Origin: Aminivibrio pyruvatiphilus
GTDB taxonomy: Bacteria > Synergistota > Synergistia > Synergistales > Aminobacteriaceae
Assembly (NCBI RefSeq): GCF_004366815.1
Contig: NZ_SORI01000021.1
Location: forward strand, 1 to 54,709
Direction of reading: 5' to 3'
Length of the DNA: 54,709 bases
The notes under the pieces are model-generated. The model made no database searches. It saw nothing but the letters and a program-made list of their open reading frames with translations, and was not told the origin of the DNA. Positions 1 through 54,709 of the stretch are shown here, one piece after another. Positions within the stretch are counted from its first letter, which is position 1. Every line of letters begins with the position of its first letter. The translations under genes and the position numbers were made by a program.

Positions 1-202
1 TTAAAATGACGCTTTCGTATCCTGGAAGTTATGAACTCCGGAGCAGATGGAGCTCATGAGACGGAGTTTTGAAGGCCAGTCCGACAGGCTCCTAGGGACC
101 GGAAACGCAAATTTTCCGATGCAGCGGGGAGCGTCGCCGGCGGTCCTTTGTACCGTCAGCGACGCTCTCTGCTGTCTGCGGATTTGGAAGGCCGCTCTTT
201 TC

Positions 203-231
203 CTGACTTTTTCCCCCGGCTTGGGTATAAT
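203..231 (+). promoter_or_regulatory. Promoter of the tkt operon
   Basis: The -10 box TATAAT is at 226-231. A weak -35 box CTGACT lies at 203-208 with a 17-base spacer. It is 34 bases before the tkt start, and the -10 is preceded by GGG, as at several other promoters here. Confidence 0.7.
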
Positions 232-265
232 CAGTCCTGTCACAATTCAAGGAGGCGATAAGGAA

Positions 266-2206
266 ATGAAACTTCCCGTACTGAGGAATTTTCCCGCCGG
301 CTCCCTCGATGACGCCATGGTCCGCGCCCTCGAGGAAGCCGCAGCACGCTGCAGACGAAACGCCGTCACCATGGTCACTCTTGCCGACAGCGGCCACCCT
401 GCCGGTTCCCTCTCGAGCACGGAAATGTACCTCACCGTCTACGGTGTGGCGGACCTGACGCCGGAAAACTGTTCGGGACTTGACCGGGACTATGTTTCCG
501 TCAGCCACGGCCATACATCGCCGGGAGCCTACGCCGCCCTCGCGGAATGGGGCTTCTTCCCGGCCATGGAGGCCATAGCCCATTTCCGGCGCTGCGGTTC
601 CCCCTTCCAGGGTCACGTGGAGCGGGACGTGCCGGGCATCGACTGGGGAAGCGGCAACCTGGGGCAGGGGCTTTCCGCAGGCGTGGGGTTTGCCCTCGCC
701 CAGAAAGCCCGCGGGAACGGCAAGCGAACCTACGTCCTCATGGGGGACGGGGGCCAGACCAAAGGGCAGAGCGCCGAAGCCCGGCGGATCGCCGTCAAGG
801 AAAATCTCGCCAATATCACCGCCCTGGTGGACTGGAACAATATCCAGATCTCCGGCACCCTGGAAACGGTCATGCCTGCTGACATCCCCGCTCTCTGGAA
901 AGCCGACGGATGGAACGTGCTGGAATGCGACGGGCACTCCTTCCGGGAACTTTACGCCGCCCTCCGCCTGAGCGCGTCCTGTGACCGGCCCACGGTGATC
1001 CTGTGCCGCACCGTCATGGGCAGGGGAGTATCCTTTATGGAGAACACTCCGGAATTCCACGGCAAGGCTCCCCGGACGGAGCTGTACGTCCAGGCCATGA
1101 AAGAGCTCGGCGGCGACCCGTCCCTTCTCGACGAAGCGAGGAAACTCCGTGAGTCTGCACCGGTCCCCGCAGGAAGGCACGTGGAGCCCGCCAGGGCTGA
1201 TCTCGACCTGGGCGAGCCCGTCACCTACGGAACGGACAAGAAGACGGACAACCGCTCCGCCTTCGGCACGGCCCTCGCTGACATCGGGGAGAAGAATTAC
1301 GAAAGTGAAGGAAGGACACCCCTTCTCGTCTTCGACTGCGACCTTGCCGGATCGGTGAAGACAGGGGATTTCGCGAAGAAGTGCCCCGACTGGTTCATCC
1401 AGGCGGGCATCCAGGAACATTCCACCGCCACCGCCGCAGGGGCCGCCTCCACGGCGGGAGTGGTCTCCCTGTGGGCCGATTTCGGCGTCTTCGGTCTTTC
1501 GGAAGCCTACAACCAGCAGCGACTGAACGACATAAACTCGGCGAACCTCAAGACAGTGCTCACCCACGTGGGCCTCGACGTGGGCGAGGACGGCAAGACC
1601 CACCAGGCCATAGATTACGTGGGGCTGCTCCGGAACACCTTCGGCTGGAAGCTCGTGGTGCCCGGAGACCCCAACCAGACTGACAGGGCCACCCGCTGGG
1701 CCCTCGGCGAGGCGGGGTGCGTCTGCATCGCCATGGGCCGGAGCAAGCTCGGAGTTCTGGCCGATGAAAAAGGAGACCCTCTCTTCGGCGGGGAGTACCG
1801 CTTCCGCTACGGAGAAGCTGTCCGGGTGAGACCCGGGAAGGACGGTGCCATTTTCGCCCTCGGCGCCATGACGGAGCGGGCCGTGAAGGCCCGGGACATT
1901 CTCCGGGAAAATCACGGTATGGAGGTGGCGGTGTACTGTGTTTCCAGCCCTCTCGTGCCGGACGACGAAGCCCTGCGGGAAGCGGCGGGCACAGGCCGCA
2001 TTCTCACCTGCGAGGATCACTCGGTGAACAGCGGCATGGGGTCCATTCTCGCCGCCCGGATGACGGAACTTGGCCTCAGCGCATCCTTCAGGGCCGTGGG
2101 AGTGCACACCTACGGGGAGTCCGGCAGCTCCCCCGACGTCATCTCCGCCATGGGGCTCGACGAGGTATCCCTGGCGAAAGTCTTCGAGTCCCTGCCGGGA
2201 AAATAG
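266..2206 (+). CDS. tkt: Transketolase
   Basis: Transketolase moves two-carbon ketol units between sugar phosphates in the non-oxidative pentose phosphate pathway, using thiamine diphosphate in the cytosol. The 646-residue product has both halves in one chain, close to the usual 650-670. The pyrophosphate-binding motif starts with GDG at 160-162 and ends with NN at 191-192. SGHPAGS (42-48) and SHGHTSPG (80-87) match the active-site histidine regions of the family. I chose the ATG at 266 because GGAGGCGA sits just upstream at 251-258; the open frame continues upstream but lies in promoter sequence. It is the first gene of a tight operon, with queH starting 7 bases after its stop. The family call is secure; a DHAS-type relative with another substrate cannot be excluded by eye. 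Confidence 0.93.
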   Translation: MKLPVLRNFPAGSLDDAMVRALEEAAARCRRNAVTMVTLADSGHPAGSLSSTEMYLTVYGVADLTPENCSGLDRDYVSVSHGHTSPGAYAALAEWGFFPAMEAIAHFRRCGSPFQGHVERDVPGIDWGSGNLGQGLSAGVGFALAQKARGNGKRTYVLMGDGGQTKGQSAEARRIAVKENLANITALVDWNNIQISGTLETVMPADIPALWKADGWNVLECDGHSFRELYAALRLSASCDRPTVILCRTVMGRGVSFMENTPEFHGKAPRTELYVQAMKELGGDPSLLDEARKLRESAPVPAGRHVEPARADLDLGEPVTYGTDKKTDNRSAFGTALADIGEKNYESEGRTPLLVFDCDLAGSVKTGDFAKKCPDWFIQAGIQEHSTATAAGAASTAGVVSLWADFGVFGLSEAYNQQRLNDINSANLKTVLTHVGLDVGEDGKTHQAIDYVGLLRNTFGWKLVVPGDPNQTDRATRWALGEAGCVCIAMGRSKLGVLADEKGDPLFGGEYRFRYGEAVRVRPGKDGAIFALGAMTERAVKARDILRENHGMEVAVYCVSSPLVPDDEALREAAGTGRILTCEDHSVNSGMGSILAARMTELGLSASFRAVGVHTYGESGSSPDVISAMGLDEVSLAKVFESLPGK

Positions 2207-2213
2207 CCGTCCC

Positions 2214-2801
2214 GTGGAGCATCGGCTTCTTCTCCACGCATGCTGCGCCCCGGACGCCACGGTGCCCCTCGCCGATCTTGCGGAAGAGGGGTATGCCGTG
2301 ACGCTCTACTGGTACGGTGCCAATATCCACCCTGCAGGAGAAGAAGAAAAACGCAAGGGAGCCCTCGGCTCCCTTGCGGCAGGGAGAGTGCCGGTCATAG
2401 TGGAGAATCTTTTCATCCCTTCGTGGATGGAGGCGGCCGCGCCCCTTGGAGCGGAACCGGAAGGAGGGAAGCGGTGCGCCCTCTGCTTCAGGCTCCAGCT
2501 CGAGGGAGCGGCCCGGGCGGCCGTCAGGGAGGGGATCCAGCGGCTCTGCACCACCCTGACCATCAGCCCCCACAAGGACGCCGCACTCATCAACGCCATC
2601 GGGGAGGAAACGGCCCGCTCCTTCGGCCTCCGGTGGCTTCCGAGGGTCTTCCGGAAACAAAACGGTTTTGTCCGCTCCGTCGCCATGTCGAAGGAGCTTG
2701 GTCTCTACAGGCAGTCCTACTGCGGCTGCATTTTCAGCCTGCGAAGAGGTGAAGCACATGAATCAGTCTCCGGTGGGGAAACTTCCCCCGGGTCAGCTTG
2801 A
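2214..2801 (+). CDS. queH: Epoxyqueuosine reductase QueH
   Basis: QueH is the non-cobalamin enzyme that reduces epoxyqueuosine to queuosine in tRNA, the last step of the queuosine pathway. The 195-residue product shows the family's cysteine pattern: CC at 10-11, CxxC at 88/91 and CGC at 170-172, plus the motif SPHKDAALIN (118-127). These cysteines are known to hold a 4Fe-4S cluster and an adjacent metal. The GTG at 2214 follows the tkt stop by 7 bases and gives the normal N-terminus, VEHRLLLHACC. The tail after the CGC motif runs 44 bases into the next gene in another frame, which suggests translational coupling. The family assignment is firm; the start is likely but non-ATG. Confidence 0.88.
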   Translation: MEHRLLLHACCAPDATVPLADLAEEGYAVTLYWYGANIHPAGEEEKRKGALGSLAAGRVPVIVENLFIPSWMEAAAPLGAEPEGGKRCALCFRLQLEGAARAAVREGIQRLCTTLTISPHKDAALINAIGEETARSFGLRWLPRVFRKQNGFVRSVAMSKELGLYRQSYCGCIFSLRRGEAHESVSGGETSPGSA

Positions 2802-3735
2802 AGGAAGCATTTTCCGGTTCTGCGGTGCATCCCGTCCGGAGGTGCTTATCGGTCCCGGCATAGGGGAGGACGCCGCGCTCATCAGGTGGCCGGACGGAAA
2901 GTACGTGGCCGTGGCCTCCGACCCCATCGTCGGCGCGTCCGCCGGGGCGGGGAAATTTCTCGTCCACATCAATGCCAACGACATCGCCTGCAAGGGAGGG
3001 GATCCTTCATTTTTCGTGGTTACCCTCCTCATTCCCTCCAGGCAGGGCATTTCCATGGTAGAGGGGCTCATGAGGGAGATCCACGAGGCATGTCTCTCCA
3101 TAGGGGCGGCAGTGGTGGGCGGCCACACGGAACTTACGGACCGCTACGACCAGCCTGTTCTCGTGGGGACCATGATGGGCCCCACGGAATACGTCCACCG
3201 GGCCACGGACATCCTTCCCGGGGACAGGCTGATTCTCACGAAACATGCCGGCCTCGAGGGCATGGCCATCCTCGCTTCGGACAGGCCCGACCTCCTGGAG
3301 CCCTTCATCGGCCCTGATGGTGTCCGTGAAGCCGCCGGCTGGCTGAACGCCATCTCTGTCCTCGAGGAAGCGAAGTGCCTCCGGGACCTCGCCAGGTTTC
3401 TCCACGACCCAACCGAGGGCGGCATAGGGGGCGGCATTGCGGAGATCATGCGGCTCAGCGGTCTCGGCGCGGAGCTGGACTACGGGAAAATCCCCCTCTC
3501 GCCCCTGACGGAGCGGGCACGGCAGGGCCTGGGGTTCGATCCCTTTCATCTTATCTCCTCCGGGGTCCTCCTGGCGGTGGTGGCTCCCGAACACGAAGAA
3601 GAAGCCCTTGCGAGACTGGAGAAGAAAGGCATTCCCGCCGCTTCGGCAGGACGGTTCGTCCAGGGGCCGGGGAACTGCCCTGACAGCGTCGCCGAGGAAT
3701 TGTGGAGCCTGCTCGGCCGGCCGAGGGAAGAATGA
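2758..3735 (+). CDS. AIR synthase-related (PurM/HypE-like) protein
   Basis: This 325-residue protein belongs to the ATP-dependent PurM/ThiL/SelD/HypE superfamily. The N-terminal half has the glycine- and acid-rich nucleotide site (GPGIGEDAAL near 37-46, then NANDIACKGGDP), and the C-terminal half has DPTEGG followed by a glycine run. HypE, which makes the cyanide ligands of NiFe hydrogenases, ends in a conserved PRIC-type cysteine tail. This protein ends in LLGRPREE, so it is not a canonical HypE. No hyp genes are nearby. The ATG at 2758 has AGAGGTGAAG just upstream and overlaps queH by 44 bases. The substrate is unknown; a metabolic kinase or amidine-forming synthase is possible. Confidence 0.8.
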   Translation: MNQSPVGKLPPGQLEGSIFRFCGASRPEVLIGPGIGEDAALIRWPDGKYVAVASDPIVGASAGAGKFLVHINANDIACKGGDPSFFVVTLLIPSRQGISMVEGLMREIHEACLSIGAAVVGGHTELTDRYDQPVLVGTMMGPTEYVHRATDILPGDRLILTKHAGLEGMAILASDRPDLLEPFIGPDGVREAAGWLNAISVLEEAKCLRDLARFLHDPTEGGIGGGIAEIMRLSGLGAELDYGKIPLSPLTERARQGLGFDPFHLISSGVLLAVVAPEHEEEALARLEKKGIPAASAGRFVQGPGNCPDSVAEELWSLLGRPREE

Positions 3736-3739
3736 CTCC

Positions 3740-4840
3740 ATGAACAGGGAAGGAATTCCCGGACGGGTTGCCCGTCTCCGGGAGCGTCTCCGGCGGGAAG
3801 GAGCTGACGTCTTCGTCCTTGTGGTGACGGAGCGGTACAACGGCGAGTCCATGGGCTACCTGAGCGGCTTCCGGGGGAGCAGCGGCGCCCTCGTCGTGTC
3901 GGAGGACAGGAACTACCTGCTCACCGACGGCCGCTACGCCCTCCAGGCCCGGGCTGAATCGCCTTTCGACAGTATCATCCTCGACGGCGGATCCCTGCAG
4001 GACAAAACGGCCGAGATCCTGCGCCAGGGAGGGTGGAAAACCGCCGGTTTTGAAGCGGAGCGGCTCTCTGTGTCCTTTTTCAGCGCTCTCGAACCGTCGG
4101 TGCCTGCCTGGAAGGACTGTTCCGGTCTGCTGCCGGCACTCCGCCGAAGGAAGGACGAAGGGGAAGCGGCCATCATCCGGAAGGCTGCCGACCTGGCCTA
4201 CGATACCTACAGGGAGGTCCTGGAGACAGTACGGGAGGGTATGACGGAAAAGGAGTTCAATGCCCTGCTTGAATACAACCTGAGGAAAAACGGCGCCGAA
4301 GGAGGATGGAAGAACAACAGCTTCATCGTCGCCTCCGGCGAGCGGAGCGCCCTGCCCCACGGGGTGCCCACCGGAAGGGCTTTCCGGAAGGGTGACATCG
4401 TCACCGTGGATTTCGGAGCCACGGTGGAGGGGTATATGTCCGACCTGACCAGAAACTTTTCTCTCGGTCCCCTCTCCCCTCAGGGCAGGGATATCCAGGA
4501 CACCCTCCTGGAAGCCCATCTGCGGGCTGCGGAAGCCATCCGTCCCGGCGCGGAATGCAGGGCCGTGGATGCTGTGGCCAGGGATGTGGTCACCCGGCGG
4601 GGATGGGGAAAGCATTTCCCTCACGGCCTCGGACACGGTCTCGGCCTGGAGGTTCACGAGGCGCCGAGGCTCTCTCCCCACTCAAGGGACGTTCTCGAGG
4701 AAGGGGACGTGGTCACCGTGGAGCCGGGCATCTACATCCAGGGCTGGGGCGGCATGAGGATCGAGGACGACTACCTCGTCACCGCCGGCGGCGCGGTCTG
4801 CCTCTCCGGCGGGAAGGGGAGGGAAGCCCCCGCCCTGTGA
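3740..4840 (+). CDS. M24 family metallopeptidase (Xaa-Pro aminopeptidase type)
   Basis: This 366-residue cytosolic aminopeptidase would release N-terminal residues before proline and so help use peptides. It has the creatinase/prolidase-like N-terminal domain (about 1-135) and the pita-bread catalytic domain. All five metal ligands are visible: D224 (VDFGA), D235 (SDLTRN), H299 (HGLGHG), E328 (VEPGIY) and E342 (RIEDD). H207 in LPHGVP fits the substrate-binding histidine. The ATG at 3740 is 4 bases after the previous stop, so it is probably translated from the same mRNA. The length matches the short bacterial PepP/YpdF group. Exact specificity is inferred. Confidence 0.9.
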   Translation: MNREGIPGRVARLRERLRREGADVFVLVVTERYNGESMGYLSGFRGSSGALVVSEDRNYLLTDGRYALQARAESPFDSIILDGGSLQDKTAEILRQGGWKTAGFEAERLSVSFFSALEPSVPAWKDCSGLLPALRRRKDEGEAAIIRKAADLAYDTYREVLETVREGMTEKEFNALLEYNLRKNGAEGGWKNNSFIVASGERSALPHGVPTGRAFRKGDIVTVDFGATVEGYMSDLTRNFSLGPLSPQGRDIQDTLLEAHLRAAEAIRPGAECRAVDAVARDVVTRRGWGKHFPHGLGHGLGLEVHEAPRLSPHSRDVLEEGDVVTVEPGIYIQGWGGMRIEDDYLVTAGGAVCLSGGKGREAPAL

Positions 4841-4876
4841 TGCCTGGAGGAGATTCCGGAGAATCCGTTCCCAAGG

Positions 4877-4906
4877 TTGCCTTTTCTTGCCGGAAATAGA
4901 TATAAT
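4877..4906 (+). promoter_or_regulatory. Promoter of rubredoxin
   Basis: TTGCCT at 4877-4882 and TATAAT at 4901-4906 are separated by 18 bases. The start codon of rubredoxin lies 48 bases after the -10 box. Confidence 0.75.
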
Positions 4907-4954
4907 GAGTTTCAGGAAACACAATCACGAAGAACACCAGAAGGGGGATATCTC

Positions 4955-5116
4955 ATGAAAAAGTACGTGTGCACCGTGTGCGGCTATGTCTACGACCCCG
5001 CCGAGGGCGATCCCGATTCGGGAGTGGCCCCCGGAACAGCTTTTGAAGACATTCCCGATGATTGGGTCTGCCCGGTCTGCGCCGTGGGTAAGGATATGTT
5101 CGAACCCGAGGAATAA
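4955..5116 (+). CDS. Rubredoxin
   Basis: This is a 53-residue one-iron electron carrier, the standard size for a single-domain rubredoxin. The two knuckles are C6-x-x-C9 and C39-x-x-C42, with the usual aromatic residues and [20 protein letters not shown] between them. In anaerobes rubredoxin donates electrons to superoxide reductase, rubrerythrin or flavodiiron proteins, for oxygen and peroxide defence; no partner gene is adjacent. It has its own promoter and a strong terminator and so is a monocistronic unit. The ribosome site is AAGGGGG at 4941-4947. Confidence 0.96.
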
Positions 5117-5126
5117 AAAACGAAAT

Positions 5127-5158
5127 AAAAAAGGGAGGCCGAAGGGCCTCCCTTTTTT
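5127..5158. terminator. Bidirectional terminator after rubredoxin
   Basis: A perfect 8-pair GC stem (5133-5140 with 5145-5152) has a GAAG loop and is flanked by six A and six T. It can stop both rubredoxin and the convergent secreted-protein gene, whose stop codon lies within the T run. Confidence 0.92.
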
Positions 5159-5633
5159 ATTCAGCCTGAATGAAGGCTGAAGCCGCCCTGAGGAGGTCCT
5201 CCCGGGACAGGGAAGACGACTCGAGGGTGAGAGTGGCGTCGTCGGCCAGAGCCACCGCCAGGGCCAGCCCCACCGTGGGGACTTCTTCCAGGAGGGCCCG
5301 CTTTCCTTCGACGGTGAGCCCCTCGTAAGAAGAACCGAAACCGAGAGGCCGGTCATCGGTTTGTAAGCCTTCAGGGGGAGTGCGGAGCTCTCCGGCCCCC
5401 GGACCGGTCATCAGGGTGGCCTTCAGAGTCCGTCCTCCGCCTGTTCGGTAGACCCGAACGAGCCATTCGCCGAAAGTGCCCGAAGGAGCCTCCAGCGGAG
5501 TCCGCTGTACTTCGCCCCCGGTGAAGCCGGGAATGTCGGGAAGAGTCCATGCCGCAGCAGGGCCCGGAAGGGCCAGGATAATCAGGAGAACCGGAAGAAC
5601 CAGTCCGGAGAAACGAAAACGCTTCACGTTCAA
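5157..5633 (-). CDS. Small exported protein of unknown function
   Basis: The 158-residue product starts with a clear signal peptide: MNVKRFRFSG, then a hydrophobic core LVLPVLLIILALPG, then a likely signal peptidase site after PAAA near residue 28. The mature part of about 130 residues has no cysteine and no motif I recognise; it has alternating beta-like stretches and an Ala-rich C-terminus. It is transcribed towards rubredoxin, and its stop codon lies inside the shared terminator. It is probably periplasmic or cell-surface. The start is supported by a plausible signal peptide beginning and a GGGGG run a few bases upstream on its strand. Confidence 0.65.
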   Translation of the reverse strand: MNVKRFRFSGLVLPVLLIILALPGPAAAWTLPDIPGFTGGEVQRTPLEAPSGTFGEWLVRVYRTGGGRTLKATLMTGPGAGELRTPPEGLQTDDRPLGFGSSYEGLTVEGKRALLEEVPTVGLALAVALADDATLTLESSSLSREDLLRAASAFIQAE

Positions 5634-5691
5634 AACCCCCTCGGCCGTTTTCCTCTATTCTACTACAGGGGCGAACCAAATTTTTCAATCT

Positions 5692-5704
5692 CCCCGATAC
5701 GGGG
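5692..5704. promoter_or_regulatory. Palindrome abutting the miaB -10 box
   Basis: CCCCGATACGGGG is a 5-base inverted repeat around ATA. It ends immediately before TATAAT at 5705-5710, so it sits in the promoter spacer of miaB. The -35 side (TTTCAA, 5683-5688) is poor. A repressor or MerR-like activator site is possible. Confidence 0.45.
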
Positions 5705-5761
5705 TATAATGACTCCCTGACCGAGTGTCTTCAATTCAAAACCGCCGGGAGGAGTTCTTCC

Positions 5762-7093
5762 GTGTACCGATTCGCCCTGAAAGTCTACGGCTGTCAGATG
5801 AACGTATATGACGGCGACAAAATGAAAACAGCGCTGAAAGAACGGGGATGGACCGAAACAGCCGAAGAGGAGGCCGATGTGGTCATCCTCAACGGATGCA
5901 GCATCCGCGACAAGGCCGAACAGAAAGTCTGGAGCGACCTCGGCAGGTTCGCCCCCCGCTGGGAGAAAGAACGGAAGCCCTTCGTGGCCGTGACGGGCTG
6001 CGTGGCCCAGAACGTGGGCCGCAAAATGGCCGCCCGGTTCCCCTGGGTCCGCTTCGTATCGGGCCCCAGGCACATCGGTGCCGTGCCTGACGGCCTGGAG
6101 AAGCTCCTGGCCTCTCCGGGCGAAACCTTCCTGTTTCTCGACGACGACCCCAGGGCCTTTATCGACCTGCCCGGGGCCCCCGTGGAACGGGTCAACCCCT
6201 GGAAGGCCTTCGTCACCATTGCCCACGGCTGCGATAACTTCTGCTCCTACTGCATCGTCCCCTACGTCCGGGGCCGCTTCGTCTCCCGTCCTCCCGAGGA
6301 CATCCTGGAGGAGATGAGAACCCTCGCGGCCGACGGAGTCCTGGAAATCACCCTGCTGGGCCAGAACGTGAACAGCTACGGAAGCGACTTTTCCGACGGC
6401 TACACCTTCGCGAACCTTTTGAGGGACGGCGCCCTGAAGACGGGAGTCCGGCTCCTCCGGTTCGCCACCTCCCATCCCAGGGACTTCACTCCGGACATCG
6501 TGGAGACTATGGCGGAGCATTCACCGGTGATCTGCCCCTCCATCAACCTGCCCATCCAGTCCGGGAGCGACCGCATTCTTGCCCTCATGAACAGGGGATA
6601 CACGGTGGCGCAGTACCGGACTGCGGTCTCATCCATACGAAGCCGCCTGCCCGGGGTCGGCCTCACCACGGACCTCATCGTAGGCCACCCAGGCGAGACT
6701 GAGGATGATTACAGGGAATCTCTGAAGGTGCTGGAGGAATTCCGGTTCGACCTGGTTCACTCCGCCGCTTACTCTCCCCGGGAGGGCACCGCGGCGGCAC
6801 GCCGGGAGGACCAGGTTCCCCACCGGGAAAAAATGGCCCGGTTGAACGAAGTGAACATCCTCCAGTCCAGGATTGCCCGGGAAATCAACGAATCACTGGT
6901 GGGCAGCGTCTTTCCTGTGCTGCTGGACGACTTCGCTCCCCGGGGAGAGGGACTCCTGCAGGGGCGGACTCCCTCCGACAAAGTGGTGCTCGTGGAAGCG
7001 GAGGAGGAAATGCTCGGCCGGTTTGTCCGGGTGGAGATCACCCGGGCGGACAACTGGTGCCTCTCCGGCCGGATCGTCGAAAACGGGAAATAG
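5762..7093 (+). CDS. miaB: tRNA-2-methylthio-N6-dimethylallyladenosine synthase
   Basis: MiaB is a radical-SAM methylthiotransferase that adds a methylthio group to i6A37 in tRNAs reading U-starting codons. The 443-residue protein has the N-terminal UPF0004 domain with its three cluster cysteines C11, C46 and C80. The radical-SAM cysteines C157-xxx-C161-xx-C164 follow, and a C-terminal TRAM domain occupies about the last 65 residues. The start is GTG at 5762, with GGGAGGAG at 5748-5755. MtaB and RimO relatives are less likely because of the YGCQMN and NGCSIRD signatures. A comEA gene follows 12 bases downstream. Confidence 0.93.
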   Translation: MYRFALKVYGCQMNVYDGDKMKTALKERGWTETAEEEADVVILNGCSIRDKAEQKVWSDLGRFAPRWEKERKPFVAVTGCVAQNVGRKMAARFPWVRFVSGPRHIGAVPDGLEKLLASPGETFLFLDDDPRAFIDLPGAPVERVNPWKAFVTIAHGCDNFCSYCIVPYVRGRFVSRPPEDILEEMRTLAADGVLEITLLGQNVNSYGSDFSDGYTFANLLRDGALKTGVRLLRFATSHPRDFTPDIVETMAEHSPVICPSINLPIQSGSDRILALMNRGYTVAQYRTAVSSIRSRLPGVGLTTDLIVGHPGETEDDYRESLKVLEEFRFDLVHSAAYSPREGTAAARREDQVPHREKMARLNEVNILQSRIAREINESLVGSVFPVLLDDFAPRGEGLLQGRTPSDKVVLVEAEEEMLGRFVRVEITRADNWCLSGRIVENGK

Positions 7094-7105
7094 GGGGAAT
7101 GGTCA

Positions 7106-7813
7106 GTGAGGAAGGGGTTTCTCTCCGATCCGAAATACCAGGGGCTTGCCTTCTTCGCCCTGGGAATAGGGTGCTTTGCCCTTGCGGGAATACTTGTGTT
7201 CCTTTTCTCGGGTCGCTTTGTGGACCGTCCATCGGGAGCGAAGGCGGGTCCCGCCCTCTCCATAACCGTGCCTGCGGACAAGCCTTCCGGACCGCCGTCG
7301 GGAGAGATTTCCCGGCCCGCTCCGGAACCTCCGGAGGCGAAAGAGTGGGTGCTCTACATCACCGGCGGCGTGGCATCGCCGGGAGTCTACTCCCTCCCTC
7401 CGGGGAGCAGGGTTCACAACCTTGTGGACGCCGCAGGAGGACTGCTGCCGAACGCTGATCCGGTGAAGGTCAACCTGGCCGCTCCCCTGGCGGACGGGGT
7501 GCACGTCCATGTCCCCCTGGCGGGTGAGGTCGGCGGAAAGAACGACATCCCGGTTCCTTCGGCACCTCAGGACAGCGGCTTCCTCCGTCCGCCCGCAATC
7601 CCGGGGGGCAGCGGCGGCGGTGCCGTGAGAGTGAACACCGCATCCCTGGAAGAACTCCAGCGTCTTCCCGGGGTCGGGCCGTCCATTGCCCGGGCCATCC
7701 TTGAGTACCGGACCCGGAAAGGCAGGTTCACTTCCCTCCAGGACCTGCTGAAAGTGAGCGGAATCGGACCGAAGAAGCTGGAGAGCCTCAGAGACCACGT
7801 CGACCTGAGATGA
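7106..7813 (+). CDS. comEA: ComEA-like DNA-binding protein
   Basis: This is a membrane-anchored DNA receptor of natural transformation. The 235-residue protein has one N-terminal membrane segment (about 12-35), a Pro-rich linker, an SLBB domain (about 81-140), a Gly-rich spacer and a C-terminal helix-hairpin-helix pair (about 174-235). The HhH motifs are LPGVGPSIARAI and VSGIGPKKL. This order is that of Bacillus-type ComEA. The start is GTG at 7106 with TAGGGGGA upstream. It overlaps comEC by four bases (ATGA), so the two are translationally coupled. Confidence 0.92.
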   Translation: MRKGFLSDPKYQGLAFFALGIGCFALAGILVFLFSGRFVDRPSGAKAGPALSITVPADKPSGPPSGEISRPAPEPPEAKEWVLYITGGVASPGVYSLPPGSRVHNLVDAAGGLLPNADPVKVNLAAPLADGVHVHVPLAGEVGGKNDIPVPSAPQDSGFLRPPAIPGGSGGGAVRVNTASLEELQRLPGVGPSIARAILEYRTRKGRFTSLQDLLKVSGIGPKKLESLRDHVDLR

Positions 7814-9267
7814 TCCCCCTTCCGGGACAGAACGAGGGCATCGCCAGAGCGCCCCTCCTTTTCCTTCTCGGAGCGGTCTTCACGGCCCTCGCCCTCGGGG
7901 ACAGGGGAATGTCTCCCTCCGCGGCCGGAGCTGCCGCGTCCCTGCTGTGTCTCGGGATCCTTCTCCTTCTTTCCGGCCGCAGGCCGGCCCGGTTTCTCTC
8001 CTACTGCCTTGCCCTGACCCTTCTGGCGTTCCTGTGTTCCTTCCTTTCAAACTGGAGAATTCAGAGCTTTTTCGTATCCCGGGAGAGGGTTCTCGACGGC
8101 GGCGAGGTGATCCTTGAACGTCCGTGGGGATCCTCGAGGGCCGTGGTGGTGGACGGCGCGGCGGGACGGTACCTTCTTCGGCTCCGGCCGGACCAGTCCG
8201 TCATGGAAGGGGAGACCCTCACCTTTGTTGGCGAGGCCGTTCCCTTCAGGGTCAGGGAGGACTCACCTTTTCGGGAAGACCTGTACTGGAGAGCCCGGGG
8301 CGTGTCAGCCGAGGTCATCCCCGACGAACTGCTCTCCCGGCGGGAGGGAGTCTTCGGCCTGCCCTCCCTCCGGACGGCCCTTCGCAGAAATATCCTTCTC
8401 AACCTTCCTCCCGCCACCAGGGGGTACCTTCTCGCCGCCTTTCTCGGCGTGCGGGATCCCTCTCTCGCCGACGACCACAGAACCTGGGGGACGGCCCACC
8501 TCCTCGCCGTCTCCGGCTTCCACGTGGGGCTTGCCGCCGCGGCCGCCTGCAAACTTCTCTCCCTGGGCGCCCTTCGCCGGAGGCTGTCCTTCCGCGGACG
8601 GATCCTCGCGGCGAGCCTCATGCTCTGGGCTTACGCCCTGATGGCGGGCGGAGCTCCCAGCGCCCTCCGGGCGGCCCTCATGATCCAGTCCGTTCTCCTC
8701 GGCTATGCCCTCGGGCGGAAGGGGAGCCCCCTGAACGCCGTCTCACTGGCGGGACTTCTTCTCCTTCTCTGGAGGCCCGAGTGGTACGCAGACCTCGGAT
8801 GGAGGCTGTCCGTCACGGCAGCCCTTCTTCTGTCCGCCCTTGCCGAACGGGGCGCGGGCTGGAGGACAGCCCTCGCCGCGAGCCCCCTCGTCTGGCTTGC
8901 CACCTACCCCCAGACCGCCGCAGCCTTCGGCGCGGTCCCCCTCTCCGGCATTCTGGTCAACATGGTGGCCCTCCCGGTCTTCGCCTTCCTCTACCCCTTC
9001 GCCGCGGTGCTCTCCATACCCGCCCTGGCCGGGATACCCGGAGGGTATTACCTCGCCGGAGCCGCCGAGGGGCTCTTCCTGCTCTGGCAATGGACGGCGG
9101 ATGCTCTCACGTCATTCATCCCGTGGTCGGCTTCCTGGTCGCCCGCGGTTGCGGCAGCGGGAAGCGCCGCCTTTCTTGCCGTCCTCGCCCTCGGCCTCTT
9201 CCGGCCGGGACTCCGGACCTTCGGGGGAACGCTGCTTGTGCTCCTCGCCGGGATGTTTTTTTTCTGA
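7810..9267 (+). CDS. comEC: ComEC-family DNA uptake channel, short form
   Basis: ComEC carries single-stranded DNA across the inner membrane during transformation. The 485-residue protein has N-terminal membrane helices, a soluble OB-fold-like section (about 95-175), then the polytopic Competence domain. That domain includes the characteristic HLLAVSGFHVGL and many hydrophobic helices to the end. It stops at LLVLLAGMFFF. The C-terminal metallo-beta-lactamase domain of full-length ComEC (often over 700 residues) is absent, and no such gene follows. This short form is known elsewhere, so the gene may well work. It is coupled to comEA by a 4-base overlap. Confidence 0.88.
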   Translation: MIPLPGQNEGIARAPLLFLLGAVFTALALGDRGMSPSAAGAAASLLCLGILLLLSGRRPARFLSYCLALTLLAFLCSFLSNWRIQSFFVSRERVLDGGEVILERPWGSSRAVVVDGAAGRYLLRLRPDQSVMEGETLTFVGEAVPFRVREDSPFREDLYWRARGVSAEVIPDELLSRREGVFGLPSLRTALRRNILLNLPPATRGYLLAAFLGVRDPSLADDHRTWGTAHLLAVSGFHVGLAAAAACKLLSLGALRRRLSFRGRILAASLMLWAYALMAGGAPSALRAALMIQSVLLGYALGRKGSPLNAVSLAGLLLLLWRPEWYADLGWRLSVTAALLLSALAERGAGWRTALAASPLVWLATYPQTAAAFGAVPLSGILVNMVALPVFAFLYPFAAVLSIPALAGIPGGYYLAGAAEGLFLLWQWTADALTSFIPWSASWSPAVAAAGSAAFLAVLALGLFRPGLRTFGGTLLVLLAGMFFF

Positions 9268-9321
9268 ACCTCTGCCGTCAACAGGCGGACCCGTTCTTTC
9301 CCGGCAGTGCTCCCGGAAACG

Positions 9322-9347
9322 AAAAGCGCTCCCCCGGGGAGAGCGCC
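9322..9347 (-). terminator. Terminator of the giant flagellin gene
   Basis: On the minus strand a GC-rich hairpin (arms GGCGCTC and GAGCGC-like, 9347 to 9326, one two-base bulge) is followed by TTTTCGTTT. It lies 45 bases past the flagellin stop. Confidence 0.7.
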
Positions 9348-9391
9348 GAAGAAAGATCCGATATTTCCCGGATGCCCCCGCAGGGGGAGGT

Positions 9392-12300
9392 TTACTGCCC
9401 CAGCAGGTTCAGCACGTTCCGGGGGGCCTGATTCGCCTGGGTCATCATCGCCATGTTCGCCTGCGTCAGAATGGAAATCCGGACGTAGTTCATCATTTCT
9501 TTTCCGAAGTCCAGGTCCCGAAGGCGGGAATCCGCCGCCGTCAGGTTCTCCGAAGCCACAGCCAGAGCAGAAGCGGCGTGCCCCAGGCGGTTGGTCAGTG
9601 CCCCGATCCTCGCCCGCTGCCGGGACACCCTGTCAATGGCCCTGTCGAGAATCGTCATCGCCCGCCCGGCGCTGTCTCTGTCAGTAACCCGCAGGTCGGC
9701 CACTCCAAGGGTTTCCGCATCCATGGCTCCCAGGGAGAGCAGCAGATCTTCACCCTGGTTCGCCCCTATCTGCAGAACTGTGGAGTTGTCCGCGAGGTGC
9801 ACCGTCCGAAAGACCTGGGAGCTCATTCCGGTGATGAACCGCCCGCTCTCCCTGCTGTACCGGATTCCCAGGACGCCGAGAAAGGAGTCGAACCCGAGCC
9901 GGATCGCATCGCCCCAGATACCGCCGAGTTCCTTGCCGCCTTCGATCTTCAGGCCGTGAGCGACTGTACGGCCCGAGTGGGCATCTGTGACGGCGACGGT
10001 GAACATGGTTTCTTTCGCTTCGTTGATGACCGTCATCCCCAGGGCATTCAGGATCCTCTCGTCTCCATGGAATTTATAGGCTCCCCCGGCGCCGGAAAGG
10101 GCGGACCGGAGGATCATTGTCCCCTCTACGGCATCTATCCGGTTCATCCCCGCAAGAGGTCCCGTGAAGGTGGCGAACTTGTTCTTGTCGGAGGACGACA
10201 TCAGGTGCTTCATCGTTCCGTCGCCGAGTTCACTGTAAATGAGATTGTTGAGGCGGTCCAGAACCGTGTGGATTTCGTCGTTTCCGTACAGCGTCAGTCC
10301 TGCCTCCCTGTTCCCCTGGCGGATGAGGATTGTCGCAGGCTCGTCAAGGAGGAACTTGCCGTTGGCATCCCAGAACTGTTCCATATCCTCCAGTCTTGAG
10401 TAGCGGTGGGCCACCCCGCCGTCAATGCCTTCCCGGTAGACGGAAGAGAACACGGCGGCGTCGCGGACGACCCTGGGAGTATCGTCCGTCCCGGGTATGC
10501 CCGTCGGGGTTCCTCCATGGAAATCACCGAAGCTGAGAGAGACCGTCCCATCGTACACCTTGCCCCCGGGAACGCTGTTCATGCCGTAACTGAACGGGGA
10601 CGGTCCTGTCTGGTAGGTGTGCAGAACGGTTTGGCGGTTGTCCAGCACCCCTTCATCAAAGCGCCAGCTCATCGGGTAGAGCCCCGAGTCCGTATTGCCG
10701 CCGAAAAGATTGATTTCATCCACGGCATATCGGTTCGTAACCGGGTCCATGTCGGAGCGGCCGTCGGCAACCAGCGAGAGTGTGAAGCGGTCTCCCTCCC
10801 GAAGGCGGCTGATGTCAGTGAAGTCGAAGAAATTGAACCGCAGTCCGTCGAAGTCGGGCGAGAAACGGAGGATCACGTCGGTGTTGCTCTCGTTGAGCCC
10901 GTATACTTCGGACTCCACGTAGCGGTACCCGCCGTCCCGATCCATGATGTGCCCCTGGATGCGGAATCGTGCGCTGCCGTTCATCACCTCGAGCACGTCG
11001 AACAGCAGCATTGCGTTCCGTGTTTCGTCCGGGGCATATTCAATCCGCTCCAGGAAGTCCCGTTCCCCCTCGCCGGATTCCATATCCTGGAAGAAAAAGC
11101 TGTTGACCAGGGCTCCCGCTTCGGGAGACGTCCTCCCCTGGTAGTTCACTTCCGCCGTGATATAGGGCATCCATCCTGCACCTTCGCCTGCCCGCGTCCC
11201 GGCGGCGAAGCCTCCTCCCGCCACGTTCAGCAGCAGTTCGCCTGTGGCGGCGTTCGTCGTGATGTTGCTGTTTCCCGGATCGACGAAAAAACCCAGGAGG
11301 CGCATCGCCATGCCGTCTTCAACCCCCGCATCGAAGCGGTATTCCATGGTGCGGGAGGGGGAACCGCCCAGCCCCCACGGATTGGCGTCGATAGTGACGA
11401 TGGAGTCGGAGAGAAACGCGCCCGAAACGCCCGGATTGCTGTTCTCGTACGTGCCCCCGGCCCGGGCGGCGATGTTGACCACAAAACGGTCGTCCGTTTC
11501 GAGCTCTAGGGGTGAAAACGCGTCGAACCGGATTTCCGCGGCCCCGCCGCCGGCGTTCAGGATCAGCGTGTTTGCTGCGCTCACTGTCCCGTGGCCGTTC
11601 AGGTCGATGTTTTCCTCGAATTCCACACTGGTTCCGTCGCGGGTGTAGCCTTTCGCCCGGACGTTGTACAGGTTCTGTCCCGTCACGGTGAAGAGGATGG
11701 ATGCGTTCACGTCTTCCTGCCGCCACACTTCTATGGCCCCCGGAGGAAGAACCGTCCCGGGATCCTTTCCTGCGAGGTAGTAGGACGTCTCTTCTCCGTA
11801 CCAGGTTTGGGCGTACCACCGGTCGTTTGCCTGACCCGCCGTGTCCCACCCCGCGCCGGCCGCGCCGTAGCGTTCCGATGTACGGAGAATATCGGTGAAG
11901 GTGTTCACGCCGTCAAGGCCGTTCTGGATGAAGGATACCCGTGAGACATCGGAGCCGAAGGTACCGACCCCCGTCCGGAAGAGGTGGGGAAGGGCGAAGG
12001 TTCCTCCGGCACCGTCCAGTACTCCGTTGTTGAAAATCATGGAGCCGCCGCCGTAGGTATTTGTGCCGGAATTCGGCGAACCAAGGGAGGCGGAGTCGTA
12101 GGTGGACCCGGTCGCACCGTCCCGGATGCGGAAGTCCAGCCTGTCGTGCGCCCCGGCTGACGCCGCCGAGGTGAAGAGGGCCCAGGAGTCTCCGGCGGCG
12201 AGGTCCATTCCGGTCGTGCTGTCGGGAATAAAGACGGAGGTGAAAGGGAGCGCCCCGATGCCGGTCAGGGGGTTCGACGTGCCTGCGTCGCCCTCCCACC

Positions 12301-14803
12301 ACACGTCGGACCGGGATCCGTTCACGGCGTTTCCGTTCCTGTCGATCCCGGTGTAGGTGGTGGTGACCGATGCCCGGTCGCGGGCCTGCCACGTGGTGCT
12401 GTTCGCTGCCGCTCCTGCGGTAATTGAGACCGGTCCGCTCATAAGCTGCGACGTCCCGGTGCTCGGAAGGAACTGAACGCGGCGCCGCTCCGGAGAGCCG
12501 TCCGTGTTCGTGATGCGGAGCCTTCCGTTATGATGAGTCCCGTCATACCCCGGAGTACTGGCCGCGTCGGTCCAATCCGCATCGAGGATGTCCAGTCCGT
12601 CCAGGTCCGCCCGGAGTTCCTCGATGTTCCGTCCGGCGGAAAGGGTGGCGTAGGCTCTGCCGTAGTCTCTGGAAAGTCCGCTCACGTCGCCGGAGGAGCG
12701 GTCAAGGGTCTGGTTCCCTCCGAAGAGTTCGGTAATGGTGCTGCCTGCACCCTCGGAAAGCGAAATCCTGTACCTGGAGGTCACCGTCGAGGTCCGGAGA
12801 TTGATCTGCCCGGTGCCTCCTCCCGTGACCAGTTCAAAAACAGGCCCCGAGGGGTCGGCGAGATCGTCCTGGCCGAAAGCGCTGTTCGCCGCGGCCTGGA
12901 GGGCCGCCTGCACATTGTTGATATCCCTGCTGCCCACGGAAAATGATGTTGTGTATTCGTGCAATACACGGTGCGAGCTTGCCGAGCTCCCGGCCAACAG
13001 CATGGTGCCGCCGATTCCCAGTTCCTGCTCGAAGGACTCTGCTCCGCCGTCGGCCAGGACTTGCACCATGTACGAGCCCGAAATACCTCCCGCCCCTGAC
13101 GAATTGTTGTTTATCTGAAGCCGTCGTCTGCCTCCGCCGAGATCCGACGCGGCAAAGTCGATGTTGTACGCCGCAAGGTCCCCGTCAAGGGCAGCCGCGG
13201 CGGAAACAATGTCCAACCCGCCTACGTCGACGGTGTGTTCTCTCTGGAAATCCCGTGCCGTGCCCGTGGCCGTGCCTCCGTCGGCGATGACGCCGGCCAG
13301 TCCGAGGTCTGCGGCTCCTCCGGCCCCGGCAATGTCGAGGTCGTCTCCGCTGCCGTTGACAAGGTCGATCCGCCACAGCCCGCCTCCCTCGTCCACGGCG
13401 GACGCCGAACCCCATCCCCATCCCGTCAGAGCCGTGTTGATCGTTGCCGCCGCCGCTTGCATGTCCAGGTTCGAAACATCGAGGCTGTGGGTTATGCCGT
13501 CCCGGGTGATGGAAAACGAACTTCCGGCGGCTGTCCTGAACGTCGTCTGCAGAGTGACATTTTCAGCAGCGGCAGCCTGGTAGGTGAACTCAAGATTTGC
13601 CGTTGACACCGCCTCTGAATAATAGGAGGTGACCAGGTTCACGTCGGAGGAAAGGACATCCCGGCGGTCGACGGAATTTACCCTGAAATGGGTCCACAGG
13701 TTTGTCCCGAAGTTCGGATCCGTCTGGAAATCAACGTCGCCGCCGCCTGCGCCTATATTCACAGTCCCGCCGCCCGCGCCGCCGATGTCCGTCCAGGCGA
13801 GGCGCGTCTGCGAATTCACCGCTCCGCCGGAGGTTGACGCCGACATGGAAAGGTCCACGCCGGAGCGCCCCATGGGGTCCACGCGGTCGATCACGTCCGT
13901 TCCCGACACGCCTCCGGATTCTCCCCCGAAGTACGCCATGAACGGCACTTCGTCCGCAATGCGTACCTGGTATTCGCCGTAGGGAAGGATGTCCGGCAGG
14001 GCGCTGGCCTCAAGGCTGAGCACCCCGAGGTCCGCCGCAGGGGTGGTTGTTTCCGTGCCGTCGGCTTCGTGGTAGGAGATGCCTCCGAAGGGAACCTCCC
14101 GGGTCTCCAGCCTGTAGTCGCCGTCGATGAGGTGGAGGCTCCGCAGGTTGCCGAGGCCGGAGAACGCCCCGCTCTCGGGGGAGAACTGCACATTCTCCGA
14201 CACCGTACCATGTTTCAGATAGAAGATGTTCGTCTTTTGCACCTCTCCCTCCCCTGCGGTGGGGGTGATGCTCAGCCTGAAATTTCCCTCGCCCACCACG
14301 TTCTGGCCGAAGGCGTCCCTGGAGCGGAGCGAACCGTCCACGAACACTCTGATATGGGGGGAATCGGTGCTCCAGAGTACGGAGGCATCTCCGGAGAGCA
14401 GCTGTTTGCGGTTGAACTGCGTAGTGGACGAGATGAGGGTGATCTGTTCCTTAAGCTGATCAATCTCCTGCTGAAGGTAGGTCCTGTCCTGGAGGGTGAG
14501 GGTATCGTTGGCTGCCTGCACGGAAAGCTGTCGCATGCGCTGGAGAAGGGCGTGGGTCTCGTTCAGCCCGCCTTCGGCCGTCTGCAGCAGGGAGACGCCG
14601 TCCTGGGCATTCCGGACCGCCTGGTCAAGGCCCCGCACCTGGGCGCGGAGTTTTTCCGAAATGGCCAGTCCTGCGGCATCATCGGCGGAGCTGGTGATGC
14701 GAAGTCCTTCCGCGAGGCGGCGCATGGCTCGGGCGGAGCTTTGCTCCAGTCCTTTGGCTGCATTGACGGCAAACAGAGCGGAAATATTGGACATGATGCG
14801 CAT
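9392..14803 (-). CDS. fliC: Giant flagellin, about 1,803 residues
   Basis: This is a filament subunit of the flagellum, secreted by the flagellar export system. The first 150 or so residues are canonical D0/D1 flagellin (MRIMSNISALFAVNAA; RLAEGLRITSSADDAAGLAI; TQFNRKQLL). The last 100 or so are the matching C-terminal helices, ending NQAPRNVLNLLGQ. Between them are roughly 1,550 residues where ordinary flagellins have 100-300. This central part is Gly/Asp/Ser/Thr-rich and beta-like. It contains several modules that resemble Flagellin_IN repeats (near 436, 522, 616 and 718), and a duplicated unit at about 1036-1160 and 1264-1385. No HExxH protease motif is present. I chose the ATG at 14803, since GGAGG ends nine bases before it; an ATG three codons earlier would abut GGAGG. 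The frame is unbroken. Its position in the filament (main or accessory subunit) is unknown. Confidence 0.93.
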   Translation of the reverse strand: MRIMSNISALFAVNAAKGLEQSSARAMRRLAEGLRITSSADDAAGLAISEKLRAQVRGLDQAVRNAQDGVSLLQTAEGGLNETHALLQRMRQLSVQAANDTLTLQDRTYLQQEIDQLKEQITLISSTTQFNRKQLLSGDASVLWSTDSPHIRVFVDGSLRSRDAFGQNVVGEGNFRLSITPTAGEGEVQKTNIFYLKHGTVSENVQFSPESGAFSGLGNLRSLHLIDGDYRLETREVPFGGISYHEADGTETTTPAADLGVLSLEASALPDILPYGEYQVRIADEVPFMAYFGGESGGVSGTDVIDRVDPMGRSGVDLSMSASTSGGAVNSQTRLAWTDIGGAGGGTVNIGAGGGDVDFQTDPNFGTNLWTHFRVNSVDRRDVLSSDVNLVTSYYSEAVSTANLEFTYQAAAAENVTLQTTFRTAAGSSFSITRDGITHSLDVSNLDMQAAAATINTALTGWGWGSASAVDEGGGLWRIDLVNGSGDDLDIAGAGGAADLGLAGVIADGGTATGTARDFQREHTVDVGGLDIVSAAAALDGDLAAYNIDFAASDLGGGRRRLQINNNSSGAGGISGSYMVQVLADGGAESFEQELGIGGTMLLAGSSASSHRVLHEYTTSFSVGSRDINNVQAALQAAANSAFGQDDLADPSGPVFELVTGGGTGQINLRTSTVTSRYRISLSEGAGSTITELFGGNQTLDRSSGDVSGLSRDYGRAYATLSAGRNIEELRADLDGLDILDADWTDAASTPGYDGTHHNGRLRITNTDGSPERRRVQFLPSTGTSQLMSGPVSITAGAAANSTTWQARDRASVTTTYTGIDRNGNAVNGSRSDVWWEGDAGTSNPLTGIGALPFTSVFIPDSTTGMDLAAGDSWALFTSAASAGAHDRLDFRIRDGATGSTYDSASLGSPNSGTNTYGGGSMIFNNGVLDGAGGTFALPHLFRTGVGTFGSDVSRVSFIQNGLDGVNTFTDILRTSERYGAAGAGWDTAGQANDRWYAQTWYGEETSYYLAGKDPGTVLPPGAIEVWRQEDVNASILFTVTGQNLYNVRAKGYTRDGTSVEFEENIDLNGHGTVSAANTLILNAGGGAAEIRFDAFSPLELETDDRFVVNIAARAGGTYENSNPGVSGAFLSDSIVTIDANPWGLGGSPSRTMEYRFDAGVEDGMAMRLLGFFVDPGNSNITTNAATGELLLNVAGGGFAAGTRAGEGAGWMPYITAEVNYQGRTSPEAGALVNSFFFQDMESGEGERDFLERIEYAPDETRNAMLLFDVLEVMNGSARFRIQGHIMDRDGGYRYVESEVYGLNESNTDVILRFSPDFDGLRFNFFDFTDISRLREGDRFTLSLVADGRSDMDPVTNRYAVDEINLFGGNTDSGLYPMSWRFDEGVLDNRQTVLHTYQTGPSPFSYGMNSVPGGKVYDGTVSLSFGDFHGGTPTGIPGTDDTPRVVRDAAVFSSVYREGIDGGVAHRYSRLEDMEQFWDANGKFLLDEPATILIRQGNREAGLTLYGNDEIHTVLDRLNNLIYSELGDGTMKHLMSSSDKNKFATFTGPLAGMNRIDAVEGTMILRSALSGAGGAYKFHGDERILNALGMTVINEAKETMFTVAVTDAHSGRTVAHGLKIEGGKELGGIWGDAIRLGFDSFLGVLGIRYSRESGRFITGMSSQVFRTVHLADNSTVLQIGANQGEDLLLSLGAMDAETLGVADLRVTDRDSAGRAMTILDRAIDRVSRQRARIGALTNRLGHAASALAVASENLTAADSRLRDLDFGKEMMNYVRISILTQANMAMMTQANQAPRNVLNLLGQ

Positions 14804-14890
14804 GGCGGGCATCCTCCGGCTGTGGGAAAAAATGAAAGATCTTTGAACATCTTCATTGTACGTCAGGGAAAGACACGATATGCCGTTTAC

Positions 14891-14917
14891 TTCTCGGTTT
14901 CTTTCTATCAGCTCTTA
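14891..14917 (-). promoter_or_regulatory. Sigma-28 (FliA) type promoter of the giant flagellin
   Basis: Reading the minus strand, TAAG (14917-14914) is followed by exactly 15 bases and then ACCGAGAA (14898-14891). The FliA consensus is TAAA-N15-GCCGATAA, so 3 of 4 and 6 of 8 positions agree with perfect spacing. The fliD promoter here has the same layout, which supports this call. Confidence 0.78.
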
Positions 14918-15075
14918 AATTTGCCTGTTTTGGTCATTCTTTTGCTTGTATGGTGTCTTTGCCGGTTCAGGCATTTCAGATCCCTGCAAACAGCGACTGT
15001 CGGCCGGCCTGACAGATTTCTCCTTCACGGAGGTCCGCTCCCCGCAAAAGGGACGAAATTTCCCTTCCGACAGGG

Positions 15076-15081
15076 TATAAT
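15076..15081 (+). promoter_or_regulatory. Probable -10 box for coaX
   Basis: TATAAT is preceded by CAGGG and lies 39 bases before the start codon. No convincing -35 box is visible at 16-18 bases. Confidence 0.5.
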
Positions 15082-15120
15082 ATCCTGATGTTGAAATCCT
15101 TCAAAGAGGAGGACGGTACC

Positions 15121-15888
15121 ATGCTTCTCGTCCTTGACGTCGGAAACACCACCACGGTCATCGGCATCTACGACGGCGAGACCCTGGTGAAGCACTGGAG
15201 GCTCATGTCGGAGAGGCACACCTCCGACGAACTGGGCATATACCTGCTGAACCTGCTGGATATCTGCGGCATCCCCCGGGCGTCCATCGACGGGGCCATC
15301 TACTCGAGCGTCGTTCCCTCCCTCGACATGGCCCTCTCCGAAGGCCTGAGGGAATACCTTTCCGTGGATCCGGTCAAGGTAACGCCATCCCTTGACCTCG
15401 GCATCGAGATCGCCTATTCGCCCAGGCATGAAGTGGGGGCCGACCGGCTCGTGAACTCCGTGGCGGGGAAGGCCAGGTACGGCGCCCCCCTCATCGTGGT
15501 GGACTTCGGCACGGCCATCACCCTCGACATCCTGAACTCCGAGGGCGCCTACCTCGGCGGGACCATCTCCCCCGGACTGGTGACCGGCATGGAGGCCCTC
15601 TTCGGGCGCACGGCGAAGCTGCCCCAGGTCTCCCTGGAGCCGCCGAAGAGCGTCATCGGGAACAACACCATCGGCTCCATCCAGGCGGGTATCCTCTTCG
15701 GCAACGCGGGGCTCGTGGATTTTCTCGTCAGGAAGACCTGGGACGAGCTGGGCTGCAGAACGCCGGTGGCAGCCACCGGGGGCCACGCGGCCGCCATCGC
15801 CTCCATTTCCGAAACCATCACCGCCGTGGACCCGTGGCTCACCCTGGAGGGGCTCCGGCTCATCCACGAGAGGAACCGCCCAAGGTGA
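15121..15888 (+). CDS. coaX: Type III pantothenate kinase
   Basis: CoaX phosphorylates pantothenate, the first step of coenzyme A synthesis. The 255-residue protein has the ASKHA-fold motifs: phosphate 1 DVGNTTT (6-12), the pantothenate-binding segment GADRLVN, phosphate 2 VVDFGTAITLD, and an adenosine motif ending ATGGHA. The start ATG at 15121 has GAGGAGG eight bases upstream; the open frame extends further up but without a ribosome site. It begins the run coaX-dus-lysS-ligA. Its stop overlaps the GTG of dus (GTGA). Confidence 0.94.
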   Translation: MLLVLDVGNTTTVIGIYDGETLVKHWRLMSERHTSDELGIYLLNLLDICGIPRASIDGAIYSSVVPSLDMALSEGLREYLSVDPVKVTPSLDLGIEIAYSPRHEVGADRLVNSVAGKARYGAPLIVVDFGTAITLDILNSEGAYLGGTISPGLVTGMEALFGRTAKLPQVSLEPPKSVIGNNTIGSIQAGILFGNAGLVDFLVRKTWDELGCRTPVAATGGHAAAIASISETITAVDPWLTLEGLRLIHERNRPR

Positions 15889-16914
15889 CCCGTTTCCCTC
15901 CCGTTCTTACGTCACCTTCCCGGCCCGGATGGGAGACTGGGGGGCTGGTTCTCGATTCCCCCCTGATGCTCGCCCCTCTCGCAGGGGTCACCATCCCCCC
16001 CGTGCGGCTTTTTTATTCCCGCCTCGGGGCTTCAGCGACCCATACAGAGATGATCAGCTGCGCAGGGCTGATCAGGACAAACCGGAAAACTGCGGGTATG
16101 CTGCAGGTGCTTCCCGGAGAGGGTCCTGTCATCGTGCAGCTTTTTGCCGGAGACCCGGATACGCTCTCGAAAGGAGCTGAAACGGCGCTGGCGGAGGGGA
16201 CATTGTTTCGTGCCGTGGGCATAAACATGGCCTGCCCCATGCCGAAGGTGCTGAAAAAAGGAGCGGGAGCCCGCCTCCTGGAGAACCCTGACACCGCTTT
16301 TGCCATGGTGAAGGCCCTTACACGCTTCGGTTTCCCTGTATGGCCGAAGATACGCAAATGTCCTCCCGGCTACCCCCTGACCACGGAGGAGTTCTGCCGG
16401 GGGCTTCTGGACGCCGGCGCTTCCCTGGTCTGCCTTCACGGACGGACCCCCGCCCAGCGGTATGCCGGGGAAGCGGACAGGGATATCGTCGCACGGATGG
16501 CTAAAATGTTCCCCGGGAAAATATGCGCAAGCGGTGATGTCTATTCTCCCAGGGACATCTCTTTTTACCTTGATGCTGGATGTTCGTCCGTGCTCCTTGC
16601 GAGGGGTGCCGTGGCGGACCCTTTCCTTTTTGCCCGGACCCTGGCGTTTCTCGGCTATGACGTGCATAATATCTACGGAAATCCATCCCCGGATTTTCAG
16701 ATACTGTTGTTGCTCGATTTCGGCGACGGCGTATCGGCTTTGTGCGGGCAAAGGATGGCGGCGCTTTTTGCTAAACGCATTCTTGCCGGGCTGTTTCGAG
16801 GCATGGCTGGTGTGGGCGGTCTTCGAAGGGCTGCCGCATCAGTGTCCTCATGGACGGATCTCCGGGGAATTATTGAACAAAGCGGTGAGTATTTTGAAAG
16901 GAGAGAAAAATACA

Positions 16915-16931
<17 letters not shown>
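15885..16931 (+). CDS. dus: tRNA-dihydrouridine synthase
   Basis: This FMN enzyme reduces uridines in the tRNA D-loop. The 348-residue protein has the family landmarks: LAPLAGVTIPPVR near the N-terminus, the catalytic-cysteine segment NMACPMPKVLKKGAGARLL, HGRTPAQRYAGEAD and the FMN phosphate site CASGDVYSP...LLARGAV. It looks closest to the DusB group. The GTG at 15885 is chosen because it overlaps the coaX stop and has AGAGGAA upstream. The weakly conserved first 25 residues make a later start (for example the ATG at 15966) possible. It runs 17 bases into lysS. Confidence 0.88.
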
Positions 16932-20560
<3,629 letters not shown>

Positions 20561-20615
20561 AGACCTCTTCAAGAAATACCCCACCGGTCGTTTCGTCGAA
20601 CAGGAGGAAAAGCCA

Positions 20616-20927
20616 ATGACGATCAGCGAAAAGGACGTTCGGCACGTGGCCGGTCTCGCCCGGCTGCGCGTGGAGGAGAAAGAAATAGAGCCCCTCGTGC
20701 GCCATTTTGAAGCCATCCTGGGCCATTTCGCCACCCTTTCCCGGGCACGGGAGGAAGGGCGGCTGAACCTCGACGGGGTGGACCCCTTTCTCTTTTCCGA
20801 GAGGGAAGTCCCTCCCCTGAGGGAGGACGAGCCCATCCGGTCCGCTGTCCGGAATGACGTACTGGAAGCCGCCCCGGAGCGGAAGGACAGCTTCTTTGTC
20901 GTTCCCCGGATTCTTGAGGAGGAGTAG
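20616..20927 (+). CDS. gatC: Asp/Glu-tRNA amidotransferase subunit C
   Basis: GatC is the small scaffold that wraps around GatA in the GatCAB complex, which turns Glu-tRNA-Gln or Asp-tRNA-Asn into the amide forms. The 103-residue protein has the family pattern DVRHVAGLARLRV at 7-19 and LREDEP near the middle. The ribosome site is AGGAGGAAAA upstream. It leads an uninterrupted gatC-gatA-gatB operon. Confidence 0.94.
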   Translation: MTISEKDVRHVAGLARLRVEEKEIEPLVRHFEAILGHFATLSRAREEGRLNLDGVDPFLFSEREVPPLREDEPIRSAVRNDVLEAAPERKDSFFVVPRILEEE

Positions 20928-20930
20928 GCC

Positions 20931-22433
20931 ATGGAACTCTTTGCCCTCTCTGCCGCGGAGATGGTCCGCGGCATAAAAGCAAAGGAATATTCAGCGTCGG
21001 AGGTGTTCGCCTCCTGCCTTTCCCGGATCGAAGCCCTTGAGCCGGAACTGTCCGCCCTGCTTGCTCTCACCGCCGCCAGGGGACGGGAAGAAGCGGCCCG
21101 GGTGGACGGAATGATCGCCCGGGGCGACGATCCGGGGCCCCTTGCCGGAGTGCCCGTGGTCCTGAAGGACAACATGTGCCTCCGGGGAGTTCCGGCCACC
21201 TGTGCCAGCAGGATCCTCGAGGGATGGATACCCCCCTACGACGCGGGAGTAGCGGAACTGCTCGCCGGTGCCGGTGCCGTCTTTGCCGGAAAGGCCAACA
21301 TGGACGAGTTTGCCATGGGAAGTTCCACGGAGTTCTCCGCCTTTCACCCCACGTCCAATCCCTGGGATATCGGCAGGGTCCCCGGGGGCAGCTCCGGGGG
21401 AAGCGCCGCCGCAGTGGCGGCCGGGTACGCCCCCCTGGCCCTGGGGAGTGATACCGGCGGGTCCATCCGTCAGCCCGCGTCCTACTGCGGCCTCTACGGC
21501 CTCAAGCCCACCTACGGCCTCGTGAGCCGGTGGGGCCTCGTGGCCTTCGCCTCGTCCCTCGACCAGATAGGCCCCTTCGCCCGCACCGTGGAGGACCTTG
21601 CCCTCCTGCTCTCGGTCATCGCCGCTCCCGACGCCCGGGACGGAACCTGCAGCCGCAGGGAGCGGCCGGACTACACGGCCCCCCCGGCCGCCGCCTCCCT
21701 CCGCGGCAAGAGGATCGCCGTGGTGAAGGAGCTGGATGCCATGCGGTCCTCCGTGGACCCCGAGGTACGCCGCGTCCTGGAGAACACCCTGAACCTCTGC
21801 CGGGAAGAGGGGGCGGAAATAGTGGAGGTCTCCCTTCCCGTCTCCCTCGAGTTCGGCCTGCCCTGCTACTACATCCTCGCCCCCGCCGAGGCGAGCTCGA
21901 ACCTCGCCCGGTTCGACGGCGTCCGGTACGGTCTTTCCTGCAGGGAAGACGCCCTGCTCGACCTCTACCTGACCACCCGGGGGGCCGGCTTCGGCGCCGA
22001 GGTGAAGCGGAGGATTCTCACGGGGACCTACGTGCTCAGCTCGGGGTACTATGATGCCTACTATCTCACAGCCCAGAAAGTCCGCTCCCTCATGAAGGCC
22101 GAGTTCCGGAAGGCCTTCGAAGGGTGCGACCTCATCGCCCTCCCCACGGCTCCCACACCCGCCTTCAAAAAGGGCGAGATGGTGGACGACCCCGTCCGGA
22201 TGTACCTGGCCGATGTGTTCACCCTGCCGGTGAACCTCGCCGAACTGCCGGCCCTGTCCCTCAACGGGGGATTCACCGGCGGAGAAAACCCCCTGCCCGT
22301 GGGTGTCCAGTTCATCGCTCCCCAGTGGGGCGAGCCCGAACTGCTGAACGCCGCGGCGGTCCTTGAGCGGGGCCTCGGAAAGGCGCCCATAGCGTCTCTC
22401 GGCACAGCGACGGAAGGAGGGAACGCCTCATGA
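20931..22433 (+). CDS. gatA: Asp/Glu-tRNA amidotransferase subunit A
   Basis: GatA is the amidase that frees ammonia from glutamine for the transamidation by GatB. The 500-residue protein has the full Ser-cisSer-Lys triad: K79 (VVLKDN), S154 (PGGSSGGS) and S178 ([12 protein letters not shown]). These are the same residue numbers known for the Staphylococcus aureus enzyme. It starts 3 bases after gatC, with GAGGAGTAGG upstream, and overlaps gatB by 4 bases. The tail is canonical. Confidence 0.96.
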
Positions 22434-23920
22434 CTTTCCGGTACATCCCCGTCATCGGCCTGGAAATTCACGTGCAGCTTTCCACGGCCACGAAAATCTT
22501 CTGCCCGTGTTCCACGGACTACATCGGTGCCGAGCCCAACACCAACGTCTGCCCCGTGTGCCTCGGCCTCCCCGGGAGCCTTCCGGTGCTCAACAAAAGG
22601 GCGGTGGAACTGGGAGTCCGGGCCGGACTGGCCCTGTCCTGCGCCATCAGGAACCACACGGTCTTCCACCGGAAGAACTATTTCTACCCCGACCTGCCCA
22701 AGGCCTACCAGATCAGCCAGTACGACCTTCCCCTCGCCGAGGGGGGAGAGATCTTCATCCCCGGCGACGACGGCCGGCCCCGGCGGATCCGCATCACCAG
22801 GCTCCACCTCGAGGAAGACGCCGGAAAACTGGTTCACTCCGCCGCCGACGGACGCCTCGAAGGGGCGGCCCTTTCCTTCGTGGACTACAACCGGGGAGGC
22901 GTTCCCCTGGCGGAGATCGTCTCCGAACCCGACATCACCTCCCCCGGGGAGGCTCGGGAGTACGTGGCCCGTATCCGCCAGACCGTGCGCTACCTCGGCG
23001 TTTCCGACGGCGATATGGAACGGGGGTCACTCCGGGTGGACGCCAACGTGTCGGTGAAGAAGACCGACGAGACATCAGGAGAGGTACTGTACTGGGGAGA
23101 GCGGACTGAGATAAAAAACATGAACTCCCTGCGGGCCGTGGAACGGGCGCTGCAGTATGAAATCCGCCGCCAGACAGCGGTCCTCGCCGGAGGGGGCGCC
23201 CTGGAGAGGGAAACCCGGCACTGGAACGACGGCGAAGGGGTCACCACCTCCATGAGAAGCAAGGAGGCCGCCAACGACTACCGCTACTTCCCCGACCCCG
23301 ACATCCCCCCCATCGTAGTGACGGAAGAGCTTCTGGAAAGCACCCGGAATGCCCTGCCGGAACTGCCCTGGGCCAAGGAGCGGCGGTTCGCGGAGGAGTA
23401 CGGCCTTCCTGAGGCCGACGCCGCCTTCATGGCGGAGAGCCTTCCCGTGGCCCTGTACTTTGAAGAATGCGTCGCAGGCGGCGCATCGCCCCTGCGGGCG
23501 GCGAACTGGATCCGCACCGAGGTCTTCCGGGTGATGAACGAGAAGGGCCTCTCCATGGATGCCTTCCCGGTGAAGCCATCCGCCCTGGCGGAACTCGTCG
23601 CCCTGGTGGACGGAGGAAAGCTCTCCACCACGGTGGCCCGGGAGGTCTTCGCCTGCCTGGCGGAAGGGAGGTCCCTCAAGGACGCGCTCGAGACGGCCGG
23701 AGCTTCTCCCGGAGGCCTGTCCGCCGAAGAGGTGGAACAAATGGTCGACCAGGTCCTTCTGGCCAACGGAGACGTGGTGGAGGAAATCCGCTCCGGCGGG
23801 GACCCCAAGGGGAAGAAAATCAAGTTCCTCGCGGGCCTTGTCATGCGGAAGGCCAGGGGCCAGGCAGATGCCGCTGCGGTCTCCGGTATCCTCGAACGCC
23901 GTCTGGGAGAGGAACGCTAG
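22430..23920 (+). CDS. gatB: Asp/Glu-tRNA amidotransferase subunit B
   Basis: GatB binds the mischarged tRNA, activates the carboxylate with ATP and transfers ammonia. The 496-residue protein begins with the conserved [11 protein letters not shown] and the zinc-site cysteines (CPCS, then CPVCLGLPG). The middle has HLEEDAGK and [14 protein letters not shown], and the C-terminus has the YqeY-like tail domain. It is coupled to gatA through ATGA at 22430-22433. Confidence 0.96.
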
Positions 23921-23950
23921 GATACCGCTCTTTATTTTCTGCCCCATTTG

Positions 23951-23979
23951 TTGACGAACGGAAACGTTATGCGTAAGAT
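23951..23979 (+). promoter_or_regulatory. Promoter of the EF-G paralogue
   Basis: TTGACG (23951-23956) and TAAGAT (23974-23979) are spaced by 17 bases, 72 bases before the start codon. This separates the EF-G-like gene from the gat operon. Confidence 0.7.
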
Positions 23980-24051
23980 ATTAAAGTTGCCCTCAATGGA
24001 CTGAGAAAACAGTCCGGGGCAAAGCACGAGACGCCGGAGGAGGTAGTTGGA

Positions 24052-26133
24052 ATGGGAACCCGTCAGCCTGAGAACACTCGCAGTATCGCAATAGCGGCCC
24101 ACGGAGGGGCAGGTAAGACATCCCTCGTCGAGGCCATGCTTTTCGATAACGGCATCACGTCCAGACTGGGGAAGGTCGAGGACGGCAACACCGTAAGCGA
24201 TTTCAGCCAGGAGGAACAGAAACGGCAAATCTCGATCAATACTTCCCTTATCACCATGGAGCGCAAGGGCAGACAGCTCTTCGTCCTCGACACCCCGGGA
24301 TTCGCCGACTTCGTTGGAGAAATGCGGTCCGCCATCCGGGTGGCCGACTCGCTGCTCATCGCCGTGAGCGGTGTCAGCGGCATCGAAGTCCAGACCGACA
24401 AGGCCTGGGAAACGGGAAGTGAATTCAATCTTCCCACCGCGTTCTACATCTCCAAGCTTGACCGGGAAAACGCCGACTTCGGCAAGGTCCTGAACGATAT
24501 CCGGTCCGACTACAGCGACAAGGCCGTGGCGGCCTTTCTGCCCGTCGGTGCGGAAGCCTCCTTCAAGGGAGTGGTGGACCTCCTCGGGAACAAGGCATAT
24601 ATGTATGAAACCAACGGCAGCGGCAAATTTACCGAGGGCGACATCCCCGCCGACATGGCCGACGAGGCCGCCCAGGCAAGGGAATCCCTCGTGGAAGCCA
24701 TTGTCGAGGCCGACGACGAACTCATGATGCGCTACCTCGACGGCGAGACCATTCCCGTGGAGGAGCTCCTTCCCGCTCTCAGGAAGGCCATCGCTTCCCG
24801 CACTGTTCTGCCCGTCTTCCCCGGCTCATCTACCCTGAACGTGGGCGTTCACCAGATCCTCGACTTCATCGCCGACTTCTTCCCCTCGCCCCTGGACTCC
24901 AGGAGCCGCCCCGCCCTGAAGGGGCAGGAAAGCGTCGAGATCGTCCCCGATCCCGCAGGGCAGTTCTCGGCCATCTGCTTCAAGGTCATGGTGGACCCCT
25001 ACGTAGGCAAGCTCTCCTTCATCCGGGTCAACTCCGGAAACCTCACGTCCGACAACACAATTTTCAACGTGAACAAGGGTGAAGAGGAACGGATCAGCGC
25101 CTTCAAGTTCATGACCGGCAAAGAGGGCAAGGACGTCAAGGAGATCACCGTGGGCGACATCCTCGCCATTCCCAAGCTCCACAGCACCCAGGTGGGGGAC
25201 AGCCTTTCCGTGAAGGGCTCCACCGTCACCTTCCCGCCCATCGACTTCCCGAAGCCTGTCTACAGCGTGGCCATCATCGCCAAGAGCCGGGCCGACGAAG
25301 ACAAGCTGGGCAACGCCATCCACAAGACCCTTGAGGAAGACCCCAGCCTCACCTTCGAAAAAAATCCCGAGACCAACGACAGCGTTCTCTCCGGAATGGG
25401 CGACATGCACATCGACATCGTCCTTTCCCGCATCAAGGAGCGTTACGGCGTGGAGCTTGACACGAAGACCCCCCAGGTTCCCTACCGGGAGACCATCCGG
25501 AAGACCGCCGAAGCCCAGGGCAAGCACAAGAAACAGACGGGCGGCCACGGCCAGTACGGCGACGTCCACGTCCGGTACACTCCCCTCGAGCGGGGAGAGG
25601 GCTTTGTCTTTGAGGATAAAATTGTCGGCGGCGCCATCCCCAAGGGATTCATTCCCGCCGTCGAGAAGGGCCTTCGGGAAGCCCTCGTCAAGGGCCCCCT
25701 TGCCAGTTTCCCCGTGGTGGACTTCAAGGCCACCCTCTTCTTCGGCTCCTACCATGACGTGGACAGCTCGGAAATGGCCTTCAAGCTCGCTGCGCGGCTG
25801 TCCTTCAAGAAGGGCATTCTCGAGGCGAACCCTGTGCTCCTGGAACCCATCATGAACGTGGAAGTCACCGTTCCCGAGGAGTATCTCGGCGACGTCATGG
25901 GCGACTTCAACGGACGGAGAGGACGGATCCTCGGCATCGACAGCAAGGGACACCAGCAGGTAGTCAAGGCACAGTGCCCTCTCGCGGAGATGTTCCGCTA
26001 CGCCATCATCCTCCGCTCCATGACCTCCGGCCGGGGAACCTTCACCATGGAATACGACCACTATGAGGACGTCCCCGCCGAGATCTCGAAGAAGGTCATC
26101 GCGGCCCACAAGCAGGAGGACGAAGAGGAATAG
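24052..26133 (+). CDS. Elongation factor G paralogue (EF-G-like GTPase)
   Basis: The 693-residue protein has all five EF-G domains, but its GTPase motifs are unusual. The P-loop is AHGGAGKTS (16-24). The switch II motif reads DTPGFADF (80-87) where true EF-G has DTPGHVDF, so the catalytic histidine is replaced by Phe at 84. The base-recognition motif is SKLD (134-137) instead of NKxD. Domain IV keeps GGHGQYGDV and the C-terminal EF-G fold. This matches the widespread FusA2-type paralogues of unclear role, not the main translocase. Its own promoter and strong ribosome site (GGAGGAGG) suggest separate control. A role in ribosome recycling or stress is possible but unproven. Confidence 0.88.
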   Translation: MGTRQPENTRSIAIAAHGGAGKTSLVEAMLFDNGITSRLGKVEDGNTVSDFSQEEQKRQISINTSLITMERKGRQLFVLDTPGFADFVGEMRSAIRVADSLLIAVSGVSGIEVQTDKAWETGSEFNLPTAFYISKLDRENADFGKVLNDIRSDYSDKAVAAFLPVGAEASFKGVVDLLGNKAYMYETNGSGKFTEGDIPADMADEAAQARESLVEAIVEADDELMMRYLDGETIPVEELLPALRKAIASRTVLPVFPGSSTLNVGVHQILDFIADFFPSPLDSRSRPALKGQESVEIVPDPAGQFSAICFKVMVDPYVGKLSFIRVNSGNLTSDNTIFNVNKGEEERISAFKFMTGKEGKDVKEITVGDILAIPKLHSTQVGDSLSVKGSTVTFPPIDFPKPVYSVAIIAKSRADEDKLGNAIHKTLEEDPSLTFEKNPETNDSVLSGMGDMHIDIVLSRIKERYGVELDTKTPQVPYRETIRKTAEAQGKHKKQTGGHGQYGDVHVRYTPLERGEGFVFEDKIVGGAIPKGFIPAVEKGLREALVKGPLASFPVVDFKATLFFGSYHDVDSSEMAFKLAARLSFKKGILEANPVLLEPIMNVEVTVPEEYLGDVMGDFNGRRGRILGIDSKGHQQVVKAQCPLAEMFRYAIILRSMTSGRGTFTMEYDHYEDVPAEISKKVIAAHKQEDEEE

Positions 26134-26160
26134 GGTCCCCCGAAATCACGGAAAGAATCC

Positions 26161-26187
26161 GGAGCCCCGCGCCAGCCGCGGGGCTCC
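26161..26187. terminator. GC-rich perfect hairpin after the EF-G paralogue
   Basis: Ten-base arms GGAGCCCCGC and GCGGGGCTCC enclose seven bases. There is no T run after it on either strand, so termination may be partial. It could also stabilise the end of the upstream message. Confidence 0.4.
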
Positions 26188-26209
26188 GCCTATAGGGAGG
26201 TGGAGAACC

Positions 26210-27784
26210 ATGAAGAAAAAAATCATCGTCGTCGGGGCGGGAGGAGCAGGCCTTACCGCCGCGGTCGCGGCGGCCAAAAAAGGCGCAGAAGTCCTGCTGC
26301 TCTCCAAGACAGCGTGCGGAGATGCGAACTGTACCGCCTATTCCGGGGGCCTCTTTTCTCTCTCATCCGGAACGGTGACCCCGGATGACCACTTCCGGCG
26401 GATTGTTGAGACAGGCCGGGGGGTGAACGACCAGAAGCTTGTCCGGGTGCTGGCCGAAGAATCGGAAAAAAGTCTGCGGACCCTGGCGGACTGGGGCGTC
26501 ACTCTGAAGATCAGCGACTCGGGGCATGCCACAGTGCGGAAATCGGCCCCGTCGGAGATCATGGGCGGGGGAGGACTGACCAGGGAACTTACCGCCATCG
26601 CGAGGGCGGAAGGAGTCTCCATCCTCGAAAACTGTGCCGCGATGAAAATTCTCGTTGGGGAGAGAGGGGCGGAAGGACTGGAGTGGGTGAACTGGAAAAC
26701 GGGGAAACAGTACCGGTCACCGGCATCCGCCGTCATTCTCGCCTCCGGCGGGGGAGGCAGAATCTATTCCCGGACGGACAACCCCTCACGGATGACCGGC
26801 GACGGATACGCCCTTGCCCTCGAAGCGGGGCTCAGTCTCGTAGACATGGAATATGTTCAGTTCTACCCCCTGGGCTGGAAAGACTCCGCCTTCCCCCTGT
26901 GGATGGTGGGGCTCACCATCCTGGACTACATTCCCGTCACCGACGACATCGGCAGGGAATTTCTCCGGGAGGCCATTCTTTCCTGGGGGCTCTCCTCGGG
27001 GAAGGAGGCGAACTACTTCGCAAGGGACAAAAGCGCCATCTTTCTCTCCCGCCACGAGCGGCAGGGAGGAAAGACCCTGCTTCACCTGGAGGACTTGGGG
27101 GAAGAGATGCTGACCATTCCTGATGTACGGGTATCCCTCATGATTGACCTTCCCCCGGAGCGCCGGACCGGGCCGGTGGAGCTTTCACCCATCCAGCACT
27201 ATTTCACTGGAGGAATACCCATCGACACCGGGGGACGGACCGCCCTTCCGGGGCTGTACGCCTGCGGAGAGGTGACCGGAGGCGTGGACGGTGCCAGCCG
27301 CATGGGAGGCAACGCCCTGACGAACATCGTCACCTTCGGCCTCCGGGCCGGCAGATTCGCGGCAGAAGAGGCGGCGGAAGGCAGCACCGGGGACATTGCG
27401 GAAATCCGTGCTGAACTGTCCTTCCTCGCCCCCGAAGGGGGTATCCGCCCCCGGGAGGCCAGGGAGCGGCTTCAGGCTATCGTCCAGGAAGGGCTGGGCC
27501 CCTGCAGGAGCGGCGAAGGTCTCCGCCGTTGCCTATCAGCCATGGAGGAATGGAAAGGCTCATTCCCGCCCCTGAAGGCGGAAGGTCCCATGGATCTCCT
27601 CCATGCCCTGGAGATGAAGGGCCTCTCCTGTACAGCCGAGGCGGTGGCCCATGCAGCCCTTCTCCGGGAGGAAAGCCGGGGCGTCCACTTCCGGGACGAT
27701 TTTCCGGAGGAGCGGGAGGAATGGGTGTCCCGGATCCTGGTCTCCGCCGAAAAAGGGAAGCTCAAAGCAACGAGGGAAAACTAA
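26210..27784 (+). CDS. FAD-dependent oxidoreductase, fumarate reductase/succinate dehydrogenase flavoprotein type
   Basis: The 524-residue protein has a dinucleotide fold at its start (IIVVGAGGAGLTAAVAAA), the substrate-binding capping domain in the middle, and the late FAD signature GLYACGEVTGGVDGASRMGGNAL. SPIQHYFTGG provides the family's substrate-site histidine. It lacks a signal peptide and haem motifs, so it is a soluble cytosolic enzyme. A fumarate reductase, urocanate reductase-like or L-aspartate oxidase-like reaction are all possible. No iron-sulfur or membrane partner is adjacent, unlike a true respiratory complex. The ATG at 26210 follows AGGGAGGTGGAG. It may be read through from the EF-G-like gene past the hairpin. 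Confidence 0.82.
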   Translation: MKKKIIVVGAGGAGLTAAVAAAKKGAEVLLLSKTACGDANCTAYSGGLFSLSSGTVTPDDHFRRIVETGRGVNDQKLVRVLAEESEKSLRTLADWGVTLKISDSGHATVRKSAPSEIMGGGGLTRELTAIARAEGVSILENCAAMKILVGERGAEGLEWVNWKTGKQYRSPASAVILASGGGGRIYSRTDNPSRMTGDGYALALEAGLSLVDMEYVQFYPLGWKDSAFPLWMVGLTILDYIPVTDDIGREFLREAILSWGLSSGKEANYFARDKSAIFLSRHERQGGKTLLHLEDLGEEMLTIPDVRVSLMIDLPPERRTGPVELSPIQHYFTGGIPIDTGGRTALPGLYACGEVTGGVDGASRMGGNALTNIVTFGLRAGRFAAEEAAEGSTGDIAEIRAELSFLAPEGGIRPREARERLQAIVQEGLGPCRSGEGLRRCLSAMEEWKGSFPPLKAEGPMDLLHALEMKGLSCTAEAVAHAALLREESRGVHFRDDFPEEREEWVSRILVSAEKGKLKATREN

Positions 27785-27794
27785 GGGGAGTCGA

Positions 27795-27831
27795 AGAAAA
27801 AAGGAGGAGCGGGAAATATCCCGCTCCTCCT
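27795..27831 (-). terminator. Terminator of the LivK-type gene
   Basis: A perfect 13-pair stem (27802-27814 with 27819-27831) has a four-base loop. On the minus strand it is followed by TTTTTTC. It also sits just after the convergent flavoprotein gene and may slow transcription from that side. Confidence 0.9.
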
Positions 27832-27850
27832 GCCGTATTGCCGCAGTTCG

Positions 27851-29017
27851 TTAGAACGTGTCCTGGGGAGCCCACATCTCGAGGAAGTTGAAGCTCCTGT
27901 CCTTCCAGATCATCATGGCCGCGGGCTTGTTCAGCGGATTGTGGGTCTCCTTGTCCACCGTAAGGGTAAAATGGACGAGGCGAAGGTCTTTCGTGTTTTC
28001 CATGGCATCCCTGACCGCCACGGGATCCGCTTTTCCCGCCTTCTTGATCGCCTCGGCCACCCAGGTGATGAGGTCGTAGGAGTTTGCCACGTTCGAGGGC
28101 TCGGCGGCGGGCCTGCCGTATTCCTTCTCGAACCGGGAGAGCAGGAGAACCAGCTGCGGGTTGGTCAGGTCCATGCTGTAGACCCAGTAGCTCCCCTCCA
28201 TGGCGTCTCCGGCTATTTCGTGCATGCTGGGGCTGAAGCCGTCCCCTCCGATGAAAATGGGCTTCCAGTCCAGTTCGGCGGCCTGCTTCATTATGAGCCC
28301 CATCTCCTTGTAGAGGATGGGAAGGGCCACGGCTTCAGCTCCCGTCGCCTTCATCTCCGTGAGCTGAGCCCGGAAATCCACGTCGCCGCCCCGGAATCCC
28401 CAGACTCCCTTCAGGTCGCCCTTGAGCTCAGCGAACCGGGCCGTGAAGAATTCTTTCAGGCCTTCGGAGTAGTCGCTGCCCACGTCGGTGATGACCGCAG
28501 CGCTCTTGACCCCCAGCCTGTTGATGAGGTAGTCCGCCATGACCTTGCCCTGGTAGGGGTCGGTGTAGCTCATGCGGAAGGTGAACGGACGTACCTGCCC
28601 TGTCTTCGGGTCCACCGTCACGGCTGGGTTGGTGCTCGCCGTACCGATCTGGGGGACTCCGGCGGCGGTGACCACCGAGGCGGTGGCGATGTTCAGACCG
28701 CTGTAGTTGGTGCCGCCGATGGCCACCACCTTGTCCTCGTGGACAAGCCGCCGTGCCGCCTGGATGGCATCCTCCTGCCGTCCGCGCACGTCGTAATAGA
28801 TCAGCTCAAGGGGGCGTCCGAGCACTCCGCCGGCCTCGTTCAGTTCCTTCACGGCGAGAAGGGCTCCGTCCCGTTCATGCTGTCCCCAGGTTGAGCCGTC
28901 GCCGGTGAGCGTGGCCAGGTAGCCGATCTTGATGGGTTCGCCCGACGGAGCCGCACAGGCCGCGGCGCCGAAGGCGAGGAGTATCGCAACTGCAAAAGAC
29001 AGACCATATCGTTTCAT
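27851..29017 (-). CDS. Branched-chain amino acid type substrate-binding protein (LivK family)
   Basis: This is the extracytoplasmic receptor of an ABC importer of the LIV/HAAT class, expected to bind leucine-type or other amino acids. The 388-residue product starts with a signal peptide (MKRYGLSFAVAILLAFGAAACAAPSG); the AAAC could be a lipobox cysteine near residue 20. The mature protein is a type I periplasmic binding fold (IKIGYLATLTGDGSTWGQ, VVAIGGTNYSG, then two Rossmann lobes). No permease or ATPase gene is next to it, so it must pair with a transporter elsewhere or act as a sensor. Start ATG at 29017 follows GGGAGGCG. Its first 41 mature residues match the sensor domain of the kinase at the window end at 25 positions. 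Confidence 0.92.
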   Translation of the reverse strand: MKRYGLSFAVAILLAFGAAACAAPSGEPIKIGYLATLTGDGSTWGQHERDGALLAVKELNEAGGVLGRPLELIYYDVRGRQEDAIQAARRLVHEDKVVAIGGTNYSGLNIATASVVTAAGVPQIGTASTNPAVTVDPKTGQVRPFTFRMSYTDPYQGKVMADYLINRLGVKSAAVITDVGSDYSEGLKEFFTARFAELKGDLKGVWGFRGGDVDFRAQLTEMKATGAEAVALPILYKEMGLIMKQAAELDWKPIFIGGDGFSPSMHEIAGDAMEGSYWVYSMDLTNPQLVLLLSRFEKEYGRPAAEPSNVANSYDLITWVAEAIKKAGKADPVAVRDAMENTKDLRLVHFTLTVDKETHNPLNKPAAMMIWKDRSFNFLEMWAPQDTF

Positions 29018-29046
29018 TATTTCGCCTCCCTGCAAATTTTCCGCTT

Positions 29047-29075
29047 AGTCTAAAGGCGGCTGTTCTCCGTGTCAA
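29047..29075 (-). promoter_or_regulatory. Strong promoter of the LivK-type gene
   Basis: On the minus strand a perfect TTGACA (29075-29070) is separated by 17 bases from TAGACT (29052-29047). It lies 29 bases before the start codon. Confidence 0.85.
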
Positions 29076-29095
29076 TAGGCTGACAAAAAATCAAC

Positions 29096-29130
29096 AAAAA
29101 TTCAGAGGGCGGCAGAAGCCGCCCTCTGAA
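29096..29130 (-). terminator. Terminator of the bifurcation-type operon
   Basis: A perfect 13-pair stem, TTCAGAGGGCGGC with its complement, has an AGAA loop (29101-29130). On the minus strand it is followed by TTTTTG. It lies just past the stop of the large subunit. Confidence 0.9.
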
Positions 29131-29156
29131 AATGTGAATGATGGATTTCTGCAGTC

Positions 29157-32100
29157 TCAGCGGGCTACAGGGTTCGAGGGAATTTTTCCTCCCGATGGAA
29201 GAGTCGCTCTTGAAAGAAGGTCACAGATGTTCCTTCCCGTTTTTTTCGCCAGGGGTCCCTTCCGGACGGCGAGTTCCCTGCCCTCCAGGTTCACCGTGGT
29301 GCCTTCCTTTTCAGGCCACGGAAGAAGAGGCAGAAGGACCGACGCTTTCTCTGAAAGAGGCGAGGAGTCGGCGGAGAGCACCGCAAAGTCGGTGCCGCGC
29401 AGATCCTCTTCCGAGAAGCCCGCCTCTTCCGGGGTGATTCCGATGAAGAGCATCCCCGACGGCCTGTTCTTCTTAGCCTCGCCGGCAGAGAGAACTCCGG
29501 GAAGTACGGAAAGCAGCCCCGCCGTTCCCGCTCCCCTGAAGAGGAGGAGGTACCGGCCCCCCTGAAGGGTTGCGGCAAGGCTGAAAGAGTCACCCGCAGG
29601 CTGTCCCGGTCCCAGAAGAGTGACGGGGTGTTTCGCCGCTGCGAGAAGACCGGCGGCCTTTTCAAGGGATCCGGGGCACAGGCCCGCTTTCCCTGCCATG
29701 GCCGCGAAATCGGCAGGAACCTTCTCCCTGGCTGCCTTCACGGCATCAGTGAGAGCCCGGATCGCTTCCGCCTCTTTGCCCGCTTCGGGAGCGAGGATCA
29801 CGGCGTCTCCCCTGTCAAGAATGCCGGGGGTGCCGCCGAGACAGACCACGGCTGCCTGGCGGTGCCGCATGGCCCTCCGGAGCCACGATGTCAGAACGGG
29901 CTGGTCTTCGTCGGTGTTCGCCCCCAAAAGCAGGAAGGCGTCCCCTTCGCTGAAGGAGGCGTAGGAGGCCCGGATAATATCCTTTCTCTTTTCCGCCTCG
30001 GCGAGGAAGGGCAGGAATTCCGCTCCCTCGGCCGCCGAAATGACCGCTTCGGGCGTACGGAGCGCAGCGTAGTCCCGGAGAGCTTTCGCCTCCTGCAGGG
30101 TGAGGTTCGTCCCCGCCACGTAGGCCGCGCCCTTCGTTGCCGCAAGGCGGTCGAAGGCGGCCACGGCTTCGTCGAGGGACACGGACTCGCCGTTCACTGC
30201 CGGGTCGAAGTTTCCCGAGTCCTTCACGTCCCGGAAGCCGTACCGTCCCATGAAGCAGCATGACCCGAAGGTGGGGGCCGTAGGGTTGTCCAGGTCGGTG
30301 GTGATCCGGACGATCCGGGAGCGCCTGCGGTCCAGGTTAAGGTCGAGTTCGCAGCCCACGGGGCACATCTGGCAGGTGGTCCTGACGATCTCCGGCTCCT
30401 CCAGGTGGGGCCACCGTTCGGCCCGTTTTTCCATGAGGGCCCCCACGGGACAGACCTGGGTGCAGAGACCGCAGAATGTGCAGTCCGAGTGCTCCATGTC
30501 GTTATAGAACTGGGGCGTCAGCACCGACTCGAAGCCCCGCTTCGCGAAGTCGATGGCGTGGAAGCCGGAGATCTCGTCACAGGCCCGAACGCACTTGGAG
30601 CAGAGGATGCACTTGTCCAGGTTCCGGATATAGTACTGGTTCGCGTCCTCGAACTTGGCAATGTGCTCGCCGGCAAGCTTCTCCGGCTGCACCTCGTGGC
30701 TGGTGGCGTATTTCCGGAGTTTGCACTCGAAGACGTCGGCGCAGCCGCATTCCATGCACCTCTTCGCGTCCCGGAGGGTCTGCTCCTCCGTCAGCCCGGG
30801 GCTGTACTCGGCGAAAGGCTTTGCGAGCCGTGTCTCTCCGCTCACGTGGGGTACGTGCTCCTGGACGGTTTTTTCCACGTCCCTGAAGTCCTCGGGGCCG
30901 AGGTCCGTCCGGACGATATCGTAGAAGAAGGGTTTCTTCGGTGTCCCGTGGGTCAGGTAGTGGTCGAGGGAGTCGGCGGCCCAGTGGCCGTTGCCGATGG
31001 CTTCGATGGCGATCTTCGGGCCCGTCTGCTGGTCGCCGCATACAAATACGCCCGGGAGGGGAGTGTCGTAGTCGGGGCCGGCCTTCATCTTCCGGCCGTC
31101 GTGCAGTTCCGAGGGCACTCCCGAGAAGTCGATGGCCTGGCCCACGGCGGCGATGACCGTATCCACCTCGAGAACGAAGGTCTCACCGGTGGGCACGGGG
31201 CTCCGCCGACCCGAGGCGTCCGGTTCCCCGAGCTTCATCCGCTCGCAGACCACCCGTTCCACCCTGCCGTTCCCCTCGATTGATTTCGGGGCCGCGAGGT
31301 AGATGAAGTTCACGCCTTCCCCTGTGGCCTCCTCGATCTCGAGATCGTCGGCGGGCATCTCCTCCCGGCTCCTCCGGTAGAGCACCGACACTTCCTCGGC
31401 GCCGAGGCGGCGGGCAGAACGGCAGGCGTCCATGGCGGTGTTGCCTCCTCCCACCACGGCTACCCTTCTGCCGATTTTCACGTCAGGGTTGGTCTTCACG
31501 TCGTAGAGGAAGTTGATGCCTCCAAGGACACCGTCCAGGTCCTCCCCGGGCACCCGCATGGGAGAGGACTTCCAGCAGCCCATGGCCAGGATGACGCCGT
31601 CGAAATCCCTGCGGAGTTCGTCGAGGGTGATGTTCTTTCCCAGGGTCATGCCGGTGCGCACCTCCACGCCGTGGGCGAGGAGCCAGTCGATCTCCTTCTG
31701 GAGGACGGCCTGGGGAAGGCGGTAGTCGGGAATGCCGTAGCGCATCATCCCGCCGAGAAGGGCTTCCTTCTCGAAGATGACGGGCCGGTAGCCTTTCAGG
31801 CGCAGGTAGTAGGCCGCGGAGATTCCGGCGGGCCCGCCGCCCACGACGGCGACAGTTTTGCCGTTGTCTTCGATTCCGGGGATGAATCCCGGGGAATCGT
31901 TATTGATGGCCCAGTCGCCTACGAAGCGCTTGATCTCCTTAATTGACACGGGCGCGTCGTCCACGAAGTTCCTGCGGCACTTCTTCTCGCAGGGGGCGGG
32001 ACAGACCCGGCCGATGCATGCGGGAAGGGTGACGTGGTGGTGGAGCACGTCAAGGGATTCCTGGTATTTTCCCTGGGCGGCCAGGTTGATGTAGGCCTGC

Positions 32101-32444
32101 ACATTCCCGTTGGCGGGGCAGGTGAGGGTGCAGGGCGGGCGGCAGTCGCCCACGTGGTCGGAGAGCAGCAGCTCCAGGGCGGTCCGGCGGGCGCTCACTG
32201 CCCGTTCCGTCTCGGTCCTGATGACCATGCCCGGAGCGATGGTGTTGGCGCAGGCCCGAAGCAGGGTCTTTGCCCCTTCCACCTCCACGAGGCAGACAGA
32301 GCAGCCGCCGTGGAGGCTCAGGTGGGGGTCGTAGCAGAGGGTGGGTATTTCCACGCCGCAGTCGGCGCAGAGATCGAGGATTCTCTGCCCCTCGTACCCG
32401 TAGACCGTTTTTCCGTTGAGTGTGACCTTTATATTTTTCTTCAT
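29157..32444 (-). CDS. NuoG-like large subunit fused to a GltD/NfnB-like NADPH module
   Basis: This 1,095-residue iron-sulfur flavoprotein has a compound architecture. A plant-type 2Fe-2S domain (C37, C48, C51, C65) comes first. Next is a GltD/NfnB-like NADPH oxidoreductase (about 100-560) with Cys-rich cluster sites (CRPPCTLTCP; CIGRVCPAPCEKKC), an FAD fold at VAVVGGGPAGISAA and a second NAD(P) fold at VAVVGGGNTAMDA with the RRS that favours NADPH. Two 4Fe-4S sites follow at about 610-665 (CILCSKCVRAC; CTFCGLCTQVCP), then a NuoG-type Fe4S4 segment (CQMCPVGC, near 688) and a degenerate molybdopterin-oxidoreductase-like tail. There is no H-cluster motif and no visible molybdenum Cys/Sec ligand. 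With the two upstream subunits it resembles the NADPH-linked members of the HydABC/Bfu electron-bifurcating family. The reaction, probably NADH plus NADPH with ferredoxin, is inferred. Confidence 0.85.
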   Translation of the reverse strand: MKKNIKVTLNGKTVYGYEGQRILDLCADCGVEIPTLCYDPHLSLHGGCSVCLVEVEGAKTLLRACANTIAPGMVIRTETERAVSARRTALELLLSDHVGDCRPPCTLTCPANGNVQAYINLAAQGKYQESLDVLHHHVTLPACIGRVCPAPCEKKCRRNFVDDAPVSIKEIKRFVGDWAINNDSPGFIPGIEDNGKTVAVVGGGPAGISAAYYLRLKGYRPVIFEKEALLGGMMRYGIPDYRLPQAVLQKEIDWLLAHGVEVRTGMTLGKNITLDELRRDFDGVILAMGCWKSSPMRVPGEDLDGVLGGINFLYDVKTNPDVKIGRRVAVVGGGNTAMDACRSARRLGAEEVSVLYRRSREEMPADDLEIEEATGEGVNFIYLAAPKSIEGNGRVERVVCERMKLGEPDASGRRSPVPTGETFVLEVDTVIAAVGQAIDFSGVPSELHDGRKMKAGPDYDTPLPGVFVCGDQQTGPKIAIEAIGNGHWAADSLDHYLTHGTPKKPFFYDIVRTDLGPEDFRDVEKTVQEHVPHVSGETRLAKPFAEYSPGLTEEQTLRDAKRCMECGCADVFECKLRKYATSHEVQPEKLAGEHIAKFEDANQYYIRNLDKCILCSKCVRACDEISGFHAIDFAKRGFESVLTPQFYNDMEHSDCTFCGLCTQVCPVGALMEKRAERWPHLEEPEIVRTTCQMCPVGCELDLNLDRRRSRIVRITTDLDNPTAPTFGSCCFMGRYGFRDVKDSGNFDPAVNGESVSLDEAVAAFDRLAATKGAAYVAGTNLTLQEAKALRDYAALRTPEAVISAAEGAEFLPFLAEAEKRKDIIRASYASFSEGDAFLLLGANTDEDQPVLTSWLRRAMRHRQAAVVCLGGTPGILDRGDAVILAPEAGKEAEAIRALTDAVKAAREKVPADFAAMAGKAGLCPGSLEKAAGLLAAAKHPVTLLGPGQPAGDSFSLAATLQGGRYLLLFRGAGTAGLLSVLPGVLSAGEAKKNRPSGMLFIGITPEEAGFSEEDLRGTDFAVLSADSSPLSEKASVLLPLLPWPEKEGTTVNLEGRELAVRKGPLAKKTGRNICDLLSRATLPSGGKIPSNPVAR

Positions 32445-32469
32445 GGCAGCTCGAAATCCTCCCGAAAGG

Positions 32470-34236
32470 TTATTCCACCGAGATGGCGCCCACGGGGCAG
32501 ACCTTTTTGCACTGGCCGCAGCGGATGCACTTCTCGTCGTCGATGACGTGGGGTTTCTTCACTTCTCCCGCGATGCAGGAGACGGGGCAGTTCCGGGCGC
32601 ATTTCGTGCAGCCGATGCAGGCCGCCGGGTCGATGACGTAATGGATGAGGCTGGTGCATACCTTGGCGGGGCACTTTTTATCCCGGATGTGGGCCTCGTA
32701 CTCTTCCCGGAAATATTTCAGCGTGGTCATCACCGGGTTCGGCGCAGTCTGGCCGAGGCCGCAGAGAGAACCCTCCTTTACCTGGTGGGCCAGGTCGAGC
32801 AGAGTGTCCAGGTCTTCCATGACCCCTTTGCCTTCGGTGATCCGCTCCAGGATCTCGAGCATCCGCTTGGTGCCGATACGGCAGAAGGGGCATTTGCCGC
32901 AGGACTCCTTCTGGACGAAGGCCAGGAAGAACTTGGCCACGTCCACGATGCAGGTGGTTTCGTCCATGACCACCATGCCGCCGGAGCCCATGATGGCTCC
33001 CGTGGCGTTGATGGATTCATAGTCCACAGGCGTGTCCAGCAGCGACTCGGGGATGCAGCCTCCCGAGGGTCCGCCCAGCTGGACGGCCTTGAATTTTTTA
33101 TTCTCGGCGATGCCGCCCGCCACGCTGAAGATGACCTCCCGCAGGGGCATTCCCATGGGAACCTCGGCGAGGCCGCCCTTCTTGATCTTTCCCGCCAGGG
33201 CGAAGACCTTGGTGCCCCGGCTCTTGCCGATGCCGTACTCGGCGAACTTCGCCGCGCCGTGCATCATGATCCAGGGGATGTTGGCGATGGTCTCCACGTT
33301 GTTGATGTTCGTGGGCTTGCCGAACACGCCGCTGTTGGCCGGGAAGGGAGGCCGCGGCCGGGGCATGCCCCGACGTCCCTCGATGGAGGCGATCATGGCG
33401 GTTTCCTCGCCGCAGACGAAGGCGCCCGCGCCTTCCTTTATATGAATGTCGAAGGAGAATCCGGACCCAAGGATGTTCTTCCCGAGGAAGCCCTTCTTCC
33501 GGGCCTGCTCCAGGGCCACGTTCAGGTGTTTTATGGCCAGGGGGTATTCCGCCCGGCAGTAGATGATGCCCTCGTCGGACCCGATGGCGTAGGCCCCGAT
33601 GGCCATGCCCTCGATGATGCTGTGGGGGTCGCTTTCGAGAACCGAACGGTCCATGAAGGCGCCGGGGTCGCCCTCGTCGGCGTTGCAGACGAAGTACTTC
33701 TTGTCCCCCTTCGCCCCGTTGGCGAATTTCCACTTCAGACCCGTGGGGAAGCCTGCTCCCCCGCGGCCGCGGAGCCCGCTGGCGAGGACTTCGTCGATCA
33801 CCTGGATGGGCGTCATGGACAGTGCTTTTTCAAGGGCCTTGTACCCGTCGTGGGCGAGATACTCTTCGATTTTTTCCGGATCGATGAGGCCGCTGTTCCG
33901 GAGGACAATGCGGACCTGGCTGTCCATGCGCTCGTTCTCGCAGGCCTTGCTCTCCGGGTCGAGGATGACGCCCCGGAGGACGATTTCTCCCCGCTCCACG
34001 TGGGACTCGGCGATTTCCCGCGCCATGGCGGTGTCCACCTTGCCGTAGGCGATGGATTTGCCGTCCCGCTCCACTTCCACGATAGGTTCCATATAACAGA
34101 GCCCGATGCAGCCGACCTTCTTGATTTCCACGTCTTCCCGGCCTGCAAGGATCCCTGTGAGGGTTTCATAAATGGGAACGGCTCCCGCCGCCACTCCGCA
34201 GCTCGCCAGTCCCACCTTCACGACAGTCTTGGGCAT
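32470..34236 (-). CDS. NuoF/HydB-like flavoprotein subunit
   Basis: This is the NADH/FMN subunit of the soluble complex. The 588-residue protein has an N-terminal thioredoxin-like 2Fe-2S domain (LASCGVAAGA; VGCIGLCYMEP), the FMN/NADH site GLRGRGGAGFPTGLKW, an SLBB region, the NuoF 4Fe-4S site CGKCPFCRIGTKRML, and two C-terminal ferredoxin clusters (CIGCTKCARNCP; CIRCGQCKKVCP). These added clusters are the feature that separates bifurcating HydB/BfuB from plain NuoF. Start ATG at 34236 has GGGAGG eight bases before it; the open frame extends upstream without a ribosome site. It sits 13 bases after the NuoE-like gene and 25 before the large subunit. Confidence 0.92.
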   Translation of the reverse strand: MPKTVVKVGLASCGVAAGAVPIYETLTGILAGREDVEIKKVGCIGLCYMEPIVEVERDGKSIAYGKVDTAMAREIAESHVERGEIVLRGVILDPESKACENERMDSQVRIVLRNSGLIDPEKIEEYLAHDGYKALEKALSMTPIQVIDEVLASGLRGRGGAGFPTGLKWKFANGAKGDKKYFVCNADEGDPGAFMDRSVLESDPHSIIEGMAIGAYAIGSDEGIIYCRAEYPLAIKHLNVALEQARKKGFLGKNILGSGFSFDIHIKEGAGAFVCGEETAMIASIEGRRGMPRPRPPFPANSGVFGKPTNINNVETIANIPWIMMHGAAKFAEYGIGKSRGTKVFALAGKIKKGGLAEVPMGMPLREVIFSVAGGIAENKKFKAVQLGGPSGGCIPESLLDTPVDYESINATGAIMGSGGMVVMDETTCIVDVAKFFLAFVQKESCGKCPFCRIGTKRMLEILERITEGKGVMEDLDTLLDLAHQVKEGSLCGLGQTAPNPVMTTLKYFREEYEAHIRDKKCPAKVCTSLIHYVIDPAACIGCTKCARNCPVSCIAGEVKKPHVIDDEKCIRCGQCKKVCPVGAISVE

Positions 34237-34249
34237 GATGCGCACCTCC

Positions 34250-34750
34250 CTATTCCGGCTGGGAAGCCCGGACGGCTTCAAGCACGTCCACGGCTTTTTC
34301 CGGCGTCAGTCTTCCGTGGACCTCTTCTCCCACCATCATCACGGGCGCGAGACTGCAGCAGCCAAGGCAGGCCACGAACTGCAGGGTGAACAGACCGTCC
34401 TTCGTGGTCTCTCCCTCCTGCACCCCGAGATGACGCTGAAGCTGCTCCCCGATACGGGCCGAGCCCTGGACGTGGCAGGCCGTCCCCCGGCAGAGCCGGA
34501 CCACGTACCTGCCCTCCGGCTGGAGCCGGAACATGGCATAGAAGGTGGCGACGCCGAACAGCTCCGCAGCGGGGATGTCCAGCTCTTTCGCAATAAAGTC
34601 CACCGCTTCGGGGGCGATGTAGCCCATTTCCCTCTGCATATCAGCCAGCAGGGGAATCGTAATGCCCTTTTTCCCCCTGTAGCGGTCCGCGAGAGGGAGG
34701 AGACGGATCTCCAGATCGGAACGCGTAAGGGTTGCCGCAGACATGGTCAT
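34250..34750 (-). CDS. NuoE/HydC-like 2Fe-2S subunit
   Basis: This 166-residue thioredoxin-fold ferredoxin is the small subunit of the same complex. Its 2Fe-2S ligands lie in CRGTACH and CLGCC near the C-terminal half. The N-terminal helical part (LLPLADRYRGKKG...LLADMQREMGYI) is typical of NuoE. Start ATG at 34750 follows AAGGAGG with seven bases between. It is the first gene of the three-gene operon. Confidence 0.92.
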   Translation of the reverse strand: MTMSAATLTRSDLEIRLLPLADRYRGKKGITIPLLADMQREMGYIAPEAVDFIAKELDIPAAELFGVATFYAMFRLQPEGRYVVRLCRGTACHVQGSARIGEQLQRHLGVQEGETTKDGLFTLQFVACLGCCSLAPVMMVGEEVHGRLTPEKAVDVLEAVRASQPE

Positions 34751-34800
34751 TCCATTTCCTCCTTGCATATTCTCGGTGAAATACCCCGGATATGGTATGC

Positions 34801-34806
34801 ATTATA
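34801..34806 (-). promoter_or_regulatory. Probable -10 box of the bifurcation-type operon
   Basis: TATAAT is read on the minus strand about 50 bases before the NuoE-like start. No good -35 hexamer is seen. It is back-to-back with the glutaredoxin promoter region. Confidence 0.5.
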
Positions 34807-34847
34807 CTCCCAAGAACAGAATTTTTCTCTCCCGGTGAAATTCGGTA

Positions 34848-34886
34848 TATAATGAACTTGACTGCAAGGACATTTTCCTATATACC
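34848..34886 (+). promoter_or_regulatory. Promoter region of glutaredoxin
   Basis: There are two options. One is TATAAT at 34848-34853 with a poor -35. The other is TTGACT (34858-34863), 17 bases, then TATACC (34881-34886). The second would place the -10 box inside the palindrome at 34879-34901. Confidence 0.55.
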
Positions 34887-34901
34887 CTATATGGGTATAT
34901 A
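34879..34901. promoter_or_regulatory. Perfect 9-base inverted repeat, candidate operator
   Basis: Arms TATATACCC and GGGTATATA flank TATAT. The site covers a possible -10 box and ends four bases before the ribosome site of glutaredoxin. A/T-flanked C and G runs of this kind resemble operators of the CsoR/CstR copper or persulfide repressors. That link is by resemblance only. Confidence 0.6.
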
Positions 34902-34921
34902 TATCAAGGAGGTGTCGATTG

Positions 34922-35158
34922 ATGATAAAGGTCTTTTCGACGAAGACGTGCCCGTGGTGTACCAAGGTGAAGGAGTATCTTGACGGAAAGGGAGCCGCCT
35001 ACGAGAACGTGGATGTTCAGGCGAACCGGGAGGCTGCCATGGAGATGGTCCGGAAGACGGGCCAGATGGGAGTGCCCGTCACGCAGATCGGCGAGAAGTA
35101 TATCGTCGGGTACAACCCGGAGGCCATTGACGCGGAGCTGGCGAATCAGGGACAGTAG
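34922..35158 (+). CDS. Glutaredoxin-like thiol protein
   Basis: The 78-residue protein is a single thioredoxin-fold domain with the redox motif CPWC near residue 10 and the cis-proline segment GVPVTQIG. It could reduce disulfides or donate electrons to ribonucleotide reductase (NrdH type). The GQMGVPVTQIGEKYIVGYNP pattern matches the YruB/NrdH-like glutaredoxins found in anaerobes. The ribosome site AAGGAGGTG at 34906-34914 fits the ATG at 34922; an in-frame TTG one codon earlier is an alternative. A candidate operator overlaps its promoter, suggesting redox or metal control. Confidence 0.9.
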   Translation: MIKVFSTKTCPWCTKVKEYLDGKGAAYENVDVQANREAAMEMVRKTGQMGVPVTQIGEKYIVGYNPEAIDAELANQGQ

Positions 35159-35181
35159 CCTGAGAGGAAGGGGTTGACGTC

Positions 35182-36597
35182 GTGCCTCGAGGTTCGGGTA
35201 CGGTATCGGAACTGCTCACGTTATCCTATGGAATGGCGGTAAGCGGCGGTGATTCTCTCGTGCCGGGCGGCGCGGTGGATATGGAGGCCGTCGGGGGGTA
35301 TGAAGACATTCTCCGGAACGGGGATGCCTGGCTTCGGGATTCTGCCTCGGAGGGCCGTGACGGCTTGGGCTGGATCAACCTTCCGGCCCGGGACATTGCA
35401 GGCGTCGAGGAAACGGCGAAGTGGATTTCCGGCTTCGACGCCATGGTCCAGGTAGGCATCGGCGGCTCCGCCCTCGGAAACCTCATGCTTCACGGGGCGC
35501 TGCTCCCTCCCTACTGGAACGAACTGCCCCGGTCGAAACGGCAGGGTCCGAGGTTCTACATGTCAGACAACGTGGACCCGGCGGACAACCGGATGATTTG
35601 GAATCTCATCGATCCGGAGCAGACCGTGTTCACCGTCATCAGCAAATCGGGAAGCACCGCTGAGACCATGGCGAACTTCCTTTTCTTCTGGGACCGCCTC
35701 AAGGTGGATCTCGGCCCGAAAAAAGCGGCGGAGCACGTGGTGGTCATCACCGATGAAGAGAAGGGTGTCCTCCGGCCCTTCGCCGACGAGATCGGCTGCC
35801 GCCGCCTCGTTCTTCCCGCCGATGTGGGAGGCCGCTTTTCCGTGCTGTCTCCGGTGGGGCTTCTCTCCGGCGCCGCTCTTGGCATATCGGCCAGGAAGCT
35901 GCTCGAAGGAGCGGCCGAGATGGACAGAAGGCTCGCGGAGAGGAATACCGTTTTCGAAAACCCGGCCTGGCTGCTGGCCGCCCTCTCCGTGGCACATTAC
36001 AGGCAGGGGAGGAACATGACGGTCCTCATGCCCTACGAGGATGCCCTGGAGCGGTTCTGCGAATGGTTCGCCCAGCTCTGGGGCGAAAGCCTGGGGAAGA
36101 ACGGAACGGGATCGACGCCGGTCCGGGCCCTGGGCGCCATCGACCAGCACTCCCAGATCCAGCTCTACACCGAAGGCCCCGACGACAAGCTCTTTACCGT
36201 GATGACCGTGGCCGAGCCGGCTGAGGAAATCACCATTCCCGAGACGGAGGAAAAAGCACTGGTCTCCCTCTCCTACCTCTTCGGCCAGTCCATGAATTCC
36301 CTGCGACGATATGAGGCCCTTTCGACGGCGGCAGCCATCGCGAAGTCGGGTAAGCCGGTGGTTTCCATCGAGATACCGAAGCTCGACGAACGCCGTCTGG
36401 GTGCCATGATCCAGTTCTATGAGCACGTGACGGCCCTGGCCGGGTACCTCCTGGACGTGAACCCCTTCGACCAGCCCGGGGTGGAGCAGGGAAAGAACTA
36501 CACCTACGGCCTCATGGGGAGACCCAATTACAGCGCCCAGGCCCTCGAGGTGACCGAACTGGCGGAGAAGCTTTCCCTTCGGGAAATATCCGTTTAG
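35182..36597 (+). CDS. pgi: Glucose-6-phosphate isomerase
   Basis: This enzyme interconverts glucose 6-phosphate and fructose 6-phosphate in glycolysis. The 471-residue length is that of the shorter bacterial forms. Motifs include the phosphate site ISKSGSTAET, GIGGSALG near residue 95, and the C-terminal QHSQIQLYTEGP with the catalytic glutamate/histidine region. The GTG at 35182 has AGGAAGGGG eight bases before it. It lies 23 bases after glutaredoxin and probably shares its transcript. Confidence 0.94.
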   Translation: MPRGSGTVSELLTLSYGMAVSGGDSLVPGGAVDMEAVGGYEDILRNGDAWLRDSASEGRDGLGWINLPARDIAGVEETAKWISGFDAMVQVGIGGSALGNLMLHGALLPPYWNELPRSKRQGPRFYMSDNVDPADNRMIWNLIDPEQTVFTVISKSGSTAETMANFLFFWDRLKVDLGPKKAAEHVVVITDEEKGVLRPFADEIGCRRLVLPADVGGRFSVLSPVGLLSGAALGISARKLLEGAAEMDRRLAERNTVFENPAWLLAALSVAHYRQGRNMTVLMPYEDALERFCEWFAQLWGESLGKNGTGSTPVRALGAIDQHSQIQLYTEGPDDKLFTVMTVAEPAEEITIPETEEKALVSLSYLFGQSMNSLRRYEALSTAAAIAKSGKPVVSIEIPKLDERRLGAMIQFYEHVTALAGYLLDVNPFDQPGVEQGKNYTYGLMGRPNYSAQALEVTELAEKLSLREISV

Positions 36598-36606
36598 AAT
36601 AACCTG

Positions 36607-36653
36607 AAAAAACGCCGGCCGCAGGAGATTCAATCCTGCGGCCGGCGTTTTCT
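36607..36653. terminator. Bidirectional terminator between pgi and the PEP-synthase-like gene
   Basis: An 18-base perfect stem (36609-36626 with 36634-36651), including the A and T ends, has a seven-base loop. It serves both convergent genes. Confidence 0.93.
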
Positions 36654-36672
36654 GTTCGGCGAAGGCCGGGGT

Positions 36673-38511
36673 CTAGTCCCACCCGTCCTCCGGTTCGTCC
36701 ACCCTGTCAGCCACCACGACGCCGAAATTCCTGTCGCCGTCGGTGTACACCGAGAAAGACCCGGAGTATATGCGGATGCCGGCGTGGGAACCCAGAGCGT
36801 AGGGGGCGGTGTCGAAGAAGCTCTCGTCGAAGATGTTGTTCTTTGCCCCTTCATATACGGGCATATAGAGGATTCCGTCGATCTCCAGGTCAGTGAAGAA
36901 GTGGGTGCCGAAGGAAAGCTCCGGCATGTACCCCTCCTTGGGGAAGCCCACTTCCACGATGCAGGAGCACCTCGTGATCTCGTTGTACTGCACCGGCACG
37001 CCGAGAAGGGGGTTGCTGGAACCCACCCTGCCCGGGGCCACGAGAATGAACCGGGATCCCTTCAGGGCTTCGTTCACCGTGCCTATTCCCCTGGCCACGT
37101 CGTGGAACCGGGTCTCCTGGGCGTACACATGATGGTCCACGTACACCAGGTAGGGGATGTTCTCCTTCACGCCGTGGGTCACCATCCTGTCAGCCTTGAG
37201 TATCACATTCCGGCTCTCAAGGTCGGGAACCGACACAGACTGGGTCTGTTCGCTCAGCCACAGGGGGCGGGCCTGGACGATCTCCACCAGGTCCTCGCTG
37301 GGGTGGAAGGCGAACTCCACGTCTGCGGGCACGCCCATCTCCCGGTCGAGGAGGGCGAGGAGTTTTTTCATCCGGTCAAAGAAATGCTTCGACCGGCAGG
37401 CAAACTCTTCGAAGGTGAAGCAGACCTTTTCACCGGACCTGATGGTGGAGCCGTGGCGGGACATGGGGGTGAAATATCCCCCGTCGTCGTCGGGGCTGTA
37501 GATCTGGGCATATTCGGGGAAACAGCTGTGGTAGGGAAAAATGTCCTTCCAGATGCGCTTTACGTCTACCGTCACCAGGGATTTCTGCTCCCGGTCGATC
37601 ACCTGGAAATGCTCCTGGGCATGGCGCATGATATTGAAGGGGTTCTGGCCCTCGGGGCGGAGACTCGGCAGGGTCAGGGCGAAAGTCCGTGCGTACCCCC
37701 GCTTCGTGCTGGTGGTGCCCATGCCGAAGACAAGGCGGATGATCCCGTCCTCGGAACGGATCCTGGTGGTCCACCTCCGGTAATATCGCGAGAAGCCCAC
37801 GCCGGCCATGGTGGGGTAGTAGTACCGTCCCCGCCACTTCCCGGCGACCCTCATGAGAATGATCCCCATGCGGTCGTCCCCCAGGCCGTGCTTCAGCCGG
37901 TAGGCCACCGCCACGGGGAAGAATGTCCTGGCGTAGATTTTCTTGATGTCCTGTTCCACCTGGGCAGCCCGCTCCTCCAGGGGTGTCTCTCCGTCGTTGA
38001 ATTCGAAGGTGGAGAGGTATTTTCCGGCAAAGGAGTATTTCAGCGAATCCTCGAGATCACTGCTGCTCCGCACCACGATGGGGTCGGTGATCTTCTCGAG
38101 GAATTTCCGGACCGCGCCGCTCACTTCTGCAGGAAGCTTCGTCTGGAGGAAGGCGTACTCTATGACCTCGGGCTCCTCCTTCTTCAGCTCCTCCAGGTCG
38201 GGAATCTGGCGGAGCACGTATTCAAATGATTCCGTGGCAATGAAAAGGGACGGGGGGAAGACCACCCGTTTCAGCGTCTCCTCCCTGCTGTCCCGGAGTT
38301 TTGCCATGGCAAAAAGCAGCGACCTTCCCTTGCCGCCGATGCTGCCCTTCCCGACGATGAGATGGGCAAAATCGGGATCGTCAAGAGGATCCCAGCGGAA
38401 GTAGTGTTCCGTTACGGTGCTGTTGGCTCCGGGATAATCGGACCCTTCGGGAAACGTCCGCCCGTTTTCGGAGGGCGTGGGCCCTAAAGACAGTTCGTCG
38501 TTTTTCCCCAT
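36673..38511 (-). CDS. Protein with PEP synthase/PPDK ATP-grasp domain only
   Basis: The 612-residue protein resembles the nucleotide-binding N-terminal part of pyruvate-phosphate dikinase and PEP synthase. The landmarks are VGKGSIGGKGRSL (near 53-65), DPIVVRSSSDLEDSLKYSFAGKYLS (a PPDK-type ATP-grasp motif) and EIVQARPL after the grasp domain. The phosphohistidine swivel domain and the PEP-binding barrel are absent, so it cannot be a complete PEP synthase. About 190 further residues have no motif I know. The start ATG at 38511 has GGAGAG nearby and lies inside the end of the ttcA-like gene (28-base overlap). It could be a stand-alone phosphotransferase. The function is unknown. Confidence 0.78.
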   Translation of the reverse strand: MGKNDELSLGPTPSENGRTFPEGSDYPGANSTVTEHYFRWDPLDDPDFAHLIVGKGSIGGKGRSLLFAMAKLRDSREETLKRVVFPPSLFIATESFEYVLRQIPDLEELKKEEPEVIEYAFLQTKLPAEVSGAVRKFLEKITDPIVVRSSSDLEDSLKYSFAGKYLSTFEFNDGETPLEERAAQVEQDIKKIYARTFFPVAVAYRLKHGLGDDRMGIILMRVAGKWRGRYYYPTMAGVGFSRYYRRWTTRIRSEDGIIRLVFGMGTTSTKRGYARTFALTLPSLRPEGQNPFNIMRHAQEHFQVIDREQKSLVTVDVKRIWKDIFPYHSCFPEYAQIYSPDDDGGYFTPMSRHGSTIRSGEKVCFTFEEFACRSKHFFDRMKKLLALLDREMGVPADVEFAFHPSEDLVEIVQARPLWLSEQTQSVSVPDLESRNVILKADRMVTHGVKENIPYLVYVDHHVYAQETRFHDVARGIGTVNEALKGSRFILVAPGRVGSSNPLLGVPVQYNEITRCSCIVEVGFPKEGYMPELSFGTHFFTDLEIDGILYMPVYEGAKNNIFDESFFDTAPYALGSHAGIRIYSGSFSVYTDGDRNFGVVVADRVDEPEDGWD

Positions 38512-39302
38512 GTCATCTCTCCTTCAGGCTCGTCCTCCGGGAGGGACCCGGCAGCTTCCGCCCCTCCTTCGGACCATTTGTCCCGTTCGTCCAGGCACTG
38601 AAGTGCGTGTAGTATATTGTACTTTATTCTCGGGTTCCCGGCACTCAGTCCGTCAAGTATACTTTTTGCCCTCACCCGCTCCGTTTCGAGGGAAAAGGGG
38701 CAGACATAGGGCAGCACCGGCAGTCCAAGTCGGCGGGCTTCTTTCAGAATCTTCTTCTCTTCCGCGAACACCAGGGGACGGATGACCGTCATGCCGGACC
38801 TGCTCTGCCAAAACCTGGGCTGGAAGGCCCTGAACCTGCCTGTGTTGAAAAGGTTCATCAGTGCTGTCTCCACCACGTCGTCCAGGTTGTGTCCCAGGGC
38901 CAGGAGATTGCACCCTTCCTCCTTCGCCGCCGTGTTCAGGATGCCACGCCGGATATTGGCGCACAGGCTGCATGGCGACCGTTCATTCCGCACCTCGATG
39001 ATTCCCACGATGGGGTGGGGGCGGACGAAAAAGGGAATATCGAGAGAAACGCAGAACTCCCGCAGGGACGAGACGTCCGTCTCCCCGCCGGTAATGTCCA
39101 CGAAGCAGGCGGCGAGCGAAAAAGGAACGGGGCTCCTTCTGCGGAGTCCCGCCAGGGCCAGCGTCAGAACAAGACTGTCCTTTCCTCCGGAGAGGCCGAT
39201 CATGATCCTGTCTCCTGGGGATATCATCCGGAAGCGGCCCGCTGCAAGGCCGATTTTTTTTCTCAGGGACAGGCTAAGGACGGGTACTGCGGTTCGGGTC
39301 AA
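38484..39302 (-). CDS. TtcA-family tRNA thiolation enzyme
   Basis: This ATP pyrophosphatase adenylates a tRNA base before sulfur insertion. The 272-residue protein has the PP-loop SGGKDS (about 39-44), the middle CSLCAN pair that helps hold a 4Fe-4S cluster in TtcA, and GHNLDDVVETALMNL. The likely role is 2-thiocytidine at position 32 of some tRNAs; TtuA-like thiolation at U54 is another family member function. Start is TTG at 39302, with GAGGAGG eight bases upstream. It overlaps the PEP-synthase-like gene by 28 bases, so the two form an operon. Confidence 0.86.
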   Translation of the reverse strand: MTRTAVPVLSLSLRKKIGLAAGRFRMISPGDRIMIGLSGGKDSLVLTLALAGLRRRSPVPFSLAACFVDITGGETDVSSLREFCVSLDIPFFVRPHPIVGIIEVRNERSPCSLCANIRRGILNTAAKEEGCNLLALGHNLDDVVETALMNLFNTGRFRAFQPRFWQSRSGMTVIRPLVFAEEKKILKEARRLGLPVLPYVCPFSLETERVRAKSILDGLSAGNPRIKYNILHALQCLDERDKWSEGGAEAAGSLPEDEPEGEMTWGKTTNCL

Positions 39303-39316
39303 AGAGCGCTCCTCCT

Positions 39317-39344
39317 CTGAAAATCAGGAAATCTGTGATAGAAT
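39317..39344 (+). promoter_or_regulatory. Possible promoter of the response regulator
   Basis: CTGAAA (39317-39322), 16 bases, then TAGAAT (39339-39344) with an extended TGA before it. This implies a leader of about 120 bases. Confidence 0.4.
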
Positions 39345-39470
39345 AGTTCTTAAGACCTATGCCGCCGGCAAAAATTCCTTTACCGTACATTCAGGGGCAG
39401 CGTCTACTATAGCATAGTCGTATTCAAAGGAGTTGCGGCCGTTTTCGGCCCGCGTGACGGGGGTGGGGAA

Positions 39471-40157
39471 ATGGAACTGATCAGGGTGCTCATAGCGGAC
39501 GATCACAAACTTTTTCGTGACGGAGTAAAAAAGCTCCTGGAACTGGAATCGGATATCGCCGTTGTCGGAGAGGCAGGCGACGGCGAAGAAGCCCTCTCGC
39601 TCATCAGGGAGAAGGAGCCTGACATCCTTCTTTTCGACATCAACATGCCCCGGGTGGACGGCATCCAGCTTGTCCGGGAACTGAACAACATTCCCCACAA
39701 AACCCGGTATGTGGCCATAAGCGCCTACGACGACGAGGATTGCCTTTCCGCCCTCTCCGCGGCGGGAGTTCTCGGATTCGTCCTCAAGGCCTCCGGGAAG
39801 GTGGAGCTGCTTTCCGCCATCCGCTCGGCGGCCAGGGGGCAGCCCTATGTGGATCCCCGGGTCGCGGGAAAGCTCCTCACCTCCTTCTCCAGGAGAAAAG
39901 AGGAGAACGACCAGCTCTACGAGCTTACCCCCAGGGAGAAGGAGATCCTCTACTGGCTCGCCCAGGGCCTGAGCAACACGGAAGTGGCCGACCGGATGGT
40001 GCTCTCCGAAAAAACCGTGAAGAACCACGTGAGCCACGTCCTCAAGAAGCTCGACCTCCGGGATCGGACTCAGGCGGCCATCCTTGCATGGCGCATCGGC
40101 TTCGCCCAGCTTTCGCCGGAAACACTCTCCCACATCCTGGAGAGCGTCGAGCGGTAG
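39471..40157 (+). CDS. NarL/FixJ-family response regulator
   Basis: This is a two-component DNA-binding regulator. The receiver domain (about 1-122) has the acidic pair at ADDH (9-12), the phosphoacceptor Asp in LLFDINMP (near 57) and the lysine in VLKAS. The C-terminal LuxR-type helix-turn-helix (about 150-212) reads LTPREKEILYWLAQGLSNTEVADRM. No histidine kinase is adjacent, so its signal is unknown. It is convergent with fliD and lies near two flagellar genes only by position. The start ATG at 39471 has GGGGGTGGGG upstream. Confidence 0.93.
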   Translation: MELIRVLIADDHKLFRDGVKKLLELESDIAVVGEAGDGEEALSLIREKEPDILLFDINMPRVDGIQLVRELNNIPHKTRYVAISAYDDEDCLSALSAAGVLGFVLKASGKVELLSAIRSAARGQPYVDPRVAGKLLTSFSRRKEENDQLYELTPREKEILYWLAQGLSNTEVADRMVLSEKTVKNHVSHVLKKLDLRDRTQAAILAWRIGFAQLSPETLSHILESVER

Positions 40158-40164
40158 ACAGGAC

Positions 40165-40210
40165 AAAGAAGCGGCCGGGGGATCCCTTTCGGGGCCCCCC
40201 GGCCGCTTCT
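40165..40210. terminator. Bidirectional terminator between the regulator and fliD
   Basis: A 16-base perfect stem (40165-40180 with 40195-40210) has a 14-base loop and A/T-rich edges. It suits both convergent genes. Confidence 0.88.
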
Positions 40211-40224
40211 TCTTTATGGGAAGG

Positions 40225-42270
40225 TCAGGAGTTCGATCCCGTACCCGAAAGCTGGCTTACCACTGATGCAAGCCATGAGGCCTGCTGCTGCAGCTTCGCC
40301 AGGTTCACCTCCGCCTGGGCGAACTGCTCGTAGAGCCCCCGGGCCCGAAGCTCGAGGCGGGCTTCCGATTCGGAAATTCTCTTGTCTATGGTGGCGATTT
40401 CTGTCTGCCACGTGGTGATCTGGCTGGCGATCCGCCCCTTGGGCACCACGGTGCTGCCCACCTCCACCTGGGACGCGTCCACCATGTTGCCCGCGTACTC
40501 GTCCATCTGTGTCATGACCGTGTTCATGATGGCGGCCACGCCGTCAGGGTCGTTCCTCAGGGCGTCCATGAACTTGTCGGTGTTGAACTCCAGCTTCCCG
40601 CTCTTGCCGTAGTCGGTGCTCTCCGTGGAGATGCCGATCTGGGAGAGCAGGCTGAAGGGGGTGCCGAGCCCCAGGGTGTCCAGGACTCCGTCCGACGCGG
40701 CGAGGGAGAACTTCCGGTTCGGCGATGCCTCGATCACGAGCTGGTTGTTGACCACCTTGGCGCTGGCCATCCTGATGGGATAGGTCCGTCCCTGTGGGTC
40801 GTGGTTCATTTCGTAGGAACTGTTGATCTTGCCCGCTATGGTCTGCAGGGTATCCGACGGAGTCACCTCGATGGTGGCCGTCCGGACGCCCACCGTCACC
40901 GTAAAGGTGGAGTTTCCCGTCTGTCCGGCGCTTTCCATGGTCCCCTGCACGGGGCGCCCCGTCTTCAGGCTGTATTTTGCTGTGACCGGGTTCGTCATTA
41001 TCTGCCGGATCTGGGACTTGGTCTGCCAGAGCAGGGAGTTTCCATGGAGCAGGCCGAACTTTTTGTAGAAGTCGTCGTTCTTGTACTGGTCGTCCTTCTG
41101 GGAGCTGGAAGCAGTCGAAGACTCGCTCAGGCGTATGTTGATCCAGTCCATGAGATCGTTGAAGGCGGTGACATAGTCCTGGATGCCCGTCACGGCCTTC
41201 TCGGCGTCCTGGGTGATGTCCATGACCACTGATCCGGGCCCGTTGACGGTCAGCTTTACCCCTTCGATGAGGTCGTCGATCTGGTTGGACGACCTGGTGA
41301 TGGTGAGTCCGTCGATTTTCACCACCGCGTCCTGGGCGGCAAGGTAGTGGTCTGCCGTATCGTCGTCCAGCTTCAGGAGGGAGAGCAGGTCGGCGTTTCC
41401 GTCAAGGCTGAAGACGCTCGAATTCACCGTGTAGGATACCTCGTAGGAGGTTCCCGCCGCGGGGCCGTGACCGTCGATCCAGGTGATCTCGTCGCTTCCG
41501 GAGTCCACGGTGAAATCCGTCCCCTCCGCGTAGGTGACGGAGCCTGCCTTGATGGTGAGGGTTCCGTTCGAGGGGGCGTCCTTCGCCACGGTGAACCCGA
41601 GCTTGTCCCGGGTGCCGCTGCCCCTGGTGATGGTGCTCTTGTCGGTGGTCTCCCCGAGGCCCGTATTGGCGCTCTTTATGACCAGCCGGTTGTCGATCAC
41701 CGATGCCGTAATGCCGAGGCTTTCCCCGTAGGCCTTTCCCGTGGCGGGATCAAGGGTCATGTCCTTCGCGTCGTTGATCTTCTGGGCTATGGTGGTAAGG
41801 GTGTCGGTGGTCTTGACCTCGATTTCCGCCCTCCGGCCCCCCACGTTGATGTAGAACTTCTGCGCCGAGGCGAGTCCCGCCTCGCTCATGGCAGTCTTGA
41901 TCTGTGCGCTGAACCGGTTCTGGGCAGTGGCTTTCTGCAGAACCTCTATTTCGTGGCGGCTGACGGCGGCATCGGCTGAGACAGTGGCCGCCACCACGCT
42001 CTGGGCGTTCACCCCCGAGAGAACGGTGAATTCGGCAGCCTTCGCCTGGAAGGTGGATGCCAGCTTCAGAGGCGTCACGGCAGACCGCATGGTCTTCATG
42101 GAAGCCGAAAATTCGTTGAACAGGCCGATCTTCAGTTCCAGGGTATCCTGCTTGGCAATCAGGGGCTCCTGGGACTTGCGGGCGTTTTCTATAAGCTTGT
42201 CCGCCATGCTCCCCCAGTCAATGCTGGAGGAAATGCCGGGTATGGAAAAAGTGGACTGGTAATCACCCAT
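40225..42270 (-). CDS. fliD: Flagellar filament cap protein FliD (HAP2)
   Basis: FliD caps the filament tip and guides flagellin folding. The 681-residue protein has the N-terminal FliD domain (FSIPGISSSIDWGSMADKLI at about 8-27), a central part with two Flagellin_IN type motifs (around residues 137-205 and 435-510), and the C-terminal FliD helices ending with a coiled-coil stretch. This is longer than enteric FliD (about 470). The start ATG at 42270 has GGGAG upstream and a sigma-28 promoter 43 bases before it. No fliS follows. Its unusual length may be matched to the giant flagellin. Confidence 0.94.
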   Translation of the reverse strand: MGDYQSTFSIPGISSSIDWGSMADKLIENARKSQEPLIAKQDTLELKIGLFNEFSASMKTMRSAVTPLKLASTFQAKAAEFTVLSGVNAQSVVAATVSADAAVSRHEIEVLQKATAQNRFSAQIKTAMSEAGLASAQKFYINVGGRRAEIEVKTTDTLTTIAQKINDAKDMTLDPATGKAYGESLGITASVIDNRLVIKSANTGLGETTDKSTITRGSGTRDKLGFTVAKDAPSNGTLTIKAGSVTYAEGTDFTVDSGSDEITWIDGHGPAAGTSYEVSYTVNSSVFSLDGNADLLSLLKLDDDTADHYLAAQDAVVKIDGLTITRSSNQIDDLIEGVKLTVNGPGSVVMDITQDAEKAVTGIQDYVTAFNDLMDWINIRLSESSTASSSQKDDQYKNDDFYKKFGLLHGNSLLWQTKSQIRQIMTNPVTAKYSLKTGRPVQGTMESAGQTGNSTFTVTVGVRTATIEVTPSDTLQTIAGKINSSYEMNHDPQGRTYPIRMASAKVVNNQLVIEASPNRKFSLAASDGVLDTLGLGTPFSLLSQIGISTESTDYGKSGKLEFNTDKFMDALRNDPDGVAAIMNTVMTQMDEYAGNMVDASQVEVGSTVVPKGRIASQITTWQTEIATIDKRISESEARLELRARGLYEQFAQAEVNLAKLQQQASWLASVVSQLSGTGSNS

Positions 42271-42312
42271 GAAACCATCTCCCTGAAAAAAAGGGTATAG
42301 TGCTTCTCTTTC

Positions 42313-42339
42313 TTATCGGCTGAAGAGGGGGGCGGCTTA
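42313..42339 (-). promoter_or_regulatory. Sigma-28 (FliA) promoter of fliD
   Basis: On the minus strand, TAAG (42339-42336) is followed by exactly 15 bases and a perfect GCCGATAA (42320-42313). This is the FliA consensus apart from one position in the -35 part. Confidence 0.92.
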
Positions 42340-42364
42340 AACTATCCGGTTCGGGCACCGGTCA

Positions 42365-42373
42365 TGATACAAT
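42365..42373 (+). promoter_or_regulatory. Extended -10 promoter of the unknown gene beside fliD
   Basis: TGA followed by TACAAT (42368-42373) lies about 85 bases before the start codon. It is divergent from the fliD promoter; no clear -35 is seen. Confidence 0.45.
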
Positions 42374-42457
42374 GGCTTTCCGGGAATACCCGACGTCCCG
42401 GGCTCCTTGCCCGGACGGAGAAACTGCAAGGCAAACTCCACGCAGGGAGGGCTGCAT

Positions 42458-43057
42458 ATGAAAATATATCTTGACGGTGAAGAGATCGCCTTTCCGGAAA
42501 ACAGCCCGTCGAAAGAGGACGTGCTTACTTCCGTGAAGGAAACCCTCGGGAAGAAGGGCATGCTGATCCGCTCCATCGAGGTCGACGGGGCGGAGCTGGA
42601 CGAGGAAGCCTTCCTCGCCCTGACCGGCGGCACGGAAGCCCGGTTCGGAAGCCGGCCGGTCCGCGATTTCCTTGTCGAAACGCTGGCCGACGCTTCGGAA
42701 TACCAGCAGCGTCTCGCCTCAGGCCTTGGCAGAGCTGCGGACCATCTCGAGGCCGACAGGACGCCGGAAGGGCTCGAACTTGTCGGGAAAGCGGCGGAGG
42801 GAATCGGGTGGGTCCTTCAGATAATCCACAACAGCCAGATTCTTCTCGGGGTGGACGACTCCGAGGTGGGCGGCGGCGGGCTCGGCGAAGTCAAGTCGGC
42901 CCTGCTCGCGGAACTCGAGAAGGCCTCCCGCTCCGTGGAGGAGGGCAAACCCCTCGAACTGGCCTACACTCTCCGGTCGGGAATTCTCCCCCGCATCGAA
43001 AGCCTCGGCGGATACATCAGCGCCCTGAGGAACATCGGCGACAGCACGGTACAGTGA
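42458..43057 (+). CDS. Protein of unknown function, 199 residues
   Basis: This is a soluble, acidic protein without signal peptide or membrane segment. It begins MKIYLDGEEIAFPENSP, a small beta-like N-terminal region of about 65 residues. The remainder is helical (DFLVETLADASEYQQRLASGLGRAADHL; LELAYTLRSGILPRIESLGGYISALRNI). I do not recognise a family. It is divergent from fliD and its stop overlaps the gmhB start by one base (TGATG), so it leads the gmhB operon. The start ATG at 42458 has AGGGAGG upstream. The position next to fliD could suggest a flagellar chaperone-like role, but nothing in the sequence shows it. Confidence 0.72.
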   Translation: MKIYLDGEEIAFPENSPSKEDVLTSVKETLGKKGMLIRSIEVDGAELDEEAFLALTGGTEARFGSRPVRDFLVETLADASEYQQRLASGLGRAADHLEADRTPEGLELVGKAAEGIGWVLQIIHNSQILLGVDDSEVGGGGLGEVKSALLAELEKASRSVEEGKPLELAYTLRSGILPRIESLGGYISALRNIGDSTVQ

Positions 43058-43686
43058 TGGCCCGGGCGGTTTTTCTCGACCGCGACGGCACGCTCATTGA
43101 AAATGTTCCCTATCTCTCCGATCCATCGGCGGTGAGACTGTCGGCATCCGGCGGGGAAGCCCTCCGGAGGCTGCGCTCCCTGGGATTTCTTCTTGTGGTG
43201 GTCACAAACCAGAGCGGCATCGCCAGGGGGTTTTTCGATGAAACCGCTCTGCCGGAAATCCACGGGAGGGTCGCTGAACTGCTTTCCCTGGAAGGGGTCT
43301 CTGTGGACGCTTTCTATCACTGCCCCCACGGCCCGTCTGAAGAAGGCTTCCCGGGGTGTCAGTGCCGGAAGCCTGCTCCCGGGATGGGAATACGGGCCTC
43401 GGAAGAACTGGGCATCGACCTCCGGAGAAGCTGGATGATCGGGGACGCCCCCTGCGACTATGAATTTGCGGTCAACTGCGGCTGTCGTTTCGTGCTGGTA
43501 CGGACCGGCCGCGGAAAAGAAACGGAAAGAGAAATTTCAGCCTTCCCTGCAGTCAGGGAGGACGAAAAATCTGGTACAATGTTCTTCGTCGCCGAAGATC
43601 TCCGCGCTGCAGCAGGTATCATAGAACAAGCGGAGTCCGGCTTTTCCGCCGAAAGAGGAGGCTTTTCCTTAATTGACCCTTCGTAA
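43057..43686 (+). CDS. gmhB: D-glycero-D-manno-heptose 1,7-bisphosphate phosphatase (GmhB-like)
   Basis: This HAD-family phosphatase acts in ADP-heptose synthesis for the LPS core, which would imply an outer membrane. The 209-residue protein has the nucleophile motif FLDRDGT (D8 and D10), VTNQSGIARG, the zinc-binding loop CPHGPSEEGFPGCQCRKP, and the late acidic motif MIGDAPCDYEFA. The zinc loop is the mark of GmhB-like HAD-IIIA enzymes; histidinol phosphatase relatives share it. The start overlaps the upstream stop, and the end overlaps the flippase-like gene by 14 bases. Confidence 0.88.
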   Translation: MARAVFLDRDGTLIENVPYLSDPSAVRLSASGGEALRRLRSLGFLLVVVTNQSGIARGFFDETALPEIHGRVAELLSLEGVSVDAFYHCPHGPSEEGFPGCQCRKPAPGMGIRASEELGIDLRRSWMIGDAPCDYEFAVNCGCRFVLVRTGRGKETEREISAFPAVREDEKSGTMFFVAEDLRAAAGIIEQAESGFSAERGGFSLIDPS

Positions 43687-44764
43687 AGGCCTGGTGCTTT
43701 TCCTGCTGCTCTCCTTTGGAGTCAGCGCCGTGGTACTCCTGTCAAGCGTGGACGGCGAAACCTGGTCCACCATACTGCGTGCCGACAAGCGGCTCCTGTT
43801 GCTTGCCCTCGTATTTGTCCTCTCTGCGTGGGCCTGTGATGCTTCCCGATTCTGCGCCCTCGCCCGGGCCGCCGGGGAAAAAATAGACTTCAAGCTCGGC
43901 ATGGTACTCACGTGGCTTCACTATTTCGGCTGCGCCGTCACCCCCATGCAGAGCGGCGGCGGCCCCTTCCAGGTCTACGTCCTCTACAAGCGGAAGGTCC
44001 CTCTCGGCAAGGGGATCGCCATTACCCTCACCCGGACTCTGCTCACCATCCTCATACTGGGGATCGTGGTTCCCGTGGCGGTCTTCATCGAACCGGAACT
44101 CCTCCGGGGACGCCTCTTCCTCAAGGGAGTCTTCTCCTACGTCCTTGCCTTCATCATCATCTCCTGGGTGCTCGTGGTTCTGAGCATCACAAGGCCCGCG
44201 ATCATCAAGCGGTGGGGCAGGGTGTTCACCCTCTGGCTCAAGCGGTTCGGGGTGGTCAAGCCCGAACGGGTGCTCAAAATCGTCAAGCGGATCAACCTCG
44301 AGGTGGACAACTACAACCTCAACTTCCAGATGTTCTTTTCCTGCGGGCTCAAGCATTTTCTCCTGGCGATCGTTCTTTCCGTATTCCACCTGCTCTTCAT
44401 CTTCTCCGTGCTTCCCTGTCTCATCGCGTCGGTCAACCTGCCGTTCCACTACCTTCAGGCGGTTCTTGCCCAGGCCGTTTTCATGTTCCTGCTGTACTTT
44501 GTCCCCACGCCCGGGGCCAGCGGTGTGGCGGAAGGCGGCGGAGCAGCCCTCTTCGGCCTGCTGGTTCCCTGGAACATGGCCGGCGTCATGGCCATCGCGT
44601 GGCGGTTTTTCACCGAATATATCGCCATCGCCATGGGCGTGGTGGTGGCTGTGAAGCTGCTTGGCTGGGGCGTCACGGAGGAGCTCTACGAGCATGAGCC
44701 TCCGGTGGAGGAAGAAGCCGTGGAGAACGATTTTTCCGACGACCCCGGTGACCGCCGTGAATGA
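43673..44764 (+). CDS. Flippase-like membrane protein (lysylphosphatidylglycerol synthase TM / YbhN family)
   Basis: The 363-residue protein has about eight hydrophobic segments, beginning near residues 6-24 and 40-57. It carries the family marks of the UPF0104/YbhN type: LTWLHYFGCAVTPMQSGGGPFQVYVLYK early on and YFVPTPGASGVAEGGGAALF later. A short acidic tail ends it (HEPPVEEEAVENDFSDD). Members are thought to move or modify lipids or lipid-linked sugars. Its place between gmhB and a membrane methyltransferase suggests envelope lipid work. The start is probably TTG at 43673, with AGAGGAGG a little far upstream; this is less certain. Confidence 0.82.
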   Translation: MTLRKGLVLFLLLSFGVSAVVLLSSVDGETWSTILRADKRLLLLALVFVLSAWACDASRFCALARAAGEKIDFKLGMVLTWLHYFGCAVTPMQSGGGPFQVYVLYKRKVPLGKGIAITLTRTLLTILILGIVVPVAVFIEPELLRGRLFLKGVFSYVLAFIIISWVLVVLSITRPAIIKRWGRVFTLWLKRFGVVKPERVLKIVKRINLEVDNYNLNFQMFFSCGLKHFLLAIVLSVFHLLFIFSVLPCLIASVNLPFHYLQAVLAQAVFMFLLYFVPTPGASGVAEGGGAALFGLLVPWNMAGVMAIAWRFFTEYIAIAMGVVVAVKLLGWGVTEELYEHEPPVEEEAVENDFSDDPGDRRE

Positions 44765-45314
44765 TATCCGGGCGGCAGCGTTCAAACTGAGGGGCGGCCT
44801 CTGGACCGCCCTTTTTCTTGGAGTGTTCTTCCTGGCCGAACCGGTATCCGCCGGTGCCGTAACCGCCGGGCTCCTTCTCGTCTCCCTCGGGCAGGGGGTC
44901 CGCTTCTGGGCCGCCGGGTGCATCACCCGCTACCGGGGTGAACAGGTGGGGGCCGAGCGGCTTGTCACCTGGGGACCCTACGCCCTCGTCCGGAACCCTC
45001 TCTACATCGGCAACGGCCTCATCGGGGCCGGCTGGGGCCTCCTTGCCGGGTGGAAGGCCCTTCTACTCTTCGCAATCGCCTTCCTCGTGATCTACGGCCT
45101 GCTCATCATTCCCTGGGAAGAAGCTTTCCTGCGGCAGAAATTCGGCCGGGAGTACGAACGGTACATGGAGCGGACCGGGCGCCTCTTCCCAAGGCGGTGG
45201 AACGGGGAAGACCTGGACGGTCCCTTCGACCTGTCCATTCTCTGGAAGAGCGAGCGCCACTCGGTCTTCGTCACATTGGCCGGAACGGTGCTCCTGCTCT
45301 TCCGGGCGCTGTAG
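44757..45314 (+). CDS. Isoprenylcysteine carboxyl methyltransferase-like membrane protein
   Basis: The 185-residue protein has about four membrane segments and the ICMT/PEMT C-terminal signature: ERLVTWGPYALVRNPLYIGNGLI, then IPWEEAFLRQKFGREYERYMERTGRLFP. These residues bind S-adenosylmethionine in relatives. Bacterial members methylate unknown lipids or small molecules. The start is GTG at 44757, overlapping the upstream gene by eight bases; a GTG three codons earlier is equally possible. It ends the gmhB operon at a strong terminator. Confidence 0.84.
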   Translation: MNDIRAAAFKLRGGLWTALFLGVFFLAEPVSAGAVTAGLLLVSLGQGVRFWAAGCITRYRGEQVGAERLVTWGPYALVRNPLYIGNGLIGAGWGLLAGWKALLLFAIAFLVIYGLLIIPWEEAFLRQKFGREYERYMERTGRLFPRRWNGEDLDGPFDLSILWKSERHSVFVTLAGTVLLLFRAL

Positions 45315-45332
45315 CCTCCCGAAAAAACATTA

Positions 45333-45363
45333 GGGGCTCCCTGAAGGGAGCCCCGATTTTTTT
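45333..45363. terminator. Terminator between the ICMT-like gene and malic enzyme
   Basis: GGGGCTCCC (45333-45341) pairs with GGGAGCCCC (45346-45354) around a TGAA loop, and a T7 run follows. An A6 run lies before it, which allows use by the minus strand too. Confidence 0.92.
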
Positions 45364-46608
45364 CTACACTCTTTCCATTATGCCGCCGAAGAGCCTCTGC
45401 CACGTTTCTTCGTACACCTGCTTCGGCGGAACATTCAGGGAGGCGAGCCCCTCGGCGATGGCCGTCTGGGCAACGGCCTCGGCCACCCGTGGCGTCACTT
45501 CGTCGGAGAACAGGTCCGGGATGATGCACCGCCGGGAAAGGCGCCTCCGGTCAACCGCCCCCGCAATGGCCCGGGAGGCCGCCATGAGGATGTTTTCGTT
45601 CAGCCCCTTCGCCCGGACATCCAGCAGCCCCCTGGCGATTCCGGGGTAGGCATGGAGGTTCGGCATGGCATTGGACGTTCCCGTCAAACCTTCGGCGAAG
45701 ACGGCGGCTCCGGCCTCCGAGGCCTCCTCCCAGGAGATCTCGGGCTCGGGCATGGAGAGGGCGAGGACGATGCTTCCCGGTTTCATGGAGCGCACGTGAG
45801 CGGCGCTGATTTTCCCCCTCGACGAGAGGCCGATGAAGATGTCCGCTCCCTTTACGGCCTCGTCCAGGGAGGCTCCTCCCCGGGTTTCGCCGAGCCGTTT
45901 CGCCAGCTCTTCCTGGACGAAATTCATGCATCCGTTGCCGGGCCCGATGATGCCGCACTTGTTCAGCACCGTGACCCGCCCCGCGCCTGCGTTGAGCAGC
46001 AGCCGGGCCACGGAGATTCCCGCCGCCCCCGCACCCATGATTACGGTGGAAGTGTCCGGCAGCTCCTTGTCCACCAGCTTCAGGGCGTTCATCAGTGCGG
46101 CCAGCACAACCACCGCCGAGCCGTGCTGGTCGTCGCAGAAGACGGGTATGTCCAGCTCTGTCTGGAGGCGCTCCACCACGGTAAAGGAATTGGGGCTCGA
46201 CACGTCCTCGATGTTGATCGCCCCGAAGGTGGGGGCAACCATTTTAGCCATGGCGACGATGTCATCGGCATTCCGGGCGTCGATGCAGAGGGGGATGGCG
46301 TTCACGTCGCCGAAGTTCTTGAAGAGCAGGCACTTGCCCTCCATCACCGGCAGAGCCGCCCTGGGGCCGATGTTGCCCATGCCCAGGACAGCCGAGCCGT
46401 CGCTGATGAGGGCGAGCCGGTTGCCCTTGCCCGAATATTCAAAAATGACATCCGGATCCTCCATGATTCCGGCGGCGGCGTAAGCGCCCCCCTGCACGTA
46501 GGCCATGCCGAGATCTTCCTCGTTCCGTATGTTCACCGTGGGGTAGATCCGGATCTTCCCCCGGGCCTTCCGGTGCAGCTGGAGGGCCTTTTCCCTGTCG
46601 ATGTTCAC
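45364..46608 (-). CDS. NAD-type malic enzyme
   Basis: Malic enzyme decarboxylates malate to pyruvate with NAD(P). The 414-residue size is the short bacterial form without a phosphotransacetylase tail. Visible motifs are YPTVNIRNEEDLGMAYVQGG, LISDGSAVLGMGNIGPRAALPVMEGK, INIEDVSSPNSF, FCDDQHGSAVVVLAAL and the NAD fold GAGAAGISVARLL. The start is GTG at 46608 with AAGGAGG a little distant upstream. It follows the isochorismatase-like gene by 48 bases and is probably in its operon. The stop codon lies at the end of the shared terminator. Confidence 0.92.
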   Translation of the reverse strand: MNIDREKALQLHRKARGKIRIYPTVNIRNEEDLGMAYVQGGAYAAAGIMEDPDVIFEYSGKGNRLALISDGSAVLGMGNIGPRAALPVMEGKCLLFKNFGDVNAIPLCIDARNADDIVAMAKMVAPTFGAINIEDVSSPNSFTVVERLQTELDIPVFCDDQHGSAVVVLAALMNALKLVDKELPDTSTVIMGAGAAGISVARLLLNAGAGRVTVLNKCGIIGPGNGCMNFVQEELAKRLGETRGGASLDEAVKGADIFIGLSSRGKISAAHVRSMKPGSIVLALSMPEPEISWEEASEAGAAVFAEGLTGTSNAMPNLHAYPGIARGLLDVRAKGLNENILMAASRAIAGAVDRRRLSRRCIIPDLFSDEVTPRVAEAVAQTAIAEGLASLNVPPKQVYEETWQRLFGGIMERV

Positions 46609-46656
46609 TGTGTCGCGCTGCCTCCTTCCCGAATATCCGCCCCTGTCAGGATGTCC

Positions 46657-47211
46657 TTACTTGAAGAGGGGGAGAAGCTCCTTGAACTCAGGCGTTCCCG
46701 ACCTGCCCATAAGGTGGTAGATCACCGACTCCACGGGCACCACCAGCGCACCGGCCGCCGCCATCGCCGAAAGGGCCCGCTCGGCCTTCAGGGGGTCCCT
46801 GCTCCCGCAGGCATCCGAAGCGAGCACCACCTTCCGGCCCTTCTCAAGCAGGTCGAGCACGGTGGCCAGGATGCAGATATGGGTCTCGATGCCGAAGATC
46901 ACCGTCACGGAACGGCCCGTTCCCTGCAGGAGCTCTTCAAAAGCGGCTTCGTCGCAGCAGGAAAACGTGTTCTTTTCCATGCGGGGAGCACCCTCCGGCA
47001 GTGCCGCCAGAATTTCCCCGTCGGTGGGGCCAAGCCCCCTGGGGTACTGTTCCGTGTACACAAAGGGAACGGAGAGCACTCTCGCCGCCGTTGCCAGCTT
47101 CACCGTATTCCGGCGGATTTCCTCCGCTCCGGAAATGGCCGGCAGAAGCCGGTCCTGGACGTCCACCATCACCATGCAGGCAGTTTCCCGCCTCAGTCTG
47201 AAAGGAATCAT
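46657..47211 (-). CDS. Isochorismatase-family cysteine hydrolase
   Basis: This 184-residue alpha/beta hydrolase belongs to the isochorismatase/nicotinamidase-like group. D17 in MVDVQD fits the catalytic aspartate, and the ETHICILATVLDLL motif holds the catalytic cysteine (YcaC-like form). The length and motif resemble YcaC and related hydrolases of unknown substrate; no siderophore genes are near. The start ATG at 47211 has GGAGG on the minus strand. A TACAAT preceded by GGGG at 47246-47241 (minus) is a likely -10 box. Confidence 0.85.
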   Translation of the reverse strand: MIPFRLRRETACMVMVDVQDRLLPAISGAEEIRRNTVKLATAARVLSVPFVYTEQYPRGLGPTDGEILAALPEGAPRMEKNTFSCCDEAAFEELLQGTGRSVTVIFGIETHICILATVLDLLEKGRKVVLASDACGSRDPLKAERALSAMAAAGALVVPVESVIYHLMGRSGTPEFKELLPLFK

Positions 47212-47267
47212 GTATCCACCTCCGCACATATTCTCCGGTTATTGTACCCCATGACCGCTCCTTCCGG

Positions 47268-47303
47268 TTGCCTTCGGGAAAGGGGCAGGGTACAATACCC
47301 TGC
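47268..47303 (+). promoter_or_regulatory. tupBC promoter overlapping a perfect palindrome
   Basis: TTGCCT (47268-47273), 17 bases, then TACAAT (47291-47296). The -10 box is inside the inverted repeat GCAGGGTACAATACCCTGC (47285-47303, 8-base arms, 3-base centre), so a repressor could block it. Confidence 0.72.
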
Positions 47304-47304
47304 G

Positions 47305-47412
47305 GACAGTCCCTCCGAGCCATGAAACCTACAGGCGGCAGCCCATGGATTCATGGCCGACAGGGTGCTCCCGGAAACGGAAGCGCCTCCCGCACGGCAA
47401 GGAGGGAAGGAC
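47305..47412 (+). promoter_or_regulatory. Probable molybdenum/tungsten cofactor (Moco) riboswitch
   Basis: The leader starts at the expected transcription start. GTCC (47309-47312) can pair with GGAC (47409-47412), and CTCC with GGAG just inside. Inner hairpins are CCATG-GATT-CATGG (about 47343-47356) and GGTGCT...AGCGCC (47364-47387), the latter with a GAAA tetraloop closed by CCG/CGG. Conserved-looking stretches CTCCGAGCC, GGCCGAC, GCGCCTCCCG and AAGGAGGGAAGG match my memory of the Moco RNA motif. It precedes a tungstate/molybdate-type transporter, which is a known target of this class. A covariance-model search was not possible. Confidence 0.7.
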
Positions 47413-47420
47413 GCTCGGCG

Positions 47421-47455
47421 TGCCTTTCCTGCGGTTTGGGGAGAGGCATTTTTTT
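47421..47455 (+). terminator. Leader terminator before tupB
   Basis: TGCCTTTCCT (47421-47430) pairs with GGGAGAGGCA (47439-47448) with G-T pairs, and T7 follows. It ends six bases before the tupB ribosome site. GCACG (47392-47396) can instead pair with CGTGC (47419-47423), which would break the terminator, so this is a plausible riboswitch expression platform. Confidence 0.8.
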
Positions 47456-47474
47456 ATGGAAAGGGAGGATTTTC

Positions 47475-48170
47475 GTGAACTACCTCTCGGAAGGTTTCAT
47501 TCAAGGACTCGGCCTCATCTTTACCATGGACGAGGAAGTATGGACGGCAGTGATCACCACCCTCAAGCTTTCGTTCCTTTCCATGGCCGTTACCCTCACC
47601 ATCGGCGTTCCCCTGGGTTTCATCATCGGCTACTTCTCCTTCCCGGGGCGCAGGATCCTCCGGATCACCGTGGACACGCTGCTCTCCATCCCTACGGTAG
47701 TGGTGGGACTCTTCGTCTATGCCTTCATTTCCAACAGGGGGCCCCTCGGCGGATACGGACTTCTCTTCAGCATTCCCGGCATGGCCATAGGCCAGACCAT
47801 CCTGGCCCTCCCCATCGTGGTCGCCCTCACGGCGTCCGCCGTGGAAAGCGTCGACGGACGGCTTCGCCTCACCCTCCTCACCCTGGGCGCCCGGGGAAAA
47901 CGCCTCGCCCTTTCCACTCTCTGGGAGAGCAGGCACCAGATCCTCCTCGCCGCCGTCACCGCCTACGGAAGGGTCACCGCCGAAGTGGGCGTCTCCATGA
48001 TGATCGGCGGCAACATCAAGTGGCACACCCGCACCATCACCACCGCCATCACCCTGGAAACGGGCAAGGGAGAATTCTCCACCGGTATCGCCCTCGGAGT
48101 CCTGCTCCTCGCCCTCTCCTTCGTTCTCAACTGGTCCCTTTCGGCTCTCCGAAGGAGGACGGCAGCATGA
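47475..48170 (+). CDS. tupB: Tungstate/molybdate-type ABC transporter permease
   Basis: This 231-residue inner-membrane protein has about five or six hydrophobic segments and a permease EAA-like loop (LTLGARGKRLALSTLWESRHQI). The stretch AEVGVSMMIGGNIKWHTRTITTAITLETGKGEF is typical of TupB permeases for tungstate. Molybdate or another oxyanion is not excluded. Start GTG at 47475 has AAGGGAGG six bases upstream. No TupA binding-protein gene is next to it, so that subunit must be elsewhere. It is under a probable riboswitch and overlaps tupC by 4 bases. Confidence 0.88.
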   Translation: MNYLSEGFIQGLGLIFTMDEEVWTAVITTLKLSFLSMAVTLTIGVPLGFIIGYFSFPGRRILRITVDTLLSIPTVVVGLFVYAFISNRGPLGGYGLLFSIPGMAIGQTILALPIVVALTASAVESVDGRLRLTLLTLGARGKRLALSTLWESRHQILLAAVTAYGRVTAEVGVSMMIGGNIKWHTRTITTAITLETGKGEFSTGIALGVLLLALSFVLNWSLSALRRRTAA

Positions 48171-48850
48171 ACAGGCAGACCGGACGTCCGGGATCAGCTC
48201 CGCTTTACGAGATCGAAGCGCTCGTCTGCGCCTACGAGGATGACCCCGTGCTCCACATCGACAGGCTGGACATTCCGCCTGACGGCCCCACCGCCTTTGT
48301 CGGCCACAACGGCAGCGGCAAGAGCACTCTTCTAAAGGCCCTCGCTTTCCTCCTGAAGCCGGCGGCAGGTACCATCCGCTTCCTGGGGGAACCCACGGAA
48401 GAACGGGAGAGTGAACTCCGCAGGGAAGTGACCTTCCTCCTCCAGGAGCCCTATCTTCTCCGGCGCTCCGTCTTCGAGAACGTGGCCTACGGCCTCAGGG
48501 TCCGGGGAGACACGAACCGCCTCGCCGACCGGGTCGCCGAAGCCCTCGAGATGGTAGGCCTTTCTCCGGACTTCGGCGCACGGGAATGGTACATGCTCTC
48601 GGGAGGCGAATCCCGGCGGGTGGCCCTGGCCTCCCGCCTCGTCCTCCGGACGAAGGTCCTCCTCCTCGACGAACCCACCGCCAACGTGGACGAAGAAAAC
48701 GCCCTTCTGATGGCCCGGGTGATCAGGGAAGCCTGGGAAAAATGGGGCACCGTCTCCCTCATCGCCTCCCACGACATCCAGTGGCTCGACGGCGTCTGCG
48801 GAAGGCGCGTCTCCATGAGGCGGGGAAAAATCGAGGGCGTTTCCGCCTGA
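48167..48850 (+). CDS. tupC: Tungstate-type ABC transporter ATPase
   Basis: This 227-residue ATP-binding subunit energises the import. It has the Walker A motif GHNGSGKST (near 46-54), a Q-loop, the signature LSGGESRR, Walker B VLLLDEPTANVD and the switch histidine in IASHD. It is coupled to tupB through ATGA at 48167-48170. The SGGE rather than SGGQ signature is common in the Tup group. No further transporter genes follow. Confidence 0.9.
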   Translation: MNRQTGRPGSAPLYEIEALVCAYEDDPVLHIDRLDIPPDGPTAFVGHNGSGKSTLLKALAFLLKPAAGTIRFLGEPTEERESELRREVTFLLQEPYLLRRSVFENVAYGLRVRGDTNRLADRVAEALEMVGLSPDFGAREWYMLSGGESRRVALASRLVLRTKVLLLDEPTANVDEENALLMARVIREAWEKWGTVSLIASHDIQWLDGVCGRRVSMRRGKIEGVSA

Positions 48851-48880
48851 AAACCGCCCATTTTCTCTCCCCGCTTTTTG

Positions 48881-48909
48881 TTGTGGCGGGAATGGGTATA
48901 TGGTATGCT
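48881..48909 (+). promoter_or_regulatory. Promoter of the unknown 207-residue protein gene
   Basis: TTGTGG (48881-48886), 17 bases, TATGCT (48904-48909) with an extended TGG, about 30 bases before the start codon. Confidence 0.6.
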
Positions 48910-48939
48910 TCCCCCATAATAGAAGTTCCGGAGGATCCT

Positions 48940-49563
48940 ATGACATTCGAACGCGGAAATGAAGAAAAATGGACGGTAGGGGAGATTCTTTCAGCCATGG
49001 CGGGAACGGAACACCCACGGTACATCCAGAAAATAGTGACCCAGCTGCAGCAGTGGATGGAGGAATCGCTCACCTCCGAGGCCGCCGAACACGACGGCGA
49101 TCCACTCTCCGCGCTCTTTGACAGCGTGCTCGAGGCCGACGGGGAGAAGCTCTTTACCCAGCTCGAGTGGGTGGACGACTACGCCGATCTCCTTCCCAAC
49201 CTCAAGAAACCCTCAGGCCACGAAGATGCCGTCGTGCTCAACGTGGGCCCCACCGATTTCGAGGACAGCCTCCGCATGGCCATCGACTACGCTTCCCTCT
49301 TCAACAGGAAGCTCTGCCGGCGGGTGTGGATGATCAGCGACACCTTCATCATCGGCGACGTCTACCGGTACATCTCCCACATCCGGGCCCTCGGCTCCCA
49401 GGGAATAGCCTTCCGCTTCCTCCTGGTCACCCCCTGGGGCTGGACGGAAATACCCCTCGCCGCCGACGGCACGCCAGGCAACAGGATGATATGGAACAAC
49501 CGGAAGGGCGGAGCGGCACCTGGAGAAGACGAAAGAAAACGGGACGACCGTTTGACGAGGTAG
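48940..49563 (+). CDS. Unknown cytosolic protein, 207 residues
   Basis: This acidic, soluble protein has no signal peptide or membrane segment. An N-terminal helical part (about 1-75) includes MAGTEHPRYIQKIVTQLQQWMEESL, followed by an alpha/beta-like part: DAVVLNVGPTDFEDSLRMAIDYASLFNRKLCRRVWMI, then IGDVYRYISHIRALGSQG and FRFLLVTPWGWTEIPLA. The tail is charged (GEDERKRDDRLTR). I do not recognise the family. Start ATG at 48940 has GGAGG six bases before it. The promoter of tRNA-Pro lies in its last codons. Confidence 0.72.
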   Translation: MTFERGNEEKWTVGEILSAMAGTEHPRYIQKIVTQLQQWMEESLTSEAAEHDGDPLSALFDSVLEADGEKLFTQLEWVDDYADLLPNLKKPSGHEDAVVLNVGPTDFEDSLRMAIDYASLFNRKLCRRVWMISDTFIIGDVYRYISHIRALGSQGIAFRFLLVTPWGWTEIPLAADGTPGNRMIWNNRKGGAAPGEDERKRDDRLTR

Positions 49564-49581
49564 GCCCGGGGGTGTTACAAT
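49552..49581 (+). promoter_or_regulatory. Promoter of tRNA-Pro
   Basis: TTGACG (49552-49557), 18 bases, TACAAT (49576-49581) with an extended TGT. It starts inside the end of the preceding gene. Confidence 0.75.
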
Positions 49582-49623
49582 CTTCGCCGTTGCCGGAATA
49601 CCATCTCCGGCAGCGCGGTGTTT

Positions 49624-49701
<78 letters not shown>

Positions 49702-49716
49702 TTTGGGAACTGAGGA

Positions 49717-49748
49717 GAGGTTCCGGCACACGCCGGGACCTCTTTTTT
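49717..49748 (+). terminator. Terminator after tRNA-Pro
   Basis: An 11-pair stem (49717-49727 with 49732-49742, one G-T pair) has an ACAC loop and is followed by T6. Confidence 0.92.
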
Positions 49749-49764
49749 CTCACGAACCATCGGA

Positions 49765-49793
49765 TTGACTAATCCTGACTAATTTGCTAAAAT
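49765..49793 (+). promoter_or_regulatory. Promoter of smpB
   Basis: TTGACT (49765-49770), 17 bases, TAAAAT (49788-49793) with an extended TGC. The start codon is only 18 bases further on, so the leader is very short. Confidence 0.82.
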
Positions 49794-49811
49794 TTTCATC
49801 GGAGAGAAAAA

Positions 49812-50276
49812 ATGGCTGACCGGACAGTAGCGCAGAACAGAAAAGCCCGACATGACTACTTCATCCTTGAGACCTTTGAATGCGGCATCGTCCTCACGGG
49901 CACGGAGATCAAATCCGTCCGGGACGGCAAGGTCAACCTCAAGGAAGGCTACGCGCTGATCCGGAACGGCGAACTCTGGCTCGTGGGGGTCCACATCTCC
50001 CCCTACGAAAAGGGCAGCTACTACAACCACGAACCTCTCCGGGACCGGAAGCTCCTGATGAAGAAGCATGAAATCCTGCGCCTCTTCTCGAAGGTCCGGG
50101 AAAAAGGTCTCACCCTCGTTCCCCTCTCTGTGTACCTCAAGGAGGGGAGGCGGGCCAAGGTGGAACTAGCGCTCGTCAAGGGAAAGCTGCTTCACGACAA
50201 GCGGGACTCCATCGCGGAGCGGGACGCCAAGCGCGACATGGAACGGGCGGTCCGGCACAGAAACAGGGACGAGTAA
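49812..50276 (+). CDS. smpB: SsrA-binding protein SmpB
   Basis: SmpB binds tmRNA and brings it to stalled ribosomes. The 154-residue protein has the beta-barrel core with NRKARHDYFI, GIVLTGTEIKSVRDGKVNLKEGYA, ISPYEKGSYYNH and HEPLRDRKLL. The C-terminal helical tail (KRDSIAERDAKRDMER) is the part that enters the mRNA channel. The start at 49812 follows a modest GAGAG site. The tmRNA gene starts 12 bases after its stop, so protein and RNA partners are adjacent. Confidence 0.96.
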   Translation: MADRTVAQNRKARHDYFILETFECGIVLTGTEIKSVRDGKVNLKEGYALIRNGELWLVGVHISPYEKGSYYNHEPLRDRKLLMKKHEILRLFSKVREKGLTLVPLSVYLKEGRRAKVELALVKGKLLHDKRDSIAERDAKRDMERAVRHRNRDE

Positions 50277-50288
50277 ACTGCCAATCAT

Positions 50289-50640
50289 GGGGCCGACTGG
50301 TCTCGACGGCAAGACGGAGGGTCTGGAAGAGCGGGCCGAGGTCGTCCGAACCTCGTTAAACGCGGACACAAAAACAAACGTCAACAACAATAACTACGCA
50401 CTGGCTGCTTAATGCAGTCACGTCTTACGCGGCAGCAGCCGCCGTTTCTGCGTAAGGCGACACAAAATGGCGGATGCTTTTCGGGGAGTGTCTCCGGTCC
50501 CGGAAAAAAGATAAGGGGGCTTGGGCGAGAAAATCCTGTTCCCGGGAGTTTTGAGCCGACACTAAATCGGGAACTACGCCCGTAGCGCTTCCACGGCTGG
50601 CCCTTGTCGGACGGGGGTTCGATTCCCCCCGGCTCCACCA
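50289..50640 (+). ncRNA. ssrA: Transfer-messenger RNA (tmRNA)
   Basis: This is a one-piece tmRNA that rescues stalled ribosomes. The 5' GGGGCCG pairs with 3' CGGCTCC, followed by ACCA; GGGGGTTCGATTCCCCC is the T arm. The tag reading frame at 50380-50412 is GTC AAC AAC AAT AAC TAC GCA CTG GCT GCT TAA, giving the tag VNNNNYALAA. The AANNYALAA-like end is the ClpXP signal. The resume codon here is GUC rather than the common GCN. A TAAACT about ten bases before the 5' end could be its -10 box, overlapping the smpB stop. Confidence 0.95.
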
Positions 50641-50648
50641 TTTATTTA

Positions 50649-50688
50649 AAGACGTAGATTGGGATGCACCCCAACCTACGTCTTTTTT
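50649..50688 (+). terminator. Terminator of tmRNA
   Basis: A 15-base stem (50649-50663 with 50670-50684, one A-C mismatch) has a six-base loop. A T6 run (50683-50688) ends it. Confidence 0.9.
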
Positions 50689-50803
50689 GTCTTGTCCAGC
50701 CGTTGGAATTTTTTTGCATTATACTGTAGAACCGCAGGCAGATGAGGTTAACCGCCGGTCAGCCATGACCCGATCTATTTCCGCCCGCAGGGAGGTTATT
50801 ACA

Positions 50804-51550
50804 GTGGACATTCCGCGAATATTCAACATCACTGAAAGCGCTCACCGCATCCACAACCCGGTCACGCCCGAAAAGCTCGCCGTTCTCGGCGCTGCGCTGC
50901 GCATGGAACCGGGAACCCGTGTGCTCGACCTCGGCAGCGGTTCGGGGGAAATGCTGTGCACCTGGGCACGGGATCACGGCATCACCGGCACCGGTGTCGA
51001 CATGAGCAGTCTTTTCACTGAACAGGCGAAACTTCGCGCCCTGGAGCTCGGTGTCGCCGATAAGGTCAGGTTCATCCACGGTGATGCCGCCGGGTACGTC
51101 TCTGACGAGAAGGTCGGAGTGGCGGCCTGTGTCGGGGCCACCTGGATCGGCGGGGGAGTCGCCGGCACCATCGACCTTCTGAAGCGAAGCCTTGACGCCG
51201 GAGGGATCATTCTCATCGGCGAGCCCTACTGGCGGCAGCTTCCGCCTTCGGAAGACGTTGCCAGGGGGTGTCTTGCACAATCGATCTCCGATTTTCTTCT
51301 TCTTCCCGGACTTATTGCGTCTTTCGGCCGCCTCGGCTGTGACGTCGTTGAAATGGTCCTGGCCGACCAGGACGGCTGGGACAGATACGAAGCGGCAAAG
51401 TGGCTCACCATGCGCCGGTGGCTGGAAGCCAATCCCGGCGACGAGCTGGCCGAAACCGTCCGGGCCGAACTGACCTCCGAACCCGTGCGCTACGCTGCCT
51501 ACACCCGTGAATACCTGGGCTGGGGAGTGTTCGCGCTGATGCCGTGGTAG
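50804..51550 (+). CDS. Class I SAM-dependent methyltransferase
   Basis: The 248-residue protein has the Rossmann SAM-binding motif VLDLGSGSGEML (about 40-51), the acidic VD after TGTGV, and a following GD(A) motif. The rest resembles small-molecule methyltransferases; the substrate cannot be inferred. Start GTG at 50804 has GGAGG eight bases before; an in-frame ATG at 50765 lacks a site. A TATACT at 50720-50725 could be the -10 box. About 140 bases after its stop, CGAAAC/GTTTCG (51691-51710) before TTTTCGTTT may be a weak terminator; the gap up to 51810 shows no gene. Confidence 0.85.
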   Translation: MDIPRIFNITESAHRIHNPVTPEKLAVLGAALRMEPGTRVLDLGSGSGEMLCTWARDHGITGTGVDMSSLFTEQAKLRALELGVADKVRFIHGDAAGYVSDEKVGVAACVGATWIGGGVAGTIDLLKRSLDAGGIILIGEPYWRQLPPSEDVARGCLAQSISDFLLLPGLIASFGRLGCDVVEMVLADQDGWDRYEAAKWLTMRRWLEANPGDELAETVRAELTSEPVRYAAYTREYLGWGVFALMPW

Positions 51551-51810
51551 AAGAAACAGCCGGAAGTATGGGCGTGCCGATGGAGTTCGTGAATGGCTGC
51601 ATGGGCTGAGTACTCCGTCTTGAGGACAGAATTTCCTGTTTCCGAGGGATCATGGTATTCCCTTGTTTGGGTCCTGCCGCCATTAAAGAGCGAAACAGAG
51701 AAGCGTTTCGGAGTTTTCGTTTAACTCACCTTTCCGGATTTTTCCAAAGAAATGGGACTATACTAAAGAAGTGAAAACTATTCCAGCCTTTCTTTCGGAG
51801 GTGGAATACT

Positions 51811-52746
51811 ATGGAAACCATGGTATTGGAACGGGCCCGGGGATGCATGATCGGCCAGCTTGCCGGAGACGCCCTCGGCAGCCTGGTGGAGTTCGAGTCG
51901 ACGGAGAGTATCCGGCGAAAGTATCCGGGAGGCCTGCGGGAACTGGCCGACGGCGGCACCTTCAACACCATCGCCGGGCAGCCCACCGATGACTCGGAGA
52001 TGGCCCTGATGCTGGCCCGGACGCTGGTTGAACGAAAAACCTACGATGCGGAGGCTACCCTCTAAGCCTACAAATACTGGTTTAACTCCCACCCTTTCGA
52101 CTACGGCGGAACCGTAGCCGCAGCCCTCGGAGGACACAAAAATCATGAAAGCCAGGCCAACGGAGCCTTGATGCGCATAAGCCCCCTGGGAATCTTCGGG
52201 GCCGGCCATCCCCTTGAAACGGTTGCCGGATGGGCCATGCAGGATGCGGATCTGACCCATCCCCACAAGGTCTGCCGGGACGCGAACGCCCTGTTCGCCA
52301 TGGCCATCGCCTTTGCTGTCAAGACCGGCCCAGATCCCCGGTCCCTTTACCAGGCCGTCAGCGGCTGGGCGTCAGAGCTCGGGGTGGAACCATCGCTCAT
52401 GGAGACCGTGCTGAGTGCGGTATCCGAACCTCCGGCAGACTATGTCACAAAGAGAGGCTGGGTCCTTATAGCCTTCCAGAACGCCCTGTGGCAGCTTCTT
52501 CATGCACCGAACCTGGAAGAGGGCGTTGTGGACACGGTCATGCGGGGCGGGGACACCGACACCAACGCCGCCATCTGCGGAGCCCTCCTGGGAGCCGCCT
52601 ACGGGCTGAAGGCAATACCCGCCCAATGGCTGGACTGCATTCTCAACTGCCGTCCCGAAAAGGGGAACCCCCGGGTGCGCCGCCCCCGGCCGGAGTGCTT
52701 CTGGCCTGCGGAGGGCCTGGAGCTGGCGAAGGCGCTGGTGTCGTGA
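51811..52746 (+). pseudogene. ADP-ribosylglycohydrolase broken by an in-frame stop
   Basis: The family removes ADP-ribose from proteins or small molecules with magnesium. One continuous frame of 311 codons has both halves of the enzyme: GCMIGQLAGDALGSLVEF and TDDSEMALML in the first 84 residues, and GALMRISPLGIFG and MRGGDTDTNAAICGALLGAAYG later. Codon 85 is TAA (52063-52065), in the middle of a conserved stretch (DAEATL-stop-AYKYWFNSHPFDYGGTV). No frameshift is seen. UAA is not a selenocysteine or pyrrolysine codon. So the gene is a recent nonsense mutant, or the base is a sequence error. If intact it would be about 311 residues, normal for the family. Start ATG at 51811 has CGGAGGTGG upstream; a -10 box TATACT is at 51759-51764. 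Confidence 0.87.
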
Positions 52747-53243
52747 AAGGTGTTCCTGGAAGGGGGAAATGAGTGCAAACGAAGAAAAATCAGTGGGCTG
52801 ATAATTGGTTTTATCTATATCAGAGTATACTAAGATTATGAAGATTATGATATGATTCACTTTGCGAGTGAATAGGCCGCACGGCTTTTTTAATCAATCC
52901 CCGCCGTGGAATTTGGCAAAAACATCAGTAAAGATTCAGACTTCAAAAGCCAGTCAGTCGAATTTCAGGAGGTCCTCAGAATGCCTCGCGACGCGGCTTT
53001 GTTGCGCCTTTTCAAATATGCCAACCCTTTTATTTTATCAGGCATGCTGCCCTCCGGATCCTCAAGGTCGGTTTCCTTTTTGTTCCCATTCATTGTCCAT
53101 CGTATTTCCCGAGCTGGTCTTCAATCTTTTCAAGAAAAAGTATACTCTGACTGCCTTCTTGAAGAGCAGGAAGAGCGTATGTCTTTATTGTGTCACAGAA
53201 AATCTTCTTTCCGGGTTTGATAAGACGGTTTTGGAGGAAAATT
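52747..53243. other. AT-richer intergenic region, no convincing gene
   Basis: This 497-base stretch is clearly lower in GC than the rest of the window. Two overlapping short frames exist (52862-53254 and 52906-53220), but neither has a good ribosome site, a known motif or the local codon bias. TATACT at 52826-52831 and at 53141-53146 are possible -10 boxes. It may hold the promoter of the kinase gene and remains of a lost gene. Confidence 0.5.
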
Positions 53244-54709
53244 ATGGAAAATAATCACAAGGTTCTCGCAAATCTTTGCCCCTCCTGTTTTTTTGAGAAA
53301 GGTTCTGCTGAGGTTTGTCCAGCGTGCGGATATCGGCCAAATTCTGACAATGAAGACTGGAACAGGCTTAAGCCCGGAACGGTGGTACATGGACGCTATG
53401 CTGTCGGAAGGCCTCTCGGGCAAGGCGGATTCGGCATAACGTACCTCGGATTTGATCTGCTTCTGGAAACGAAGCTTGCCATCAAGGAATACTATCCTGC
53501 CGGAGTGGCGGCACGAAACAGTACGTCTCGTTCAGTTCTTCATGCTTCCGAAGAATTCAAGGAAGATTTCCGGAAAGGCCTGGAGAAATTTCTCGAGGAA
53601 GCAAAAGTGCTGGCACGGTTCGAGGGCCACCCGAACATAGTTTCTGTAAGGGATTTTTTTGAAGAAAACGGGACTGCCTACATGGTGATGACGTACCTCG
53701 AAGGAAGCACCCTTTTGCAATATCTTGAGGAAAGAGGCGGCCGCATTTCCTTTGAGGAAGCCCTGAATATTCTGGTTCCACTCATGGATGCTCTGGATGA
53801 AGTCCATGCCTCCGGTTTGATCCATAGGGACATCAGTCCGGACAATATTTTTTTGACTAGGACAGGCCAGGTCAAACTGCTTGACTTCGGCGCGTCCAAG
53901 ACGGCCATGGCCCTCCTCCAGCATCGAAGCCATTCCATCGTTTTAAAAAGAGGATACAGTCCGTCGGAACAGTACCAGACACGAGGCAGCCTTGGCCCCT
54001 GGACGGATGTCTACGGCATGGGCGCCACGCTCTACAGGTCCATTGTCGGAGTGACCCCTCCCGATTCTCTTGACAGGATGGCAGAGGACATTCTCCCTTC
54101 GCCCCGTCAATTGGGAATCAGCCTCCCCTCCCATGCGGACGAAGCCATACTTCGCTCCCTTTCCCTGTTCCCGGGAAAACGCCCGCAGAGCATGAGGGAA
54201 TTCAAAGAACTGCTTACAGGCATTCCTGACGACAGTGTGCCTTTTAGCTCTTCTCCAAATGCCATTTCCTCCCGTCTGCCGGCGGAAAGCCCGGGACCGG
54301 CTGCTCCGTTGTCTTCCAGGAAAAAAAATCCCTTGAAAATTTTGCTGTTGCTCCTTCCCGTTTTTGCGGGGCTTTTCTTTTTCCTGACGAGAAATTCCGC
54401 TGAAACGGTCCAGCCGGCTGGGCGGGGAAACACCGTCTCCTCGTCGCCTATTGCGAGTGAAAAGGAACCGAATGGAAAAGCCGAAGTCAAGGAAACTCCA
54501 GGTTTACCGGCAAAAAGTGATGAAATTTCTACAGGGGAAGGAAAACAACCTTCACAAAAAAATCCGGTCATTGAAAAGCTCCCCGTGAAAATCGGCTATC
54601 TCGCCGCCCTGACCGGCGACTGGGCCGCCTACGGCCAGACGGAAGAGAAGACCGCCCGCCTTGCGGTGGAGCAGATCAATGCCAAGGGCGGCGTGCTGGG
54701 CCGTCCCAT
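53244..54709 (+). CDS. Ser/Thr protein kinase with zinc ribbon and LivK-like extracytoplasmic sensor (3' end missing)
   Basis: This is a membrane Hanks-type kinase, open to the window end (488 codons seen). The N-terminus has a zinc-ribbon pattern C12-x2-C15 and C25-x2-C28. The kinase domain (about 50-330) has the P-loop LGQGGFGITY, the ATP lysine K81 in AIKEYYP, HRD at 194-196 with N201, DFG at 214-216 and GYSPSEQY in place of APE. After a linker comes one membrane segment (about 366-382), an AT-rich extracytoplasmic linker, and from residue 448 a type I periplasmic binding domain (VKIGYLAALTGDWAAYGQ; GGVLGRP). It probably phosphorylates targets when an extracellular amino acid-like ligand binds. 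The linker is much AT-richer than the sensor part, so the two may have joined recently. Start ATG at 53244 has TTGGAGGAAA before it. Confidence 0.9.
   Translation, partial: MENNHKVLANLCPSCFFEKGSAEVCPACGYRPNSDNEDWNRLKPGTVVHGRYAVGRPLGQGGFGITYLGFDLLLETKLAIKEYYPAGVAARNSTSRSVLHASEEFKEDFRKGLEKFLEEAKVLARFEGHPNIVSVRDFFEENGTAYMVMTYLEGSTLLQYLEERGGRISFEEALNILVPLMDALDEVHASGLIHRDISPDNIFLTRTGQVKLLDFGASKTAMALLQHRSHSIVLKRGYSPSEQYQTRGSLGPWTDVYGMGATLYRSIVGVTPPDSLDRMAEDILPSPRQLGISLPSHADEAILRSLSLFPGKRPQSMREFKELLTGIPDDSVPFSSSPNAISSRLPAESPGPAAPLSSRKKNPLKILLLLLPVFAGLFFFLTRNSAETVQPAGRGNTVSSSPIASEKEPNGKAEVKETPGLPAKSDEISTGEGKQPSQKNPVIEKLPVKIGYLAALTGDWAAYGQTEEKTARLAVEQINAKGGVLGRP

Follow-up and report, generated by a model that had tools for sequence, protein, structure and literature searches.

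Earlier work has described giant flagellins, their enlargement through domain duplication and examples from Synergistetes (PMC6248924). The two examples studied so far, from Bermanella marisrubri and Oleibacter marinus, have 1,020 and 1,190 residues, and each is the sole flagellin of its genome (Thomson et al. 2018, PMC6248924). Their central insert consists of duplicated domains together with extra sequence, and they build thick filaments; giant flagellins are known to form filaments of at least 30 nm, the purpose of which Thomson et al. left open (PMC6248924). The same work lists a giant flagellin from Aminomonas paucivorans, which belongs to the same phylum as the organism considered here, by size alone and without anatomy. 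A further class with an enlarged surface region is flagellinolysin (NF033876), which carries a protease domain.

Here we describe a flagellin of 1,803 residues encoded in a 54,709-nucleotide stretch of the Aminivibrio pyruvatiphilus genome (contig NZ_SORI01000021.1, hereafter the window). Like the Bermanella and Oleibacter proteins, it exceeds 1,000 residues, has normal D0/D1 ends and carries a large surface insert with internal domain duplication (R1 to R4 and E1 to E3 below). As known here from its sequence, it differs from them in its length (family members reach at least 2,139 residues), in being second to an ordinary flagellin and in containing two families of repeats. It shares an enlarged surface region with flagellinolysin but lacks the protease domain, and a motif check agrees with the original prediction that no HExxH is present. 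We therefore regard the protein as a larger, modular variant of the known giant flagellins and not as a new category. In the open literature, our searches returned no account of its architecture, of the copy-number series described below or of its sharing across phyla, and a search on the flagella of Synergistota returned nothing useful. If our reading is correct, the size range of flagellins extends well past the two giants studied so far, and a filament surface can be enlarged one module at a time with domains that are already part of the flagellar repertoire.

The features of the gene and its product are collected in Table 1. The minus-strand frame ending at 9392 is uninterrupted for 1,806 codons from its first ATG at 14812. 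Two in-frame starts are available, ATG 14812 (1,806 residues) and ATG 14803 (1,803 residues); the latter aligns with the starts of the homologues and has GGAGG nine bases 5′ of it. At the position aligned with the upstream element listed in the table, the two closest homologues carry TAAA-N16-GCCGAAAA, a clear sigma-28-like promoter that scores 11/12 and was equalled in none of 300 shuffles. The window's own element is degenerate, and in the shuffle comparison its score is not above chance.

Table 1. Features of the giant flagellin gene, with positions in the window and the basis for each assignment.
Feature	Position	Strand	Residues	Basis or remark
Giant flagellin gene	9392..14803	-	1-1803	1,803 aa, 191 kDa, zero cysteine
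N-terminal D0/D1 half	14168..14803	-	1-212	Pfam Flagellin_N; BLASTP
Region after the N-terminal half	13544..14167	-	213-420	Conserved in giants; pLDDT mostly <50
R1, Flagellin_IN / FliD-D2-like module	13247..13534	-	424-519	Profiles, HMM, fold
R2 module	12947..13270	-	512-619	Profile self-comparison, HMM count
R3 module	12665..12979	-	609-713	Profile self-comparison, HMM count
R4 module	12404..12676	-	710-800	Profile self-comparison, HMM count
E1, divergent first large outer domain	11849..12391	-	~805-985	hhalign vs E3 93%
E2 domain	11222..11806	-	1000-1194	hhalign vs E3 98%, E 5e-13; HMM
E3 domain	10529..11095	-	1237-1425	Profiles, HMM, fold match
C-terminal D1/D0 half	9395..10456	-	1450-1803	Pfam Flagellin_C
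Shine-Dalgarno GGAGG	14813..14817	-		Sequence reading
Degenerate sigma-28-like promoter TTAAG-N16-CCGAGAA	14891..14918	-		Alignment with two closest homologues

Both ends of the protein are recognized above the Pfam cut-offs, Flagellin_N at residues 3-139 (E 3e-35) and Flagellin_C at residues 1716-1801 (E 2e-19), and the scan of the whole protein found no domain between them. These matches, together with full-length homologues, bear out the earlier claims of a flagellin of about 1,803 residues in one frame with both canonical ends intact; with the named flagellin models of NCBIfam, the protein does not reach the cut-off scores. By BLASTP, identity to the ordinary flagellin encoded in this genome is 60% for the N-terminal half and 42% for the C-terminal half. 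The original prediction placed about 1,550 residues between the ends. A large surface region is indeed there; however, alignment with the order's ordinary flagellins covers residues 1 to ~250/300 and ~1260/1450 to 1803, so the part that is truly extra amounts to about 1,000 residues, roughly 300-1260. Residues 213 to about 300 are also present in some ordinary flagellins.

Profile comparisons show the insert to be built of duplicated modules, which resemble flagellar outer domains. A self-BLAST of the window protein revealed no repeats, and they surfaced only when profiles built from 19 family members were compared with hhalign and counted with HMMs. Four R modules of about 95 residues span residues 424-800, with probabilities of 42-94% and a mean pairwise identity of 24%, and are followed by three E domains of about 200 residues each. 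A single E domain, aligned with E3 of the window protein, is present in many ordinary flagellins of the order, and ordinary flagellins from Bacillota also have one. Flagellin_IN (PF07196) matches four of the 19 family members (best E 1e-5), and gave no match at the Pfam cut-off in the window protein itself.

Structure prediction of the central region and a domain search had been proposed as a check on the original prediction, and the outcome was partial: the R region (mostly pLDDT 80-95) and the cores of E2 and E3 (about 75-92) were modelled by AlphaFold and found flagellar matches, whereas residues ~205-380 and E1 were modelled poorly. The first 18 matches to the R-region model in VIA-align are all flagellar (FliD, FlgE and D2/D3 of Pseudomonas FliC), with Z from 7.3 to 4.5, values below 8 that may reflect a common arrangement; this ranking agrees with the Flagellin_IN matches in the four family members. 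The R fold is predicted to resemble that of Flagellin_IN and the D2-D3 domains of FliD (Z 7.3) and Pseudomonas FliC (Z 6.0), proteins that have few such domains where the window protein has four in tandem and the family from none to 11. For E3, the best fold match is the Geovibrio thiophilus flagellin (9au6; Z 8.6, rmsd 5.3, 191 residues), followed by FlgL at Z ~5. With 792 residues, the Geovibrio protein is far smaller and only 10% identical in sequence, and our literature search on its filament found no paper. Foldseek alone gave no match at E <= 0.001 for either the R or the E model, so the assignment of R as FliD/FliC-D2-like and of E as a flagellin outer domain is supported rather than proved.

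The number of R modules varies across the family. Four members of 1,577-1,713 residues have none and form their own clade in both trees described below; the window protein, its two close relatives and the Bacillota members have four, and the others have four or five. At least 11 are found in G188, a metagenome-assembled genome (MAG) labelled Thermotogaceae, where their mean identity is 29% and the highest 50%; since the copies are mutually diverged, they are not an assembly echo. This MAG (L126 and L097/L136) contains a single flagellin N-terminal end of 1,646 residues, which bears the tandem R modules, and a single C-terminal end of 773 residues, each running off the edge of its own contig, plus an FlgL-like gene. 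The two fragments likely belong to a single flagellin, the only one of the MAG, with a length above 2,400 residues, roughly 2,500. The natural series of zero, four to five and 11 R modules offers a test of the purpose of thick filaments.

Collinear homologues of 1,815 and 1,840 residues occur in two genomes of the same family (G028 and G012), with about 67-68% identity over residues 1-1803, and more distant relatives of 1,577-2,139 residues are found across the order. The insert is matched at E <1e-23 in 23 of the 183 genomes of the order, from four families. We take the Aminomonas paucivorans protein to be probably a member of the same family. A single-protein scan of genomic and viral contigs confirmed no close relative; the alignment-based scan gave 24 loci with relatives. 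Comparison of the two closest homologues with each other gives a dN/dS of 0.22 over the gene, 0.27 over R and E1-E2 and 0.10-0.11 at the ends; between the window and its homologues it is 0.19-0.31 within the insert, and an ordinary flagellin pair gives 0.26. Purifying selection acts on all of the gene, the insert as well. Because the homologues are full length and collinear and the insert itself is constrained, neither a chance frame nor an assembly error joining two genes, which the original prediction had named as its possible refutation, accounts for the giant.

A search for other flagellin genes, also proposed at the outset, found one in this genome (98.9% complete, 62 contigs): an ordinary flagellin of 776 residues. 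It belongs to a late flagellar cluster that also encodes FlgK, FlgL, FliW, FlaG and a Maf-type protein and includes sugar genes. The giant is the genome's second flagellin and, given the ordinary one, need not be the main filament protein. Its gene lies alone between comEC and coaX, apart from the flagellar cluster, and is an orphan in most relatives too. The filament cap protein FliD (681 residues, with Flagellin_IN) is encoded at 40225-42270 of the window, also on the minus strand and 26 kb from the giant gene; the FliS gene is on another contig, and FlgM is present in the genome. In G012 a Maf-type gene, flaG and the gene of the ordinary flagellin are found ~1.1 kb away from the giant gene; apparent fliS and flaG genes follow soon after it in a Syntrophomonadaceae genome (neighbours in both named by eye).

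We consider it likely that the giant is a real, selected second flagellin, exported and polymerised through its D0/D1 ends, with a large outer coat, and that it serves as an alternative or minor subunit of a thick filament. The gene would most likely have arisen when outer-domain modules of an ordinary flagellin were duplicated in tandem. Its product would leave the cell through the flagellar type III system and polymerise like any flagellin. Each subunit would add about 1,200 surface residues to the coat of the filament, exceeding the ordinary flagellin by ~1,000, in the form of four consecutive FliD/FliC-D2-like modules together with three large outer domains. Used as a minor or alternative subunit, it could make the filament thicker, stiffer or adhesive, and a crude mass estimate combined with analogy to known giant flagellins (PMC6248924) leads us to expect a diameter of 32-46 nm. 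In other flagella, outer domains make filaments more stable in viscous media (PMC10256154). The absence of cysteine, the clear sigma-28-like promoter of the closest homologues and the presence of FliD, FliS, FlgK, FlgL, FlgM, FlaG, FliW and a Maf-type protein in the genome count in favour of this reading; the location away from the flagellar cluster and the degenerate promoter count against it, and the filament may consist entirely of the ordinary flagellin. The same orphan locus and promoter, together with the occurrence of the giant in only about 23 of 183 genomes, would fit an extra copy that the cell can spare or keeps silent, with little expression and no function of its own. This we judge improbable, because an open frame of 5.4 kb has been kept with dN/dS of about 0.2 in all its parts, in an old lineage retained by four families. 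That the giant is a hook-filament junction protein of the FlgL type and not a filament subunit is scarcely credible: Flagellin_N and Flagellin_C are common to FlgL, and the FlgL of this genome is itself large at 1,006 residues, but flagellin models outscore FlgL models by far (E 1e-70 versus 3e-21), the ends of the giant cluster with Synergistales flagellins in the tree, and the genome has its separate FlgL.

If a second flagellin with a large coat is accepted, the coat could still act in more than one way. The original prediction raised adhesion, ligand binding or enzyme activity for the surface region. Enzymatic flagellins exist (PMC7643111), yet an enzyme displayed on the filament in the manner of flagellinolysin is very improbable here: besides the missing HExxH, the flagellinolysin model matches the C-terminal end region only (69.7 bits against a cut-off of 205), neither Pfam, NCBIfam nor fold comparison gives an enzyme domain, and the best fold matches are flagellar structural domains. 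A weak match between colicin M and the R region (E 0.02) would point the other way, but we attribute it to chance, the alignment being gappy with an accuracy of 0.66 and the catalytic residues apparently not carried over. Enzyme activity is thus unsupported and unlikely. More plausible, though still on the doubtful side, is that the insert is mainly an adhesin or partner-binding coat, directed at a substrate or at syntrophic partners, in which the R string holds the E domains further out and mechanics are secondary. The ends and the E set are constant in a family whose R count ranges from 0 to 11, a pattern like that of adhesin stalks. In other flagella, outer domains adhere to surfaces (PMC8931119), and some relatives come from lineages labelled syntrophic. 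Pfam scans, however, found no known binding domain, and since the R count alters the bulk of the filament as well, it cannot separate an adhesive from a mechanical reading.

The tree built from the D0/D1 ends places the Synergistales giants together (98/96), apart from nearly all ordinary flagellins, the sole exception being one copy of a tandem pair (G007, below) that falls among the giants; the AU test does not reject a single giant clade (p 0.22). Because their ends cluster in this way, the giant is an old paralogous line retained beside the ordinary flagellin. The same insert occurs in flagellins of Bacillota MAGs at 38-40% identity over ~700 residues. Giant flagellins carrying it were observed in Syntrophomonadaceae MAGs (L084, L085 and L086), with the frame of L085 broken near the C-terminal part. 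Insert fragments were also found in Spirochaetaceae, Dojkabacteria and Thermotogaceae MAGs (L087, L088 and L097), for which misbinning is possible because the contigs are only 3-5 kb. Where tested, the ends of the Bacillota giants cluster with a Bacillota flagellin and not with that of the window (AU p 0.027 against the grouping; both branches are long). In the insert tree, the window's clade joins the non-Synergistota inserts with support of 81-89. As the alternative is not rejected (AU p 0.10-0.14), we do not claim a swap of the insert, and exchange of a surface cassette between phyla is a lead rather than a result. The bolder proposal would be a length-tunable, exchangeable cassette of 0 to at least 11 R modules plus tandem E domains, moved between phyla (Synergistota, Bacillota and Spirochaetota or Thermotogota MAGs) and serving a second filament type as a coat for contact or adhesion, its largest subunit being one flagellin of ~2,500 residues; we hold this to be rather unlikely.

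Thomson et al. asked whether other flagellar parts enlarge together with giant flagellins (PMC6248924). In the window's genome (G000:C14, L004), FlgL (1,006 residues, 12469-15489, with a Flagellin_IN match) and FlgK (830 residues, 15503-17995) both look large. Across the order, FlgK is large throughout, at 810-1,050 residues, including in genomes that lack a giant-flagellin match. As its size is independent of the presence of the giant, we dropped enlarged junction proteins as a marker for giant flagellins.

One relative, G007 (L049 1056-8846), encodes a giant of 1,713 residues and a flagellin of 875 residues in tandem. The N-terminal 30 residues of the two are nearly identical, which suggests conversion between the copies. 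Within the set, HExxH occurs only in this 875-residue flagellin, from about residue 388.
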